Below are positions 1 to 64,000 of a stretch of DNA of 64,000 nucleotides, piece after piece. Under the pieces are notes generated by a model. It saw only the letters and a program-made list of their open reading frames with translations, ran no database searches and had not been told where the DNA came from. The DNA is from Agromyces sp. SYSU T00194 (lineage in GTDB: Bacteria > Actinomycetota > Actinomycetes > Actinomycetales > Microbacteriaceae): assembly GCF_040496035.1 (NCBI RefSeq), contig NZ_JBEPJZ010000002.1:620001-684000 (forward strand). Direction: 5' to 3'. A program made the position numbers and the translations under genes. Each line of letters starts with the position of its first letter. Positions within the stretch are counted from its first letter, which is position 1.

Positions 1-228
1 GCGGAGGCCGGGAAGCTCGCGGCGCCGGCGGATCCGGCCTCGCGTCCCGCCGTCGTCCTCGAGATCGACGGCGCCCCGGAGCGCCGCCACGGACCGCGCG
101 GCGATGATGCCGGAGCACGGAGCGGTCCCTCAGCGCGGGCGGACGGGACCAATGGCACTTCCGACGCGGTCGCGGTGGGCGTGGACTCGACAGTGGGCGC
201 CGACGCCGGTCGAGGGGAGCACGCATGA
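1..228 (+). CDS. Possible C-terminal tail of an upstream gene (5' truncated)
   Basis: An open frame enters from the left edge and ends in a TGA that overlaps the ATG of the BON-domain gene (ATGA), the same coupling used throughout this block. The visible 75 residues are low-complexity, rich in Ala, Gly, Arg and Asp, with no recognisable domain. The stretch also contains a DosR-like box near 145, so the 3' part may be promoter rather than coding sequence. The overlap is visible; the coding status is uncertain. Confidence 0.25.
   Translation, partial: AEAGKLAAPADPASRPAVVLEIDGAPERRHGPRGDDAGARSGPSARADGTNGTSDAVAVGVDSTVGADAGRGEHA
145..158. promoter_or_regulatory. DosR/DevR-like operator box
   Basis: GGGACCAATGGCAC lies about 66 bases upstream of the BON gene. 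It resembles the GGGACnWWnGnCCC core of response-regulator boxes of the DosR type, with the last half-site imperfect. A similar 14-mer occurs after the operon at 9602. The downstream genes (BON, Hsp20, Rv2030c-like) are the kind found under DosR-type control in actinobacteria. Inference from one imperfect match plus context. Confidence 0.35.
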
Positions 229-908
229 CGACCATCGCATCCACGGACAGGGCCGTCCGGACGGCGGTGCAGGAGGAGCTGGACTGGTCGCCCGACGTCG
301 ACTCCACGCGGATCGGCGTCGCGGTCGACGAGGGCGTCGTCACCGTCTCGGGCCAGGTCGACACGTACGCGGAGCGGATGGCCGCACTGCGGGCCGTGCA
401 CCGGGTCCGCGGGGTCCGCGCCGTCGTAGACGACGTCGCGGTCCAGCCGAGCGGGCGCTCGGCGGCATCGGAGCTGGACGTCGCCAGGGAGGTGGAGCAC
501 GCGCTCGACTGGGCGAGCGACGTGCCGGCGGAGGTCCGTGCGGAGATCCGCGGGCACGACGTCACGCTGACGGGCGAGGTCGACTGGGAGTTCCAGCGAC
601 TGGCCGCGAAGCGGGCGATCGAGCACCTCAGGGGTATCCGCAACGTCACCAATCGCATCACCCTGCGTGCGCGACCGTCGGCCGCCGACACGCAGGAGCA
701 CATCCGGCGCGCCCTGACCCGCAACGCCCAGCTCGACGCCGAGGGCATCGACGTCAGCGTCTCCGACTGCACGGTGACCCTGACCGGCACCGTGCAGTCG
801 TGGGCCGAGAAGCAGCAGGCGAACCACGCGGCCTGGGCATCGCCGCACGTGGCCGAGGTCATCGACCGCATCGTCGTGCACGACCAGGGAGAGGAAGGCA
901 CATCATGA
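225..908 (+). CDS. Triple BON-domain protein (OsmY-like)
   Basis: The 227-residue protein consists of three consecutive BON domains at roughly residues 9-75, 86-150 and 152-222. Each shows the pattern of a short helix, then a V.V..G.VTL.G strand pair and an alpha-helical end, for example DVTLTGEVDWEFQRLAAKRA. There is no signal peptide or membrane segment, so it is probably cytoplasmic. BON domains are thought to bind phospholipids and occur in osmotic and envelope stress proteins. A purine-rich ribosome site (GAGGGGAG) precedes the ATG. The stop overlaps the start of the Hsp20 gene, so the two are translationally coupled. Confidence 0.85.
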   Translation: MTTIASTDRAVRTAVQEELDWSPDVDSTRIGVAVDEGVVTVSGQVDTYAERMAALRAVHRVRGVRAVVDDVAVQPSGRSAASELDVAREVEHALDWASDVPAEVRAEIRGHDVTLTGEVDWEFQRLAAKRAIEHLRGIRNVTNRITLRARPSAADTQEHIRRALTRNAQLDAEGIDVSVSDCTVTLTGTVQSWAEKQQANHAAWASPHVAEVIDRIVVHDQGEEGTS

Positions 909-1339
909 AGAGCGACCTCGCACGCTTCGACCCGTTCGCCGGGCTGGAGTCGTTCGGCAGGGACCTGTTCGACGGGGGGATGTTCCGTTCGATGCGCGGG
1001 CGCGCGCCGTCGACCGACGTCTACACGACCGAGGACGACCGCACGCTGGTACTCGAGGCGCACCTGCCCGGGTTCGCCGAGGACGACATCTCGGTCACGG
1101 TCGATCGCGGCGCGCTCGTCGTGCAGGCGGAACGGCACGAGACCGAGGAGGACAAGAAGAAGAAGTACGTCGTCCGCGAGTCCAGCACCAGCTTCTACCG
1201 GAGCCTGGACCTGCCGGATCGCGCCGACGACCAGGCGATCAGCGCGTCCTTCGACCAGGGCGTGCTGACGGTCACCGTCCCGCTCACGGCGGCCGGCGGC
1301 GAGCGCAAGATCGCCATCGGATCGGGCGCCGCGGGCTGA
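905..1339 (+). CDS. Small heat-shock protein, Hsp20/alpha-crystallin family
   Basis: A 144-residue ATP-independent chaperone. The alpha-crystallin domain spans about residues 37-135, with the typical LPGF..DDI.V....G.LVV.AER segment and the C-terminal GVLTVTVP strand. N-terminal residues 1-35 form the variable oligomerisation arm (FDPFAGLESFGRDLFDG). The start overlaps the BON stop (ATGA). In mycobacteria the Hsp20 HspX sits beside Rv2030c, and here the Hsp20 is followed by both parts of an Rv2030c-like protein. It probably acts as a stress- or dormancy-induced holdase. Confidence 0.93.
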   Translation: MKSDLARFDPFAGLESFGRDLFDGGMFRSMRGRAPSTDVYTTEDDRTLVLEAHLPGFAEDDISVTVDRGALVVQAERHETEEDKKKKYVVRESSTSFYRSLDLPDRADDQAISASFDQGVLTVTVPLTAAGGERKIAIGSGAAG

Positions 1340-1347
1340 GCAGGCTC

Positions 1348-1383
1348 GCCTCGCGCACGACGGGGTCCGTCCGTGCGCGAGGC
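1348..1383 (+). terminator. Hairpin after hsp20
   Basis: Perfect 12-base arms (GCCTCGCGCACG and CGTGCGCGAGGC) with a 12-base loop follow the Hsp20 stop by 9 bases. No U-tract follows, so this may attenuate or stabilise the upstream BON-Hsp20 transcript rather than terminate fully. The next gene starts only 20 bases downstream. Confidence 0.5.
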
Positions 1384-1403
1384 GATGCGTGCCGGGGCAT
1401 GCG

Positions 1404-2735
1404 ATGTTCGACGATCGGATCGACGCGGGAGCGCGTCTCGCCGCCGCCCTCCGCGGGCGGGCCGCCGGCGAGGCGACCGTGCTGGGCCTGCCGCGCGGGG
1501 GCGTCCCGGTCGCGGCCGTCGTGGCCGAGGAGCTCGGGATGCCGCTCGACGTCATCGTCGTGCGCAAGCTCGGCCTGCCGACGCAGCCGGAGCTCGCGAT
1601 GGGCGCGATCGCCGAGGAGGGCGTCCGCGTGATCGACCAGGGACTGCTCAACCAACTGGGCGTCCCGGTCGCGGGCGTCGCCGTGGTCGAGACGCGCGAA
1701 CGACGCGTGCTCGACGCGCGGCACGCGCTGCTCCGGCGCGGACGCGAGGCCGAGTCGCTCCGCGGCCGCACGGCGATCGTCGTCGACGACGGCCTGGCGA
1801 CCGGGGCGACCGCAGAGGCCGCGTGCCGCGCGGCCCGCGCACGCGGCGCCGCGCGCGTGGTGTTCGCCGCGCCCGTCGGCCCGCAGGACGGCGCCCGCCG
1901 GGTGCCCTCGGCCCACGAGGTGGTGATCGTCGAGACGCCCGAGCGCTTCGCGGCCGTCGGGCAGGCGTACCGCGACTTCTCCCCCACCTCCGAGGAGGAG
2001 GTGATCCTCCTGCTCGACGACGCACGCCTGCGCACCTCCGGCGCGCCACGGCGGCGCACGCTCGCGATGCGGTCCTCCGACGTCACCGTGACGACCCGGA
2101 CCGGGGGGCTCCGGGGCATCCTGACCGTTCCCGACGAGCCCGCCGGCACCGTGCTCTTCGCGCACGGCAGCGGCAGCTCGCGCCGCAGCCCCCGCAACCG
2201 GATCGTCGCGGAGACCCTGCAGCGCGCCGGATACGCCACGCTCATGCTCGACCTCCTGTCGGAGGCCGAGGAGCAGCACCGGGAGCGCGTCTTCGACATC
2301 CCGCTGCTCGGATCGCGGCTGATCGGCGCGCAGGAGTGGCTGCACCGCCGGCCGGAGACGAGCCGGCTGCCGATCGGCCTGTTCGGGGCGAGCACCGGCG
2401 CCGGCGCGGCGCTCTGGGCGGCCGGCGACGCCGGCAGCACGGTGCGGACGGTCGTGTCGCGCGGCGGACGACCGGACCTGGCCGGCCCGCGCCTGGGCAG
2501 CGTGCACGCATCGGTGCTCCTGATCGTCGGCGGCGCGGACGCCCCGACCCTCGAGCTGAACCGCGCGGCGGAGCACGTGCTCGGCGAACGCTGCCGACTG
2601 GTGGTCGTGCCGGACGCGACGCACCTCTTCGAGGAGCCGGGAACGCTCGCGGAGGTCGCGATGCTCGCACGCGACTGGTTCGGGCGGCACCTCGCACCCG
2701 CACAGCCGGACGCGCGCCTCGCGGGGGCGTCGTGA
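1404..2735 (+). CDS. Phosphoribosyltransferase-alpha/beta hydrolase fusion
   Basis: 443 residues from the ATG at 1404; a GTG at 1389 is the alternative. The ATG is preferred because family members begin MF.DR..AG..LA and a GGGG sits 7 bases upstream. Residues 1-205 are a type I phosphoribosyltransferase fold, with the PRPP loop VVDDGLATGAT near residue 128. Residues 222-443 are a dienelactone-hydrolase-like domain with nucleophile elbow GASTG and a late His in DATHLFEE. Substrates are unknown. The PRT part corresponds to the N-terminal half of mycobacterial Rv2030c. The gene overlaps the esterase homologue by GTGA. Confidence 0.85.
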   Translation: MFDDRIDAGARLAAALRGRAAGEATVLGLPRGGVPVAAVVAEELGMPLDVIVVRKLGLPTQPELAMGAIAEEGVRVIDQGLLNQLGVPVAGVAVVETRERRVLDARHALLRRGREAESLRGRTAIVVDDGLATGATAEAACRAARARGAARVVFAAPVGPQDGARRVPSAHEVVIVETPERFAAVGQAYRDFSPTSEEEVILLLDDARLRTSGAPRRRTLAMRSSDVTVTTRTGGLRGILTVPDEPAGTVLFAHGSGSSRRSPRNRIVAETLQRAGYATLMLDLLSEAEEQHRERVFDIPLLGSRLIGAQEWLHRRPETSRLPIGLFGASTGAGAALWAAGDAGSTVRTVVSRGGRPDLAGPRLGSVHASVLLIVGGADAPTLELNRAAEHVLGERCRLVVVPDATHLFEEPGTLAEVAMLARDWFGRHLAPAQPDARLAGAS

Positions 2736-4042
2736 ACGAGATCGGCGCGGCGATCGCCCGCATCCGCTCGCTCGCGCGCCCGCTCGCTGCCGACGCCGAC
2801 CTCGACGGCCTGGTCGCCGAGGCGAGCCGTGCGCGGATCGTCGCGCTCGGGGAGGCGTCGCACGGCACCCACGAGTTCTACGAGCGGCGAGGCGCGATCA
2901 GCAGGCGGCTCATCGAGGAGCACGGGTACCGGTGGATCGGCGTCGAGGGCGACTGGCCCGACTGCTGGCGCATCAACGAGTGGCTCCTCGGAGCGCACGA
3001 CGACCACCGGTCGGCCGCCGAGGTCCTCGGAGGGTTCGAGCGCTGGCCGACCTGGATGTGGGCGAACCGCGAGGTCGCCGACTTCCTCGACTGGCTGCAC
3101 GGGTACAACGCCGCGCACCCGCGCGCGGAACGCGTCGGGTTCCACGGGCTGGACGTCTACTCCCTCTGGGAGTCGCTGGCGGAGACCATGGCGTGGCTGC
3201 GCGAGCGCCGGCCCGACGCGCTGCCCGCCGCGCTCGTGGCCTGGAAGTGCTTCCTGCCGTTCGAGAACGACCCGCAGCGCTACGCCTGGAGCACCCGCCT
3301 GGTGCCGGAGGACTGCGAGGACGAGGTGGTCGACCTCCTCGTCGCGGTGCGAGAGCAGGCGCATCGTGCGGACGACCCCGACGACGCCTTCTCGGTGCTG
3401 CAGAACGCCGAGGTCGTGGCGGCCGCGGAGCGCTACTACCGGGCGATGGTGCGCGGCGACCGGGAGTCGTGGAACCTCCGGGACCTGCACATGACCGACA
3501 CCGTCGACCGCATCGTGCTGGACCGCACCCGGAGGGGACGCGAGTCGCGCGGACTGGTGTGGGCGCACAACACCCACGTCGGCGACGCCCGCGCCACCGA
3601 GATGACGCGCGGCGGCATGTGGAACCTGGGCGAGCTGCTCCGCCGGAGGTATGCGGGCGGCGACGTGTACCTCATCGGGTTCGCGGGCTTCGACGGCACG
3701 GTCGTCGCCGCCGACGCCTGGGGCGGGACGGACGACGTGCTGGTGGTTCCCGAGCCGCCGGCGAACTCGCACGAATGGCTCCTCCACGCGGCGCTCGGCC
3801 AGCCCTCGGTGCTGACCTTCGGCCCCTACCGCTTCGGGGCGTGGCTCGGCGAGCAGCTCGGGCACCGCGCCATCGGCGTCGTGTACGACCCCGCGCGCGA
3901 CGCCGGCAACTTCGTCGCCACCGTCATGGGCGAACGCTACGACGCCCTCGTATGGTGCGAGCGCACCCGCGCGCTGACGCCGCTGCACCGCGAGCAGCGG
4001 CCGATCGAACCCGAACTCGAGACCGAACCGACGGGACTGTGA
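2732..4042 (+). CDS. Erythromycin esterase family protein
   Basis: 436 residues from a GTG overlapping the preceding stop, with a G-rich ribosome site. Signature family segments are visible: [14 protein letters not shown] near the N-terminus, [13 protein letters not shown], and [10 protein letters not shown], containing the His and Glu residues of the EreA/B and succinoglycan-biosynthesis-related superfamily. Chromosomal members in stress clusters are not shown to inactivate macrolides, so resistance should not be assumed. In M. tuberculosis the equivalent domain is fused behind the PRT domain in Rv2030c. Here they are separate but translationally coupled. No export signal. Confidence 0.88.
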
Positions 4043-4046
4043 GCGC

Positions 4047-5852
4047 ATGAGCACGACATCGACCCCCACGCCGACGCGCCGGCCGGTCATCGAGAAGGAC
4101 GTCGGGCGGCTCGCCGTCGCCCCCAACCTCGTCGACTACGAGCGCGCCTGCGCCGAGTTCAGCTGGGAGACCGAGCGGCATCGCCTCGCGGGGCTGCCGG
4201 ACGGCGGCGTGAACATCGCCTTCGAGGCGGTCGACCGGCACGCCGCCGGGTCCGGTGCGTCCCGGGACGCACTCCGCTTCGTGCGCGCCGACGGCGGCGT
4301 GCGGGCGCTCACGTACGCCGACCTCGCACGGGAGACCGATCGCTTCGCCGGTCTCCTGCGCACGCTCGGCGTGCGCCGCGGCGAGCGCGTGTTCTCGCTG
4401 CTCGGCAGGCGGCCGGAGCTCTACGTCGCGGCCCTGGGGACGCTCAAGCACGGGGCGGTGTACTGCCCGCTCTTCTCGGCCTTCGGCCCCGAGCCGATCC
4501 GGCAGCGCATGACGATCGGCGGCGGCGCGGTGCTCGTCACGACGCGGGCGCTCTACCGCAAGCGCATCGCCCCGCAGCGCGACGAGCTCCCGGCCCTGCG
4601 CCACGTGCTGCTCGTGGACGCCGACGGCGCACCCGAGCCCGGCACGCTCGACCTGGCCGAGGTCCTGGCGAACGTGCGGGCGGCCGGTGCGATCGCCCCG
4701 ACCCGCGCGGAGGACATGGCGCTGCTGCACTTCACCAGCGGGACCACGGGTCGCCCCAAGGGTGCCGTGCACGTGCACGACGCGGTCACCGCGCATGCGG
4801 CGACGGGCCGGCTCGCCCTCGACCTGCACCCGGACGACGTGTTCTGGTGCACCGCCGACCCGGGGTGGGTCACGGGCACCTCGTACGGCATCATCGCGCC
4901 GCTCGTGCAGGGCGTGACCGCCGTGGTCGACGAGGAGGAGATGGAGCCCGAGCGCTGGTATCGCATCCTCGCCGAGCAGCACGTCTCGGTCTGGTACACC
5001 GCGCCGACGGCGCTGCGCATGCTGATGCGCGCCGGGGCCGAACGGGCCCGGGCGCACGACCTCTCGACACTGCGCTACGTCGCGAGCGTCGGCGAGCCGC
5101 TGAATCCCGAGGTCGTCGTCTGGGGGCAGGAGGCACTCGGACTCCCCGTGCACGACAACTGGTGGCAGACGGAGACGGGCGGGATCATGATCTCGAACTA
5201 CCCCGCGATGGACATCCGCCCCGGGTCGATGGGCCGTCCCCTCCCCGGGATCGAGGCCGCCGTGGTCGCCCGGGACGACGCGGGCGCGCCCGTGCAGCGC
5301 GACGGCGAGGTGGTGCTCGTCGACGATCCCGACGCGGTGGGCGAGCTCGCGCTCCGCCCCGGCTGGCCATCGATGTTCCGCGGCTACCTCGACGAGGAGG
5401 AGCGCTATCGCCGCTGCTTCGTGGGCGGCTGGTACCTCACCGGCGACCTGGTCCGTCGCGACGCCGACGGGTACTTCTGGTTCGTCGGCCGCGGCGACGA
5501 CGTCATCAAGTCGTCGGGACACCTGATCGGCCCCTTCGAGGTCGAGAGCGCCCTGCTGGAGCACGAGGCCGTCGCGGAGGCGGCGGTCATCGGCCTGCCC
5601 GACGAGGTGGCCGGTGAGCTCGTCACCGCGTTCGTCGAGCTGCAGGCCGGCGTCGAGGCATCCGATGCCCTGCGCCGGGAGCTGATCGGCTTCGCCCGCC
5701 GGCGACTGGGTGCCGCAGTGGCTCCCCGGCGCATCGAATTCACCGCGGCGCTGCCGAAGACCCGCAGCGGGAAGATCCTGCGGCGCCTGCTCAAGGCCCG
5801 CGAGCTGGGCCTTCCCGAGGGCGACACCTCGACCCTGGAGTCGGGACGATGA
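4047..5852 (+). CDS. Acetyl-CoA synthetase-like AMP-forming acyl-CoA ligase
   Basis: 601-residue ANL-superfamily adenylating enzyme. The P-loop motif [16 protein letters not shown] lies near residue 230, NWWQTETGG in the middle, then YLTGDL, and C-terminal [13 protein letters not shown], whose Lys is the catalytic and acetylation-regulated residue of acetyl-CoA synthetases. It activates acetate or another short acid to acyl-CoA through acyl-AMP. It starts 4 bases after the esterase and overlaps the next gene by ATGA. Its neighbours (pyruvate dehydrogenase-type E1/E2 and an acyl carrier protein) point to acyl-group supply, possibly to the carrier protein instead of CoA. Confidence 0.88.
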
Positions 5853-6850
5853 GTGCCGAGGAGATGGCTGCGGCGGCCGCGCGCGACCCGGAGCGGGCGC
5901 GGCGCCTGCTGCGGCAGATGCTGCGGGTGCGCCGGTTCGAGGAGGCCTGCGTCGAGGCGTACAGCGCGACCCGCATCCGCGGGTTCATGCACGTCTACAT
6001 CGGCGAGGAGGCGGTGGCAGCCGGCGTGATGTCGGTGGTCGAGCCGGACGACGCCGTCGTGGCGACCTATCGCGAGCACGGGCACGCGCTGCTCCGCGGC
6101 GTGCCGGCGACGGCGGTCATGGCCGAGATGTACGGGAAGGCCGAGGGATGCTGCCGCGGGCGCGGCGGCTCGATGCACCTGTTCGACGCTGCGACCCGGT
6201 TCTTCGGGGGCAACGCCATCGTCGCGGGCGGACTGCCCCTCGCCGTGGGCCTCGCGCTCGCCGACCGCATGTCGGGGCGCGACCGCGTCACCGTGTGCTT
6301 CTTCGGCGAGGGCGCGATGGCCGAGGGCGAGTTCCACGAGAGCATGAACCTCGCCGCCCTCTGGGACCTGCCGGTGCTGTTCTGCTGCGAGAACAACCTC
6401 TACGCGATGGGCACGGCGCTCGACCGGTCGGAGTCGCAGACCGACCTCGCGCTGAAGGCCTCCGCCTACGCCGTCTCGGCCTGGGCGGTCGACGGCATGG
6501 ACGTGCTCGAGGTGGCGGCGGCGGCGCGCCGGGCGATCGACGCGGTGCGCGCGGGCGGCGGACCGCACTTCCTCGAGCTGCGCACCTACCGGTTCCGGGC
6601 CCACTCGATGTTCGACCCCGAGCGGTACCGGTCACGCGACGAGGTCGAGCACTGGATGGAGCGCGACCCGATCACGCTGCTGCGCACGGCGCTCGAATCG
6701 GCCGGGGAACTCGATGCCGATGCCCGGCAGGCCATGGAGGCCGAGGTCGACGAGGAGGTGCGCGCGGCCGCCGCCTTCGCGGACGCGGGCACGCTCGAAC
6801 CGGTCGAGGACCTCCTGCGGTTCGTCACGAGCGAGCGGACGGGATCATGA
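5849..6850 (+). CDS. pdhA: Pyruvate dehydrogenase-type E1 component, alpha subunit
   Basis: 333 residues, the standard length for E1 alpha. The thiamine-diphosphate motif is present as [10 protein letters not shown] through CENN (Glu replaces the usual Asp of GDG). [14 protein letters not shown] matches the phosphorylation-loop region of PDH/acetoin dehydrogenase alpha subunits. It works with the beta subunit and the E2 encoded next, decarboxylating a 2-oxo acid, most likely pyruvate, and passing the acyl group to lipoate. Start and stop both overlap neighbouring genes, consistent with coupled synthesis of the complex. Confidence 0.9.
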
Positions 6851-7827
6851 AGACCACCTATCGCGAGGCGATCCGCGCGTCGATCGACGAGGCGCTGCGA
6901 CGCGACGAGCGCGTCTTCCTGATGGGCGAGGACGTCGGGCGCTACGGCGGCGGGTTCGCAGTCAGCCTCGGCCTGCTCGAGGAGTTCGGGCCGGAGCGGA
7001 TCCGCGACACGCCCCTGTCGGAGGCCGGGTTCGTCGGCGCGGGCATCGGCGCCGCGCTCGGCGGCATGCGCCCGATCGTCGAGATCATGACCGTGAACTT
7101 CAGCCTGCTCGCGCTCGACCAGATCGTGAACTCCGCGGCGACGCTGCTGCACATGTCGGGCGGGCAACTGAACGTGCCCGTCGTGATCCGCATGACCACC
7201 GGCGGCGGCCGACAGCTCGCGGCCCAGCACTCGCACAGCCTCGAGGGCTGGCTCGCACACATCCCGGGCCTGCGGGTGCTCGCGCCGGCGACGCTGGAGG
7301 ACGCGCGGGGCATGCTCCAGCCGGCGCTCGACGACCCCGACCCCGTGCTGATCTTCGAGCACGGCTCGCTCTACAACGTGTCGGGCGAGCTCGCCGACGA
7401 CGCCGGCCCGGTCGACATCGACCACGCGGCGGTGCGCCGCGCCGGATCGGACGTCTCGATCATCACCTACGGCGGCACGCTGCCCACCGCCCTCGAGGCC
7501 GCCGAGACGCTGGCCGACGATGGCGTCGAGGCCGAGGTGCTCGACCTGCGCACCCTGCGTCCGCTCGACGACGACGCGATCCTCGCCACGGTCGGCCGCA
7601 CCCACCGCGCCGTCGTGGTCGACGAGGGCTGGCGCAGCGGCAGCATCTCCGCCGAGATCAGCGCCCGCATCACCGAGCAGGCGTTCTACGAGCTCGACGC
7701 GCCGGTCGCACGCGTCTGCAGCGCGGAGGTGCCGGTGCCGTACCCGCGCCACCTCGAGCAGGCCGCCCTGCCCTCGGTCGCACGCGTCGTCGCCGCGGCA
7801 CGAGAGGCGGTGGGCGCACGTGGGTGA
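6847..7827 (+). CDS. pdhB: Pyruvate dehydrogenase-type E1 component, beta subunit
   Basis: 326 residues with the transketolase pyrimidine-binding domain first ([34 protein letters not shown]) and a transketolase C-terminal domain ([29 protein letters not shown]). The Glu in MGEDVG activates the thiamine cofactor. The start overlaps the alpha stop (ATGA), and the end overlaps the E2 start by 8 bases. Sequence features cannot separate pyruvate from acetoin or branched substrates, but the absence of an acetoin-regulator gene nearby favours pyruvate. Confidence 0.9.
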
Positions 7828-9325
7828 GTTCCTGATGCCCTCGCTCGGCGCCGACATGGAGCACGGGAAGGTGACCGAATGGCTCGTGCACCCGGGCGAC
7901 TACGTGCACCGCGGCGACCTCATCGCCGAGGTCGACACCGAGAAGACCGTGATGGAGATCGAGTCGTTCCAGGACGGCGTCGTCGCGGAGTTCCTCGTCG
8001 ACGTCGGCGAGACCGTGCCGGTCGGCACCCCCATCGCACGCATCACCGGAACGCCCGCCGACGTGGCCCCGGCCGCACCGGAGGCGCACGCCGGGGCCGC
8101 CTCGGGCGACGTGGCCCCCGCGACGGCGCCTCCGGCAGCGGCCGGTGGTCCCCCGCCCGCGGCCCCGCACCGCCCCGAGCCTCCGCCGGAGCAGACGGCC
8201 GACCTGCACGCGACCCCGCCGGTGCGACGTCTCGCGCACGAGCTCGGCGTCGACCTGGCGGCCGTCCGCGGCACGGGGAAGCACGGGGCGATCACCCGGG
8301 CCGACGTCGAGGCGGCCCGGTCGAGCGCGACACAGGTCGCATCCGCTCCCGCAGCTCCCGCAGCGCCCGCACCGCCGTCGCCGACCCCGCCGGAGGCGGC
8401 CTCCGGTCGGGTGCGCTCCTCCCCTCGCGCTCGCCTGCTCGCGGCCGACCTGGGGCTCGACCCGGCGGCGATCACGGGCACCGGCCCCGGCGGCGCGGTC
8501 ACGGTCGACGACGTGAGGCGAGCGGATGCCGCGCGTGCGGCGCCGTCCGACGACAGCACGCCGTCCGAGGCATCCGCTCCCACCCCGCCGGCGGGCGCCG
8601 ACGCCCCTGACGCCGCATCCGCGCCGAGCTCGCGCACGACACCGGCGACGGGCGCGGACCGCGTCGCCCAGCTGCACCGCGCGGTCGGTGCGCTCATGGC
8701 GCGCTCGAAGCGCGAGATTCCCCACTACTACCTGAGCACGACCGTCGACCTCGGCGCCGCCATGGACTGGATGCGGCACGCCAACGAGGGACGCCCGGTC
8801 GGCGGCCGCATCGTCGCGTCGGCGATGCTGCTGACGGCCGCGGCGCGCGCCGCATCGCAGGTGCCCGACGTGAACGGGTTCTACGTCGACGGCGCGTTCG
8901 CGCCGAGCGCGGACGTGCACCTGGGCGTCGCGGTGGCCCTCCGCGGCGGCGGGCTGGTCGCGCCCGCGATCCACCACGCCGACGCGCTGTCGGTCGACGA
9001 GCTCATGGAGCGCCTGCGCGACCTGGTCGCGCGGGCACGGTCGGGCAAGCTGCGTCGCGACGAGATGGCCGACCCGACGATCACGGTCACGAACCTCGGC
9101 GAGCTCGGCGTCGAGTCGATCTTCGGCGTGATCCACCCACCGCAGGTCGCCCTCATCGGCTTCGGTCGGGTTCTCGAGCAGCCGGTCGCCCGCGACGGGC
9201 TGATCGGCGTGCGGCCGACCGTCACCGCCACCCTGTCGGCGGATCACCGCGTCAGCGACGGCCTGACAGGCAGCCGCCTGCTCGCCCGCATCGACGAGCT
9301 CCTGCAGCAACCGGAGGAACTGTGA
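7820..9325 (+). CDS. pdhC: Dihydrolipoamide acyltransferase E2 with two subunit-binding domains
   Basis: 501 residues from the GTG at 7820, giving an N-terminus like family members ([15 protein letters not shown]); an ATG at 7835 is the alternative. The lipoyl domain is residues 1-78 with lipoyl-Lys in [13 protein letters not shown]. Pro/Ala-rich linkers join two peripheral subunit-binding domains, near residues 133-168 ([19 protein letters not shown]) and 198-235 ([20 protein letters not shown]). The catalytic domain ends with ADHRVSDG, carrying the active-site His and Asp. One E1/E3-binding domain is usual, so the duplication is odd. No E3 is encoded in the window. Confidence 0.9.
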
Positions 9326-9564
9326 ACGCAACCGACGCACGCACCGCCGTGCTGGCCGCCATCGACGAGGTCGCGCCCGACGTCGACACCGAGGCGATCG
9401 ACCCCGGGTCGCGCCTGCGGCAGGACCTCGAGCTCGACTCCCTCGACTTCCTGCGACTGCTCGAGCTGCTCACCGAGTCGACCGGGGTCGACACGCGGGA
9501 GGAGGACTACCCGGACCTCGTGACGGTGCAGCAGCTCATCGACCACGTCGCCGCACGCGGCTGA
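9322..9564 (+). CDS. Stand-alone acyl carrier protein
   Basis: 80 residues, GTG start overlapping the E2 stop. The four-helix carrier fold is recognisable, and the phosphopantetheine attachment Ser lies in the motif LELDSLDFLRLLE near residue 42. It ends the operon with acyl-CoA synthetase and the E1/E2 enzymes, so it may accept acyl groups activated by that synthetase or produced by the dehydrogenase. No ketosynthase or other fatty-acid gene is nearby, so its partner is unknown. The ordinary fatty-acid ACP would be expected within a fab cluster. Confidence 0.88.
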   Translation: MNATDARTAVLAAIDEVAPDVDTEAIDPGSRLRQDLELDSLDFLRLLELLTESTGVDTREEDYPDLVTVQQLIDHVAARG

Positions 9565-9601
9565 GGCCGGGCGGCACCTCCGGTCGACGCCGGAAACCTG
9601 A

Positions 9602-9615
9602 GGGACCTTCGACCC
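9602..9615. promoter_or_regulatory. Second DosR-like box
   Basis: GGGACCTTCGACCC, 38 bases after the ACP stop, matches the GGGAC....G.CCC frame of DosR-type operators at most of the conserved positions. It sits inside an approximate palindrome GAGGG...CCCTC. No annotated gene starts just downstream on the plus strand, though two strong hairpins follow, leaving room for a small stress-controlled RNA. Function is inference only. Confidence 0.3.
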
Positions 9616-9685
9616 TCGCCACACCCTCTCCCTGCCGCACAGTGGACTCAGGTCCAGGCGTCCCGTCTTCGCACGTCCTGGCCAG

Positions 9686-9757
9686 GTCGCCACGGTGGGG
9701 GAACCGTGGCGACCACCTCTGTCGCCCGGGGGTGCCGCGCACACGCGGCGCCCCCGG
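9686..9757. terminator. Two tandem strong hairpins ending the PDH/ACP operon
   Basis: The first hairpin has perfect 11-base arms GTCGCCACGGT / ACCGTGGCGAC around a 6-base loop (9686-9713). The second has 12-base arms with one G-U pair around CACA (9728-9755). Both lie between the converging plus-strand operon and the minus-strand gene at 9799, so they probably serve as bidirectional termination. The rest of 9565-9798 shows no coding frame I believe. Confidence 0.55.
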
Positions 9758-9798
9758 AGCAGGCGGTGCGAGCCGGCGACGCGCGACGATCATGCAGG

Positions 9799-10284
9799 TC
9801 ACACGGGCGCCGCACCCGCGGCGCCCGCTGCGGGGAAGTACTCACCGAAGTCGCTCAGCACCCACCGCCGCCCGCCGCGGTACAGCCGGTTGTAGCCGTC
9901 AGGGCGCTCGAGTCCTGCGCCACCGGGTGCATATGCAAGCACCGCCTCGATGCCGTGGAGGAATGCCTGGTCGGCTTCATCCGCATCGGCGAACTCCGCT
10001 CGCCCGATGCCTGCGACGACCTGCGCCACGACGCTCCAGCCGAACACGCGGATCGTCGTCTCGAAGAATACCCCGCCCTCGTCTCGGCGTTCGTCGCGCA
10101 CGTACTCGAGCGGGATCGGCCGACCGCGCCAGGTCAGGCATGCAACCGTGACGTAGCCCTGTTCGTATCTCGTCACCGTCTGGAAGTGAAGCTCCCGTTC
10201 GATGTCCGAGAGTTCGTACTCGCCTCGCCCCCGTGTGAACACCCCATCACTCTGGCACGCCGTGCCACGGTCGCCGCGTTGCAT
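9799..10284 (-). CDS. Hypothetical protein
   Basis: 161 residues from an ATG at 10284, or 147 from a GTG at 10242, since the first 14 residues look non-conserved. The core (YELSDIERELHFQTVTRYEQ, then LTWRGRPIPLEYVRDERR) reads like a compact alpha/beta protein with many charged residues and no signal peptide. I do not recognise a family. Codon choice is less extreme in GC than in neighbouring operons, as in the rest of 9.8-11.7 kb, suggesting recently acquired DNA. It ends facing the hairpins after the ACP gene. Confidence 0.6.
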   Translation of the reverse strand: MQRGDRGTACQSDGVFTRGRGEYELSDIERELHFQTVTRYEQGYVTVACLTWRGRPIPLEYVRDERRDEGGVFFETTIRVFGWSVVAQVVAGIGRAEFADADEADQAFLHGIEAVLAYAPGGAGLERPDGYNRLYRGGRRWVLSDFGEYFPAAGAAGAAPV

Positions 10285-10381
10285 GTGGATGCGCCGCGCT
10301 GCGTGTCAGACGGTCGGCCATCGTCGCCGGATGGCCCGGGACAGCCTGGCCGCCAGGACCGGGCTTGACCTCGACACGGTG

Positions 10382-10480
10382 TCAGGGTCTTGGCTGGAAT
10401 GTGCCGTATCGCGGCATGATGTCGCCGAACACCTCGTCGCCGACGGTGAAGTCCGTCACGTTCAGGCCCGGTGCACCTCG
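10382..10480 (-). pseudogene. Remnant of zinc-type alcohol dehydrogenase (MDR family)
   Basis: In the third minus-strand frame the sequence reads GLNVTDFTVGDEVFGD followed by IMPRYGTF and then a stop. The V.DF.VGDEVFGD pattern is characteristic of the catalytic-domain N-terminal half of medium-chain NAD(P)-dependent alcohol dehydrogenases and quinone oxidoreductases. Only about 30 codons survive, with no start, cofactor-binding domain or zinc ligands, and the 5' part overlaps the ABM gene's end. Best read as a deletion relic. Confidence 0.5.
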
Positions 10481-10758
10481 ACGAAGTGCTCGACCGTGGG
10501 GAACGGGTCGTAGAACCCGTGCAGCAGTTCACGCCAGCGCGCGTACTCGGGCGACCCACGGAAGCCGACCTCATGCGCCTCGACCGACTCCCAGTGCACG
10601 AGCAGCAGGTACGCGTTCGGCGTCTCGATCGAGCGCGACAGGCGCAGGTCGACGAATCCGGGCATCGACGAGATGATGCCGGATGCCTCGGCGAACGCCG
10701 CCTCGAACGCGGCCTCCCGACCGGCGACGACGGAGAGGACGGCGTGCTCCAGGAACAT
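10462..10758 (-). CDS. Antibiotic biosynthesis monooxygenase (ABM) domain protein
   Basis: 98 residues forming a single dimeric alpha/beta ABM barrel. Typical segments are LEHAVLSVVAGREAAFEAAF, a central GFVDLRLSRSIE followed by YLLLVHWES, and EYARWRELLHGF before the last strand. Small stand-alone ABM proteins include quinol monooxygenases and haem-degrading enzymes, but no substrate can be assigned here. The stop lies over the dehydrogenase remnant, suggesting a deletion brought this gene next to it. Confidence 0.82.
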   Translation of the reverse strand: MFLEHAVLSVVAGREAAFEAAFAEASGIISSMPGFVDLRLSRSIETPNAYLLLVHWESVEAHEVGFRGSPEYARWRELLHGFYDPFPTVEHFVEVHRA

Positions 10759-10829
10759 CCGGTCAGACTAGCCGCGATGCGATCGAGAGCGCAGCGCTTA
10801 CGGGACCCTGCGGTCCGACCTGCGGGCGC

Positions 10830-11712
10830 TCAGTATGGTCGATCGCACTCGAGTGGACGCGTCTGCCACCCAATCTCGGCAACCGTGAGCGATTCGCAGA
10901 TCTCGGGCCCGAGATACGCAACGTCGTAGAGTGCATCCGCCTCGTCGGGCTCGATGCCGATCGTGCGTACCGTGACCGGGATCGGCACGATGGCCTCCAG
11001 GCCATCGCTCAGTACCCGGAATGCAAGCTCGACCTCGCAACTCCGCACCTCGGCCGGGTCGTCGGTGTAGCCCGGCTCGAGAGCGATGACGATCACGACC
11101 TCCTCGTCTTGCGCGAGCGAAATGGTCCTGTCCGGGAAGTACGGGTGCTCGTCCGGCCCGTCGAAGACGAACGGCTCCGGGTTCGCGTCCTCCACCCGTA
11201 TGTTCATCCGCTCGGAGTCGCCACCGCCCCCCCCCCCTGCCGTACGCCATGCGAATCATGGTGCCGCGATCCGCCTCGCCGCACTCGCTCTTCGTGTCGA
11301 CTCCCACGATCCTTACCGGATCGGGGCACTCACCGCGAACGATCACGGTGAGCATGCGCGAGCCCGCGACGAACCCTCCCGCATGCTCCTCGAGCCACGC
11401 CGAAGCGAATCGACGATCCATTTCGAACAACCCGGCCAGTTCCTCGGACGTGAGGATCCGATCGGCCGGGATGCTCACGTCATCGTGGGCGGTCTCCAGC
11501 CTGACATCCATGGTGATGAGCTCTTCGCCGGCCAAGGCCCGGTCGATCAACTCGCCTGCGGGCTCGCTGATCCTCGGCACGATGATGGTGGTCGCGATGC
11601 CGATCACGATCGCCGTTGCCGCGGCGACGAACGTCGTCTTCGCCCACACCTCCGCACGCCGCTCACGCGGGGAGTCGGTTTCGGTTGACTTGCGCGCTGG
11701 ATCCTCGGCCAT
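10830..11712 (-). pseudogene. Membrane-anchored hypothetical protein, frameshifted at a G11 run
   Basis: The ATG at 11712 has a good ribosome site (GAGAGG). The N-terminal part has one membrane helix (TTFVAAATAIVIGIATTIIV, near residues 26-45), then an extracytoplasmic domain. At 11227-11237 a run of eleven G on the coding strand shifts the frame. Removing one G joins it to the second frame (MNIRVEDANPEPFVFDG and onward), which ends with a normal stop at 10830. The intact protein would be about 293 residues. I do not recognise the family. The break is either phase variation, decay or a sequencing error. Confidence 0.65.
11227..11237. repeat. Homopolymer run of 11 C (G on coding strand)
   Basis: Eleven consecutive C on the plus strand, exactly where the reading frame of the minus-strand membrane protein breaks. 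One fewer base restores a single open frame through both halves. Slippage-prone tract. Confidence 0.9.
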
Positions 11713-11820
11713 CGCGAGCGCCTCTCGATTGTTGCGCTGATGTTAGACCGACATGCATCCGGACTCAAGAACCCGTTCGGGGGCGGGCTCGACGGGGAGA
11801 TACTCGACAGAAACACGAAA

Positions 11821-11840
11821 ACCCCCGCCTGAGCGGGGGT
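11821..11840 (-). terminator. Rho-independent terminator of tRNA-Gln
   Basis: Stem of 8 perfect pairs (ACCCCCGC / GCGGGGGT) with a 4-base loop, followed on the minus strand by TTTTCGTGTTT. It lies about 10 bases beyond the tRNA 3' end in the same direction. Clear intrinsic terminator shape. Confidence 0.8.
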
Positions 11841-11849
11841 TCTTCACTG

Positions 11850-11921
11850 CTGGGGTACCTGGACTCGAACCAAGAACAACTGAACCAGAATCAGCCGTGT
11901 TGCCAATTACACCATACCCCA
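11850..11921 (-). tRNA. tRNA-Gln (anticodon CTG)
   Basis: 72-nucleotide cloverleaf on the minus strand. Acceptor pairs TGGGGTA / TACCCCA, anticodon arm GCTGA-TTCTGGT-TCAGT with CTG in the loop, and a TTCGAGT T-loop. CCA is not encoded. It lies downstream of gltX in the same direction. Actinobacteria usually lack GlnRS, and GltX charges this tRNA with Glu for amidation by GatCAB. Confidence 0.95.
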
Positions 11922-12023
11922 ATGGCCCAGACCACAGCCCGAGCCCGACTCGAACCGAAGCCCGAACCGACATGCAACTCTAGCCCAGACCACGGCCTCG
12001 GGCAAAACCGAGCGAGCACGCTG

Positions 12024-12071
12024 GGCGCGCCGCGCCCGCGGTCAGCCGGCGCGCCGCGCCCGCGGTCACCC
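12024..12071. repeat. 24-bp tandem duplication over the gltX stop codon
   Basis: Two adjacent 24-base copies (12024-12047 and 12048-12071) differ at one position. The gene-proximal copy contains the gltX stop codon and last codon, and the second lies in the 3' untranslated region. Likely a slippage duplication with no effect on the protein. Confidence 0.85.
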
Positions 12072-13583
12072 GGCGAGCTGCGCCCGCAGCCGCTCGATGC
12101 GCGCGAGCGAGTCGTCGCGGCCGAGGATCTGCATCGACTCGAACAGCGGCGGTGACACCCGCCGGCCCGAGATCGCGGTGCGCACCGCGCCGAACGCGAG
12201 GCGGGGCTTCAGGCCCAGTCCCTCGACCAGGGCGCCGCGCAGCGCCTGCTCGATCTGGTCGTGCGTCCAGTCGGCCGCGGGAATGCGCACGAGCGCCTCC
12301 CGCGCCGCCGCCAGCGTCGCCGGTGCGTCGTCCTTCAGGCCACCGAGCGCGTCGGCGTCGTACGCCAGCCCCGCGGCATCCGTGAACAGGAAGCCCAGCA
12401 TGCCCGGCGCCTCGCCCAAGAGCCCGATGCGCTCCTGCACGAGGGGCGCGGCCTCGGCGAGCACCGCCTCCTGCGCGGGCGTGATCGGGGTCTCCACGAG
12501 GCCCGCGGCCTGCAGGTATGGCACGGTGCGCGCGGCGAAGTCGGCCACGGGCAGGGCGCGCAGGTGGTCGCCATTGATCGCCTCGGCCTTCTTCAGGTCG
12601 AAGCGCGCGGGGCTCGGGTTCACGTCGTGCACGTCGAACGCCTCGACCAGCTCGGCGCGGCTGAACACGTCGCGATCGGCCGAGAAGCCCCAGCCGAGCA
12701 GCGCCAGGTAGTTCACGAGACCCTCGGGAATGAACCCGCGGTCGCGGTGGTGGAACAGGTTCGACTCGGGGTCGCGCTTGGAGAGCTTCTTGTTGCCGTC
12801 GCCCATGACGTAGGGCAGGTGGCCGAACTGGGGCACGAACGAGGTCACGCCGATGTCGATGAGCGCGTGGTACAGCGCGATCTGGCGGGGCGTCGAGGAG
12901 AGCAGGTCCTCGCCGCGCAGCACGTGCGTGATGCCCATGAGGGCGTCGTCGATGGGGTTCACGAGCGTGTACAGCGGCGCGCCGTTGGGGCGCACGACCA
13001 CGAAGTCGATGGTCGAGCCGGCGGGGAACGAGATGTCGCCGCGCACGAGGTCGGTGAACGACAGGTCGGCGTCGGGCACGCGCAGGCGCAGCGCGGGCGA
13101 GCGGCCCTCGGCGCGGAAGGCGGCGCGCTGGTCGTCGGTGAGGTCGCGGTCGAAGTTGTCGTATCCGAGCTGCTTCGGGCGACCGTTGGCCGCGTTGCGC
13201 GCGTCGATCTCCTCGGCGTTCGAGTAGCTCTCGTAGAGGTGACCGGAAGCGAGCAGGCGGTCGACGATCTCGCGGTAGACCTCCCCGCGCTGCGACTGGC
13301 GGTACGGGCCGTGCGGGCCGCCGGTCTCGACGCCCTCGTCCCAGTCGAGGCCGAGCCAGGTCAGCGCGTCGATGAGCTGGCCGTAGCTCTCCTCGCTGTC
13401 GCGGGCGGCGTCGGTGTCCTCGATGCGGAACACGAAGGTGCCGCCGGTGTGGCGCGCGTACGCCCAGTTGAACAGCGCGGTGCGCACGAGGCCCACGTGG
13501 GGCGTGCCGGTCGGCGAGGGGCAGAACCGCACGCGCACGTCGGAGCCGGTGGCGGTCGAGAAGGGGTGGGAGGTGTCGCTCAT
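12066..13583 (-). CDS. gltX: Glutamyl-tRNA synthetase
   Basis: 505 residues, normal length for bacterial GluRS. The class I signatures are present: the HIGH-like motif in [20 protein letters not shown] and the KMSKS-like motif in [14 protein letters not shown]. It charges tRNA-Glu and, in organisms lacking GlnRS, tRNA-Gln, whose gene lies just downstream. The order gltX, FAH-family gene, leuB, serA is the conserved actinobacterial arrangement (compare M. tuberculosis Rv2992c-Rv2996c). The ATG at 13583 gives the expected N-terminus before [11 protein letters not shown]. Confidence 0.97.
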
Positions 13584-13647
13584 CGCCCTCCATGTTAGGG
13601 CGCGCGGCCCGGCACCGAGAACGGCGAGCGGATGCCCCCTGGGCGAC

Positions 13648-14421
13648 TCAGCCCGCGCTGCGGACCGGGTTGCCGAGCGTGCCGATGCCCGGCACCTTCA
13701 CCTCGACGCGATCGCCGTCGACGATCGGGCCGACGCCGGCGGGCGTGCCCGTGAGCACGAGGTCGCCGGGCAGCAGCGTGAACGCGGCCGACGCGTAGGC
13801 GATCACGTCGGCGATGGAGTGCACCATCAGGTCGAACGTGCCGTGCTGCTTCCGCTCGCCGTTCACGAGCGTCTCGATCTCGCCGGCGGCCACGTCGAAC
13901 TCGGTCTCGATGACCGGCCCGACCGGGCAGAACGTGTCGAAGCCCTTCGCGCGGGCCCACTGCCCGTCGGTCTTCTGCAGGTCGCGGGCGGTCACGTCGT
14001 TCGCGACCGTGTAGCCGAAGATCACGTCGTCCGCGTCCTCGGCGGCCACGTTCCGGGCGATGCGCCCGATCACCACCGCGAGCTCGCCCTCGAAGTCGAC
14101 GCGCTCGCTCTGCGGCGGCAGCACGATCGCGTCGCCAGGGCCGATCACCGACGTGTTCGGCTTGAAGAACAGCAGGGGTTCGCTCGGCGCCTCGTTGCCG
14201 AACTCGGCCGCGTGCTCGTGGTAGTTGCGGCCCACGGCGACGACCTTCGACCGCGGGATCACGGGCGCCAGCAGCGCCACCTCGCCGAGCGGCACACGCT
14301 CGCCGGTCGGGTCGTACCCGGCGAACATCGGGTCGCCCTTGAGGACCACGAGCTCGCGCTCCTCCTCGTCGACGATCCCGAAGGTGATGGCTCCACCGTG
14401 GCTGAAACGCGCGATCTTCAC
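13648..14421 (-). CDS. Fumarylacetoacetate hydrolase (FAH) family protein
   Basis: 257 residues, GTG start. The FAH fold is shown by [15 protein letters not shown], the metal-binding E.E pair in [15 protein letters not shown] and the C-terminal [17 protein letters not shown]. Members are hydrolases, decarboxylases or oxaloacetate tautomerases acting on 2-oxo acids through a divalent metal. The actual substrate is unknown. It occupies the position of Rv2993c between gltX and leuB, so the neighbourhood is conserved although no role in branched-chain amino acid synthesis has been shown. Confidence 0.92.
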
Positions 14422-14450
14422 GTCTTCACCCTACAAGCGGGGAGACGGGG

Positions 14451-14480
14451 GCGAGCGGATGCCCCGGGGCATCCGCTCGC
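14451..14480. repeat. Perfect 30-bp palindrome containing GGATGC/GCATCC
   Basis: Fully self-complementary 30-mer centred at 14465/14466 between the FAH gene and ilvE. It is built from the GCGGATGCC word and its complement. It could form a terminator-like hairpin for ilvE. Similar inverted pairs sit at 19407-19443 and 56049-56077. Confidence 0.85.
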
Positions 14481-14489
14481 CGTCTGCAT

Positions 14490-15611
14490 TCAGGCGTCGC
14501 GCCCTCGGGCGTCGAGGCGCAGCATCCAGCCGTGGCGGTCCTCGCGGCGCCCGTACTGGATGTCGGTGAGCTCCTCCCGGAGCGACATGGTGAGCTCGCC
14601 CGCGGCAGCCGACGGCGACCCGATGGTGAAGTCCTCGGCCACGATCTGCCCGATCGGCGTGATCACCGCGGCGGTGCCGCACGCGAACGACTCGACGATC
14701 TCGCCGGATGCCGCGCCCTCGCGCCACTCGTCGATGGTGACCTTGCGGCGCTCCACGACGTGGCCGCGGTCTTCCGCGAGCTGCAGCACCGAGTCTCGCG
14801 TGATGCCCTCGAGGATCGAGTCGGACTCGGGCGTGACGAGCGTGCCGTCCTTGTACACGAGCACCACGTTCATGCCGCCGAGCTCCTCGACGTAGGTGCC
14901 GTCGCGGAGGAACAGCACCTGCTGGCAGCCCTTCTCGGCGGCCTCGGCCTGCGGCAGCAGGCTCGAGGCGTAGTTGCCGCCGGTCTTGGCCGCACCGGTG
15001 CCGCCCCGGCCCGCGCGGGCGTAGTTCGTCGACAGCCAGATCGACACCGGTGCGATGCCGCCGTGGAAGTACGCACCGGCGGGACTTGCGATGAGGTAGT
15101 ACGCCACCTTGTGCGCGGGCCGCACGCCGAGGAACGCCTCCTTGGCGAACATGAACGGGCGCAGGTAGAGGCTCGTCTCCGGCGCGCTCGGCACCCACGC
15201 GCCGTCGACCGCGATCATCTGCTTGAGCGACTCGATGAAGTACTCGGTCGGCAGCTCCGGCAGTGCGAGGCGACGGGCCGATCGCTGCATGCGCGCGGCG
15301 TTCTCGGCCGGGCGGAAGCTGTGGATCGAGCCGTCGGCGTGCCGGTAGGCCTTCAGCCCCTCGAAGATCTCCTGGCCGTAGTGCAGCACGGCGGCCGCCG
15401 GGTCGAGCTGGATCGGGCCGTAGGCCTGGACGCGCGGGCGGTGCCAGCCGCCCTTCTCCGACCAGCAGATGTCGACCATGTGGTCGGTGAACTGCTGGCC
15501 GAAGCCGGGAGCGGCGAGGATCGCCTCGCGCTCGGCGTCCGACTTGGCGTGGTCGCTCGGCGTCACCTGGAACTGGAGTCCCTGGTCGGCCATGGGCAGG
15601 TGGATCGTCAT
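14490..15611 (-). CDS. ilvE: Branched-chain amino acid aminotransferase
   Basis: 373 residues, the length of actinobacterial fold-IV PLP aminotransferases. The PLP Lys lies in [16 protein letters not shown], and conserved [13 protein letters not shown] and EELGGMNV segments are present. It catalyses the last step of Leu, Ile and Val synthesis with glutamate as amino donor. It lies 30 bases downstream of leuB in the same direction and is probably co-transcribed with it. Confidence 0.96.
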
Positions 15612-15641
15612 CGCGGGTTCCTTCGAGAGAGGGTGGCGTGT

Positions 15642-16700
15642 CTAGTGTGCGCCGATTCGACCGAGGATGGCATCCCCCACCTCGGAGGTGGAGCGCGACG
15701 CCCCGGTGCGATCGGCGATATCGGCGGCGACCGCCCGCTGCACGCGACCCGCGGCGTCCGGCAGACCGAGGTGATCGAGCAGGAGGGCCACGGAGAGGAT
15801 GGCGGCGGTCGGGTCGGCGATGCCCTTCCCGGCGATGTCCGGAGCCGAACCGTGCACCGGCTCGAACATGCTGGGATACCGCCCGTCGGGGTTGATGTTG
15901 CCCGAGGCGGCGAGGCCGATGCCGCCGCTGATCGCGGCGGCGAGATCCGTGAGGATGTCGCCGAAGAGGTTGTCCGTGACGATGACGTCGAATCTAGCAG
16001 GATCCGTGACCAGGAAGATCGTCGCCGCGTCGACGTGCAGGTAGTCCACGGCGATCTCGGGGAACTCCTCGGCCACGCGGTCGACGGTGCGCTTCCAGAG
16101 CGAGCCGGCGAAGACCAGCACGTTGGTCTTGTGCACGAAGGTGAGCCGCTTGCGAGTGCGGGCGGATGCCACCTGGAAGGCGTGCCGCACGACGCGCTCG
16201 ACGCCGTAGGCGGTGTTCACCGACACCTCGTTGGCGACCTCGGCGGGCGTGCCGACGCGGATCGCGCCGCCGTTACCGACGTACGGCCCCTCCGTGCCCT
16301 CGCGCACGACGACGAAGTCGACGTCGCCCGGGTCGGCGAGCGGGCTCGCCACGCCCGGGTAGAGCACCGACGGGCGCAGGTTCACGTAGTGGTCGAGCGA
16401 GAAGCGCAGGCGCAGCAGGAGGCCGCGCTCGATGTTCGCGCCGGCCAGGCGCGGGTCGCCCGGGGTGCCGCCGACGGCGCCCAGCAGGATGGCGTCGTGG
16501 CCGGCGATCGCGGTGAGGTCCTCGTCGGTGAGGACGTCGCCGGTCTCGAGGTATCGGGCGGCGCCGAGGGAGAACTCGGTGCGTGCGATCTCGATGTCCT
16601 CGGCGGCGGTCGCGGCGTCCAGCGCGCGCAGCGCCTGCTCGACGACTTCGGGGCCGATTCCATCGCCCGGGATGACGGCGAGCCTGACGGTGCGGGGCAT
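15642..16700 (-). CDS. leuB: 3-isopropylmalate dehydrogenase
   Basis: 352 residues from the ATG at 16700, chosen because AAGGAG lies 5 bases upstream and the protein then begins [20 protein letters not shown] like the family. Conserved parts include the substrate-binding arginines ([17 protein letters not shown]), [18 protein letters not shown] with the metal-binding aspartates, and [22 protein letters not shown]-dependent oxidative decarboxylation in leucine synthesis. Neighbours ilvE and serA belong to the same conserved block. Confidence 0.97.
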
Positions 16701-16849
16701 GGTACTCCTTCTCGGTCGGTGATTTCCAGCGTACTGTCCGAATCGGCTCGACTCGCTAGAGTGACGTGTCGTCGCGATCCCCACCCCGGATCGCCGGCAG
16801 GTCACGGCCGAAATGCGGCTGCGGCCACGAAGAGAGGAGCACGCTGCAC

Positions 16850-17110
16850 ATGAGCATCGGACTCGGAATCGTCCTGTTCGCCATCGGGGCCATCCTGGCC
16901 TTCGCGCTGAACGTCGCCGTCGACTGGATCAACCTCGGCATGGTCGGGATCATCCTCATGGTCGCCGGCGCCGTCGTCGTGATCATCGGCATCATCCTGA
17001 TGGCGCGCCGGCGCACCGCGTCGTCGACCTCCAGCACCTCGGTCGACCCCGCGACGGGCAACAAGGTGACTCGGACGGAGCACACGGCTCCCGGACCCGA
17101 CGAGGTCTGA
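16850..17110 (+). CDS. DUF6458-type small membrane protein
   Basis: 86 residues from an ATG with AGAGAGGAG ribosome site. Two membrane helices ([20 protein letters not shown] and [20 protein letters not shown]) flank the short loop NVAVDWINL. The C-terminal tail is Ser/Thr-rich and presumably cytoplasmic. This architecture matches the actinobacterial DUF6458 family, of unknown function. It is transcribed divergently from leuB. Confidence 0.85.
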
Positions 17111-17185
17111 CCCCACTTCTCGAGCGACGGGCCGGGCGGCGTGCCGCCCGGCCCGTCGTCGTCTCCGCGGGAGGTGCGCGCCCGA

Positions 17186-18772
17186 TCAGCCGTCGGTGTC
17201 ACGCAGGGTCGTCGCCGCGACCAGCAGGGCCGCCAGCATCAGCGCGACCCCGATCGACGCCGTGACCGCGATACCCGACTCGAAGGCATGGGCTGCGGAT
17301 GCCGCGAGGGCCGCGCCGACCTCCCCGCCCGCCCGTTCGGCCTCGCCCATCGCTCCGGCGAGCGTCTCGCGCGCCGCACCCGCGGCCGACGGGTCGAGCC
17401 CCGGCAGGGCCACGAGCACCTGGCGGTAGTGCGCGGTGAGGATGCTGCCGAGCACGGCGGTGCCGAGCACCGCGCCGAGCTCGTACGCCGTCTCGGAGAC
17501 CGCCGACGCGGCGCCCGCGCGGTCTGCCGGCGCCGTGCTCAGGATGAGTTCGTTCGAGACGGTCTCGGCCGCGCCGATGCCGACGCCCAGCAGCACGAAC
17601 GCGATCATGATCGCGGGCACCGAGCGCGTCTCGGCGGTCAGTGCGACGACCAGGTATCCCGTCGCCGAGAGTGCGAGGCCGGCGGGCACGACGATGCGCG
17701 GGCGCACGCGGCGCGCGATCGGCACGACGACCAGGCCCGCGACGATCATCGCCGCGAGGCCCGGCACGAGCACGAGGGCCGCCGCGACCGGCTCGAGGCC
17801 GATCACGAGCTGCAACTGCTGCGACACGAAGTAGAGGAACCCGACGAGCGCGATCACGCTCAGCAGGTTCACCACCACGGCGCCGCCGAACGCGCCACGA
17901 CGGAACAGGCGCACGTCGAGCATGGGGTCGCGCGCCGCGAGCATGCGGCGCACGAACCAGGCGCCGGCCGCGACGCCGACGGCGAGCAGCGCGAACGCGA
18001 GCGGGCCGGGGCCGTCGGTCGCGAGCAGCTTGATGCCCGCCACGACCGGCAGCATCGCCGCGAGCGAGAGCACGATCGCGAGCAGGTCGACCGGGCCGGG
18101 CGTCGGGTCGCGGCTCTCGTCGATCAGGATCGGCGCGAGCACCAGCAGCGGCACGAGCACCGGGATCGCGATGAGGAACACCGAGCCCCACCAGAAGTGC
18201 TCGACCAGGAGCCCGCCCACGATCGGGCCGAGCGCGGCGCCGGCGGCGAACCCCGAGGCCCAGATCGCGATCGCGAGGCGGCGCTCCTCGCGCACGGTGA
18301 ACGTCGAGCGCAGCAGGCTGAGGGTCGACGGCATGAGCATGGCGCCGAAGAAGCCGAGGGCCGCGCGCGCGGCGATGAGCGCCTCGGCCGTCGGCGCGAA
18401 CGCCGCGACGACGGAGACGAGCGCGAACCCGGTCGAGCCGATGAGCAGCAGCCGACGGCGGCCGACGCGGTCGCCGATGCCGCCCATGGCGACCAGGAGC
18501 CCCGCGAGCACCAGCGGGTAGGCGTCGATGATCCAGAGCTGACCGGCCGCGGTCGGTGCGAGCGCGGCCGAGATCTGCGGCAGCGCGAATCCCAGCACCG
18601 TGTTGTCGATCGACACGAGCAGCACGGGCAGCATGAGCACGACCAGCGCGGCCCAGCGCCGTGCCCGGCCGCGCGTCGGCCCGATCCCGTGCGCCTCGCG
18701 CGGCGCATCCGCCCCGTGTTCGCCGCGCCCCGTGCGCACCACGGCGATCGCCCCGGTCATCGCCCCCGTCAT
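17186..18772 (-). CDS. MFS drug-efflux transporter, DHA2 (14-TMS) family
   Basis: 528 residues with about 14 hydrophobic helices. Family motifs include VSIDNTVLGFALPQI in helix 1, the motif A-like loop GGIGDRVGRRRLLLIGS and the motif C-like segment ASGFAAGAALGPIVGGLLVEH. Probably a proton-driven exporter of cationic or lipophilic compounds (SmvA/QacA-like). It is divergent from a TetR regulator across an 80-base region with a palindromic operator, the standard arrangement for drug-induced efflux. An MFS gene also lies near leuB in M. tuberculosis (Rv2994). Confidence 0.92.
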   Translation of the reverse strand: MTGAMTGAIAVVRTGRGEHGADAPREAHGIGPTRGRARRWAALVVLMLPVLLVSIDNTVLGFALPQISAALAPTAAGQLWIIDAYPLVLAGLLVAMGGIGDRVGRRRLLLIGSTGFALVSVVAAFAPTAEALIAARAALGFFGAMLMPSTLSLLRSTFTVREERRLAIAIWASGFAAGAALGPIVGGLLVEHFWWGSVFLIAIPVLVPLLVLAPILIDESRDPTPGPVDLLAIVLSLAAMLPVVAGIKLLATDGPGPLAFALLAVGVAAGAWFVRRMLAARDPMLDVRLFRRGAFGGAVVVNLLSVIALVGFLYFVSQQLQLVIGLEPVAAALVLVPGLAAMIVAGLVVVPIARRVRPRIVVPAGLALSATGYLVVALTAETRSVPAIMIAFVLLGVGIGAAETVSNELILSTAPADRAGAASAVSETAYELGAVLGTAVLGSILTAHYRQVLVALPGLDPSAAGAARETLAGAMGEAERAGGEVGAALAASAAHAFESGIAVTASIGVALMLAALLVAATTLRDTDG

Positions 18773-18790
18773 CGCCCGTCTCCGTTCGTT

Positions 18791-18806
18791 TACCGTCCAG
18801 CCGGTA
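18791..18806. promoter_or_regulatory. Palindromic operator between MFS and TetR genes
   Basis: TACCG-N6-CGGTA is an exact inverted repeat in the divergent intergenic region. TATAGT immediately follows and is a plausible -10 for the TetR gene. It overlaps promoter positions for both genes, as expected for a TetR repressor controlling itself and the transporter. Confidence 0.65.
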
Positions 18807-18852
18807 TAGTATCATCCTCCGACGACGGATGCTCCCCGCTAGCATCGTGCTC

Positions 18853-19395
18853 ATGGCACGTCCGCCCAGCGCACGCGAAGCCGTCCTCGACGCATTCGAG
18901 CGGATCCTCATCGACGACGGCGAACGCTCGGCGACGCTCGACGCCACCGCGCGCGAGGCCGGCGTCTCCAAGGGCGGACTGCTCTACCACTTCGGCACCA
19001 AGGAGGCACTCGTCGAGGGCCTCGTGGTGCGCCTCGACCGGCTCGTCGACGACGACGTGACCGCCATCGCGCACGCGCCCGAGGGCGCCGTCGCGCACTT
19101 CCTGCGCACCTCGGTCGCCACCGACAGCCCGCTCGATCGCGCCATCGTCGCGACCGCCCGCCTCGCACAGGGCGGGCACCCGGCCGCGCAGGCCGCACTG
19201 CGGCAGACCCGCGAGCGCTGGCTCGCGTCACTCGAACCCCACGTGGCCGACCCGACGCTCGCGCTCGCGATCTCCCTCATCGGCGACGGGCTGTACTACA
19301 ACTCCGCGCTCGCGGGCGAGGCGGCCGACGACCCGGTCGGGCGCGCCCAGGTCGACGAGATCATCGCCCTGATGGAGCGGCTCGCGGCCGACTGA
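18853..19395 (+). CDS. TetR family transcriptional regulator
   Basis: 180 residues. The N-terminal helix-turn-helix is clear (ATLDATAREAGVSKGGLLYH-F), followed by an all-helical ligand domain ending RAQVDEIIALMERLAA. Start chosen at the ATG giving MARPPSAREAVLDAF. It probably represses the divergent MFS pump through the palindrome at 18791 and is released by the pump's substrate. Neither effector nor substrate can be deduced. Confidence 0.9.
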   Translation: MARPPSAREAVLDAFERILIDDGERSATLDATAREAGVSKGGLLYHFGTKEALVEGLVVRLDRLVDDDVTAIAHAPEGAVAHFLRTSVATDSPLDRAIVATARLAQGGHPAAQAALRQTRERWLASLEPHVADPTLALAISLIGDGLYYNSALAGEAADDPVGRAQVDEIIALMERLAAD

Positions 19396-19406
19396 CGCGT
19401 CGGCAC

Positions 19407-19443
19407 GGGGCATCCGCTGCCCGACGTGCCGGGCGGATGCCCC
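19407..19443. terminator. Inverted repeat between converging tetR and serA
   Basis: GGGGCATCCGC and GCGGATGCCCC form 11-base perfect arms separated by 15 bases. It sits in the 60-base gap where the tetR and serA transcripts converge, so a bidirectional terminator role is likely. It uses the recurrent GCATCC/GGATGC word. Confidence 0.55.
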
Positions 19444-19459
19444 GAGGGCGGCGTTCGCG

Positions 19460-21049
19460 CTACTCGGTGATCTCGATGGCGACGAGCGCGTCGGCGTCGA
19501 TCGCGGTGCGCACCCGGTCGATGACCTCGGCGGGCACCGGCGAGTCGACGGTCAGGACGCTCAGCGCCTGGCCACCCGCCTCGTGACGCGCGATCTGCAT
19601 GCCCGCGATGTTGATGCCCGACTCGCCGAACTCGCGGCCGTACACCGCGACGATGCCCGGACGATCGGTGTAGAGCATCACGATCAGGTTCTCCGCGAGC
19701 GGCACCTCGACTTCGTAGCCGTTGATGCCGACGATCTTCTCGATCTGCTTCGTGCCCGTCAGGGTGCCGGACACCGAGACCTGGGTGCCGTCGGCCAGCG
19801 CGCCGCGGATCGTGATGACGTTGCGGTACTCCGGGCTGTCGGCCTCAGTGATGAGGCGCACCGCGATGCCGCGCTGCTCGGCGAGCAGCGGCGCGTTCAC
19901 GTACGACACCGTCTCGCTGACCACGTTCGTGAAGATGCCCTTGAGCGCGGCGAGCTTCAGCACGCTCACGTCGTAGTCCACCAGCTCGCCGCGCACCTCG
20001 ACGTCGACCGCGGTGAGCGACCCGGTCGCGAGCCCCGAGAAGATCTGGCCGAGCTTCTCGACGAGCGGGATGCCCGGGCGCACGTACGGGTCGATGACGC
20101 CGCCGGCGACGTTCACCGCGTCGGGGACGAGCTCGCCCGCGAGCGCGAGGCGCACCGACTTGGCGACGGAGACGCCGGCCTTCTCCTGGGCCTCACCGGT
20201 CGACGCACCGAGGTGCGGCGTGACCACCACGTTCGGCAGCGCGAGCAGCGGCGACTCGCGCGGCGGCTCGCTGACGAACACGTCGAGGCCGGCACCCGCG
20301 ATGGTGCCGTCGACGAGGGCGTCGTGCAGCGCCTGCTCGTCGATGAGGCCGCCGCGGGCGACGTTCACGATGTACGCCGTCGGCTTCATGAGGGCGAGCT
20401 GCTCGGTGCCGATCATGCCCGTGGTCTCGGGCGTCTTCGGCATGTGGATGGTGATGAAGTCGCTGCGCTCGAGCAGTTCCTCGAGCGACACGGTCTGCAC
20501 GCCGAGCTGCTGCGCGCGCGCCGCCGTGATGTACGGGTCGTACGCGATGACCTCGACGCCGAACGCCTGCAGGCGTGCCGTGATCAGCGCGCCGATGCGG
20601 CCCAGGCCGATGATGCCGACCGTCTTCTCGTAGAGCTCGGTGCCCGAGTACGCCGAGCGCTTCCACTGGCCGTCGGCGAGCGCCGCGTGCGCGGCGGGGA
20701 TGTGCCGGGCCAGGCTCAGGATGTGGCCGACCGTGAGCTCGGCGGCCGAGATGATGTTCGACGTCGGCGCGTTCACGACCATCACGCCCGCGGTCGTCGC
20801 GGCCTTGATGTCGACGTTGTCGAGGCCCACGCCCGCGCGAGCGACGACCTTGAGGTTCGGTGCGGCCGCGATGGCCTCCGCGTCGACCTTCGTGGCCGAG
20901 CGCACGAGGATGGCGTTCGCGTCGGCGAGCGCGGCGAGCAGCGCGGGGCGGTCGGTGCCGTCCACGGACCGGATCTCGAAGTCGGGCCCCAGGGCGTCGA
21001 CGGTGGCGGGCGAGAGTTCTTCGGCGATCAGGACGACCGGTTGTGACAC
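19460..21049 (-). CDS. serA: D-3-phosphoglycerate dehydrogenase (long form)
   Basis: 529 residues, the long actinobacterial type with substrate, nucleotide-binding, ASB (intervening) and ACT domains. Visible are GIIGLGRIGALITARLQAFG (NAD site), the catalytic HLGASTGEAQEKAG segment, and the C-terminal ACT domain (GIVAVYGREFGESGINIAGM), through which serine can inhibit. First step of serine synthesis. Backbone gene between leuB and ilvC in actinobacteria. Here about 11.5 kb of extra DNA separates it from ilvC. Confidence 0.97.
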   Translation of the reverse strand: MSQPVVLIAEELSPATVDALGPDFEIRSVDGTDRPALLAALADANAILVRSATKVDAEAIAAAPNLKVVARAGVGLDNVDIKAATTAGVMVVNAPTSNIISAAELTVGHILSLARHIPAAHAALADGQWKRSAYSGTELYEKTVGIIGLGRIGALITARLQAFGVEVIAYDPYITAARAQQLGVQTVSLEELLERSDFITIHMPKTPETTGMIGTEQLALMKPTAYIVNVARGGLIDEQALHDALVDGTIAGAGLDVFVSEPPRESPLLALPNVVVTPHLGASTGEAQEKAGVSVAKSVRLALAGELVPDAVNVAGGVIDPYVRPGIPLVEKLGQIFSGLATGSLTAVDVEVRGELVDYDVSVLKLAALKGIFTNVVSETVSYVNAPLLAEQRGIAVRLITEADSPEYRNVITIRGALADGTQVSVSGTLTGTKQIEKIVGINGYEVEVPLAENLIVMLYTDRPGIVAVYGREFGESGINIAGMQIARHEAGGQALSVLTVDSPVPAEVIDRVRTAIDADALVAIEITE

Positions 21050-21239
21050 GGGTGGATCCTTCGTGGTGAGGTGAGGCAGACGCGAGAGACGGCTGGCGTC
21101 GCTCGGCGGCGGCCGGCCAGCATCACTCTAGCGGAGGGCGCATACCGCCCCGAATCCGATGACGGCACACCTCCGCGCGACCGTCACGGCGCCGTCAGTG
21201 CTCTGGCGCGGCCGGGTCGGGCGCGGTTCGGGGCCGAGG

Positions 21240-21692
21240 TCAGGCAGACCCGAGGTCGAGCCCGCCGAGGCCGAACAGCACCTCCAGGTCGAGCTGCACG
21301 ACCTGCACGACCGCCCACGCGGTGAGGAACAGCAGGAACACCGCGAGCGGCCCGCGGTGGCGGGCGAGCCAGAACGCGAGCGCGTACGCGAGCACCGGTG
21401 CGACCAGGCCGATCACGAGCACCGTGATGCCCCACGTGGTCAGGCCGATGCCGAGCGCGGCGACCTGCTCGCCGACGCCGACGAAGTTGCCCACGCCCTC
21501 CCACAGGTCGTAGGCGATGAGCATTCCGAAGACGCCCGCGACGATCGCGAACACCCACCGGGACGTGGCCGGGCGAGCGGATGCCTGCTCGGCAGGTGCG
21601 CCCTCGGACATCGCCTCCGAGGCATCCGTCGACCTGGGGGCATCCGTCGACTCGGGGGCATCCGCCGCCTCGTACTCCTTCGACGCGCTCAT
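21240..21692 (-). CDS. Small multi-pass membrane protein
   Basis: 150 residues from the ATG that overlaps the upstream gene's stop (ATGA) and has GGAGG upstream. An acidic, Ser/Ala-rich cytoplasmic N-terminus (about 45 residues) precedes three to four hydrophobic helices (WVFAIVAGVFGMLIAYDLW, WGITVLVIGLVAPVLAYALA, PLAVFLLFLTAWAVVQVV). No catalytic motif. Uncharacterised actinobacterial membrane protein, probably acting with the coupled gene before it. Confidence 0.75.
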   Translation of the reverse strand: MSASKEYEAADAPESTDAPRSTDASEAMSEGAPAEQASARPATSRWVFAIVAGVFGMLIAYDLWEGVGNFVGVGEQVAALGIGLTTWGITVLVIGLVAPVLAYALAFWLARHRGPLAVFLLFLTAWAVVQVVQLDLEVLFGLGGLDLGSA

Positions 21693-22099
21693 ACGGTGCC
21701 TCCGCCCATCAGGAACGGCAGCGGGACCAGCACGACGACGCCTGCGAGCAGCCACCACAGCCGCGCACGACCGCGGGCCAGCAGCAGCACCCCGGCGAAC
21801 CAGAGCGGTGCGGCCAGCACCGCGAGCCAGCGGCCGATGTCGTACATGACGAGCGCGACCGGGTCTGCGAGCGCGGGGCCCGCGTCGAGCGCCGCGAGCG
21901 CCCACCCCGCCGAGAACAGCAGGTACACGCCGGCGAACACGCCGAACAGCACGAGCGCCGCGGCGCCGACCGACGACTCCTCGGGCTCTTCGGGCGCGGG
22001 AGGCACGAGCGAGGGCTCGCCCACGGGCGTCCAGCCGGGCGCGAGGTCGGCGTCGTCGTCGCCGGCCCAGCGCAGGGCGTCGTCGTCGGATCGGGTCAT
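21689..22099 (-). CDS. Small membrane protein with acidic N-terminus
   Basis: 136 residues from the ATG at 22099; an upstream start would add an unconserved 24-residue leader. An acidic Pro/Glu-rich N-terminal 45 residues precede three helices (VGAAALVLFGVFAGVYLLFS, the WLAVLAAPLWFAGVLLLA segment and LWWLLAGVVVLVPLPFLM). Same general plan as the coupled downstream gene, so the two may form a complex. No recognised family. Confidence 0.72.
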   Translation of the reverse strand: MTRSDDDALRWAGDDDADLAPGWTPVGEPSLVPPAPEEPEESSVGAAALVLFGVFAGVYLLFSAGWALAALDAGPALADPVALVMYDIGRWLAVLAAPLWFAGVLLLARGRARLWWLLAGVVVLVPLPFLMGGGTV

Positions 22100-22139
22100 G
22101 CAGACGACGATAGCGGGCGCCCGACCCGCCCCGAGGTGC

Positions 22140-22197
22140 GAGACCCGTCGATTACCTGCGCTCTGAGCCACCAGAGCGCAGGTTCTTGACGGGTCTC
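22140..22197. repeat. Long compound hairpin (10-bp outer, 11-bp inner arms)
   Basis: Outer arms GAGACCCGTC / GACGGGTCTC enclose inner arms ACCTGCGCTCT / AGAGCGCAGGT with an 8-base loop and two short internal bulges. It lies between the lipoprotein gene at 22214 and the membrane-protein pair, both minus strand. It marks the left edge of the STAND-regulator island. Could be a terminator or a REP-like element. Confidence 0.8.
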
Positions 22198-22213
22198 GGC
22201 GCGACGACGCGGG

Positions 22214-22483
22214 TCAGCGGCAGGCGTCGTCGATGAGGTGCGCCGCCGAGTCGGCCGTCACGACCGGGTGCGCGGCGAGTGCGTCCTGGGCGCAGTCGTC
22301 GGCCACCTGCGCACGACGCTCCAGGGCGTCGGCCGTGGCCCGGCTCCCTGCTGCGGGCGCCGCGGCCTCGCTGCCGGCGCCCCCGGTCGCCTCGCCGGCG
22401 CAACCGGTGAGGGCGGCGCCCGCGAGGACGAGCACGGTGGCGCCGATCGCGGCGCGGATGCGGTGGTTCGCTGTGGTGTCCAT
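22214..22483 (-). CDS. Small secreted lipoprotein paired with STAND regulator 1
   Basis: 89 residues, ATG with GGAG upstream. An N-terminal signal with lipobox LTGC (Cys28) predicts lipidation and outer-face anchoring. The mature part ends with two Cys in CAQDALAAHPVVTADS-AAHLIDDACR. The same C-terminal pattern occurs in the exported protein at 26953-27375, so the two are paralogues. It is divergent from the large SARP-STAND regulator across 132 bases carrying the direct repeats. Possible ligand or accessory of that regulator's outside propeller; inference. Confidence 0.8.
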   Translation of the reverse strand: MDTTANHRIRAAIGATVLVLAGAALTGCAGEATGGAGSEAAAPAAGSRATADALERRAQVADDCAQDALAAHPVVTADSAAHLIDDACR

Positions 22484-22521
22484 GAGGTGCTCCGTTCCCA
22501 CGAGTCCAGGCTCGCGCGCAG

Positions 22522-22563
22522 CGGTATGCGCATCGCCCGATGCCGGTATGCGTCGGGCATGCG
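22522..22563. promoter_or_regulatory. Three SARP-type direct repeats upstream of regulator 1
   Basis: CGGTATGCG at 22522 and 22544 and the variant GGGCATGCG at 22555, so start-to-start spacings are 22 and 11 bp (two turns and one turn). SARP/OmpR-type regulators such as ActII-ORF4 and DnrI bind direct heptamers with this 11/22 bp phasing near the -35. The regulator encoded downstream has exactly this kind of DNA-binding domain, which suggests autoregulation and control of the divergent lipoprotein. Confidence 0.6.
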
Positions 22564-22579
22564 CTCGGTGCGGGCACCG

Positions 22580-22609
22580 TTGACAACATGAGGAACCCTC
22601 CGAAACCAT
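22580..22609 (+). promoter_or_regulatory. Predicted leaderless promoter of STAND regulator 1
   Basis: A consensus -35 TTGACA lies at 22580 and a weak -10 AACCAT at 22604, with an 18-base gap. The expected transcript start coincides with the GTG at 22616, and no ribosome site precedes it. The second copy has the same 36-base distance from its TTGACG to its start codon. Confidence 0.55.
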
Positions 22610-22615
22610 GGCCGC

Positions 22616-25600
22616 GTGGCCATCGACGTGATCGGCCCCATGCGGACGGACGGTGCAGCGCTCCGCCCCCGCGAACGCCTCGTGCTCGCGGCGCTCGTGG
22701 TCCGGCTGGGCGAGTCGCTCCGGGTCGACGAGATCGCCGAGGCGATCTGGCCGGACGGCGAACGCCCGTCCACGTGGGTCAAGCAGGTGCAGGCGGACAT
22801 CGGACGCGTGCGCCGGGCGATCGGTGCGTCCCGCATCCGCACGAGCGGGTCGGGGTACGCGCTCGACGTCGACCCGGACGAGGTCGACGCGGTGCGGTTC
22901 GAGCGCCTCGTCGACGCCGCACGCACGCATCGCGAGTCGGGCGACCCGGAACGCGCGATCGAGGGGTACCGGCGCGCCCTCGCGCTCTGGCGCGGTGCGC
23001 CGTTCCAAGACGTCGCCGACTGGCCCGACGGCACCGTGGCCGCCGCCCGCCTGGAGCGCATCCGCCAGGAGGCCGAAGAAGGCCTCGGGCGCGCACGCCT
23101 CGACGCCGGCGAGACGTCGAGCGTGGTTCCCGACCTCGAACGACTCGTCGCCGGCGCGCCGCTGCGGGAGGCCCCGCGAGCGCTGCTCGCCACCGCGCTC
23201 TACCGCTCGGGCCGGCAGGCCGACGCGCTCGCGCTGCTGCGCGCGACGCGACGCACGCTGCTCGACGAGCTCGGCATCGAGCCCGGACGCGAGCTGGCGG
23301 AGCTCGAGCAGGCCGTGCTGCGGCAGGAGCACGCGCTCGACGGCTCGCAGGACGCGCAGACCGTGCGCGGCGACTGCCCGTACCGCGGCCTCCACGCCTA
23401 CGACGCGGACGACGCGGACGACTTCCGCGGGCGCGAGCCGGAGATCGCGACCATCGTCGACCGCCTGGACGCCGACGCGGTCGTCACCGTCACCGGACCG
23501 TCGGGCTCCGGCAAGTCGTCCATCGTGCGCGCCGGCGTCGTGCCGGCGCTCCGCCGTCGCGGGCGCACGGTCGCGGTGCTCGAACCCGGGCCCGGCTTCG
23601 AGCGGGAGCTTCGCTCCGCGGTCGAGGCGCGACGGCCGCAGGTCGTCGTCGTCGACCAGCTCGAGGAGCTCGCCGCCGGGCCCACGACGCCGGTGCCGGA
23701 ACCGATCGGCGAGCTCCTCGCGCGGCAGGCGTTCCGCGGCGGCGTCATCGTGACCGTGCGATCCGACTACCTCGACGTCGTCGCGGCCGACGCACGGCTC
23801 GGCCCCGCGCTCACCAGGTCGGTGCTCGTGGTGACCCCGCTCGGCCCCGACGCGCTCCGACGCGCGATCGAGGAGCCCGCCCTGCGCTCCGGCCTCCGCC
23901 TCGAGCAGGGGCTCGTCGAACTCGTCCTGCGCGACGCCGACGGCGCCCCGGGCGTGCTCCCCCACCTCTCCTACGCGCTCGCCGAGACCTGGCGCCGCCG
24001 CGAGGGACGCACCCTGACGGTCGACGGGTACCTCGACGCGGGCGGCATCCCCGGTGCGATCGCCCAGGCCGCCGAGCGTGCGTACGACGCCCTCGACGGG
24101 CCCGAGCGCCGGGTCTGCCACGCGATGATGCTCCGCCTGCTCGCACCGAGTTCCGACGGCACGCCCATCCGTCGTCGCATCGACCTGCACGCGCTGCGGG
24201 AGGACGCCGAGTGGTCCGGCGCGGTGGACGCCCTCGCCGACTCGCGCCTGGTCAGCGTCGAGGGCGACACCGTGGTCGTCGCCCACGAGTCGCTCGCCCG
24301 CGCGTGGCCGCGGCTGGCGGCCTGGCTGGCGGACGGGCGGGACGACCTCCGCGTGATGGCCGCGGTCAGCGCGGGAGCCGACGAGTGGGACGCCGCCGGT
24401 CGCAGCGACGACGACCTGCTGCACGGGGCCCGGCTCGAGGCGGCGTCCGAGTGGCGCGAGCGCACCGGGCCCGACCTCACCGCCCGGGAGCGGGCGTTCC
24501 TCGACCGTTCGGGCACCCGGGCGCGCGACGAGCGCGCCGCCCTGCGGGCCGACTCCCTCCGCCGGGCGCGGCAGAACCGTCGGCTGCGGCTCGCCGTGGC
24601 CGCCATCGGGGTGCTGCTGGTCGGTGCGATCGGCGCCGCCGGGCTCGCGGCCGGCAACGCCCGGCGGGCCGAGACGAACGCGGGCCTCGCCGAGGACGCA
24701 CTCGAGGACGCCCGCGTCGAGGCGATCGCGAACACCGCCCGCGCGCTTCGCGACTCGGACCGCGACCTGGCCGCACTGCTCGCCGCGGTCGCGTTCCGAC
24801 GTTGGCCGGATGATCCGCGGACGCGCTCGGCACTGCTCGCCACGCTCTCGGCGCCGGAGGGCCTCGTGCAGTCCGCGAGCCTGCCTGAGGCCGGCACCCT
24901 GCTGGGGGCGGCGGTCGTGCCCGGCACCGACCGGCTCGTCGTCGCGGGCGTCGGGCGCGACGTGGAGGTGCGCGACCTCGAGACGGGCGCACACCTCGAG
25001 TCGAGTCCGGCGTTCACGTACGCGCTGCCCGACGTGATCGCCCGCCCCGTCGTGCGCGTGAGCGCCGACGGCCGCATCGCCGCGATCGCGACGCTGAGCG
25101 ATGTGACCGCCGACGGCGTCGCAATCGACCCCGGGTGGTCGCAGCCCGGCATCAGCGCCGCGCTCGACGTCGTCGACCTCGAGACGGGCTCGCTGCTGAC
25201 CGAGCACCTCAACACCGAGTCGTGGATCACCGACCTCGCGGTCGGACCCGACGGGACCCGGGTCGCCTGGGTCGATCGCGCAACCGGCGACGTCGTCGTG
25301 CGCGACACGGCCGGCGACGAGGTGCGTCGGGTGCCGGGACTCGTCGCGGCCGGGGCATCCGACCCCGAGCATCGCGGGACGCTCGGCTTCGCCGACGCCA
25401 CCACCCTGGTCGTGGCCGGCGCCGGCGGCGCCGTGACCTGGATCGACGAGCCGACGGGGGCGGTGCTGCATCGAACGACGCTCGCCGCGGCCTCCGGTGA
25501 GCTGCGCGTGCTCCCGATCGGGAACGGCCGCGCACTGGTCACCGGCGCACGCGGCGTCGCGGCGCTCGCCCCCGACGGCACCGTCGACTGGCAGCAGCCC

Positions 25601-26875
25601 GCGACACGCGCCGCGTGTGACCCGATCGCGGCCGCACCGGCGCGCGCCAGGTACTTCTGCGGCAGCCCGGGGGGCGCCATCACCGAGTTCGACCTCGCCG
25701 ACGGCACGCCGACCGGTCGCAGCGTCGACGCGCAGGTCGGCGCCGTCCGCGACCTCTGGTGGTCGGATGCCGCCGGCGAGGTGCGGTTCCTCACCCTCGG
25801 CGAGTCGCGCGTCGGGCGCTGGCACGTCGACGGCGCCGGCGGGGCGGCGGACCTCGTCGCACGCGGTCAGGAGCTGGTCGCGGGGTTCGCGCCCGGAGGC
25901 GAGCACCTCATCGTCGGCCGGGGAACCGCCGACGGCGCGATCCACGACCTCGCCGTCTGGGACCCGATCGCCGATGCGAAGGTGCTCAGCCTGCCCACAG
26001 ACGTCGTCGAAGCCGTCTGGGCGGGCGACGGCCTCCTCCGCATGCGTGCGGCCGACGGCGCCTGGCGCCTGATGGACGTCGCCGATCGCGAGGAGCGACC
26101 GGTCTTCGGGACCGCGTCGACGCTGTTCGCACCGGTCCACGACGACGTGCAGTATCAGCTCGACCCGACCACGCGCACGGTCTGGGCACGCGATCTCGCC
26201 ACCTGGGAGCGCACCGGCCACGGCATCACGGTGGAGGGCATGCCGTCACGCGTGACCGACACCGCCGACGGGAGGACGGTGCTCGTGTCGTCCACCCTCA
26301 CCTCGGTGCCGGGCTCCGAGACGGAGTCGGCCGTGCGCACGTTCGACGTCATCTCGCTGGTCGACCGCGCGTCGGGCGAGGTGCTCGACCGGCGCATCGG
26401 CTTCGGGCCGGCCGCGGTGATCTCCGGGCCGGACGAGGTCATCGCCGCCGGCCCCGGGAGCCTGACCCGGCTCGACTTCGACCTGGAGGCCGTCGGCACC
26501 CTGCCCGCGCCACGCGGCCGTCCCGACGAGATGACCCTGACCGACGACGGCGCGATGCTCCTCGTCACCACGGAGGGACGCTCCGGCACGCTGTACGACC
26601 TCGCCGACGGCACCGTCGTCGGCGACCACCTGCGTGCCGCCGACGGCGGTGGCGCGCCGTTCGCCCTGCACCACTCCGGTGCGTGGCTGTTCATGGCGGC
26701 GGACGACGGCATCGCGCGCTGGAGCCTCGCCGCCGACGACTGGTACGCGGCGGTGTGCTCGATCCCCGGTCGCATCCTCCAGCCGGCCGAGTGGGAGACG
26801 CACCTCGGCTACCTGGGCGAGTACGTCGACCCCTGCACCGGCTGGACGCTGCCGTTCGAGAAGGAGCAGCACTGA
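22616..26875 (+). CDS. Transmembrane SARP-BTAD-STAND-propeller regulator 1
   Basis: 1419 residues, GTG start. Order: OmpR-like winged helix (1-90), BTAD helical repeats (about 95-238), nSTAND1 NTPase with Walker A GPSGSGKSS (294-302) and Walker B VVVVDQLEEL (near 341-350), one transmembrane helix (about 658-681) preceded by basic residues (cytoplasm inside), then a WD40-like beta-propeller (about 740-1410) rich in DG and D.ETG turns. It ends with a two-Cys tail (VCSIPGR and DPCTGW). Domain logic predicts an external sensor, ATP switch and DNA-binding output in one chain. A full paralogue lies at 27522. No promoter ribosome site; likely leaderless. Confidence 0.9.
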   Translation: MAIDVIGPMRTDGAALRPRERLVLAALVVRLGESLRVDEIAEAIWPDGERPSTWVKQVQADIGRVRRAIGASRIRTSGSGYALDVDPDEVDAVRFERLVDAARTHRESGDPERAIEGYRRALALWRGAPFQDVADWPDGTVAAARLERIRQEAEEGLGRARLDAGETSSVVPDLERLVAGAPLREAPRALLATALYRSGRQADALALLRATRRTLLDELGIEPGRELAELEQAVLRQEHALDGSQDAQTVRGDCPYRGLHAYDADDADDFRGREPEIATIVDRLDADAVVTVTGPSGSGKSSIVRAGVVPALRRRGRTVAVLEPGPGFERELRSAVEARRPQVVVVDQLEELAAGPTTPVPEPIGELLARQAFRGGVIVTVRSDYLDVVAADARLGPALTRSVLVVTPLGPDALRRAIEEPALRSGLRLEQGLVELVLRDADGAPGVLPHLSYALAETWRRREGRTLTVDGYLDAGGIPGAIAQAAERAYDALDGPERRVCHAMMLRLLAPSSDGTPIRRRIDLHALREDAEWSGAVDALADSRLVSVEGDTVVVAHESLARAWPRLAAWLADGRDDLRVMAAVSAGADEWDAAGRSDDDLLHGARLEAASEWRERTGPDLTARERAFLDRSGTRARDERAALRADSLRRARQNRRLRLAVAAIGVLLVGAIGAAGLAAGNARRAETNAGLAEDALEDARVEAIANTARALRDSDRDLAALLAAVAFRRWPDDPRTRSALLATLSAPEGLVQSASLPEAGTLLGAAVVPGTDRLVVAGVGRDVEVRDLETGAHLESSPAFTYALPDVIARPVVRVSADGRIAAIATLSDVTADGVAIDPGWSQPGISAALDVVDLETGSLLTEHLNTESWITDLAVGPDGTRVAWVDRATGDVVVRDTAGDEVRRVPGLVAAGASDPEHRGTLGFADATTLVVAGAGGAVTWIDEPTGAVLHRTTLAAASGELRVLPIGNGRALVTGARGVAALAPDGTVDWQQPATRAACDPIAAAPARARYFCGSPGGAITEFDLADGTPTGRSVDAQVGAVRDLWWSDAAGEVRFLTLGESRVGRWHVDGAGGAADLVARGQELVAGFAPGGEHLIVGRGTADGAIHDLAVWDPIADAKVLSLPTDVVEAVWAGDGLLRMRAADGAWRLMDVADREERPVFGTASTLFAPVHDDVQYQLDPTTRTVWARDLATWERTGHGITVEGMPSRVTDTADGRTVLVSSTLTSVPGSETESAVRTFDVISLVDRASGEVLDRRIGFGPAAVISGPDEVIAAGPGSLTRLDFDLEAVGTLPAPRGRPDEMTLTDDGAMLLVTTEGRSGTLYDLADGTVVGDHLRAADGGGAPFALHHSGAWLFMAADDGIARWSLAADDWYAAVCSIPGRILQPAEWETHLGYLGEYVDPCTGWTLPFEKEQH

Positions 26876-26893
26876 GCGATCGGCCGACGTGGG

Positions 26894-26939
26894 CGCGCGA
26901 CGGCGCCCACGTCCGCGTGGACGTGGGCGCCGTCGCGCG
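26894..26939. terminator. Perfect 21-bp bidirectional hairpin
   Basis: Arms of 21 fully complementary bases (26894-26914 and 26919-26939) with the loop GCGT. It lies between the converging ends of regulator 1 and the secreted protein gene, so it can stop both transcripts. One of the strongest hairpins in the window. Confidence 0.85.
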
Positions 26940-26952
26940 TCCGGTACCGGGG

Positions 26953-27375
26953 TCAGCTGCAGGCACCTCCGACGAGGCGCTCCGCGGTGTCCGCCGTGAA
27001 CAGCGGGCGCTGCGCCAGCGCGAGGGCCGCGCACTCGACGACGGAGCGGGCGGTCCGGCCCTCCGCCGTGGCGGCGGCGACCCGCTGCTCGATGCGGTCC
27101 GCGGGCAGGCCCGAGTACTCCTCGGCGAGCGACGCACGGTACTCGACCTCCTGGCGGATCGCCTCCGCCAGTCGATCCGCCGGCTCGAGGTGGGCCGCGG
27201 TGGCGACGCTGCCGGCGGTGGTCGCGCCGACCTGGAACGGCCCCGGGGCGAGCGGCGGCTCGACGGCCGTCGCCGGAACAGCGCAGGCGACCGTCAGGCC
27301 GGCCCCGGCTGCGAGTGCGATTCCGACCGAGGCGCGAACGATGCGACCACGGCGGCTTCCGATGCGAGTGTTCAT
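26953..27375 (-). CDS. Small exported cysteine protein paired with STAND regulator 2
   Basis: 140 residues from the ATG with GGGAG upstream. A basic N-terminus and hydrophobic core (VRASVGIALAAGAGLTVACA) form a signal peptide, possibly with Ala-Cys lipidation (LTVAC). The mature part is helical and ends CAALALAQRPLFTADTA-ERLVGGACS, matching the end of the 22214-22483 lipoprotein (both have Cys, x, A.L/AxxP, TAD.A..L, Cys at the C-terminus). It is divergent from regulator 2. The two module copies therefore include both the regulator and this small partner. Confidence 0.8.
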   Translation of the reverse strand: MNTRIGSRRGRIVRASVGIALAAGAGLTVACAVPATAVEPPLAPGPFQVGATTAGSVATAAHLEPADRLAEAIRQEVEYRASLAEEYSGLPADRIEQRVAAATAEGRTARSVVECAALALAQRPLFTADTAERLVGGACS

Positions 27376-27429
27376 GATGCTCCCTTCGGCCGGAACCGTT
27401 CCGGCGACACCTTCACGCTCGCAATCGCG

Positions 27430-27471
27430 GATATCGGTGGACGATCGGTCGATATCCGTGCGATATCCGTG
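27430..27471. promoter_or_regulatory. Three SARP-type direct repeats upstream of regulator 2
   Basis: GATATCGGTG at 27430 and GATATCCGTG at 27451 and 27462, giving 21 and 11 bp spacing. The last repeat begins 24 bp before TTGACG, nearly the same geometry as upstream of regulator 1 (25 bp), but the repeat sequence differs. This suggests each paralogue recognises its own operator. Confidence 0.6.
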
Positions 27472-27485
27472 CGGACACGGCAGCA

Positions 27486-27515
27486 TTGACGAACACCTGA
27501 CGATTTCTCGACACT
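27486..27515 (+). promoter_or_regulatory. Predicted leaderless promoter of STAND regulator 2
   Basis: TTGACG at 27486 and GACACT at 27510 (18-base gap) place the transcript start at the A of the ATG at 27522. There is no Shine-Dalgarno sequence. The distance from -35 to start codon is 36 bases, identical to regulator 1. Confidence 0.55.
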
Positions 27516-27521
27516 GCAGGC

Positions 27522-30500
27522 ATGAGCATGCGCATTCTGGGACCGATGGACACCGGCGGGCCATCGCTGAGCCCGCGGGAACGCACCATCCTGACCGCGC
27601 TCATCGTGCGGCGCGATGCGGCGGTCTCCCCCGACGAGCTCGCCGAGGCGTGCTGGGGCGACGAACCGCCTGCCACCTGGGCGCAGCAGGTGCGGAACGC
27701 GGTCGCGAAGATCCGGTCGAAGCTCGGCGCGGAGGCGGTGCGCACGGTCGGCGTCGACTACCGGCTCGGCCTGGACGCGGACGCGCTCGACGCGGTGCAG
27801 TTCGAGCAGGCGGTCGCGCAGGCGCGGCGTCAGGCGCTCCAGGGCGCGCATGACCGTGCCGCTGCCGGGTTCGAGAAGGCACTCGCGCTCTGGCGGGGAG
27901 CCCCGTTGACGGATGCAGCCGACTGGCCGCCCGCCGCGATCGAGGCCGCCCGCCTGGTCGAGGTGCGCCGGAGCGCCGAGGAGGAGCTGCTCGACGCCAG
28001 GCTCGCCGCCGGCGAGCGCGGCGCCGTGATCGCCGACGCCGAGCGTCTCGTGCGCGAGGAGCCGCTGCGCGAGCACCGCTGGGCGATCCTCGCGCTCGCG
28101 AACTATCGCGCCGACCGGCAGGCGGAGGCGATGGCGGTCATCCGCGGCGCACGCGAACGGCTGTCGAACGACCTGGGCATCGACCCGAGCCGCAGCCTCG
28201 TCGACCTCGAGACCGCGATGCTGCGCCAGGACCCGGAGCTCGAGGCGCCGGCGGTCGCGCTCGCCGAGCGGGAGGTCTCCGACGCATGCCCCTACCGAGG
28301 GCTCGCGGCGTACGGCGACGACGACCGCGCGTGGTTCTTCGGCCGCGACACCGACATCGAGGAGGTGCTCGCGCGCTGCGGCCGCCAATCGGTGGTGACG
28401 GTCGTGGGGCCGAGCGGTTCGGGCAAGTCTTCCCTCGTCCGCGCCGGCGTCGTGCCGCGCCTGCGCGACCAGAGCCGCGAGGTCGTGATCGTGACGCCGG
28501 GCGCCACCGGCGCCGAGCAGCTGCGGGCGGCGTTCTCGGGCCCGGCGGCGGTCGTCTGCATCGACCAGGCCGAGGAGTTCCGGATGCTGCCGGACGACGA
28601 GCTCCGCGACATCGGCGCGCGGTCCGCGGCATGGGTCGAGCACGGCGGATGCCTCGTGCTGGCGCTCCGCTCCGACTTCCTCGACGGCGCGACCGCCATC
28701 CCGTCGCTCGGGTCGCTCATCGGGCGCGGGCTCTACGCCCTTCCACCGCTCGGGCCGGACGGCCTGCGCGAGGCGATCACACGACCCGCCGAGGCCGCGG
28801 GGCTCGAGCTCGAGTCCGGGCTGGTCGAAGTCATCCTCCGCGACGCCGGAGACCGACCGGGCATCCTCCCTCCGCTCTCGCACGCGCTGGTCGCCACCTG
28901 GACCAGACGCGAGGGCGCGACGCTCACGGTCGACGGCTACGAGACGTCGGGCGGCATCGCCGGCGCGATCGCGCAGTCGGCGGAGCAGGTGTTCCAGGGG
29001 CTCTCCCCCGCCCGACAGGACGTGTGCCGATCGCTCATGATGCGCCTGGTCGAGCGCACCCCGGAGGGGATGACGGTGCGCCGGCGGGTGCCGCTGGCCA
29101 CGCTCAGCACGAACCCGCAGCGCCGCGCCGTCGTCGAGGGGCTCGTGCACGCGCGCCTGGTGACGATCGACGGCGACGCCGCGATCATCGCGCACGAGGC
29201 GGTGGGGACGACGTGGCCGCGCCTCGACGGCTGGCTGACCGAGGACGCCGCGAACGCACGCATCCTCCGGCAGATCGAAGTCGCCGCAGCGGCGTGGGAC
29301 ACCGCGGGGCGGCCCGCCGACGACCTGCTGCGCGGCGCCCGCCTGCACGGCGCGACCGAGTGGCGCGACGCCGCGAACCCCGACCTCACCCCGGTGGAGG
29401 CGGCGTACGTCGATGCGTCGATCGAGCGGAACGAGGCGGAACTCCGCGAGCTCGAGGCGCGATCGGTGCGCGACCGCACGCGCAACCGCTGGCTGCGCAG
29501 CGCGCTCGCCGCAGCCGCGGTGCTGCTGCTCGTCGCCGTGGTCTCCGGTGGCATCGCGGTCGTGCGCGGCTCCGAGGCATCCGCCGCCGCCGAGGACGCG
29601 ACCATCGAGGCGCTCGCCGCCACCTCGCTCGCGATCCGCGGCAGCGATCGCGACGTCGCCGCGCTGCTCGCCGTCGAGCTGCAGCGACGCTGGCCCGAGG
29701 ACGCACGAGCACGATCGGCCCTGCTCGGCAACCTGACCGGCGGCGACGGCCTGATCGCTCGCCACTGGATCGGCGAGGGGACGCGCGCATTCGGCGCCGG
29801 CGTGCCGGGCACGCGCACCGCCCTCATCGTGGAGGACGAGCTGACCGACGCGGCGACGGCGGAGGGTCCGACCGAGCCCGCGTCGGTGCGCGTGATCGAC
29901 CTCGACACCGGCGAGACGCTTCGCGAGTTCGACGTGGAGCTGCCACCCGTGAACTTCTACTTCGAGCGGGACGTGTTCGTGAGCGGCGACGGGTCCACGG
30001 CACTCATCCAGACCGGCGAGATGCGGCGGCCGAATGAGGAGAGCTGCTGCAAGAACCACTTCGTCGTCATCGATCTCGCGACCGGGACGCAGCCGTTCCC
30101 GACCGTCACCTACGACGACCGCACCGGGCAGATCCCCGTGCTCACGGAGGACGGCTCGCGCGCGTACTTCAACCACCCGATCACCGGCGACCCGGGCTGG
30201 ATCGACTTGGCGACCGGGGAGATCACCCAGCTGGTCGAGCACGACCCCGACGAGTTCGAGGCCGCCGTCCTCCGCACGAACGGCGTCGCGCTGGTCGGCG
30301 ATCGGCTCTACACCACGGGAGAGGCAGGTATCGGCATCTACGACGCGGAGACGCTCGAACCGATCGGCATGCTCGGGGACGTGCCGAGCGGATACGCCGA
30401 TCTCACCCTCGTTCCCGACGGCGACGGCGGACTCATCGCAAGCGGCGACGAGGGGGTCGTGAAGGTCGACCTCGGGACCGGCGAGGAGCTCTGGCGACGC

Positions 30501-31769
30501 CAGGCGAGCGAGATGCGCTGCGTGAACGCTGCGGTCGTCCCGGACGACCTGCTCGTCTGCATCAACGGCGTTGGACTCGTGCGGGCGTTCGACCTCGCGA
30601 CCGGCCTGCCGACCGGCGCGGAGTTGGACACGCTCTCCGACTGGAACCGCGGCGTCGACGTCGTGGGCGACGGGGGCGAGATCGTGACGTTCACCTCCCG
30701 GTCCCCGGCCGCCGCCCTCGTCTGGCGGGTCGACGGCCGGCCATCGATCACGCGGCCGATCGCGGAGGACCGGATCGTGATCGGCGGGTTCGGCATGGAC
30801 GACACGATGCTGATCACCGCGCCCGCTCCCCCGCCGCTCGTGGAGACCGTGGACGACATGCAGCTGTGGGACATCGCCGCCGACGAGGGGGTCGGGGCGC
30901 AGGTGTTCGAGATGACCTGGGTCACCGATGCAACCATCGCCGTGTCCGAGACGGGCATCGGCGACCCCGTGCTGCAGGACGTCGGCTCCGACGAGACCCG
31001 TGAGATCGACATGCCCGACTCGGCCGGCGGAGGATGGTGGATCCCGGCGGAGCGCGGCGGACCGCACGTCTTCGCGGTCACGCAGGGAGGCATGATGGTG
31101 ATCGACCCGGAGACGGGTGCGACGGGACCGCTCATCGAGACCGAGGTCAATCCACTCATCGATGCGATGGACCACGCCGAACTCGGCGACAGCGGTCGCA
31201 TGACGCTCACGTGGTGGGACGAGTCGCTGGGCCGATCCTTCACCTCGGTCTACGACATCGCGACCGGCGAGGAACTCGCGCGCGGCCTGGAGGACGACGT
31301 CGACGTGGTCGGGCTGCCGAACGGCGACGCGCTGAGCGCGAGCGCGTCACGGCTGAACCGCAGCACGGGTGACCTCGAGCCGCTGCACTCCCTGCCGAAG
31401 TCGGGTGTCGCACCGCTCCACATGGAGGTCAGTGCCGACGGCCGCACGCTGCTCTCCTCGGGGTGGGACCAGTCGATCACGCTCTACGACCTCGACGATG
31501 CGCGCCGACTCGGCGACGAGATCCAGATGCCCGGCGCCCCGAACGTCTGGTGGCCGTCGGGCTTCATCAGCCAGGACGGCACGACGCTCGCCACGAACGC
31601 CGCCGAGGGCGTCCTCCTCTGGGACATCGGGGCCGACGCCATGCGCGACGCCGCCTGCCGCATGGTCGGCCGCGACCTCACCGAGCTCGAGTGGTCGACC
31701 TACTTCGGCGACGAGCCGTACGTCGCGACCTGCACCGGCACGGGCCCGGCGGTCGAGGCATCCGACTGA
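27522..31769 (+). CDS. Transmembrane SARP-BTAD-STAND-propeller regulator 2
   Basis: 1415 residues, paralogue of the 22616 gene along its whole length. Winged helix 1-90, BTAD to about 235, nSTAND1 Walker A GPSGSGKSSLVRAG near residue 295 and acidic Walker B (VVCIDQAEEF), transmembrane helix near 657-680 (SALAAAAVLLLVAVVSGGIA), and an extracytoplasmic propeller with repeated LDTGE/DLATG-type turns. It ends with a Cys pair (ACRMVGRDLTELEW and ATCTG). Helix position matches copy 1, but the propeller has diverged most, suggesting different ligands. It ends 7 bases from the small anchored protein gene on the other strand. Confidence 0.9.
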   Translation: MSMRILGPMDTGGPSLSPRERTILTALIVRRDAAVSPDELAEACWGDEPPATWAQQVRNAVAKIRSKLGAEAVRTVGVDYRLGLDADALDAVQFEQAVAQARRQALQGAHDRAAAGFEKALALWRGAPLTDAADWPPAAIEAARLVEVRRSAEEELLDARLAAGERGAVIADAERLVREEPLREHRWAILALANYRADRQAEAMAVIRGARERLSNDLGIDPSRSLVDLETAMLRQDPELEAPAVALAEREVSDACPYRGLAAYGDDDRAWFFGRDTDIEEVLARCGRQSVVTVVGPSGSGKSSLVRAGVVPRLRDQSREVVIVTPGATGAEQLRAAFSGPAAVVCIDQAEEFRMLPDDELRDIGARSAAWVEHGGCLVLALRSDFLDGATAIPSLGSLIGRGLYALPPLGPDGLREAITRPAEAAGLELESGLVEVILRDAGDRPGILPPLSHALVATWTRREGATLTVDGYETSGGIAGAIAQSAEQVFQGLSPARQDVCRSLMMRLVERTPEGMTVRRRVPLATLSTNPQRRAVVEGLVHARLVTIDGDAAIIAHEAVGTTWPRLDGWLTEDAANARILRQIEVAAAAWDTAGRPADDLLRGARLHGATEWRDAANPDLTPVEAAYVDASIERNEAELRELEARSVRDRTRNRWLRSALAAAAVLLLVAVVSGGIAVVRGSEASAAAEDATIEALAATSLAIRGSDRDVAALLAVELQRRWPEDARARSALLGNLTGGDGLIARHWIGEGTRAFGAGVPGTRTALIVEDELTDAATAEGPTEPASVRVIDLDTGETLREFDVELPPVNFYFERDVFVSGDGSTALIQTGEMRRPNEESCCKNHFVVIDLATGTQPFPTVTYDDRTGQIPVLTEDGSRAYFNHPITGDPGWIDLATGEITQLVEHDPDEFEAAVLRTNGVALVGDRLYTTGEAGIGIYDAETLEPIGMLGDVPSGYADLTLVPDGDGGLIASGDEGVVKVDLGTGEELWRRQASEMRCVNAAVVPDDLLVCINGVGLVRAFDLATGLPTGAELDTLSDWNRGVDVVGDGGEIVTFTSRSPAAALVWRVDGRPSITRPIAEDRIVIGGFGMDDTMLITAPAPPPLVETVDDMQLWDIAADEGVGAQVFEMTWVTDATIAVSETGIGDPVLQDVGSDETREIDMPDSAGGGWWIPAERGGPHVFAVTQGGMMVIDPETGATGPLIETEVNPLIDAMDHAELGDSGRMTLTWWDESLGRSFTSVYDIATGEELARGLEDDVDVVGLPNGDALSASASRLNRSTGDLEPLHSLPKSGVAPLHMEVSADGRTLLSSGWDQSITLYDLDDARRLGDEIQMPGAPNVWWPSGFISQDGTTLATNAAEGVLLWDIGADAMRDAACRMVGRDLTELEWSTYFGDEPYVATCTGTGPAVEASD

Positions 31770-31776
31770 CCCGTCG

Positions 31777-32148
31777 TCACTCGCCCGGCAGCCCGTCGCC
31801 GCCCTCGACCGGAACGCACTCGATCGAGCGCGAGGCCGTCCTGACCTCGTAGTACTCCCGACAGCGCTGCATCCACTCGTGCACGGTCACCCACGTGCCG
31901 TCGTCCCGTTCGGACGTCGTGTCGCCCGGGGTCACCGCCCGTCCGATCGGTGACGCGGGCTCGGGCGCGACGTCCGGCCCGGGCGCCTCGACGAGGTCGC
32001 CTCCCACGACCAGCCCGACCCCGCACAGCACCGCGACCGCCGCGAGCATCACCCATCCGAACCGCCGTTCGCCCGCGCCGCGGACGGAGGGTGCGACTGA
32101 CGGCCGTATCGGTGCGGACGTGCGGACCACCCGTGGTTCGTCTGCCAT
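31777..32148 (-). CDS. Small membrane-anchored cysteine protein A
   Basis: 123 residues, ATG with GAGGGG upstream. One N-terminal helix (WVMLAAVAVLCGVGLVVGG) anchors an outside domain whose C-terminus reads EWMQRCREYYEVRTASRSIE-CVPVEG. The next gene encodes a relative with CCREHYSYSTGTTTIECVPI, so these are tandem paralogues with a conserved CREYY...IECVP motif and probably a disulfide. Function unknown. It lies tail-to-tail with regulator 2 and may belong to its module. Confidence 0.75.
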   Translation of the reverse strand: MADEPRVVRTSAPIRPSVAPSVRGAGERRFGWVMLAAVAVLCGVGLVVGGDLVEAPGPDVAPEPASPIGRAVTPGDTTSERDDGTWVTVHEWMQRCREYYEVRTASRSIECVPVEGGDGLPGE

Positions 32149-32157
32149 GAGGACCCC

Positions 32158-32487
32158 TCAGTCGGACGCGAGGAACGCCTCCGTGATCGGCACGCACTCG
32201 ATCGTCGTCGTGCCGGTCGAATAGGAGTAGTGCTCGCGGCAGCACATGAGGGAGACGTCGGTCCCGTCCTCCGCGCCCGCCGCCTGCTCCGGCTCCGACC
32301 CGCCGCTCGTGAAGATCCCGACGGGTGCGATCTCCGCGTCGGGCGGCGGGTCGTGCGCTCCCGCTCCTCCCACCAGGGTCGGGCCCAGCACGATCGCGCT
32401 GCCGCACAGGAGCACCCCACCGGCGAGCACCGCCCAGCCGGCCCGCCGATTCGCGTCCTCACGAACCCCGGCCGCATGGCGGTCCAT
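32158..32487 (-). CDS. Small membrane-anchored cysteine protein B
   Basis: 109 residues. A transmembrane helix (AVLAGGVLLCGSAIVLGPTL) is followed by an acidic linker and the Cys motif LMCCREHYSYSTGTTTIECV. It is paralogous to the next gene downstream (31777-32148), which starts 9 bases after its stop, so the two form an operon. The ATG at 32487 has only a GGGG close by; no better start was found. No known family. Confidence 0.72.
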   Translation of the reverse strand: MDRHAAGVREDANRRAGWAVLAGGVLLCGSAIVLGPTLVGGAGAHDPPPDAEIAPVGIFTSGGSEPEQAAGAEDGTDVSLMCCREHYSYSTGTTTIECVPITEAFLASD

Positions 32488-32534
32488 GCCCCGAGGGTAC
32501 CACCGGGCCGATTCCGGGCCCCGCCCCGAAACGA

Positions 32535-32573
32535 CGAGGGCGCCCCCGCACGCGATGTGCGGGGACGCCCTCG
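32535..32573 (-). terminator. Terminator hairpin of ilvC
   Basis: Arms CGAGGGCG.CCCCGCAC and GTGCGGGGACGCCCTCG pair with a one-base mismatch and a 5-base loop, 17 bases beyond the ilvC stop. GC-rich, without U-tract, as usual in high-GC actinobacteria. It marks the right border of the island. Confidence 0.7.
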
Positions 32574-32589
32574 TGAGCGGATGCGTCGA

Positions 32590-33672
<1,083 letters not shown>

Positions 33673-34179
33673 CTAGTTCTTGAAGACGCGATCGGTGATC
33701 GACTTCGAGCCGCGCCCGATGGCGAGCAGGCCCGACTGGGCGATCTCCTTGATGCCGTACGGCTCGAGCACGCGCAGGAACGCGTTCGTCTTGCCCGAGT
33801 CGCCGGTCACCTCGATGACGAGCGCGTCGGTGGCCACGTCGACCACGCGCGCCCGGAACAGGTTCACGGCCTCGAGCACCTGCGACCGGGTGGTGTTGTC
33901 GACGCGCACCTTGATCAGCAGGTGCTCGCGGTGCACCGACTGCGTCGGGTCGAGCTCGACGATCTTGATCACGTTCACCAGCTTGTTGAGCTGCTTGGTG
34001 ACCTGCTCGAGCGGGAGGTCCTCGACGTCCACCACGACGGTGATGCGCGAGAGCCCCTCGATCTCGGAGTGGCCGACCGCGAGCGACTCGATGTTGAACC
34101 CGCGGCGGGCGAACAGGCCCGCGACGCGGGTCAGCAGGCCGGGCTTGTCCTCGACGAGGAGGGAGAGCACGTGAGACAT
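33673..34179 (-). CDS. ilvN: Acetolactate synthase small (regulatory) subunit
   Basis: 168 residues. The N-terminal ACT domain (HVLSLLVEDKPGLLTRVAG-LFARRGFNIESLAVG) binds valine for feedback inhibition, and the C-terminal ALS small-subunit domain follows. It activates the catalytic subunit encoded 3 bases upstream. Standard length and context. Confidence 0.97.
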   Translation of the reverse strand: MSHVLSLLVEDKPGLLTRVAGLFARRGFNIESLAVGHSEIEGLSRITVVVDVEDLPLEQVTKQLNKLVNVIKIVELDPTQSVHREHLLIKVRVDNTTRSQVLEAVNLFRARVVDVATDALVIEVTGDSGKTNAFLRVLEPYGIKEIAQSGLLAIGRGSKSITDRVFKN

Positions 34180-34182
34180 GGG

Positions 34183-35979
34183 CTAGTCCTCCTCGTTGAA
34201 GGCCGGGCTGTGGTCGCGTGCGTACTGCACGAAGGAGTTGGAGACGCCCTGCGGCACCATCGGCCACACCATGGCGTCGGCGCTCACGACGAAGTCGATC
34301 ACGACCGGGCGGTCGTTGGTCTCGAGGGCAAGCTTGATCGCGTCGTCCACCTCCTCCTCCGTCGTCACGCGGATGCCGAGGGCGCCGTACGCCTCGGCCA
34401 GCGCCACGAAGTCGGGCACGCGACGGGTGTCGTGTCCCGTGTTGAGGTCGGTGTTCGAGTACCGGCCGTCGTAGAACAGCGTCTGCCACTGGCGCACCAT
34501 GCCGAGCGACGAGTTGTTGATGACCGCGACCTTGATCGGGATGTCGTTCAGGGCGCAGGTCGCGAGCTCCTGGTTCGTCATCTGGAAGCATCCGTCGCCG
34601 TCGATCGCCCAGACGACCCGCTCGGGCTCGGCCACCTTGGCGCCCATGGCGGCGGGCACGGAGTACCCCATGGTGCCGGCGCCGCCGGAGTTCAGCCAGG
34701 AGTTCGGCCGTTCGTACTTGATGAACTGCGCGGCCCACATCTGGTGCTGGCCGACGCCGGCGGCGTAGACGGCCTCGGGGCCGGTCAGCTCGCCGATGCG
34801 CTGGATCACGTACTGCGGGGCGAGCAGGCCGTCGCTCGTCGGGGTGTACCCGAGCGGGAACTCGTCGCGGAGCCCGTCGAGGTAGGTCCACCACTCGGTC
34901 ACGTCGGCGTCGGATGCCGCTGCCGAGTACGCCGCGGTCAGCTCGCCGATGACCTCCTTGACGTCGCCGACGATCGGCACGTCGGCCGTGCGGATCTTGG
35001 AGATCTCGGCCGGGTCGATGTCGACGTGCACGACCTTCGCGTTCGGGGCGAACAGCGCGGCCTTGCCGGTCACGCGGTCGTCGAAGCGGGCGCCGAGCGC
35101 GATGAGCAGGTCGGCCTCCTGCAGCGCGAGCACTGCGGGCACCGTGCCGTGCATGCCGGGCATGCCGAGGTGCTGCGGGTGCGAGTCGGGGAACGCGCCG
35201 CGCGCCATGAGCGTCGTCACGACGGGAGCGTGCGTCGTCTCGGCGAGCGTGATCAGCTCCTCCGAGGCGCGGCCGCGGATCACGCCGCCGCCGACGTACA
35301 GCACCGGCTTCTTCGCCTCGGCGAGCAGCTGCGCCGCAGCCTGCACCTGCTTGCCGTGCGCCTTGGTGATCGGGCGGTAGCCGGGCAGGTCGATCTTCGG
35401 CGGCCAGCTGAACTGCAGCGTGTCCTGCTGGGCGTCCTTCGTGATGTCCACGAGCACCGGTCCCGGGCGGCCGGTCGAGGCGATGTGGTACGCCGCCGCG
35501 ATGGTCGACGGGATCTCCTCGGCGCGCTTGACCAGGAACGAGTGCTTGGTCACGGGCATGGTGATGCCGACGATGTCGGCCTCCTGGAAGGCATCCGTGC
35601 CCATCAGGTTCGAGAAGACCTGCCCGGTGATCGCCAGCAGCGGCACCGAGTCCATGTGCGCGTCGGCGATCGCGGTGACGAGGTTCGTCGCGCCGGGGCC
35701 GGAGGTGGCGATCGCGACGCCGACCTTGCCGGTCGCCGAGGCGTAGCCCTCGGCTGCGTGGCCGGCGCCCTGCTCGTGGCGCACGAGGATGTGGTTGATG
35801 TCGGGCGCGTCGAGGAGCGGGTCGTAGACGGGGAGGATCGCCCCGCCGGGCAGGCCGAAGACGTCGCGGATGCCGAGCATCTCGAGCGAGCGGACGACGG
35901 CCTGGGCTCCGGTCAGGGTCTCCGGCGCCGATGGGCGCGCGGCAGCGGGCGTGGGCACGGTGGTCGAGTCCGTGGACAT
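34183..35979 (-). CDS. ilvB: Acetolactate synthase large (catalytic) subunit
   Basis: 598 residues with three thiamine-enzyme domains. The catalytic Glu lies in [18 protein letters not shown], the central domain carries FAD-related segments, and the TPP motif is [20 protein letters not shown] through NNSS. It condenses two pyruvates, or pyruvate with 2-oxobutyrate. First common enzyme of branched-chain amino acid synthesis. It lies 44 bases after ilvD and directly before ilvN. Confidence 0.97.
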
Positions 35980-36023
35980 GCGGTTCCTGTTCTGGTGCGA
36001 AAGCGTGCGGATGCGTGCGAGCC

Positions 36024-37718
36024 TCAGCCCGTGGTCGCGCCTTCTGCGGCCGAGCGCACGAGCTTCGAGTACTTCGCGAGGACGCCACGGGTATAGCGCG
36101 GGGGAAGCGGTGCCCAGCCGTCGCGGCGGGCTGCCAGCTCTGCGTCGTCGACCAGTAGGTCGATGCTGCGAGCTGCGATATCGACCCGTATCAGATCACC
36201 ATCGCGCACGAAGGCGATCGGACCTGCGTCGACCGCTTCGGGTGCTACGTGGCCGATGCACAGGCCGGTTGTGCCGCCTGAGAATCGACCGTCCGTCAAG
36301 AGTAGTACATCTTTTCCGAGCCCGGCGCCCTTGATGGCCGCCGTGATGGCGAGCATCTCGCGCATGCCCGGCCCGCCCTTCGGGCCCTCGTAGCGGATGA
36401 CCACCACGTCGCCCGCGGCGATCTCGCCGTTCGTGAGCGCGTCCATCGCGGCCCGCTCGCGCTCGAACACGCGCGCGGGGCCCTCGAAGGTCGCCGCGTC
36501 GAAGCCGGCCGTCTTCACGACCGCGCCGTCGGGCGCCATGGAGCCGTGCAGGATCGTCAGGCCGCCGGTCTCGTGGATCGGGTCGTCGAGCGAGCGGAGC
36601 ACCTCGCCGTCGAGCGGCTCGATATCCATCTCGGCGAGGTTCTCGGCGAGGGTCTTCCCGGTGACCGTGAGCGCGTCGCCGTGCATGAGGCCCGCGTCGA
36701 GCAGGGCCTTCATGAGCACGGGCAGGCCGCCACGACGGTCGACGTCGTTCATGACGTACTTGCCGAACGGCTTGAGGTCGCCGATGTGCGGCACCTTCGA
36801 GCCGATGCGGTTGAAGTCGGCGAGGGTGAGCTCGACGTCCGCCTCGCGGGCGATCGCGAGCAGGTGCAGCACGATGTTCGTCGAGCCGCCGAGCGCCATG
36901 CCCACCGCGATGGCGTTCTCGAACGCCTCCTTGGTGAGGATCTGCCGGGCGGTGATGCCCTGCTTCAGCATCTCGACCACGGCCTCGCCCGAGCGGTGCG
37001 CGAAGTAGTCGCGACGGCGGTCGGCCGAGGGCGGCGACGCCGAGCCGGGCAGGCTCAGCCCGAGCGCCTCGGCGACGGAGGCCATCGTGTTGGCGGTGTA
37101 CATGCCGCCGCAGGCGCCCTCGCCCGGGGCGAACGCGCACTCGATGCGCTTGGCGTCGGCCTCGCTCATCTTGCCCGCCTTGACCGCTCCCACGGCCTCG
37201 AACGAGTCGATGATCGTGATGTCCTTCTCGGTGCCGTCAGACAGGCGCACCCACCCGGGTGCGATCGATCCGGCGTAGAGGAACACCGAAGCCAGGTCGA
37301 GGCGCGCCGCGGCCATGAGCATGCCGGGGATCGACTTGTCGCAGCCCGCGAGCAGCACCGAGCCGTCGAGGCGCTCCGCCTCCATGACGACCTCGACCGA
37401 GTCGGCGATGACCTCGCGCGAGACGAGCGAGAAGTGCATCCCCTCGTGCCCCATCGAGATGCCGTCGGAGACGGAGACCGTGCCGAACTGCAGGGGGTAC
37501 CCGCCGCCGGCGTGCACGCCCTCCTTCGCGGCCTGCGCGAGGCGGCCGAGCGAGAGGTTGCAGGGCGTGATCTCGTTCCACGAGCTCGCGATGCCGATCT
37601 GCGGCTTGTCCCAGTCCGCATCCCCCATGCCGACCGCCCGGAGCATGCCCCGGGAGGTGGTGGCTTCGATGCCGTCGGTGACGACGCGACTACGCGGTTT
37701 GGGATCGAACTGGGGCAT
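36024..37718 (-). CDS. ilvD: Dihydroxy-acid dehydratase
   Basis: 564 residues. The iron-sulfur cysteines appear in [19 protein letters not shown] and [20 protein letters not shown], with an additional upstream Cys in ITPCNLSL, and the catalytic [19 protein letters not shown] follows late. It makes 2-oxoisovalerate and 3-methyl-2-oxovalerate. The last 240 bases (about 36080-36320) use AAA, GAT, GTA, CTA, TTG, TCA and ACA codons that are almost absent from the rest of the gene. The protein is intact, so this looks like allelic replacement of the 3' end. Confidence 0.96.
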
Positions 37719-37816
37719 GCCTGCAGTCTATTGCCAAGCGGATGCCTCGGTCGGCGCACGCCCGCTGGGCAGGGTGCTCGGCCGTGGCCGCGCCCGCCGG
37801 GCCGCCTGCGGCGCGA

Positions 37817-40030
37817 TCAGCGCGCCGCGCGGAGCTCGGCGAGGAGCTCCAGCATGCGATCGACGTCGTCGGTGCCGCGCACGCGGTAGCGCGCGAACGT
37901 GCGGCCCTGGCCGACCTTCACGCCGACGTCGCCGGGCTCGAGCGCCGCGAAGCCGTCCTCGTCGGTCACGTCGTCGCCGACGTAGAGCACGGCCGTGGCG
38001 CCGGTGTGCTGGCGCAGGCGTGCGACGGCGTCGCCCTTGGTGCTCGACCGCACGGCGAACTCGAGCACGTTCTTGCCCTCGCGGAGCGTCAGGTCGGGCA
38101 GCGCCTGGGTGACCTTCGCGCGCGCCGAGCGTTGCGCCTTGTCGCCGGCCGACGCGCTGAGCTTGCGCGTGTGCAGCGCGAGGCCCGCGGGCTTCTCCTC
38201 GATCCAGGCGCCCGGCGCCTTCTCGACGACGCCCTCGAGGATCTCCGCGAGCGTGCGCAGGTCGGAGATCTCCGACTGGTGCAGGTCGAGCGCGCCCTCG
38301 CCGCCGGCGAACTGCAGCTCGACGCCGTGCGAACCGGCGAGCAGGACGTCGTCGTGCGGGTCGGAGACGTGGCGGAGGCTGTCGATCGCCCGCCCCGAGA
38401 CGAACGCGACCGCGGTGTCGGGGGCGCCCAGGAGCCGCTCGATCGAACGCCTCGCGCCGTCGGAGGCGCGCGCGTCGTCGGGCACGTCGACGTGCGGGGC
38501 GAGGGTGCCGTCGAAGTCGAGCGCCACGAGGAGCCGCTCGGTCGTGGCGAGCCGTTCGAGCGCCTTGCCGAGTTCATCCCGGATGCCCGGGCGGATCGTC
38601 GCGTTGCCCGTGAGCGTTTCGAGGAAGTCGGCCGACCAGCGGGCGACGTCGTAGTCGCGCACGCGACGGCGGAGCGCGCGCATGCGGCGGGCGCGTTCCT
38701 TGCGCGGCATGTGCGCGGCCTCGACCATGCGGTCCTTCAGGCCCTCGATGTCGTGCGGGTTCACCAGCACCGACTGGCGCAGCTCGTCGGCGGCACCCGC
38801 GAACTCGCTGAGGAGGAGCACGCCGTCCTCGTCGAACCGGGAGGCGACGTACTCCTTGGCGACGAGGTTCATGCCGTCCCGCAGCGCGGTCACGAGCATC
38901 ACGTCGGCGGCGAGGTACAGCGCGGCCATCTCCTCGCGCGGGTAGCCGTGGTGCAGGTAGGCGATGGCCTGGTGGCTGATCGTCGAGTAGTCGCCGTTCA
39001 GCCGTCCGACGGTGAGCTCGATCTCGTCGCGCAGCTGGCGGTACGTCTCGACGCGCTCGCGCGACGGGCTCGCGACCTGCACCAGCGAGGCATCCGCCAC
39101 GCTCAGCCGCCCGTCGCGCAGCAGCTCGCCGAACGCCTTCAGCCGGTGCCGGATGCCCTTGGTGTAGTCGAGCCGGTCGACGCCGAGCATCACGGTCTTC
39201 GGGTTGCCGAGCCCCTCGCGGATCTCCTTCGCGCGCGCCTGCACGTCGGGACGGCGCGCGAGCTGCTCGAAGCCCTCGGCGTCGATCGAGATCGGGAAGT
39301 GGCGGGCGATCACGCGGCGCACCTCGCCGCCCTGCTCGGGCACCTCGACGACCGCGCCCCGGGTCGTGTACCCGTACAGGCGCCGCACGGCGCGCTGGAA
39401 GTTGCCCGCGTCGGCCTGGCGCTGGAACCCGATGACGTCGGCGCCGAGCAGCCCCTCGATGACCTGGCGACGCCAGGGCAACTGCGAGTAGATGCCGTAT
39501 GCCGGGAACGGGATGTGGTTGAAGAAGCCGATCACGAGGTCGGGGCGCGCCTCGCGCAGCATCTTCGGCACGAGCTGCAGCTGGTAGTCCTGCACCCACA
39601 CGGTCGCACCCTCGTCGGCGGCACGCGCCGCGGCCTCCGCGAAACGGCGGTTGACCCGCACGTACGCGTCCCACCACTCGCGGTGGTACGTGGGCGGTGC
39701 GATCACGTCGTGGTAGAGCGGCCAGAGCGTGTCGTTCGAGAAGCCCTCGTAGTACTCCTGGATCTCGTCCTCGCCGAGCGGCACGGGGATGATCGAGATG
39801 CCGTCGTTCTCGAACGGCGCGAACTCGCGGTCGGCGACGCCGGCCCAGCCGACCCAGGCGCCGTCGGCGGCCCGCATGATGGGCTCCAGCGCGGTCACGA
39901 GCCCGCCGGGCGACGTCCTCCACCCCGGCGATCCGTCGGGCTGCTCGTCGTAGTCGACCGGCAGCCGGTTCGACACGATCACCATCGAGTACACGTCGTC
40001 GGAATGGGGCTTGTCGGACTGCTGGTTCAC
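37817..40030 (-). CDS. otsA-otsB: Bifunctional trehalose-6-phosphate synthase/phosphatase
   Basis: 737 residues from a GTG at 40030 with GGAAGGA nine bases upstream, preferred over the ATG at 40081. Residues about 15-470 form GT20 synthase ([39 protein letters not shown]). Residues about 490-737 form the HAD phosphatase (motif [13 protein letters not shown], motif [12 protein letters not shown]). It makes trehalose from UDP- or GDP-glucose and glucose-6-phosphate in one protein. Fusions occur in plants, yeast and some bacteria; in actinobacteria separate genes are common. Confidence 0.92.
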
Positions 40031-40171
40031 GCAGGTGTTCCTTCCGCGCGGCTCGAGGAGCCGCATCGTGACATCGCCCACAGGCTAACAGTCGGCCCGC
40101 GCGGAGGGGTTCTCCGAGGATGCTCCCCGTCGTCATCCGCCGTTCACACGAGCCGTCCTAGACTTCGGCTG

Positions 40172-40999
40172 ATGATCCCGATCGGCATGAGCACGACGTG
40201 CGTCTACCCCCTCCCGCCCGCGGACGCGTTCCGCGAGGCCGCGGAGGTCGGCTTCGACGGCGTCGAGGTGATGGTGACGCAGGAGGAGACGACGCAGGAC
40301 GCCTCGGCGCTGCTCGCGCTCGCCGACCGGCACGGGCTGCCGGTGCTGTCGATCCACGCGCCGGTGCTGCTGCTCACGCACTTCGTGTGGGGCCGCGACC
40401 CGCGCGTCAAGCTCGAGCGCACGGCCGCGCTGGCGCGCGACACCGGGGCGGACACCGTGGTGGTGCATCCGCCGTTCCGCTGGCAGGCGGGGTACGCCGA
40501 GCAGTTCCTCGACATCGTGCGCGAGATCTCCGGCGAATACGGCGTGCACATCGCCGTGGAGAACATGTTCCCGTGGCGGGTCGCCGGCCGGAACATGAAG
40601 GCCTACGCGCCCGGGCCCGACCCGCGCGCGATGGACTGCGACGCGGTCACGCTCGACTTCTCGCACGCAGCGCTGTCGGGCGTCGACGGGCGCGAGTTCG
40701 CACGTGAGGTCGGCGGGCGCCTGCGGCACATCCACCTCTGCGACGGATCGGGCAGCAGCGACGACGGCCGCATCTTCGACGAGCACCTGCTGCCCGGTCG
40801 TGGCACGCAGCCGGTCGCCGAGACCCTGCGCGACCTCGCCGACGCCGGCTGGGACGGCCAGGTCGCCGCGGAGGTCAACACCCGCAAGGCGCGCACCGAG
40901 GACGAGCGCCTCGAACTGCTGCGCGAGACCCTCGACTTCGCGCGCCTGCACACGGCGCCGCGCCCGGTCGCCTCCCCGGTGGCCGACGAGCCCGACTGA
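40172..40999 (+). CDS. Sugar phosphate isomerase/epimerase-like TIM barrel
   Basis: 275 residues of the xylose-isomerase-like/endonuclease IV superfamily. Strand-end motifs FDGVEVMVTQEE, LSIHAPVLL, VVVHPPFRWQ, IAVENMFPW, LDFSHAALSG, HIHLCDGSG and AAEVNTRKA provide the Glu, His and Asp metal ligands. Substrate unknown. No ribosome site; TAGACT at 40159 could be a -10 giving a leaderless transcript starting at the ATG. It is divergent from the trehalose gene. Confidence 0.85.
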   Translation: MIPIGMSTTCVYPLPPADAFREAAEVGFDGVEVMVTQEETTQDASALLALADRHGLPVLSIHAPVLLLTHFVWGRDPRVKLERTAALARDTGADTVVVHPPFRWQAGYAEQFLDIVREISGEYGVHIAVENMFPWRVAGRNMKAYAPGPDPRAMDCDAVTLDFSHAALSGVDGREFAREVGGRLRHIHLCDGSGSSDDGRIFDEHLLPGRGTQPVAETLRDLADAGWDGQVAAEVNTRKARTEDERLELLRETLDFARLHTAPRPVASPVADEPD

Positions 41000-41034
41000 C
41001 CCGTCCCCGCCTCACGCCGCCGCGGCGGGCGCGG

Positions 41035-43263
41035 TCAGCGACCGGCGAGCGACGCCGACGCGAAGCCGAACGCGCGCGCGCCGCGGCGGCGTGCCACGAG
41101 CAGCGCCGTGCCCAGCGCGCCGAACACCCCGAACGCCGCGAGCACGAGCGCCGGGCCCGCGACGGCCGAGCCGCCGACGCCGGCCACGATCGCCTGCATG
41201 CCCGCGACCGCCCAGGTCAGCGGCAGGAACGGGCTGATCGCCTGGAACGGGGCGCTCAGGATCTCGACCGGGAAGAGGCCGCCGGCCGCCAGCAGCTGCA
41301 CGGCGAGCAGCACGAGCGAGACGACCATGCCGAGCCGGCCGAGCCACGTCGCGAGGAACGCGTGCAGCGCCATGAAGACCAGCGCGACGAGCCCGGCGAA
41401 CGCGAGCGTCTGCGGCAGCATCGACCAGCCGACGCCGAGCGACACGTGCAGCAGCACGGTCGCCACGGCCGCCTGCGCGAGGCCGACGACGCCGGCGCGC
41501 GCGAGCCCGCGGAACACGATGCGCCCGGTCGGCGCGGTGCTGCGCAGCTCCGCGGGCGTCACCGGGCGGAAGAAGAGGAACAGGGCGAGCGCGCCGACCC
41601 AGAGGCCGACCGGCAGGAAGAACATGCCGACCGCGCCGCCGATGGTCGGGATGGGGTTCGCGCGCTCGGCGGTCATCGCCACGGGCTCCGCGATCACCGC
41701 GGCCGTCGCATCCGGGTCGATCTCGGCGAACGCGCTCGCCTCGTCGGCGCCGGAGACGAGCCCGTCGGCGAGCGCATCGGCGCCGGTCGACAGCTCCCCG
41801 GCACCGGATGCCGCGCCGGACGTGCCGTCCGCGAGCTGACGCGTGCCGTCGGCGAGCTGCGAGGCGCCGCCGGCCAGCTGGTCGGCGCCGCCCGCGAGCT
41901 GCCATGCCCCGTCGGCGAGCTGCACGGCACCGCCGGCCGCACCGCTCGACGCCGACGACAGCTGCGCGAGGCCGCCGGCGAGCGCGTCGAGGCCCGACGC
42001 GAGCTCGTCGGCGCCGCCGCGCACGTCGCCGGATCCGGCCGCGACCTGCGCAGCGCCGTCGGCGAGGTCGGCCGCGCCCGCCTGGGTGGCGTCGACCGCG
42101 GCGGTGACGCTCGGCACGAGTCCGGGCTGCGTGGGCGTGCCGGTCTCCCCCGCGACGGCGAGCGCCTGCAGGCCCTGGCTCGTCGCGGTCGGGGTGCCGA
42201 GCAGCTGCGCCGCACCCGGGACGCCGGCGGCGTCGGCCGCCGCGAGCACCTGCTCGAGCTGCGGCGCGAGCTGCGCGAACTGGTCGGAGGCGGTACGCAC
42301 GCCGCCCACGTAGTCGGTGACGCCGACCGTGAGCGCGTCGAGTCCCTGCGCGGGGTCCGACACGCCGGCGGAGAACGCCGCGGCGCCGGATGCCACCTGG
42401 TCGACGCCGTCGGCGTACAGGCCGACCCCGTCGGCGTATGCGTGGGCGCCCGCCGCGGCATCCGCAGCGCCCGTCGCCGAGGCGGACACGCCACCGGCCA
42501 GCTGGTCGAGCCCGGAGGCGAGCCCATCGACCCCGCCTGCGATCTCCCCTGCACCGGCGGCGGTCGCGGCCGCACCTCCGGCCGTCGCGGCGACGCCGTC
42601 GGCGGTGGCATCCGCCCCGCTCGCCAGCCCGTCGAGCCCCGAGGCGAGCCCGTCGACCCCGTCGGCGAGCTGCGTGGCACCGTCCGCCGCGTCGCCGAGC
42701 GAACCGGCGGTCGTCTGCAGCCCGCCGTAGAGCCCGGCGAGCACCTGCTCGGTGATCGCGCGGCCGAAGGCGTTCGACATGGCGTCGCCGACCGACTGCG
42801 CGACCGAGCCCGTCAGGTACGCGTGTGCGTCGTCGGTGCGGATCGTGAGGCCCGCCTGCGTCGGGTCGGTACCCGACACCGAGGAGATCGACGCCGAGAA
42901 GTCCTCCGGAATGGTCAGCACGGCGTAGGCGCTGCCGTCGGCGAGCGCGTCGGCGGCCTCCTCGTCGTTCGAGATCGTCCAGTCGAAGCCCGCCATGTCG
43001 GGCCCGGTGAGCTCGGTCACGAGCAGGCGCCCGGCGAGCACGACCTGTTCCTCGCCGGCGTCGTCGGTGGTGGTCACCATCTCGTCGTTGTTCACTACGA
43101 TCGCGGGGATCGCCTCGAGCTGGTCGTCGCCGCCGGCGATGGCGGCGGTGACGATGCCCGCGACGGCGAGCGGCACGGCGACGATCGCGGCGATCACGAT
43201 CGCGAGCCGGGTGCGGCGGCGGGCGGCGGAGCGTCCGCCGGCCTGGTCGAGTGCGGTGGTCAT
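41035..43263 (-). CDS. YhgE/Pip family membrane protein (ABC-2-like)
   Basis: 742 residues. N-terminal helix (LAIVIAAIVAVPLAVAGIVT), an extracytoplasmic domain including PAIVVNNDE, then a long region (about 190-530) of imperfect 7-residue repeats of the type L(A/S)DG(A/V)xQ, forming a predicted extended coiled coil, and five to six C-terminal helices. YhgE/Pip proteins include the phage-infection protein of Lactococcus and ESX/type VII-related factors. The start overlaps the stop of the MMPL gene (ATGA), so the two are co-produced. Confidence 0.88.
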   Translation of the reverse strand: MTTALDQAGGRSAARRRTRLAIVIAAIVAVPLAVAGIVTAAIAGGDDQLEAIPAIVVNNDEMVTTTDDAGEEQVVLAGRLLVTELTGPDMAGFDWTISNDEEAADALADGSAYAVLTIPEDFSASISSVSGTDPTQAGLTIRTDDAHAYLTGSVAQSVGDAMSNAFGRAITEQVLAGLYGGLQTTAGSLGDAADGATQLADGVDGLASGLDGLASGADATADGVAATAGGAAATAAGAGEIAGGVDGLASGLDQLAGGVSASATGAADAAAGAHAYADGVGLYADGVDQVASGAAAFSAGVSDPAQGLDALTVGVTDYVGGVRTASDQFAQLAPQLEQVLAAADAAGVPGAAQLLGTPTATSQGLQALAVAGETGTPTQPGLVPSVTAAVDATQAGAADLADGAAQVAAGSGDVRGGADELASGLDALAGGLAQLSSASSGAAGGAVQLADGAWQLAGGADQLAGGASQLADGTRQLADGTSGAASGAGELSTGADALADGLVSGADEASAFAEIDPDATAAVIAEPVAMTAERANPIPTIGGAVGMFFLPVGLWVGALALFLFFRPVTPAELRSTAPTGRIVFRGLARAGVVGLAQAAVATVLLHVSLGVGWSMLPQTLAFAGLVALVFMALHAFLATWLGRLGMVVSLVLLAVQLLAAGGLFPVEILSAPFQAISPFLPLTWAVAGMQAIVAGVGGSAVAGPALVLAAFGVFGALGTALLVARRRGARAFGFASASLAGR

Positions 43264-46133
43264 CGGAGGCGGGCCTTCCGGTCGAGCGTGAGGGGGGCGA
43301 GGTCGAGGGTGCGGCGCTCCCGTCGGGTGGGCAGTGCGTCCGCGGTGTCGTCGGCACCGCCGACGACGAGGGTCACGGCGCCGGGAACGAGGCGGTCGAG
43401 CAGGGCGGCCCAGTCGGCGTGGCGTGCCGCGGGCACGGCGTCGTCGAGCTCGACGACGAGCAGGTCGGGATGCTCCGCGAGGGCGGCCGTCACCTGCACG
43501 GCGGCACGCGCGACGGGGTCGAGCGTGCCCAGCGGGCGCTCCGGGTCGACCTCGACGCCGCTGGCGTGCAGGCGGTCGAGTGCCCGGTCGGTGGCGGCGG
43601 ATGCCCCGGCGAGCCGCCACCAGGCGGCGGCCGCGTCGGCCCGCTCGGCGACGACCTCGCGCACGGTGCGGTGACCGTCCGCGGCGGCGCCGGGCAGGTC
43701 GACGATCGCGACGCGACGCAGGACGCGCGGTGCGTCGGACGGGAGCGGCGAGCCGAGCACGTGCAGGCGCCCGGCGACGGGGTCGAGGCGCCCGGCGAGC
43801 GTCGCGCCGACGATGCGCCGGGCCGCGGGCGCGCCCGTCACGTGCAGCACTCCGCCGGCGGGCACGGCGACATCGACCGGGCCGATCGGCTCGTCCGCCA
43901 GGCCGAACACCGCTGCCTCGGCCCCGATCGCCCCGCCGTCGCGGGCCGCCCAGTTCGCGTCGTCGAGGTGGTGGCGCAGCCCCTCGCCCTCGATGTCGAC
44001 GTCGGGCAGCAGCTTCGCGAGCGGCACAGGCAGCCACCAGGCGGCGCGTCCGGCGAGTGCCATCGCGGCGGGCACGAGGGTCATGCGCACGAGGAACGCG
44101 TCGAACGCCACGCCCACGGCGAGCGCGAACGCGATGCCCTTGATGACGCCCGACCCTTCGGGCACGAACGCGAAGAAGACGAAGAACATGATGAGCGCGG
44201 CGGCGGTCACCACGCGCGCGGCGTGCTGGAAGCCGTGCACGACCGACTGCCGCGGCCGGCCGGTGCGCACGTACTCCTCGCGCATGCCGGAGACGAGGAA
44301 CACCTGGTAGTCCATCGCGAGGCCGAACAGCACCGCCATGAGGATGATCGGCAGGAAGCTGAGGATCGGCCCGGGCTCGACGTGCAGGAGGTCGGCGAAC
44401 CAGCCCCACTGGAAGATCGCCACGGTGGCGCCGATCGCGGCGAACGCCGACAGCAGGAAGCCGAGCGCCGCGGTGAGGGGCACGTAGAGCGACCGGAACA
44501 CGACCATGAGCAGCAGCACCGAGAGCCCGACCACGATGAGCGCGAACGGGATGAGCGCGTCGGAGAGCCGGTTGGAGATGTCGATCGAGATCGCGGTGTA
44601 CCCGGTGACGGCGATCGGGGTGCCGAACTCGTCGGCGATCTCGGGTTCGAGCTCGCGGATCGACTCGACGAGCGCCTTGGTCTGCGGGTCGTCGGGCGCG
44701 GTCTCGGGGATGACGCGGATGATCGCGGTGTCGACCGTGGCGTTCGGGATGCCGTCGGCGACGTACTCGACGCCGTCGAGCTGGGCGATGCGGGCGCCGA
44801 TCGCGTCGAGGTCGTCGAACACGTCGGTCGTCTGGGTGATGTCGACCGTGATGACGAGCGGCCCGTTGTAGCCGGGGCCGAAGCCCTCCGCCATGAGGTC
44901 GTAGGCCTCGCGGGTCGGCGTCCCCTCGGGCTCGGAGCCGCTCGTCGGCAGGTTGAGGTCGAGGCTCAGCGCCGGCACCGCGGCGACGCCGAGCACCCCG
45001 ACGACGGCGAGGGCGGCCACGATCGGCGCCTTCAGCACGCCGTCGACCCAGCGGCGGCCGAGCGGACGCGAGCCGCCCTCGTCGGCGGCGAGCGCGCGGC
45101 GCGCGGTGCGTCCGCCGGGCTTCGGCGCGAGGCGCCCCTTGGCCAGCCCCATGACCGCAGGCAGCAGCGTGGTGGCGCAGAGCACCGCCACGAGCACCGC
45201 GAGCGCGGCCGACAGGCCCATCACCGACAGGAACGGGATGCCGACCACGAGCAGTCCGAGCAGCGCGATGATCACAGTGAGCCCGGCGAAGACCACGGCG
45301 CCACCGGCCGTCGCCACCGCTTCGGCGGCCGAGTCCTCGGGGTCGGCGCCGCGCGCGAGCTGGGTGCGATGGCGCGACAGGATGAACAGCGCGTAGTCGA
45401 TGCCGACCGCGAGCCCGATCATGACGGCGAGCATGGGGGCGGTGCTCGACACGGTCGTGAACGCGGCGGCGATGGAGATGCCGCCGAACGCGACGCCCAC
45501 GCCCACGAGCGCGCCGAGCAGCGGCATGCCGGCGGCGAGCAGCGAGCCGAACGTGATGACGAGCACGACGGCGGCGAAGATCACGCCGAACGCCTCGGTG
45601 ATGGTGAGGCCGAACTCGGTCTCCTGGAACACGTCGCCGCCGAACGCGACCAGCAGGCCGGCATCCTCGCCGACGGCCGCCGTGTCGGTGACGGCCTCGA
45701 TCTGCGCGTCGGTCACGTCGGTGACCTGCCCGTCGAACTGCACCTGGATATAGGCGGTGCGCCCGTCGCCGGAGACCGCGTTGCCGGCGTACTCGTCGAA
45801 CGGGCTGGTGGCGGATGCCACGCCGTCGACGCCCTCCAGCTCGTCGGTCATCTCCTCGATGGCCGACCGGTACGGCTCCGACTCGACGATGCCGCCCTCG
45901 GGCGCCTGCACGATGGCGTTGGCCGATGCCCCGGCGGTCTGCGGGAAGACGGCTTCGAGCGTGTCGAGCGCGTCCTGCGACTCGGTGCCGGGAATCGCGT
46001 ACGACTCCTGGAGCTGGCCGCCGAGGGCGACCCCGCCGCCCACGAGCGCGCCGAGCACGACGACCCAGCCGACGATGACGAGCCAGGCGCGCCGGTACGA
46101 GAACCGGCCGATCCGGTGCAGGAGCAGTGCCAC
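43260..46133 (-). CDS. MMPL/RND transporter with fused degenerate ABC-ATPase tail
   Basis: 957 residues, GTG start with AAGGA. Residues 1-730 are an MMPL pump: helix 1, an outside domain, GLAVGIDYALFILSRHRTQL, a second half with ILMAVLFGLAMDYQVFLVSG (transport Asp residues present), and 11-12 helices. Residues about 735-957 resemble an ABC ATPase in outline (HVTGAPAARRIVGATLAGR at the Walker A place, DPVARAAVQVTAALAEHPD and LLVVELDD at the signature/Walker B place) but lack the P-loop Gly-Lys-Ser and the LSGGQ. Probably a structural adaptor. Operon with TetR and YhgE. Confidence 0.88.
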   Translation of the reverse strand: MALLLHRIGRFSYRRAWLVIVGWVVVLGALVGGGVALGGQLQESYAIPGTESQDALDTLEAVFPQTAGASANAIVQAPEGGIVESEPYRSAIEEMTDELEGVDGVASATSPFDEYAGNAVSGDGRTAYIQVQFDGQVTDVTDAQIEAVTDTAAVGEDAGLLVAFGGDVFQETEFGLTITEAFGVIFAAVVLVITFGSLLAAGMPLLGALVGVGVAFGGISIAAAFTTVSSTAPMLAVMIGLAVGIDYALFILSRHRTQLARGADPEDSAAEAVATAGGAVVFAGLTVIIALLGLLVVGIPFLSVMGLSAALAVLVAVLCATTLLPAVMGLAKGRLAPKPGGRTARRALAADEGGSRPLGRRWVDGVLKAPIVAALAVVGVLGVAAVPALSLDLNLPTSGSEPEGTPTREAYDLMAEGFGPGYNGPLVITVDITQTTDVFDDLDAIGARIAQLDGVEYVADGIPNATVDTAIIRVIPETAPDDPQTKALVESIRELEPEIADEFGTPIAVTGYTAISIDISNRLSDALIPFALIVVGLSVLLLMVVFRSLYVPLTAALGFLLSAFAAIGATVAIFQWGWFADLLHVEPGPILSFLPIILMAVLFGLAMDYQVFLVSGMREEYVRTGRPRQSVVHGFQHAARVVTAAALIMFFVFFAFVPEGSGVIKGIAFALAVGVAFDAFLVRMTLVPAAMALAGRAAWWLPVPLAKLLPDVDIEGEGLRHHLDDANWAARDGGAIGAEAAVFGLADEPIGPVDVAVPAGGVLHVTGAPAARRIVGATLAGRLDPVAGRLHVLGSPLPSDAPRVLRRVAIVDLPGAAADGHRTVREVVAERADAAAAWWRLAGASAATDRALDRLHASGVEVDPERPLGTLDPVARAAVQVTAALAEHPDLLVVELDDAVPAARHADWAALLDRLVPGAVTLVVGGADDTADALPTRRERRTLDLAPLTLDRKARLR

Positions 46134-46142
46134 GGGAGTTCC

Positions 46143-46736
46143 TTATCGCTGTGCGGTGACGGGTTGGAGCAGTTCGCCGACGATGCGGTTGAGCGCCGGC
46201 CGGACCACGTCGTCCTGGGCGAACTCGGTCTCGCCGCGGTACGTCATGCCGGAGGCCAGGGCGTAGGCGGCGCCGCCGAGCGCGATGCCGAAGCGCAGCC
46301 GGTCCTCGGCGTTGGGACGCTGGGCGAAGATGAGGTCGGTGAGCCGCCGGATGACGGCGTCGGTGCGATCGCACAGCGGGATGCCGACGAGCGAGGTGCG
46401 GTGGTTGATGAAGGTGAACAGCTCGAGCCGGTGCGCGAGCAGCACGTCGATGAACCGTTCGCGGAACCGCACCCAGGCGTCGGCGTCGAGGTCGGATGCC
46501 TCGAGCTCGCCGACGACCGAGTCGAGCGCCTCGAGGGCGGGCGCGACGGCCGCCTCGAGCAGCGCCTCCTTCGACCCGAAGTGGTACAGCACGCTCGACT
46601 TCGCGTAGCCCGCGTCGTCGGCGATCTGCTGGAGCGAGGCGCCGCCGAAGCCGCTCGCCGCGAAGTGCCGCAGGGCGGCCAGGCGCAGTTCGTCGCTCGG
46701 GCGCGTGCGGCCCGCGGGCGTCGTCGTGGTCACCAC
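46143..46736 (-). CDS. TetR family repressor of the MMPL-YhgE operon
   Basis: 197 residues, GTG start. The helix-turn-helix is GFGGASLQQIADDAGYAKSS followed by VLYHFGSKEALLEA. It ends 9 bases before the MMPL gene. Two palindromes at 46749-46782 lie just upstream of its start, so it very probably represses its own operon. Little or no leader is apparent between those palindromes and the GTG, suggesting leaderless or near-leaderless transcription. Confidence 0.9.
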   Translation of the reverse strand: MVTTTTPAGRTRPSDELRLAALRHFAASGFGGASLQQIADDAGYAKSSVLYHFGSKEALLEAAVAPALEALDSVVGELEASDLDADAWVRFRERFIDVLLAHRLELFTFINHRTSLVGIPLCDRTDAVIRRLTDLIFAQRPNAEDRLRFGIALGGAAYALASGMTYRGETEFAQDDVVRPALNRIVGELLQPVTAQR

Positions 46737-46748
46737 AGCAGCGTAGGC

Positions 46749-46782
46749 TGACCGATCGGTCAGGAACTGTCCGATCGGTCGG
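46749..46782. promoter_or_regulatory. Double palindromic TetR operator
   Basis: TGACCGATCGGTCA (14-base perfect palindrome, 46749-46762) and CCGATCGGTCGG (46771-46782) share the CCGATCGG core. Core centres are 19 bp apart, close to two helical turns. They sit between the tetR start and the divergent small membrane protein gene and could control both. Confidence 0.75.
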
Positions 46783-46832
46783 ATTCGAAGGTTGCTCTCA
46801 GGCTCGCGTCACATGGCGGTAGCGTGGGGCGC

Positions 46833-47021
46833 ATGCGCAAGTACCTCTTCAGCGGTGCAGTGATCAGTTCGCTCGTGAGCGGCGTCGGCGTGATCCGCGC
46901 GACGGCCAGCGGGCCGAGGGACTGGCGGCTGGCGCTGATGTGGGTCGCCTGGGCGGCGAGCCTCGCGGTCGCGATCGGCACGGTCGCCGACGAGTACGCG
47001 CTGGAGGAGCTCGAGGACTGA
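46833..47021 (+). CDS. Small two-helix membrane protein
   Basis: 62 residues from ATG 46833; GTG 46824 would add three. Two hydrophobic segments (YLFSGAVISSLVSGVGVI and LALMWVAWAASLAVAIGTV) are followed by an acidic end. TAGCGT at 46820 could be a -10 for a leaderless transcript. Uncharacterised actinobacterial membrane protein. It shares its upstream region with the TetR gene. Confidence 0.65.
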   Translation: MRKYLFSGAVISSLVSGVGVIRATASGPRDWRLALMWVAWAASLAVAIGTVADEYALEELED

Positions 47022-47127
47022 GGTCCGGCCTCGCCGCCGTCCACAGGGGCGGCGTGTCGGGGATGCGGGAGCGCGGCGGCATACGACACTGGTTGCAGCA
47101 GTCGTACCACTCCCGGAAGGGGCCCGC

Positions 47128-47553
47128 ATGTTCCGCCGCCGTCGGCGCCGCAAGGCGCGAGCCGCCGCAGCCGCCGAGGCGACGCCGAAGCAGATCACCC
47201 TGACCGGCGAGCAGGTGTTCGACCTGCTGAACGCGCGGCTCGCGGAGTTCATCGGCGCGTCGGGCACCTGGACGCTGGTGCGCCGCACCGAGGACGACAC
47301 CGACGGCATCTTCCGGGCCATGGTCACGCACCAGATCGCGGCCGAGCTGACCCGCGACATCCTCGCCACCCAGGCCGATGCGCACGCGGAGGGCGACGCC
47401 GCGCACGCGGCGCACATCAGCGAGATGGCGCTCAGCTGGACGCCGGAGCCGCTGGTCGTGTGGGCCGACCCGACGGATGCCCCGGAGCCGGCCAGCGCGC
47501 TCGACATCTCGCCGGCCCCGGCCGACGAGCTCGAGACCGCCGACGCGGCCTAG
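47128..47553 (+). CDS. Hypothetical protein with basic N-terminus
   Basis: 141 residues, ATG with GGAAGGGG upstream. Begins with a basic tract (RRRRRRKARAAAAAE) followed by a helical central domain (ITLTGEQVFDLLNARLAEFI) and an acidic C-terminal tail. Codon use matches the genome. No recognised family, no membrane segment. Confidence 0.6.
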   Translation: MFRRRRRRKARAAAAAEATPKQITLTGEQVFDLLNARLAEFIGASGTWTLVRRTEDDTDGIFRAMVTHQIAAELTRDILATQADAHAEGDAAHAAHISEMALSWTPEPLVVWADPTDAPEPASALDISPAPADELETADAA

Positions 47554-47676
47554 CGAACGCGCAGAAGCCCCGGGTGAAAATTCCGGGCCCCGTTATTGTA
47601 CGGCCATGCGAGCGGCGCGCACCCCGCGCTGCCTAACGTGAGAACCGCCGATCCACTCGACCGACAGGACCTCCTC

Positions 47677-48357
47677 ATGCGTGCACGATCCACCGTCCGC
47701 GATCTCGCCCAGATCGCGGTGTTCGCCGCCCTCATCGCCGGCCTCAGCCTGCCGGGCGCGATCCCCATCGGGTCGCTCGGCGTGCCGATCACCCTCCAGA
47801 CCCTCGGCGTCATGCTCGCCGGCGCGATCCTGGGGGCCCGCAAGGGCACCCTGGCCGTCACGACGTACGTCGTGCTCGCCCTCATCGGCCTGCCGATCCT
47901 GCCGGGCGGCCGCGGCGGCCTGGCGGTCTTCGTCGGCCCGACGGGCGGCTACCTGCTCGGGTTCATCCTGGGCGCCTTCGTCATCGGCTGGGGCACCGCG
48001 CGCCTCCTCCCCCGCTACCGCATCCTGCCCGCGCTCCTCGTGACCGCGCTCGGCGGCATCGTCGCGATCTACCTGGTCGGCGTGCCGTGGACCGCGGTCT
48101 CGGTCGGCATCCCGGTCGACGCCGCCGCGCTCGGCGCGCTCGCGTTCATCCCGGGCGACGTCATCAAGGTCGTCGTGACGGTGCTCGTCGCCGCAGCCGT
48201 GCACCGCGCCTGGCCGGGCATCATCGAGCCGAAGCCCTGGCCGTGGGCGACCGCGGCCACGGAAGCGGATGCCGCGGGCGGGGCCACGCCCGCAGCAGCA
48301 TCCGGCGACGCCGCCTACGCCCCTCCCGCCGAGCGGGACGACCGCCCGTCGGCATGA
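47677..48357 (+). CDS. bioY: Biotin transporter substrate-binding (S) component BioY
   Basis: 226 residues with six helices. BioY segments are clear: AVFAALIAGLSLPGAIPIGS, VPITLQTLGVMLAGAILGAR and PTGGYLLGFILGAFVIG. High-affinity biotin uptake. It forms an energy-coupling factor system with the ATPase and T-component that follow, each overlapping by ATGA/GTGA. The C-terminal 40 residues are an Ala-rich tail. The organism probably depends on biotin import, since no bio synthesis genes are seen here. Confidence 0.95.
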   Translation: MRARSTVRDLAQIAVFAALIAGLSLPGAIPIGSLGVPITLQTLGVMLAGAILGARKGTLAVTTYVVLALIGLPILPGGRGGLAVFVGPTGGYLLGFILGAFVIGWGTARLLPRYRILPALLVTALGGIVAIYLVGVPWTAVSVGIPVDAAALGALAFIPGDVIKVVVTVLVAAAVHRAWPGIIEPKPWPWATAATEADAAGGATPAAASGDAAYAPPAERDDRPSA

Positions 48358-49034
48358 CCGAGATCGTCTTCGAGCAGGTCCGGCACCGCTTCGGCGACGT
48401 GCCGGTGCTCGATGACGTCTCGCTGCGCCTGACCGAGCGCCGCATCGGCATCGTCGGGGCCAACGGCTCGGGCAAGTCGACCCTGGCGCGCATGGTCAAC
48501 GGGCTCGTGCAGCCCACGTCGGGCCGGGTGCTCGTCGACGGGCTCGACGTGGCGCGGCAGGGGCGCGAGGTGCGCCGCCGGGTGGGCTTCGTCTTCACCG
48601 ATCCCGACAACCAGATCGTCATGCCGACGGTGCGCGAGGACGTCGCGTTCACCCTGCGCCGCCACCGGCTGCCGACCGCCGAGGCGGCCGCGCGGGTCGA
48701 CGAGGCGCTCGACGCCTTCGGTCTGACCGACCTGGCCGACCGGCCGGCGCATCGCCTCTCGGGTGGCCAGAAGCAGCTGCTCGCGCTCGCGTCGGTGCTG
48801 GTCGCCCGCCCGGAGGTGCTCGTGGCCGACGAGCCCACGACGCTGCTCGATGCGCGCAACGCGCGCATCGTCGGCGAGCACCTGGCGGCGCTCCCGCAAC
48901 AGCTGCTGATGGTGACGCACCAGCTCGACGCGCTGCACGACTTCGACCGGGTGATCGTCGTCGAGGCCGGCCGCATCGTCGCCGACGACGCGCCTGCGGC
49001 GGCCCTCGACGCCTACCGGGAGCTGGTCGGGTGA
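48354..49034 (+). CDS. bioM: ECF transporter ATPase (BioM)
   Basis: 226-residue ABC ATPase. Walker A GIVGANGSGKSTLARMVNG, Q-loop FTDPDNQIV, signature LSGGQKQLLALASVL, Walker B VLVADEPTTLLD, switch His in MVTHQLD. It powers biotin uptake with BioY and BioN. Overlaps both neighbours by 4 bases. Confidence 0.95.
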   Translation: MTEIVFEQVRHRFGDVPVLDDVSLRLTERRIGIVGANGSGKSTLARMVNGLVQPTSGRVLVDGLDVARQGREVRRRVGFVFTDPDNQIVMPTVREDVAFTLRRHRLPTAEAAARVDEALDAFGLTDLADRPAHRLSGGQKQLLALASVLVARPEVLVADEPTTLLDARNARIVGEHLAALPQQLLMVTHQLDALHDFDRVIVVEAGRIVADDAPAAALDAYRELVG

Positions 49035-49621
49035 TCGGCACCGTCATCCCGGGCACCTCGGTGCTGCATCGGATGCGGCCGGGCGTGAAGCTCGTGCTGC
49101 TGGCCGCGACCGTGACCGTGCTGGCGGTGCTGCGCGACCCCGTGTGGCTCGGGGTCGCGTTCGCGCTGTCCTGCGGTCTCGTGCTGCTCGCGCGCCTGCC
49201 GGTGCGCGAGGCCGCGCGCCAGGTGGCCCCGGTGCTGTGGCTCCTGGCGATCGCGGTGCCGGTCGCGGCGTGGTTCGGCACCTGGACGGACGCCGCCGCG
49301 ATGGGACTGCGCATCCTCACGGCGGTCACGCTCGCCGCGGTGTTCACCATGACCACGCGCGTCGAGGCGCTGCTCGACACGGTGCAGGCGGCCCTCCGCC
49401 GCGTGCCGTGGGTCGATGCGGAGCGGGTCGGCCTGGTGCTGGCGCTCACCATCCGCTGCGTGCCGCTGCTCGCGCAGATCGTGCGCGACGTGCTCGACGC
49501 GCGTCGTGCGCGCGGGGCCGGCAGGTCGCTCCGTGCGATCGCGGTGCCGATGATCGTGCGTTCGCTGCGCACGGCCGACGCGTTCGGCGAGGCCCTCGTC
49601 GCGCGCGGCTACGACGACTGA
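49031..49621 (+). CDS. bioN: ECF transporter T-component (BioN)
   Basis: 196 residues, GTG start overlapping the ATPase stop. Four to five helices and the coupling Ala-Arg-Gly type motif (DARRARGAG) that contacts the ATPase. Completes the dedicated BioYMN system. Confidence 0.93.
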   Translation: MIGTVIPGTSVLHRMRPGVKLVLLAATVTVLAVLRDPVWLGVAFALSCGLVLLARLPVREAARQVAPVLWLLAIAVPVAAWFGTWTDAAAMGLRILTAVTLAAVFTMTTRVEALLDTVQAALRRVPWVDAERVGLVLALTIRCVPLLAQIVRDVLDARRARGAGRSLRAIAVPMIVRSLRTADAFGEALVARGYDD

Positions 49622-49684
49622 GCGAATGCGACGGCGCGGCGTGCCGCCCGGCGGGCCTCGACTCCCGACGCATCCGTCACCGGA

Positions 49685-49711
49685 TGTCGAGAACGTCGCA
49701 CCGGTTCCGTC
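49685..49711 (+). promoter_or_regulatory. ECF42-type sigma promoter
   Basis: TGTCGA at 49685-49690, 17 bases, then CGTC at 49708-49711. This agrees with the -35 TGTCGA and -10 CG(A/T)C described for ECF42 sigma factors. It lies 48 bases before the DGPF gene that precedes an ECF42-like sigma gene, so positive autoregulation is likely. Confidence 0.7.
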
Positions 49712-49758
49712 TCCTCCCCGAAGCGGCCAGAATGGGCCGCACCGAACGGGAGGCAGAC

Positions 49759-50166
49759 ATGCCGAAGTACCTGATGCTCAAGCACTACCGCGGTGGGCGA
49801 CCCGCCCTGAACCCCGCGCCGATGGATCAGCTCACCCCCGAGGAGTGGGCGGCGCACGTGGGGTACATGCACGACATGGAGCAGCGCCTCGTCGCCTCCG
49901 GTGAGCTGGTCTCGTCGGAGGGGCTCGCGATGGACGGCGCGTGGATCCGCTTCGACGGCGAGGGCCGGCCGCCCGTGGTGGACGGCCCGTTCGCGGAGAC
50001 GAAGGACCTCATCGCGGGCTGGATGCTCGTCGAGGTCGACACGTACGACCGGGCCGTGGAACTGGCCGGCGAACTGTCCGCCGCGCCGTGGGCCGGCGGA
50101 GAGCCGCTCGGCGAGTGGCTCGAGGTGCGCGAGGTGATGAGCGCGCCGCCCGTCGACGCTCCATGA
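49759..50166 (+). CDS. YCII/DGPF-domain protein
   Basis: 135 residues from an ATG with GGGAGG upstream. Core motif VVDGPFAETKDLIAGWMLVE contains the DGPF signature, and KYLMLKHYRGG forms the first strand. DGPF proteins are regularly encoded beside ECF42 sigma factors. A ferredoxin-like dimer with unknown activity, possibly modulating that sigma. Overlaps the sigma gene by ATGA. Confidence 0.92.
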   Translation: MPKYLMLKHYRGGRPALNPAPMDQLTPEEWAAHVGYMHDMEQRLVASGELVSSEGLAMDGAWIRFDGEGRPPVVDGPFAETKDLIAGWMLVEVDTYDRAVELAGELSAAPWAGGEPLGEWLEVREVMSAPPVDAP

Positions 50167-51329
50167 CCGACGGGGTCGGATCGGCGCTCCGCCGAGCGAT
50201 CCCCGAGGTCGTCGCCATCCTCGTCCGGCGCGGAGCCGACTTCGCGTCGGCCGAGGATGCCGTGCAGACCGCGCTCGTGCGCGCACTCGAGCGATCCGAC
50301 CTCACGGAGGTGCGCGACCTGCGCGCGTGGCTCGTCACGACGGCCTGGCACGCGTTCATCGACCAGGTGCGCAGCGATCAGGCACGATCCTCGCGCGAGG
50401 AGCGGATCGCCCGGGAGCCCGAGCCCGGCCCGCCGGTCGGGCACGACGACACGCTCCGGCTCTACTTCCTCTGCGCGCACCCGGTGCTCACCCCGACAAC
50501 GGCGATCGCCCTGACGCTGCGTGCGATCGCCGGGCTGACGACGCGACAGATCGCGGACGCCTTCCTCGTGCCCGAGGCGACGATGGCGCAGCGCATCGGC
50601 AGGGCGAAGCAGCACCTCGCGGGCCTCCCCCTCGATCAGCCGGGCGACCTGTCGCGGGTGCTGCGCGTGCTGTACCTGCTGTTCAACGAGGGCTACTCGG
50701 GCGACGTCGACCTCGCCGACGAGGCGATCCGGGTCACTCGCCAGCTCGCGCTCCTGACCGACGAGGCCGAGGTGCAGGGCCTGCTGAGCCTCATGCTGCT
50801 GCACCACTCGCGGCGGGCCGCCCGCGTCGTCGACGGGCGACTCGTGCCGCTCGCCGACCAGGACCGCGCGCGGTGGGATGCCGACGCGATCGGCGAGGGG
50901 ATCGAGATCCTGCAGCGTGCGCTCGCGCGCGACCGCCTCGGGCAGTATCAGGCGCAGGCCGCGATCGCGGCGCTCCACGCGGATGCGCCGACCGCTGCGG
51001 AGACCGACTGGGTGCAGATCGTCGAGTGGTACGACGAGCTGGTCGGGCTCGCCGACTCCCCGGTCGTGCGACTCGGTCGCGCGATCGCCGTGGGCGAAGC
51101 CGACGGACCGCGCTCGGGCCTGGCCGCGCTCGGCGCGCTGGACCCGGACCTGCCGCGCGCCCATGCCGCGCGCGCCTACCTGCTGGAACGGGCCGGAGAG
51201 GTGGATGCCGCCGTGGTCGAGTACGACGAGGCCGCCCGCCGCGCAACCAGCGTGCTCGAGCAGGAGTACCTGCGTCGGCGCGCCGCAGAGCTCCGCGGGC
51301 CGACGCCCGGAGCGGCGTCGGCGGGCTAG
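50163..51329 (+). CDS. ECF42-group RNA polymerase sigma factor
   Basis: 388 residues. Region 2 (DFASAEDAVQTALVRALERS, LRAWLVTTAWHAFIDQVRS) and region 4 (LTTRQIADAFLVPEATMAQRIGRAK) are followed by a C-terminal helical extension of about 200 residues with the conserved VLYLLFNEGYSGD and TPR-like repeats (HAARAYLLERAGEVDAAVVE). The extension is typical of ECF42 and replaces an anti-sigma factor as the regulatory element. Target genes usually include the DGPF gene itself. The stop overlaps the helicase stop on the other strand. Confidence 0.93.
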   Translation: MTDGVGSALRRAIPEVVAILVRRGADFASAEDAVQTALVRALERSDLTEVRDLRAWLVTTAWHAFIDQVRSDQARSSREERIAREPEPGPPVGHDDTLRLYFLCAHPVLTPTTAIALTLRAIAGLTTRQIADAFLVPEATMAQRIGRAKQHLAGLPLDQPGDLSRVLRVLYLLFNEGYSGDVDLADEAIRVTRQLALLTDEAEVQGLLSLMLLHHSRRAARVVDGRLVPLADQDRARWDADAIGEGIEILQRALARDRLGQYQAQAAIAALHADAPTAAETDWVQIVEWYDELVGLADSPVVRLGRAIAVGEADGPRSGLAALGALDPDLPRAHAARAYLLERAGEVDAAVVEYDEAARRATSVLEQEYLRRRAAELRGPTPGAASAG

Positions 51330-53158
51330 CCCTTGTGGCGCGGCTTGCGGGCCGGCCGGTCGTCGCGCGAGCCGCGGTCGTCGCGGTCGCCGCGCGGCTT
51401 CCAGGAGCCGCGGTCCTCGCGCGCCCCACGCGGGCCGCGGTCGCCGTCTCGGCGGCCCTTCGGCCCACCGGTGTCGAGGCGCAGCTCGATGAGCCTGCCC
51501 GAGATGCGCGTGCCCGAGAGCCGGTCGAGCACGGCGTCGGGCAGGTCGGCGGGCAGTTCGACCAGCGAGAACGCCGGGAGGATCTGGATCGCGCCGAAGT
51601 CGTCGCGCTGCAGCCCGCCCTCGTTCGCGAGCGCGCCGACGATCTGTCGAGGCTCCACGCGGTGCCGCTTGCCGACCGCGATGCGATACGAGGCCATCGG
51701 CTTGCCGCTGCCACGACGGGGCCGGGGCCCGCGCTCGCCGCGGTCGTCGCGCTCGCGCGGCGGCCGGTCGTCGCGCTCGCGCCGCGGGCGCTCGGGCTCG
51801 GGCTCCATGAGCAGCGGCGAGTCGCCCTGCGCCACGACCGCGAGCGCGGCGGCGACGTCGGTCTCGGGCACGTCGTGGTGCTCGACGTAGTGGGCGATGA
51901 TGTCGCGGAACCCGTCGATGCGCTCCGCCTGCTCGAGTGCCGCGGTGATGCGGTCGTCGAACCGGGCGAGGCGGGTGACGTTCACGTCGTCGACGCTGGG
52001 CAGCTGCATCTGCTCGATCGGCTGGCGGGTTGCCTTCTCGATGCGGTTCAGCAGGCCGCGCTCGCGCGGCGTCACGAAGCTGATCGCGTCGCCGGTGCGG
52101 CCGGCGCGCCCGGTGCGGCCGATGCGGTGCACGTACGGCTCGCTGTCGGTCGGGATGTCGAAGTTCACCACGTGGCTGATGCGCTCGACGTCGAGGCCGC
52201 GCGCCGCGACATCCGTCGCCACCAGGATGTCGAGCTTGCCCGACTTCAGCTGGTTGACCGTGCGCTCGCGCTGGGCCTGCGGCACGTCGCCGTTGATGGC
52301 CTGCGCCGAGTAGCCGCGGGCGCGGAGCTTCTCGGCGAGCTCCTCGGTGACGTTCTTGGTGCGGACGAAGATGATCATGCCCTCGAAGTTCTCGACCTCG
52401 AGGATGCGGGTGAGCGCATCGACCTTCTGGGCGTACGAGACGACCAGGTAGCGCTGGGTGATGTTCGCGGAGGTCTGGGTCTTCGCCTTGACCGTGATCT
52501 CCTCCGGGTCGTGGAGGTACTGCTTGGAGATGCGGCGGATCGCGGCGGGCATCGTCGCCGAGAACAGCGCGACCTGCTTGTCGTCGGGCGTGTCGGCGAG
52601 GATCGTCTCGACGTCCTCGGCGAAGCCCATCTTCAGCATCTCGTCGGCCTCGTCGAGCACGAGGTACTTCAGCTCCGACAGGTCGAGCGTGCCCTTGTCG
52701 AGGTGGTCCATGATGCGACCGGGCGTGCCGACGACGATGTGCACGCCGCGGCGGAGCGCCGAGAGCTGCACCCCGTAGCCCTGGCCGCCGTAGACGGGCA
52801 GGATGTGCACGCCGCGCAGCCGCGCGGCGTACTTCTCGAACGCCTCGCACACCTGCAGCGCCAGCTCGCGGGTCGGCGCGAGCACGAGCGCCTGCGGTTG
52901 CTTCTGGTCGAGGTCGAGCCGCGCGAGGATGGGCAGCGCGAACGCCGCCGTCTTGCCGGTGCCGGTCTGCGCGAGGCCGACCACGTCGCGCCCCGAGAGG
53001 AGCGTCGGGATGGTCGCGGCCTGGATCGCCGAGGGGGTCTCGTACCCCACGTCGTCGAGTGCCTTCAGCACCGCGCCGTCGAGTCCGAGGTCGGAGAAGG
53101 TGGTCGCGGCGGGCTCGGCGGGAGCCGCTGCCTCGACGGGGGCATCGGTGGAAGTCAC
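51326..53158 (-). CDS. DEAD-box RNA helicase (DeaD/CsdA type)
   Basis: 610 residues, GTG start. Motifs: Q-motif region then AQTGTGKTAAFALPIL (I), APTRELALQ (Ia), VLDEADEMLKMGF (II), FSATMP (III), VATDVAARGLDVERI (V), HRIGRTGRAGRTGDAI (VI). A DbpA-like RNA-binding domain with VGKRHRVEPRQIVGALANEG follows, then a basic RDDRG-rich tail. Probably ribosome assembly and cold-growth RNA unwinding. It converges on the sigma gene with overlapping stops. Confidence 0.95.
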   Translation of the reverse strand: MTSTDAPVEAAAPAEPAATTFSDLGLDGAVLKALDDVGYETPSAIQAATIPTLLSGRDVVGLAQTGTGKTAAFALPILARLDLDQKQPQALVLAPTRELALQVCEAFEKYAARLRGVHILPVYGGQGYGVQLSALRRGVHIVVGTPGRIMDHLDKGTLDLSELKYLVLDEADEMLKMGFAEDVETILADTPDDKQVALFSATMPAAIRRISKQYLHDPEEITVKAKTQTSANITQRYLVVSYAQKVDALTRILEVENFEGMIIFVRTKNVTEELAEKLRARGYSAQAINGDVPQAQRERTVNQLKSGKLDILVATDVAARGLDVERISHVVNFDIPTDSEPYVHRIGRTGRAGRTGDAISFVTPRERGLLNRIEKATRQPIEQMQLPSVDDVNVTRLARFDDRITAALEQAERIDGFRDIIAHYVEHHDVPETDVAAALAVVAQGDSPLLMEPEPERPRRERDDRPPRERDDRGERGPRPRRGSGKPMASYRIAVGKRHRVEPRQIVGALANEGGLQRDDFGAIQILPAFSLVELPADLPDAVLDRLSGTRISGRLIELRLDTGGPKGRRDGDRGPRGAREDRGSWKPRGDRDDRGSRDDRPARKPRHKG

Positions 53159-53385
53159 AGTTCAGGGTAGTGCGGCAACCTGTGTGATCGTCGGACGCGC
53201 GCGGGCCCGGCGCCCACCCGCACCGAACGGACGCTGTCCTCCGAAATGACGACTTCCCCGACATCCGTCGACGTGTGAGCGTGGAAGCGGACGTCCAGTT
53301 CCACTGATCCATCACCGGCCTTGGGGGAGGCCATGACGGACCCTGCCCCGGCGCCGGTCGTGACGCTCCGAACGGAGGTCTCGAC

Positions 53386-53904
53386 ATGACGAGACCGTCC
53401 GGCGCCACCGTGCGCCAGAACACCCGGCCCATCGGCCCGAGCCGGCGCACCGTGCTGCGCGCCGCGACCTGGAGCACCCCGGTGATCGCCATCGCCGCTG
53501 CGGTGCCGCTCGCGGCGGCATCCGCCCCGCTCTGGCAGCTCTACCTGCGCAACGACGTGGGCAGGCAGCAGGCGAACGAGGTCGATACGATCCGCGTGAT
53601 CCTCGGACTCGACCCGGCCGTCAACCCGAACGAGCCGTTCGGGCGGCTCGTCGCGGTCGTGTTCACGCTCGACCCCGACTACTACACCGGCGCGTGGACG
53701 GGGCAGAACGTGACTCCGACCTCGGGCCTCGAGGGCTCCCGCCACTCGGTGCAGGCCGGTCCACTGGCCGCCGCGGGCAGCAGCCTCGAGCTGACGCTCA
53801 ACGCCACCGTGCTGCCGGAGCACCGGTACACGTTGCTGCCCGCCGGGATCGTCGACATCGCCGCGACCGCGACCGGCGCGGGCGGCGCACAGCTCTCGGT
53901 CTAG
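53386..53904 (+). CDS. Tat-exported hypothetical protein
   Basis: 172 residues; the ATG is preceded by GGAGG. A twin-arginine signal (PSRRTVLRAATWSTPVIAIA) directs export of the folded protein. The mature domain is beta-rich (VFTLDPDYYTGAWTGQNV, then SVQAGPLAAAGSSLELTLNA), possibly an Ig-like fold. No catalytic motif. Such single-domain Tat proteins are common in Microbacteriaceae, function unknown. Confidence 0.8.
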   Translation: MTRPSGATVRQNTRPIGPSRRTVLRAATWSTPVIAIAAAVPLAAASAPLWQLYLRNDVGRQQANEVDTIRVILGLDPAVNPNEPFGRLVAVVFTLDPDYYTGAWTGQNVTPTSGLEGSRHSVQAGPLAAAGSSLELTLNATVLPEHRYTLLPAGIVDIAATATGAGGAQLSV

Positions 53905-53949
53905 GCGAGCGGATGCCTCGGGGCGGACGAAGGCCCCCGGGAACGACGG

Positions 53950-53979
53950 AAGCCCGGTCGGACGTACCGACCGGGCTTC
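53950..53979 (-). terminator. Terminator of tRNA-Lys
   Basis: Arms AAGCCCGGTCGG / CCGACCGGGCTT with a loop of about 6 bases lie just beyond the 3' end of the minus-strand tRNA. The stem also faces the end of the Tat-protein gene, so it may work in both directions. Confidence 0.75.
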
Positions 53980-53982
53980 TGC

Positions 53983-54058
53983 TGGTGCACCCCCAGGGAC
54001 TTGAACCCTGAACCCACTGATTAAGAGTCAGTTGCTCTGCCGATTGAGCTAGAGGTGC
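53983..54058 (-). tRNA. tRNA-Lys (anticodon CTT)
   Basis: 76-nucleotide cloverleaf on the minus strand. GCACCTC pairs with the GGGGTGC end, the anticodon arm is ACTGA-CTCTTAA-TCAGT with CTT, the T-loop is GGTTCAAGTCC, and the terminal CCA is encoded. Confidence 0.97.
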
Positions 54059-54197
54059 GTTCCGGTCCGACGTTTTCGCAACTCGAACCGAGGGATAACG
54101 GTAGCATCACGAACCGCCTTCGCGCCAATCGACGCCCACGGCGCGTCGCAGGCCGCCCTCGCGTGCACCGCCGACGGACGATGGATAGCCTGAACGG

Positions 54198-55040
54198 GTG
54201 ACCGCACCGCACGCCGACGACCTCGCACTCGCCCTCGAACTCGCCGAGATCGCCGACCGGGTCTCGCTGGGCCGCTTCCGCGCCGTCGACCTCGACGTGC
54301 AGACCAAGCCCGACCGCTCCCCCGTCACCGAGGCCGACCTCGCGGTGGAGCGCGCGATCCGCGACCGGCTCGCCGAGGCGCGCCCCGACGACGGCGTGAT
54401 CGGCGAGGAGTACGGCACCGAGGGGCCCGGCACCCGCCGCTGGATCATCGACCCCATCGACGGCACCGCGAACTTCCTGCGCGGCGTGCCCGTGTGGGCG
54501 ACGCTCATCGCGCTCGCGATCGACGACGTGCCCGTGGTGGGCGTCGTCTCCTCGCCCGCGATGGGCCGCCGCTGGTGGGCCGCCGCCGGGTCGGGGGCCT
54601 GGACCGTGTCGTCCGACGCCGAGCGCGGGCACGCGGCGGACGCCGACCCCGGGGCATCCGCGTCGGGAGCCCCCCGCCGCATGCACGTCTCGCAGGTCGC
54701 CGACCTCGCCGACGCGTCGCTCAGCTTCCAGAGCCTCGCCCAGTGGCGCGACGCCGGGTACCTCGAGCGCCTGCTCGACCTGCAGGGCCGCGTCTGGCGC
54801 GACCGCGCGTACGGCGACATGTGGTCGTACATGCTGCTCGCCGACGGCCTCATCGACATCACGGGCGAGTTCGACGTGAAGGTCTACGACCTCGCTGCGC
54901 TCGTGCCGATCGTCGAGGAGGCCGGCGGGCGCTTCACGAGCATCGACGGCACGCCGGGCCCGTGGAGCGGGTCGTCGCTCGCGACCAACGGCCTGCTGCA
55001 CGACGGCGTGCTCGACGTGCTGGGCCACGGCACCCGCTGA
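54198..55040 (+). CDS. hisN: Inositol-monophosphatase-family phosphatase, probable histidinol-phosphatase
   Basis: 280 residues, GTG start. Metal-binding motifs GEEYG (with E in VIGEEYGTEG), WIIDPIDGTANFLRG and late KVYDLAALVPIVEEAGG are typical of the IMPase superfamily. Overall similarity in layout to actinobacterial HisN suggests histidinol phosphate as substrate, but the family also contains inositol and nucleotide phosphatases. Isolated gene. Confidence 0.8.
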   Translation: MTAPHADDLALALELAEIADRVSLGRFRAVDLDVQTKPDRSPVTEADLAVERAIRDRLAEARPDDGVIGEEYGTEGPGTRRWIIDPIDGTANFLRGVPVWATLIALAIDDVPVVGVVSSPAMGRRWWAAAGSGAWTVSSDAERGHAADADPGASASGAPRRMHVSQVADLADASLSFQSLAQWRDAGYLERLLDLQGRVWRDRAYGDMWSYMLLADGLIDITGEFDVKVYDLAALVPIVEEAGGRFTSIDGTPGPWSGSSLATNGLLHDGVLDVLGHGTR

Positions 55041-55110
55041 ACCCGCCCGACCGAACTGAACGACCCGGTCGCGCACGGTCGCGCACGGGCATCCGAACCG
55101 AGAGGAATCC

Positions 55111-56034
55111 ATGGAGTACTGCGTCTTCACCGAGCCCCAGCAGGGCGCGAGCTACGACACCCAGCTGGCCCACGCGCAGGCGGCCGAGCGGCTGGGCTTC
55201 GACGGCTGGTTCCGCTCCGACCACTATCTGGTCATGGGCCCGGGCGACGGCATGCCCGGGCCGACCGACGCCTGGACGACGCTCGCGGGCCTCGCACGCG
55301 AGACCGAGCGGGTGCGGCTCGGCACGCTGGTCTCGTCGGTGACCTACCGGTACCCGGGGCTGCTCGCGATCCAGGTCGCGCAGGTCGACGCCATGTCGGG
55401 CGGGCGGGCCGAGCTCGGCCTCGGCACCGGATGGTACGGCGCCGAGCACGCGGCCTACGGCCTGCCGTTCCCCGAGCGCCGCTTCGGCATGCTCGAGGAG
55501 CAGCTCGCGATCGTGACCGGCCTCTGGGGCACGCCCGTGGGCGAGCGGTTCGACTTCGACGGCGCGCACTACGCGCTCACGGACTCCCCCGCGCTGCCGA
55601 AGCCGGCGCAGGAGCGCGTGCCCGTCATCGTCGGCGGCGGCGGCCCGCGCAAGACGCCGCAGCTCGCGGCCCGGTACGCGACCGAGTTCAACCGCGGGTT
55701 CGTGAGCGAGGCGGAACTCGCCGAGAACTTCGCGCGGGTGCGCGAGGCGTGCGAGCAGGAGGGGCGCGACCCGGCCGACCTGAAGTACTCCGCGGCGCTG
55801 CCCACGGTCGTCGCCGAGTCCGACGCGGAGTACCGCCGCCGGGTGCTCGCCGTCGGCGGCGACCCCGAGACGTTCGCCGACGTCAACATCGCCGGCACCC
55901 CGCAGCAGGTCGTCGACAAGCTCGGCCGCCTGCGCGAGCTCGGCGCCGACCGCGTCTACCTGCAGACCATCGACATGACCGACCTCGACCACCTGGAGCT
56001 CATCGCGGCCGAGGTGCTGCCGAAGCTGGGCTGA
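55111..56034 (+). CDS. LLM class (F420-dependent) oxidoreductase
   Basis: 307 residues, ATG with GAGAGGAA. Luciferase-like barrel with AAERLGFDGWFRSDHYLVMG, ETERVRLGTLVSSVTYRYPG, MSGGRAELGLGTGWYGAEHA and PVIVGGGGPRKTPQLAARYA. These are the features of coenzyme-F420 oxidoreductases of the TIGR03560 type. Substrate unknown. It follows hisN with a 70-base gap. Confidence 0.9.
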   Translation: MEYCVFTEPQQGASYDTQLAHAQAAERLGFDGWFRSDHYLVMGPGDGMPGPTDAWTTLAGLARETERVRLGTLVSSVTYRYPGLLAIQVAQVDAMSGGRAELGLGTGWYGAEHAAYGLPFPERRFGMLEEQLAIVTGLWGTPVGERFDFDGAHYALTDSPALPKPAQERVPVIVGGGGPRKTPQLAARYATEFNRGFVSEAELAENFARVREACEQEGRDPADLKYSAALPTVVAESDAEYRRRVLAVGGDPETFADVNIAGTPQQVVDKLGRLRELGADRVYLQTIDMTDLDHLELIAAEVLPKLG

Positions 56035-56048
56035 GCCGGGCGCGGCCA

Positions 56049-56077
56049 CGGGGCATCCGAGTCGAGCGGATGCCCCG
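56049..56077. repeat. GCATCC/GGATGC inverted repeat between converging genes
   Basis: CGGGGCATCCG and CGGATGCCCCG form 11-base perfect arms with a 7-base loop between the LLM gene and the pyruvate-kinase-like gene, which converge here. Probably a bidirectional terminator made of the recurrent GCATCC word. Confidence 0.7.
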
Positions 56078-56100
56078 CTGCGCCGGACGGAGACCGGGGC

Positions 56101-57891
56101 TCACCCGTCGCGCTGGAACGACCGCAGCCGGCGCAGCAGCGGGCGCTTCTTGTCGAGGTGCCCGTGCATGCGGGTGAGGATGTCGTCGAGCGTGCGGATC
56201 GCCTCGGGCATGTACGGCCCCTTGTTGAGCATGACGCACTCCGCGCGATCGCCGGCGGCCGCATCCGTGACCTCGGCACGCGTCGGCACGCCCGTGTCGG
56301 CGAGCGTGTCGAGCACCTCGGTCGCCCAGATGACCGGCACGCGCGCGGCCTCGCAGAGCCAGAGCATCTCCTCCTGCAGCTCGGCGAGGCGCTCGAACCC
56401 CGCCTCGACGCCGAGGTCGCCGCGCGCGATCATCACGCCCACACGGGGGCGGCGCATGAGTTCGAGGAGGATCTCGGGCAGCGCGGCGAAGCCCCGGGTG
56501 GTCTCGATCTTCACGACCACGCCGAGCCGGTCGGCACCGCGGACGTCGAGCTCGTCGGCGAGCTCGCGCACGTCGTTCTCGCGGCGCACGAACGACAACT
56601 GCACGAGGTCGGCGATCGCGACCACGTGATCGAGCGCGTGCCGGTCGTCGGCCGTGAGCGCCGAGACCGGCAGGTCGGTGTCGGGCAGGTTGATGCCCTT
56701 CTCCGCGCGCAGCTTCGTGCCGCCGGGAGCCGCGCGGGTGACCTCGACCTCGGCGGAGCGCTCCGCCACCTCCCGCACGACGCCGGTGATCGCCCCGTCG
56801 TCGAAGGCCACGCGCTGGCCGGGGCGCAGTACGACGAACACCTCGGGGAGCGTGCAGCCGATGCGGTGGTGCGGGCCCGCGGTCGGCTCCGCCGGCGCGA
56901 GGTCGGCGGTGAGCGTGATGGTGTCGCCCGCATGCACCCGATGCGCCTGGGCCCGTGCGGGCAGCACCCCGATCGTCGTGCGGGCGTCCTCGACGGCGAG
57001 CACCATGCCCGTCGCGAGGTACGACGTGCGATCGCCGCGCAGCAGCACTTCGTCGCCGACGCGCTCCTCGACGCGCAGGCGCCGGGAACGGCCGCGGGTG
57101 TCGGTGAGGCGCACCACGTCGCCGGGTGCGCGCCGGCGCAGCCAGCCCGCATCCGTCACCGGCACCGACGGCACCCCGGCGGCGAGGTCGGCGGCCGTGC
57201 CCGGCGCGGTCAGCCGCACGTGCGCGGGCGTCTCGACCCGACCGAGCTCGTCGCGGACCGGCTTGACCCTGACCACCCGGGGGCCCGCCGCGATCGGCCC
57301 GGTGCGGAGCTTCGGCCCGGCGAGGTCCATCGCGACCGGGATGCCCGGGCCCGCAGCGCGCACGTGGGCGGCCATGCGCCGCCACGCCTCGGGGCCGTCG
57401 TGCGCGCAGTTGATGCGTGCGAGGTCCATGCCGGCGGCGGCGAACGCGGCGACCTCGCCGGCGTCGTCGGCCGCGCTCGCGGGGAGCGTCACCATGATGC
57501 GCGTGCTGCGGTCGTCGGGCAGTCCGCCGAGGAGCGCGGCGGCGTTCTGGCGCAGGCGTGCGTCGTGCGGGTCGTCCTCGGCGAGATCGGCCACCGGCGC
57601 GCCGAGCACGTCGTCGAGCATGCGCAGCACGGCGTCCAGGTTGCGCACGACGCCCGCCTCCATGCGGCCGAGCGACGAGAGCCCCTCGGCGGTCAGGCGA
57701 CCCTGCAGCGGGCGCAGGTCGCGGGCGCGCAGCGCGAGGTAGTGCACGAGGTTCGCCGCACCGTCGCGGTGGATCGGGTCGACCCGGGCGATGCGCTCGT
57801 CGGCCGCGCGCTCCGCCGCGAGCGCGGCGTCCCGCAAGCCCGCCACCTCCTCGCGCAGCGCGCGCAGGCGCTCCGCGCGTGACTCCCCCAT
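56101..57891 (-). CDS. Pyruvate-kinase-like protein with N-terminal extension, no C domain
   Basis: 596 residues. About 130 N-terminal residues are a helical extension unlike normal pyruvate kinase. The barrel follows: TRIMVTLPASAADD (usual TKIV.TIGP), LARINCAHDGPEAW (RxNFSHG equivalent), KIETTRGFAALPEI, VGVMIARGDLGVEAGF, and VIWATEVLDTLADTGVPTRA. The B domain is enlarged, and the C-terminal regulatory domain of canonical enzymes is missing. The catalytic Lys/Glu/Asp are retained. It may be an alternative pyruvate kinase rather than the main glycolytic one. Confidence 0.82.
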   Translation of the reverse strand: MGESRAERLRALREEVAGLRDAALAAERAADERIARVDPIHRDGAANLVHYLALRARDLRPLQGRLTAEGLSSLGRMEAGVVRNLDAVLRMLDDVLGAPVADLAEDDPHDARLRQNAAALLGGLPDDRSTRIMVTLPASAADDAGEVAAFAAAGMDLARINCAHDGPEAWRRMAAHVRAAGPGIPVAMDLAGPKLRTGPIAAGPRVVRVKPVRDELGRVETPAHVRLTAPGTAADLAAGVPSVPVTDAGWLRRRAPGDVVRLTDTRGRSRRLRVEERVGDEVLLRGDRTSYLATGMVLAVEDARTTIGVLPARAQAHRVHAGDTITLTADLAPAEPTAGPHHRIGCTLPEVFVVLRPGQRVAFDDGAITGVVREVAERSAEVEVTRAAPGGTKLRAEKGINLPDTDLPVSALTADDRHALDHVVAIADLVQLSFVRRENDVRELADELDVRGADRLGVVVKIETTRGFAALPEILLELMRRPRVGVMIARGDLGVEAGFERLAELQEEMLWLCEAARVPVIWATEVLDTLADTGVPTRAEVTDAAAGDRAECVMLNKGPYMPEAIRTLDDILTRMHGHLDKKRPLLRRLRSFQRDG

Positions 57892-57955
57892 GTCGGCCTC
57901 CCCGACCGACGATACCCATCACGGGCGGCCCGGTCAGCCCCGGGGCGCACCGGGC

Positions 57956-58150
57956 TCAGCCGGCCGGCGGGAAGTACCGCCACGTGCCCTCGGAGACCAC
58001 GTCGACCTCGCCGTAGACCACGCGGAACGCGGTGGCGTCGTCGATCGCGTACGCGTGCCCGCCGAGCCGGCCTGTGGACAGGCTCCTCGCAGGTGCCGGC
58101 CGCGGATACGCTGCAGGCCCACCGCGAGATCGGAGCACCGGTGCCCGCAC
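57956..58150 (-). CDS. Possible small protein or gene remnant
   Basis: The last 40 codons (GGHAYAIDDATAFRVVYGEV, then DVVSEGTWRYFPPAG) read like real protein, with aromatic residues and a clean stop. The N-terminal half is low-complexity and overlaps the start of the divergent lipoprotein gene. Either a 64-residue protein from the GTG at 58150 or a shorter unrecognised gene. Family unknown. Confidence 0.3.
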   Translation of the reverse strand: MRAPVLRSRGGPAAYPRPAPARSLSTGRLGGHAYAIDDATAFRVVYGEVDVVSEGTWRYFPPAG

Positions 58151-58684
58151 GACGTCCCCTCGTCAGCATGCTCGGGGCCCTCGCGCTGACCGGCGCCGCC
58201 GCGGCGATGCTCACCGGGTGCTCGATCATCGCCGACGCCTTCCGCCCGGGCGGCATCGTCGAGCTCCCCCCGACACCCGAACCGATCACCGAGTCGGGCG
58301 TGCGGACGGCGAGCGACATCCGCGTCGGCGACTGCGTGGGAGACGTCGGCCCGGAGGGCCTCATCGACGTGGTGCCAGTGATGCCGTGCTCGGATCCGCA
58401 CCACGGCGAGGCGTTCCACGAGTTCGAACTGCAGACCGGCACGACGTCCCGCCCGTCGACCGAGGAGCTCTACCCGCTCACTCGAGGAGTGCGACGCGGC
58501 GTTCGCGACGTTCATCGGCGTCCCGTGGGAGGAGTCGATGCACTCCTGGTACAACTTCGCTCCGTCCGAGGGCAGCTGGGAGGACCAGCACGACCGCCGC
58601 GTGCTCTGCATCGCGTTCGACCCCGAGGGCCTCACGACGGGCACGCTCGCGGGCGTGGGCGAGGACCCGGCCACGGCCAACTGA
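58141..58684 (+). pseudogene. Septum_form-type lipoprotein, frameshifted
   Basis: GTG start with GGAG upstream. Signal with lipobox MLTGC (Cys27), then the Septum_form-like segment RVGDCVGDV...VMPCSDPHHGEAFHEFEL. Near 58480 the frame breaks (after TEELYPLT). The next frame continues without gap as EECDAAFATFIGVPWEES and ends APSEGSWEDQHDRRVLCIAF before the stop at 58684. Removing one base restores a protein of about 180 residues with both conserved Cys pairs. Either a true mutation or a sequencing error. Confidence 0.75.
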
Positions 58685-58736
58685 CGCCGGACCACGGCGT
58701 TCGAGGTACAGCCCCGCAGCGTGCGACGACGACCGG

Positions 58737-59105
58737 TGGTGGAGATGGGGGGAATTGAACCCCCGTCCATCGCTGAGATTCCACGCATTCTCCGGGCGCA
58801 GCCTGTGTGGCGTTCTGCTCGGCCCCGACCTTTGCCACAGGCATCCAAGTCGACAGGCCCAGCCTGAGTAAAGTCCCGCACGACGCTCAGGCGACGTCGT
58901 GCAGCGAGTTCCCTAGATGACGCCAGGGACCGGGGCGGGAACAGACCCGGACTGACGGACTAACGGGCTCGCTTAAGCAGCGAGGGCGTAGTCAGACTGC
59001 GGCTTATTGGCAGTTATTGGTTCGCAGAGGGCGTTTACGAGATAACTCTGCATCCTCGGCCCGCTTCTCGTGGGCACACAGGCAATGTCGAAACCGATCA
59101 TCCCC
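58737..59105 (-). ncRNA. ssrA: Transfer-messenger RNA (tmRNA)
   Basis: 369 nucleotides on the minus strand. The 5' end GGGGATGATCGGTTTCGACA pairs with the 3' CATCTCCACCA end, whose CCA is encoded. The T-arm is GGGGGTTCAATTCCCCC. The tag reading frame at 58973-59011 encodes ANKPQSDYALAA and stop, with the ALAA protease signal. It rescues stalled ribosomes with SmpB. Confidence 0.96.
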
Positions 59106-59376
59106 ATGAGCCGCCGAATGGCGGGTCGTCGTCGCACGCTGTGGAGTTGTCGTTTCCCGCGACCCCTCCGGGGTGCGCGGCCTTTCAGGATACAACCTCC
59201 CGCGCCGGTCCGCCATTCCGCCATGGCGCGTCGCACGGGCCCGAGGGCAGCGGATGCCTCGACGCCAGCCCGTCACACGTACGTAATGCGATCAACACAT
59301 TGCGCACCTAGCGTCCATGCATGGGCACCACCGGAACCACCCGGCCGCAGCCGACGACGACGACGGGAGCAGCGGC

Positions 59377-61575
59377 ATGATCGACCGCGTCGACCCGTTC
59401 ATCGGAACCGAGGTCACCTCCCTCCCGGAGCAGACCGGACTCGCCGCGACCTGGTGGTGGGCGAAGCCCCAGGTGGGCAACACGCACCCCGGTGCGACCT
59501 ACCCGCTCGGCATGGTGTCCGCCTGCGCGTACTCCGGCGCCTACCCCACGGGGTACGGGCGCTACGACCTCAACACGGAGGGCGTGCCCCGCACGATCCA
59601 CGACGAGCCCGTGGCATCCGGCTTCACGCACTTCCAGCAGTCGGGCACGGGCGCGATCCGCAAGTACTACAACTACTTCCGCATCACGCCGATGCTGGAG
59701 CCCCTCGACGTGCTGGGCCGCACCTGGCGCATCGAGGACGAGGAGGCCGAGCCGGGGTACTACGCGGCGATGCTCGACTCGGGCGTGCGCTCGGAGACCA
59801 CCGTCGGCCCCAAGAGCGCGGTGCACCGCTACACGTTCCCGCGGCACGACAACGCGCGCATCGTCATCGACTTCTCGCTGGGCGGGCTCTCGATCCCGTA
59901 CGGCTCCACCATTCCGCTGCGCGCGCACCTCGAGACGGTGGCGCCCGGCATCGCCCAGGGCGAGATCGTCGTCGAGGGCACGCCGCTGTCGGTCTACATC
60001 GAGTGCGACGAGCACCTGTGGCGCCAGATGCTCTGGTACGACCGGCGGCTGATGCCCGGCGGCACACGCCTGGACTTCGACCACATCCGTCCGACGACGC
60101 TGCGCCCGTTCGGGCTCATGTGGGCGGGACCGAGCGAGGCGGGCCAGACCATCGAAATCCGCATCGGGTTCTCGCTGCGCGGCGTCGAGCAGGCCCGGGA
60201 GAACCTCCGTCGCGACTGCGGCTCGGGGGCGAACCGGTTCGGCTACCGCCGCGAGCGCACCCAGAAGGCGTGGCGCAAACAGCTGCGCTCGATCGCGATC
60301 GACACGCCGTCGGCCGAGCGGGAGACCGTGTTCAGCACGGCGCTGTACCACTCGCTGATCAAGCCGTGCCTCGCGCCGCAGGAGAGCCCGTTCTGGCCCA
60401 CCGACGGACCGTTCGTGTTCGACCTCAGCACCATGTGGGACATCTACCGCACGCAGCTCCCGCTGATCACGGCACTCATGCCCGACCGTGCGGTCGAGCT
60501 CGGCAACGCCCTGCTGACCATCTGCGAGGAGGAGGGGAACTTCCCCATCGGGTACCGGATGGCGCGCGGCAGCGACCGGTTCTCCCGGCAGGGCAGCGCG
60601 CTCGCGCAGACCTTCCTCGCCGACCTCGCTCAGCTGAACCTGCCCGGCATCGACTGGGACTGGGCCCTCGTGCACATGCACAACGACCTCCGGCGCACCT
60701 ACGGCGAGGACTTCCTGCTCCGCGGCGTCGCGCACCCCATCAGCCACACCCTCGACCTGGCGTTCGGGTACTGGTGCACCGCGAAGGTCGCGTCGAAGGT
60801 CGGCGACCGCGCGCTCGTGCGCGAGTTCGCCCCGCTCGCCGCGCAGTGGGTGAACGCGTTCGACGCGGCATCCGGCCTGCTCGTGGACTCGACGTTCTAC
60901 GAGGGCAGCAAGCACAACTACTCGTTCCGGCTCGTGCACGACATGGCCGGCCGCATCGGGCTCGCGGGCGGCGACGACGCGTTCGTCGAGCTGCTGGACG
61001 CGTTCTTCGGGTACGGCGCCGACCCGGTGACCCAGCCGGGCGTCGACCCGGGCCCCGACGAGCTGGCCGCGGGCTACGCGCTCGGACGCTTCGAGGGGCT
61101 CAACAACGAGCCCGACATGGAGGCGCCCTGGTCGTACCACTACGCTGGGCGCCCCGACCGCACCGCCGAGGTCGTGCACGCGATCGTGCAGCAGCAGTTC
61201 GGCACCGGTCGCGGCGGACTGCCCGGCAACGACGACTCCGGCGGGCTCAGCTCCTGGTACGTCTGGGCGTCGCTCGGCGTGTTCCCCGTCGCCGGCCAGA
61301 ACCGGTTCCTCGTCAACGCCCCGTCGTTCGCCGAGTCGGAGATCCGCATCGGCGGCGAGGAGTCGTTCTTCGTGCGCACCCGCGGGTTCCGCGAGCCCGA
61401 GCACGACGGGCCGCCGCAGTACGTGCAGTCGGCGACGCTCAACGGCGCGGCGCTCGAACGCACCTACCTGCGCGGCGACGAGCTCCATCGCGGCGGCGAG
61501 CTCGTGCTCGAGCTCGGCGACACGCCGTCGGCGTGGGGCACCCTCACCCGCCCGCCGTCCACCACCGTCCGCTGA
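59377..61575 (+). CDS. Glycoside hydrolase family 92 (exo-alpha-mannosidase type)
   Basis: 732 residues from the ATG at 59377 with GGGAGC upstream; an ATG at 59317 would add 20 acidic residues. It starts directly with VDPFIGTE, with no signal peptide, so probably cytoplasmic, unlike many secreted GH92 enzymes. Family motifs include NTHPGATYPLGMVSACAYSG, GFTHFQQSGTGA, LSTMWDIYRTQLPL, RFEGLNNEPDMEAPWSYHYA and the catalytic GNDDSGGLSSWYVW. Calcium-dependent removal of alpha-mannose. The following glycosyltransferase suggests a role in mannose-containing polymer turnover. Confidence 0.93.
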   Translation: MIDRVDPFIGTEVTSLPEQTGLAATWWWAKPQVGNTHPGATYPLGMVSACAYSGAYPTGYGRYDLNTEGVPRTIHDEPVASGFTHFQQSGTGAIRKYYNYFRITPMLEPLDVLGRTWRIEDEEAEPGYYAAMLDSGVRSETTVGPKSAVHRYTFPRHDNARIVIDFSLGGLSIPYGSTIPLRAHLETVAPGIAQGEIVVEGTPLSVYIECDEHLWRQMLWYDRRLMPGGTRLDFDHIRPTTLRPFGLMWAGPSEAGQTIEIRIGFSLRGVEQARENLRRDCGSGANRFGYRRERTQKAWRKQLRSIAIDTPSAERETVFSTALYHSLIKPCLAPQESPFWPTDGPFVFDLSTMWDIYRTQLPLITALMPDRAVELGNALLTICEEEGNFPIGYRMARGSDRFSRQGSALAQTFLADLAQLNLPGIDWDWALVHMHNDLRRTYGEDFLLRGVAHPISHTLDLAFGYWCTAKVASKVGDRALVREFAPLAAQWVNAFDAASGLLVDSTFYEGSKHNYSFRLVHDMAGRIGLAGGDDAFVELLDAFFGYGADPVTQPGVDPGPDELAAGYALGRFEGLNNEPDMEAPWSYHYAGRPDRTAEVVHAIVQQQFGTGRGGLPGNDDSGGLSSWYVWASLGVFPVAGQNRFLVNAPSFAESEIRIGGEESFFVRTRGFREPEHDGPPQYVQSATLNGAALERTYLRGDELHRGGELVLELGDTPSAWGTLTRPPSTTVR

Positions 61576-61579
61576 CCGA

Positions 61580-61612
61580 ACCGCACCACCGCACGACCGC
61601 ACCACCGCACCA
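61580..61612. repeat. CACC/CGCACCAC low-complexity tract
   Basis: Short imperfect repeats of CGCACCAC fill the 101-base gap between the GH92 and glycosyltransferase genes and recur near 61645. No hairpin. Probably slippage-generated spacer. Confidence 0.6.
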
Positions 61613-61676
61613 CCCGTCCACCGTCCGCACACAGCGAGCCCTCGCACCACCGCACCATCGAACACCGGAGGAAGCC

Positions 61677-62969
61677 ATGGAGACCAAGCCCCGGAACCGT
61701 CTCGTCATCGTCAACCGCGCCGACCCCGTCATCTGCGGGCACTCGGTCGAGGGGCGGAATCTCGCCGAGACGGCCCGAGAACGCGGGTTCGACGAGGTGC
61801 GCATCGTGACATGGCCGATCGAGCGCCTGCAGGCGACGGGCCTGCCGCTGAAGCCCCTCGACGCGCTGCTGCCCTACGGCGACGGCATCTTCGTCGAGCG
61901 CCCCGAGCCGGTCGGCGACTACAAGGTGCCCGACGGCCGCTACCTCGCGGGCATCACCGGTCGCCTGATCGAGCTGTTCACCGACGGCGTGCCGACGGTG
62001 TGCCTGTCGCTGTACCTCAGCCCGCACACCGTGGCGGTCTCCGACGCGGTACGCGCGGCCTGGAGCACCGGCCTGCCGGTGAACGTGACGACCATCGCCG
62101 AGGCCGTCGGCTCGGACGTGACCAACGTCGTGCGCTCGTGCGTCGACAGCGGCCAGTTCGGGGCGGCCGCGCACATCCTGTCGAGCTACCTCAGCCAGGA
62201 CCACTGCGTGGCGGTCTCGGAGTACACCCGCGACCTCATCGTCTCGTCGGCCGCGGAGATCGACGCGTTCCACGGCACCAAGTTCGCCGACCAGTGCCGC
62301 GAGCGCATCGAGATCTCCTACCCCGCGATCGACACCGACCAGTACCTCGACCTCGACGAGACCGAGCTCGACGCGCGTCTGGCCGCCCGCGGCCTGACCC
62401 GCGACGGGTACGTGCTGTTCCTGTCGCGCCTCACCAAGGCGAAGGGCGTCGACGACCTGATCGCGGGATTCGAGCGGAGCGCCGCGAGCACCAGCCAGCA
62501 GCTCGTGATCGCCGGCCGCGGACCGGAGGCGGAGGAGCTCCGCGCCATCGCCGCCGCGTCGCCGCTGGCCGACCGCATCCACTTCCTCGACGACGTCGAC
62601 GACGCCGAGAAGCCGTTCCTCATGGCCGGCTGCTCGACCTACGTGCTGCCGAGCAAGCCGCGCCCGGAGTTCGTCGAGACCTTCGGCATCGCGCTGGCCG
62701 AGAAGATGCTCGCCGGCGGCGGCCCCGTCATCACGGCCGACACCGGCGGAATCCTGGAGGCCGTCGGCGACCACGCCACGATCATCCCGGTCGAGGACGC
62801 GGACGCGATCGCGCAGGCGATCGACGCGGCCGTCGTGGGCCTCAGCCCCGAGGACCGCCTCGCCCGCTCGCGCGCCGCGCGCGAGTACGCCCTCCAGTTC
62901 GACCGCAGGAACGTGTTCGACCGCCTGTTCACGGGTGCGGGCGCGCTGCCCGAGGTGCTGCCCGTCTGA
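61677..62969 (+). CDS. Glycosyltransferase family 4 (GT-B)
   Basis: 430 residues; the ATG follows GGAGGAAGCC. The C-terminal Rossmann half carries VLFLSRLTKAKGVDDLIAGF, LVIAGRGPEAEELR and FVETFGIALAEKMLAGGGPV with the E-x7-E donor motif, then ADTGGILEAVGDHA. Retaining nucleotide-sugar transferase; sugar and acceptor unknown. Close spacing to GH92 suggests linked function. No membrane helix. Confidence 0.92.
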   Translation: METKPRNRLVIVNRADPVICGHSVEGRNLAETARERGFDEVRIVTWPIERLQATGLPLKPLDALLPYGDGIFVERPEPVGDYKVPDGRYLAGITGRLIELFTDGVPTVCLSLYLSPHTVAVSDAVRAAWSTGLPVNVTTIAEAVGSDVTNVVRSCVDSGQFGAAAHILSSYLSQDHCVAVSEYTRDLIVSSAAEIDAFHGTKFADQCRERIEISYPAIDTDQYLDLDETELDARLAARGLTRDGYVLFLSRLTKAKGVDDLIAGFERSAASTSQQLVIAGRGPEAEELRAIAAASPLADRIHFLDDVDDAEKPFLMAGCSTYVLPSKPRPEFVETFGIALAEKMLAGGGPVITADTGGILEAVGDHATIIPVEDADAIAQAIDAAVVGLSPEDRLARSRAAREYALQFDRRNVFDRLFTGAGALPEVLPV

Positions 62970-62981
62970 GGCATCCGCCCC

Positions 62982-63019
62982 GCGTCCGGCCGGCGACCAC
63001 CAGATCGCCGGCCGGACGC
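62982..63019. terminator. Terminator between converging glycosyltransferase and phosphatase
   Basis: Perfect 15-base arms GCGTCCGGCCGGCGA / TCGCCGGCCGGACGC with an 8-base loop, 13 bases after the glycosyltransferase stop and before the converging phosphatase end. Confidence 0.85.
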
Positions 63020-63035
63020 CTGCGGTCCGCCGCCG

Positions 63036-63773
63036 TCAGTCGCCGCGCACCAGCACGCGCTCGAGCGCGGCGAGCTCGTCGAGCGTGAGCCCGCCCGCGA
63101 GCAGGTACTCGCGCGTCGACCCGTGGCGGTGGTCGATCAGGTCGAGCGCCGAGGCGAGCGCCTCGCGCGGGCTGCCGCCCATGAGCATCCGCAGCCCCGG
63201 AGAGTCGGCGACCCCGTACTCCCCGAGCATCGCGACCATCTGCTCGAGCCACGGCCCGGCGAGGTACTGCTCCGTGCTCGCGTAGTCGTCGAGCACGAGG
63301 TCGCGGTCGACGCCGACGGCGAGCAGCGCGAGCGCGGTGACGACGCCGGTGCGGTCCTTGCCCGCGGTGCAGTGCACGATGACGGAGCGGCCGTCGGCGC
63401 GTGCGATCTCGCGCAGCGCATCGATCACGACCCCGGTGTGCTGGGTCACGATGCGGGCGTAGAGGGCGTCGAGCGTGATGCCGGGCTGCCCCGCCGATGC
63501 TCCGGACCCCTCGAACACCGGTAGACGCAGCAGTTCGACGTCGAGTCCGTCGAGGTCGTCGGGCCGGTTGGCGACCTCGTACTCGTCGCGCAGGTCGATG
63601 ACGATGCCGACGCCGAGGTCGCGGAGCGCCTGCCGCCCCGGATCGCCGAGCGCGTGCAGCGCGTCGGAGCGGAACAGCACGCCCTCGCGCACCGTGCCCG
63701 TCGCGGCGGGCAGGGGCCCGACCTCGCGGAAGTTCACGGTGCCGGGGATGTCGAGTCGGGTCGAGGCGTTCAT
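63036..63773 (-). CDS. Tyrosine-protein phosphatase (dual-specificity-like)
   Basis: 245 residues. Active-site P-loop VIVHCTAGKDRTGVVTALAL contains the Cys-x5-Arg signature. The N-terminal GTVNFREVG and LFRSDALHAL are typical of the bacterial PTP family that includes M. tuberculosis PtpB. It could act on phosphotyrosine or phosphoinositides. No signal peptide. Confidence 0.92.
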   Translation of the reverse strand: MNASTRLDIPGTVNFREVGPLPAATGTVREGVLFRSDALHALGDPGRQALRDLGVGIVIDLRDEYEVANRPDDLDGLDVELLRLPVFEGSGASAGQPGITLDALYARIVTQHTGVVIDALREIARADGRSVIVHCTAGKDRTGVVTALALLAVGVDRDLVLDDYASTEQYLAGPWLEQMVAMLGEYGVADSPGLRMLMGGSPREALASALDLIDHRHGSTREYLLAGGLTLDELAALERVLVRGD

Positions 63774-63818
63774 CGAGTCGAGCCTAACCCGCGCGCTGGG
63801 CAGCGCGGTCGGGCCCGT

Positions 63819-64000
63819 TCATGCCTCCATCCCCTCCAGCGCCGCCCGGAACTCGGCGGCGACGACTGCCGGCGACACGGCCGACGCGTGCTCGCGCGCG
63901 TCCGCGCCCCGCTCCGGCTCAACGTGCGCGGCGAGCGCCGCCTCGCGCAGCCCGTCGGCGAAGTCATCGTCGTCGAGCACCGTCACCCAGCTGCGCTCTG
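63819..64000 (-). CDS. Probable glycosyltransferase, C-terminal end only
   Basis: The frame enters from the right edge and ends at TGA 63819-63821. The visible 59 residues (including WVTVLDDDDFADGLREAALA and AREHASAVSPAVVAAEFRAA) resemble the last helices of GT4-type glycosyltransferases, which end with a helix reading like SP..VA..F...L. Most of the gene lies outside the window. Domain call is tentative. Confidence 0.55.
   Translation of the reverse strand, partial: ERSWVTVLDDDDFADGLREAALAAHVEPERGADAREHASAVSPAVVAAEFRAALEGMEA

Follow-up and report, generated by a model that had tools for sequence, protein, structure and literature searches.

Predicted membrane-spanning SARP-nSTAND1 regulators paired with divergent exported proteins across a candidate three-heptamer operator in Agromyces

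A 64,000-nucleotide stretch of the genome of the soil bacterium Agromyces sp. SYSU T00194 (hereafter the window; contig NZ_JBEPJZ010000002.1, positions 620,001 to 684,000) contains two modules in which a large SARP-type regulator with one predicted transmembrane (TM) helix is divergent from a small predicted lipoprotein, with a candidate operator of three heptamers between the two genes. The arrangement recurs: in 24 Agromyces genomes, 34 of 40 regulators have a divergent exported lipoprotein-like partner, compared to 2 of 129 other genes examined as a control. The two-module observation made in the first-pass annotation holds, and the partner it described is not missing from most genomes, since 34/40 regulators carry one. 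Its interpretation is supported in part, and the three-heptamer SARP-type operator common to both genes is an addition to it. The features are listed below.

22214..22483, minus strand: partner 1 (P0006), 89 aa, predicted lipoprotein (LTGC)
22523..22562, plus strand: candidate SARP operator of module 1, GGTATGC (22523), GGTATGC (22545), GGCATGC (22556)
22580..22585, plus strand: -35-like element of regulator 1, TTGACA, by eye
22616..26875, plus strand: regulator 1 (P0001), 1419 aa, from ORF, Pfam and hydrophobicity; SARP winged helix-turn-helix (wHTH) 15-82, BTAD 90-235, nSTAND1 255-598, predicted TM 656-682, then a probably beta-rich C-terminal region with a Cys pair
26953..27375, minus strand: partner 2 (P0007), 140 aa, predicted lipoprotein (lipobox-like TVAC); stop codon 26953-26955
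27430..27469, plus strand: candidate SARP operator of module 2, GATATCGG (27430), GATATCCG (27451), GATATCCG (27462)
27486..27490, plus strand: -35-like element of regulator 2, TTGAC, by eye
27522..31769, plus strand: regulator 2 (P0002), 1415 aa, from ORF, Pfam, hydrophobicity and an AF2 model; SARP wHTH 15-75, BTAD 89-233, nSTAND1 257-599, predicted TM 656-686, then a probably beta-rich C-terminal region with a Cys pair
31777..32148 and 32158..32487, minus strand: P0008 and P0005, small paralogous single-TM proteins, accessory

Regulator architecture and predicted topology

Both regulators agree with the first description of paralogues of about 1.4 k residues carrying a SARP wHTH, BTAD and nSTAND1. 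The SARP hallmark, an N-terminal OmpR-type wHTH followed by BTAD, was found using Pfam, and residues 1-640 of P0002 match the solved structures of EmbR (4.2e-27) and AfsR (4.4e-23). Pfam E values for P0001 and P0002, respectively, are 4.9e-36 and 1.3e-29 for BTAD and 9.1e-90 and 1.2e-96 for nSTAND1, which contains the P-loop GPSGSGKSS expected of a STAND NTPase. Trans_reg_C lies over the 26.2-bit cut-off in P0002 (1.5e-7, 31.9 bits) and under it in P0001 (1.0e-4, 22.7 bits). The two proteins are 37% identical and are the sole P0001 matches in the genome at E <= 0.001. They had been called a duplicated module, and a recent duplication is ruled out by the tree, in which P0002 clusters first with its own orthologues and next with L069/L070, while P0001 forms a long branch of unsure placement; the two window modules are an old divergence. 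The span 22214..32487 also takes in two extra small genes (31777-32487) outside the core, P0008 and P0005, which are convergent with regulator 2.

One hydrophobic segment per protein is predicted at the same position (656-682 in P0001, 656-686 in P0002). Of 39 regulators in the genus set, 38 have a strong segment at 650-666, with a second window above the hydrophobicity threshold absent in 36 of these 38 and a positive-inside bias in all 38. A DNA-binding domain and a TM segment are thus predicted in one protein, the membrane-to-DNA architecture that the first reading had proposed. The region predicted to lie outside, which ends in the expected Cys pair in both P0001 and P0002, evolves fastest (median identity 31% vs. 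49-57% for the other parts) and is probably beta-rich and WD40-like. An AF2 model of P0002 640-1415, of low confidence (pLDDT 59, pTM 0.40), shows N-terminal helices followed by mostly beta structure, and Foldseek with this low-confidence model ranks WD40 proteins at the top with a TM score of about 0.25. By sequence, the beta-propeller originally proposed is weak (Pfam WD40 E 0.04, P0002 alone), as are profile matches to WD40 chains.

Exported partners and the candidate operator

The partners range from 47 to 284 aa and, by a permissive lipobox test, are usually predicted lipoproteins rather than freely secreted. The LTGC lipobox of P0006 is canonical, and the TVAC of P0007 is less usual, with VSAC, ITAC, ITAC and FSAC in its orthologues. 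Both proteins have two Cys near the C-terminus and have 15 of 33 C-terminal residues in common (E 1e-6), in agreement with the reported Cys...TAD.A..L...AC ending; read off the partner list, this ending occurs in 6 of 34 partners and is confined to the window's lineage, so it was rejected as a family hallmark. A seventh P0007-like gene was seen in G011, off its regulator's contig. Partner dN/dS is 0.26-0.57 in 9/9 pairs, and the partner is under purifying selection. Internal repeats exceed shuffles in 20 of 34 partners; the L060 partner, for example, has three near-identical copies of HRMLVRESADRYVDELIERANLDST. Those of P0006 and P0007 do not exceed shuffles (166 and 71 of 200, respectively). 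For L047, L048, L052:9776 and L054:4529, the mature part begins a few residues early in the partner list and entered the repeat and covariation tests with that cut. No relatives of P0007 were confirmed in viral contigs, and a PHROGs search gave weak, short matches only.

The gap between regulator and partner is nearly constant, at 112-115 bp in 24/34 pairs, and between the two genes a GGTATnn-like heptamer is repeated in direct orientation, giving three boxes at a spacing of 21/22 + 11 bp. These shared repeats are a candidate SARP-type operator, and would place a small exported-peptide gene beside the regulator and, as judged by sequence, under its control. In a free search, the 21/22 + 11 spacing ranks first among 170 spacings in 36/40 regulators. 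None of 200 shuffles equalled the score of the 22 + 11 modules (n = 22), the form to which this test was confined, with the 21 + 11 modules outside it. Box words vary by regulator group and the spacing is constant; the locus regulators L049 and L054:9283 are without three boxes. In two loci from other genera with GGTACTC boxes (L101, L103:13058), the divergent gene encodes a protein of 68-70 aa that lacks a signal peptide, and the same is probably true of L102, also from another genus.

The operator is regular enough that a short pattern finds modules blind within the genus. Searching 60 genomes with the GGTAT form gave 32 sites in 16 genomes and 0 in the reversed control. Twenty-five of these sites stand before 24 regulators, 22 of these with a cis partner, and the other seven stand before orphan exported proteins at 59-60 bp. 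Five of the seven orphans bear a motif type also found in cis partners; the LRQ repeat of orphans G013 and G019 is found in 0/34 cis partners. Four box-bearing regulators have no cis lipoprotein; two of them, L041 and L052:4149, each have an orphan with similar box words in the same array. A class-wide pattern search returned five sites (four of them SARP modules) vs. four in the reversed control. A search of the window's genome for two-box sites, allowing 2 mismatches, gave 9 for the module-1 word (3 in the reversed control) and 6 for the module-2 word (0 in the control), own sites counted. Outside the two modules, no two-box site there has a third word (<2 mismatches, 21 or 22 bp), so we claim no wider regulon.

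Proposed circuit and competing explanations

We propose, with confidence evenly balanced by doubt, that each module forms a transmembrane one-component circuit complete in itself, in which the exported partner feeds back as ligand or co-sensor. By analogy with the SARP and STAND families, the cytoplasmic SARP domain would bind the three heptamers between the divergent genes and activate both the regulator's own gene and that of the partner, with the nSTAND1 NTPase as a switch allowing side-by-side assembly of regulators along the operator. The single TM helix would join this switch to the outside, probably WD40-like domain. We infer that the exported partner, a lipoprotein by prediction in most modules and often with short repeats, binds and acts back on this domain as a self-made ligand or tethered co-sensor, and the circuit would then report on what it makes itself, on what a neighbour makes, or on envelope conditions that change this product. 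In favour of this reading are the pairing and its spacing, the operator geometry, the orphans, purifying selection on the partner, the internal repeats, the positive-inside bias and the fast evolution of the outside region. Against it are the covariation result given below, the repeat-free window partners, the replaceability of the partner, the divergent proteins lacking a signal peptide in other genera, the glyoxalase-like neighbour of L045, the LRQ repeat of G013 and G019, the class-wide pattern search and the low-confidence model. More tentatively, the modules may represent a new class of peptide signalling in actinobacteria, with exported multi-motif precursors resembling alpha-factor sensed outside by membrane SARP-STAND-propeller receptors that are themselves transcription factors; an operator word of its own for each receptor-ligand pair would give arrays with several orthogonal private channels.

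It is possible, if somewhat unlikely, that the exported protein is output only, with the outside domain sensing a cell-wall fragment, metabolite or competitor molecule and the regulator answering with surface display of a small protein that often bears repeats. Consistent with this, 30 of the 32 three-box sites from the 60 genomes precede an exported-protein gene. The partner also appears replaceable, by what we take to be a CapA-like protein in L134, a weakly cupin-like one in L133, and mature lipoproteins of 256 aa in L044 and 231 aa in L046, which is a better fit to an output than to a dedicated ligand. Co-evolution of the partner with the propeller region in particular was not seen: over 29 modules (dropping four broken regulators, L065 and six without a partner), partner divergence did not follow that of the outside domain once the remainder of the regulator was accounted for (partial Mantel r -0.05, 1417/2000 permutations as high). 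Against an output-only role, the constant one-to-one cis pairing and the short motifs repeated inside the partner and again in orphans resemble a ligand precursor, and the typical partners scanned have no Pfam family above cut-off.

Less probable is an anti-activator, in which the partner would keep the outside domain off until it is cleaved, titrated or sequestered upon a signal, and the regulator re-makes it as negative feedback. The one operator common to both genes agrees with this, and a membrane anchor would hold the partner near its receptor. However, two box-bearing regulators lack a cis partner: L045, whose neighbour is glyoxalase-like by eye and for which no orphan with similar boxes was seen, and L054:9283, whose array holds a GGTATGG orphan only. 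We consider it very improbable that the modules are conflict or surveillance systems, with STAND and beta-propeller repeats sensing an invader and the exported protein as defence product. nSTAND1 was named in conflict systems (PMC8195603), and the arrays are variable (2-4 regulators, some copies broken) and evolve fast, but PADLOC matches are weak (best 8e-4, P-loop only), which led us to reject a defence-system identity; neither the fusion nor the typical partner has an effector domain, and the operator is laid out as in ordinary SARP regulation. Finally, a plain cytoplasmic AfsR-like regulator next to an unrelated lipoprotein gene, as similarity to the SARPs AfsR and EmbR might suggest, is hardly credible given the hydrophobic segment and positive-inside bias in 38/39 regulators, the pairing (34/40 vs. 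2/129) and the orphans that bear the same operator.

Comparison with known systems

SARPs are best known for activating antibiotic clusters. Most of the arrays described here sit between ilvC and serA, a locus that differs from those of the large SARPs, and no biosynthetic cluster was noted in them. Like AfsR, EmbR and PimR (SARP-LAL), the window regulators have wHTH and BTAD, an NTPase switch domain and, in their candidate operators, heptameric direct repeats with an 11-bp period; they differ in having nSTAND1 in place of NB-ARC or LAL, a predicted TM helix and outside domain, and an operator common to regulator and exported partner. The published SARP site (PMC5930380, PMC10972967) consists of heptamers with an 11-bp period, three of them upstream of the -35 for PimR. 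Spacing is 11 + 11 in large SARPs and 22/21 + 11 here.

In layout, the modules resemble ToxR/ToxS and CadC, which have an OmpR-type wHTH inside, one TM helix and a sensory domain beyond the membrane. That of ToxR contains two Cys, and ToxS is a small membrane-bound co-activator (PMC7496328, PMC10269533). Unlike ToxR and CadC, the regulators here place SARP/BTAD and a STAND NTPase between wHTH and TM. The ToxS gene is co-transcribed, whereas the partner here is divergent, shares a candidate operator and is hypervariable. In Apaf-1-type proteins the STAND NTPase precedes tandem WD40 propellers, to which the long, probably WD40-like region here would correspond, and Apaf-1 is among the Foldseek matches of the low-confidence model (E about 1e-14, TM 0.26-0.27); unlike in Apaf-1, the effector here would be DNA-binding and a predicted TM helix lies between STAND and repeats. 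Rgg/SHP also has a regulator divergent from a small peptide gene, which it activates in positive feedback (PMC13361665). RRNPP receptors are cytoplasmic and their peptide is re-imported, whereas the receptor here would read outside, and the partner is a precursor of 47-284 aa, mostly a predicted lipoprotein, with a putative peptide function.

Among the papers listed in searches of mostly open literature, none describes a SARP that both spans the membrane and has an exported partner. The words 'transmembrane', 'membrane' and 'WD40' are absent from PMC10972967, 'SARP' and 'BTAD' from PMC10269533, and 'AfsR', 'BTAD' and 'nSTAND' from PMC7159879. Such a protein would be a direct route from outside to DNA through a STAND switch. 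As the operator can be found blind, box specificity, paralogue orthogonality and the function of the repeat motifs are directly testable, and the recurrence of the pairing in related bacteria makes a new type of self-contained signalling circuit testable.

Two predicted membrane-spanning regulators and their exported partners

The 3.69 Mb genome that carries the window encodes two regulators, P0001 and P0002, each divergent from a small exported partner:

22214-22483, minus strand: P0006, small exported protein with a canonical lipobox, divergent from P0001
22616-26875, plus strand: P0001, regulator of module 1, 1419 aa
26953-27375, minus strand: P0007, small exported protein with a less usual lipobox, divergent from P0002
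27522-31769, plus strand: P0002, regulator of module 2, 1415 aa

The regulators share 37% identity, and a genome search with P0001 matched only P0001 and P0002. Both have the order SARP wHTH, BTAD and nSTAND1 (Pfam; the wHTH of P0001 scores under the cut-off), followed by a single hydrophobic segment at about 656-686 and a long beta-rich region with a Cys pair at its end. The solved chains matching residues 1-640 of P0002 were EmbR and AfsR, and its nearest named relatives come from an uncultured Agromyces MAG and Agromyces kandeliae. Two small paralogous proteins, P0005 and P0008 (31777-32487, minus strand), each have one TM and Cys in the tail; single relatives adjoin P0002 orthologues in regions L064/L098 (probably one genome) and L065, and none was found in L063 or L066.

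Using the C-terminal 776 aa of P0001 as query, matches were found in 24 of 60 Agromyces genomes. Together with the window, the 32 regions fetched contained 43 regulator ORFs that passed the threshold of the N-terminal search, and dropping three partial copies of genes already counted left 40 regulators in 24 genomes, whose starts were placed by alignment. A strong hydrophobic segment starting at 650-666 is present in 38 of 39 regulators (L065 left out), the exception being the probably broken L058:11791, and two of the 38 (L055:3634 and L056) have an additional hydrophobic window at 360-364. Positive charges flanking the segment average 6.3 inside versus 1.9 outside (39 rows). Conservation is lowest in the predicted outside region, with a median identity of 31% versus 49-57% elsewhere (29 modules). 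Its AF2 model for P0002, from 4 sequences, was poor (pLDDT 59, pTM 0.40), and Foldseek with this low-confidence model returned WD40 proteins and Apaf-1 first, at a TM of about 0.25.

The first-pass annotation had noted a Cys...TAD.A..L...AC ending, which is indeed common to P0006 and P0007, and had suggested a check of whether a Cys-ended divergent partner is general. The pairing generalizes but the ending does not: 34 of 40 regulators face a divergent predicted lipoprotein ORF at 60-200 bp, as opposed to 2 of 129 other genes of at least 200 aa in the same regions, and the Cys ending, read from the partner list, occurs in only 6 of the 34 partners (the window pair and four of the P0002 group). 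Start-to-start distances are 112-115 bp in 24 pairs, 93 in one, 132-138 in three and 143-147 in six. No divergent lipoprotein ORF was found at L041:3997, L045, L052:4149, L054:9283, L069 or L070, the last two being a shorter SARP-STAND-TM subfamily (1119-1121 aa) that also lacks the three boxes described below. Four shortened regulator ORFs, probably broken copies (L042:10699-13491, L055:3634-5928, L058:11791-14121 and L068:4197-7247), retain partner genes and operators.

Partner dN/dS was 0.26-0.57 in all nine pairs, which supports the small ORFs as genes. P0007 matches 7 of 60 genus genomes, counting its own and one weak match. Internal repeats, with motifs such as DxAERR, ADRYVxEL and NDNDPRGHH among others, exceed residue shuffles in 20 of 34 partners (score reached in 2 or fewer of 200 shuffles); those of P0006 and P0007 do not pass this test.

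A candidate three-box operator and its orphan genes

The intergenic regions hold three direct repeats, for which the best of 170 free spacing combinations was 22 + 11 in 22 of 40 modules and 21 + 11 in 14. The four exceptions are L049, L054:9283, L069 and L070, and in the first two a pair of words 11 bp apart remains (marginal in L054:9283). Where the best spacing was 22 + 11 (22 modules, including module 1 of the window), none of 200 dinucleotide shuffles reached the score. This fixed test is unsuited to the 21 + 11 modules, among them window module 2, whose two proximal words occur once in the window by local pattern search and never in 100 shuffles. The distance from the 3' box end to the regulator start is 50-55 bp in 34 of 36 modules and 41-42 in L044 and L046. 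Box words vary by regulator group (GGTATGG, GGTATGC, GGTATCC, GGTACTC, GGTATGA), the P0002 group having GATATCCG. Known SARP sites are heptamers with an 11-bp period, three of which are used by PimR (PMC5930380, PMC10972967).

A blind search of the 60 genus genomes for GGTAT-N16/17-GGTAT-N6-GGTAT, an exact pattern that misses the window's own variant operators, found 32 sites in 16 genomes and none for the reversed control. Twenty-five sites precede 24 regulators (one site is doubled in G048), 22 of which have a cis partner. The remaining seven lie in the same arrays, 59-60 bp before the start of orphan small exported proteins, two lipoprotein-like and five that, judged by eye, have an ordinary signal peptide. 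Five orphans share a motif type with cis partners (AERR, RYVxEL, DDLSP, DPRG); those of G013 and G019 have an LRQ repeat that is absent from all 34 cis partners. L041 (G019) and L052:4149 (G012), two of the regulators that lack a cis partner, have an array orphan with similar box words. Across 394 class genomes the pattern occurs in five, one site each, and the reversed control gave four sites in three genomes, so that site number alone shows no enrichment; four of the five are SARP modules, and two control sites fall in G480, the genome with the fifth.

Genomic setting and distribution beyond the genus

Since serA or ilvC, named by eye from sequence, is present in 24 of 30 regulator-bearing loci (window excluded, some loci overlapping), most arrays lie between these two genes. 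Neither was found in L044, L045, L046, L048, L069 or L070; in the tree, the last two are nearest to the P0002 group. From the 36 genus genomes without a P0001 C-terminal match, the ilvC region was taken from 12, and none of these held a partner match or three-box site. Three of the 12 stretches stop short of serA; in the other nine the ilvC-serA gap is 1.0-9.9 kb versus 11.5 kb here. Across L153-L164 and the arrays, the interval spans 1.0 kb to more than 11 kb in the genus and is a cargo hotspot. One of the 12 match-less genomes, G016, has a P0002-related stretch (L164:1563-2294).

A STAND-TM-linker profile (A1) matched 9 of 299 family genomes (7 of 85 genera, Agromyces included) and 62 of 394 class genomes (21 of 137 genera). 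Six family regions were taken, and four of them contain a total of five box-bearing regulators, which belong to four genera other than Agromyces (the third box word of L102 being read by eye); the start in L104, which has a SARP match, was not settable, and L105 gave no match. The partner is a lipoprotein in L100 (113 bp) and L103:4734 (151 bp), and a 68-aa protein with no signal peptide in L101 and L103:13058, with probably a 70-aa relative in L102. These 68-70 aa proteins, at GGTACTC boxes, all have PVAH at the end, and the L101 and L102 proteins resemble each other (MNYDTFVA...).

In 20 class regions, 10 of 21 STAND proteins had a SARP match, and STAND-TM proteins without one are common. 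Five of the ten have three boxes (L133, L134, L135 and two in L136), L137, L145 and L150 have none, and L138 and L142, with misplaced starts, were left out of this judgement. The partners are two lipoproteins (L136), an exported 102-aa protein (L135), a secreted, weakly cupin-like protein below the Pfam cut-off at 194 bp (L133), and in L134 an operator-linked lipoprotein (1-426, minus strand, open-ended as the contig stops inside the gene), which we take to resemble CapA. The box-less SARP-STAND-TM genes of L145 and L150 lie about 230 bp divergent from a secreted 192-aa protein, that of L145 matching peptidase inhibitor family I36. The predicted membrane-spanning SARP form with a three-box operator thus extends past one family.

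Proposed role of the exported partner

The SARP and STAND parts are already known. Our literature search found no description of a membrane-spanning SARP circuit with an exported partner; in the portions available to us, PMC10972967 lists SARP classes without the word 'membrane', and PMC10269533 surveys transmembrane transcription regulators without SARP or BTAD. As far as these searches reach, what is new is the proposed membrane-spanning circuit with its private operator and exported, often repeat-bearing partner.

In the proposed mechanism, the SARP part would bind the three heptamers and raise expression of regulator and partner, STAND assembly would set cooperativity, and the outside domain would take the decision. 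Within the genus, every operator found lies at a regulator or an exported-protein gene, which makes the exported protein the likely product of the circuit. The partners are replaceable and show no covariation particular to the outside domain, which argues against an input role, but the constant cis pairing, the repeated motifs and the extra copies in trans argue for one. We tentatively rank feedback, in which the exported partner may also be the circuit's input, ahead of pure output.
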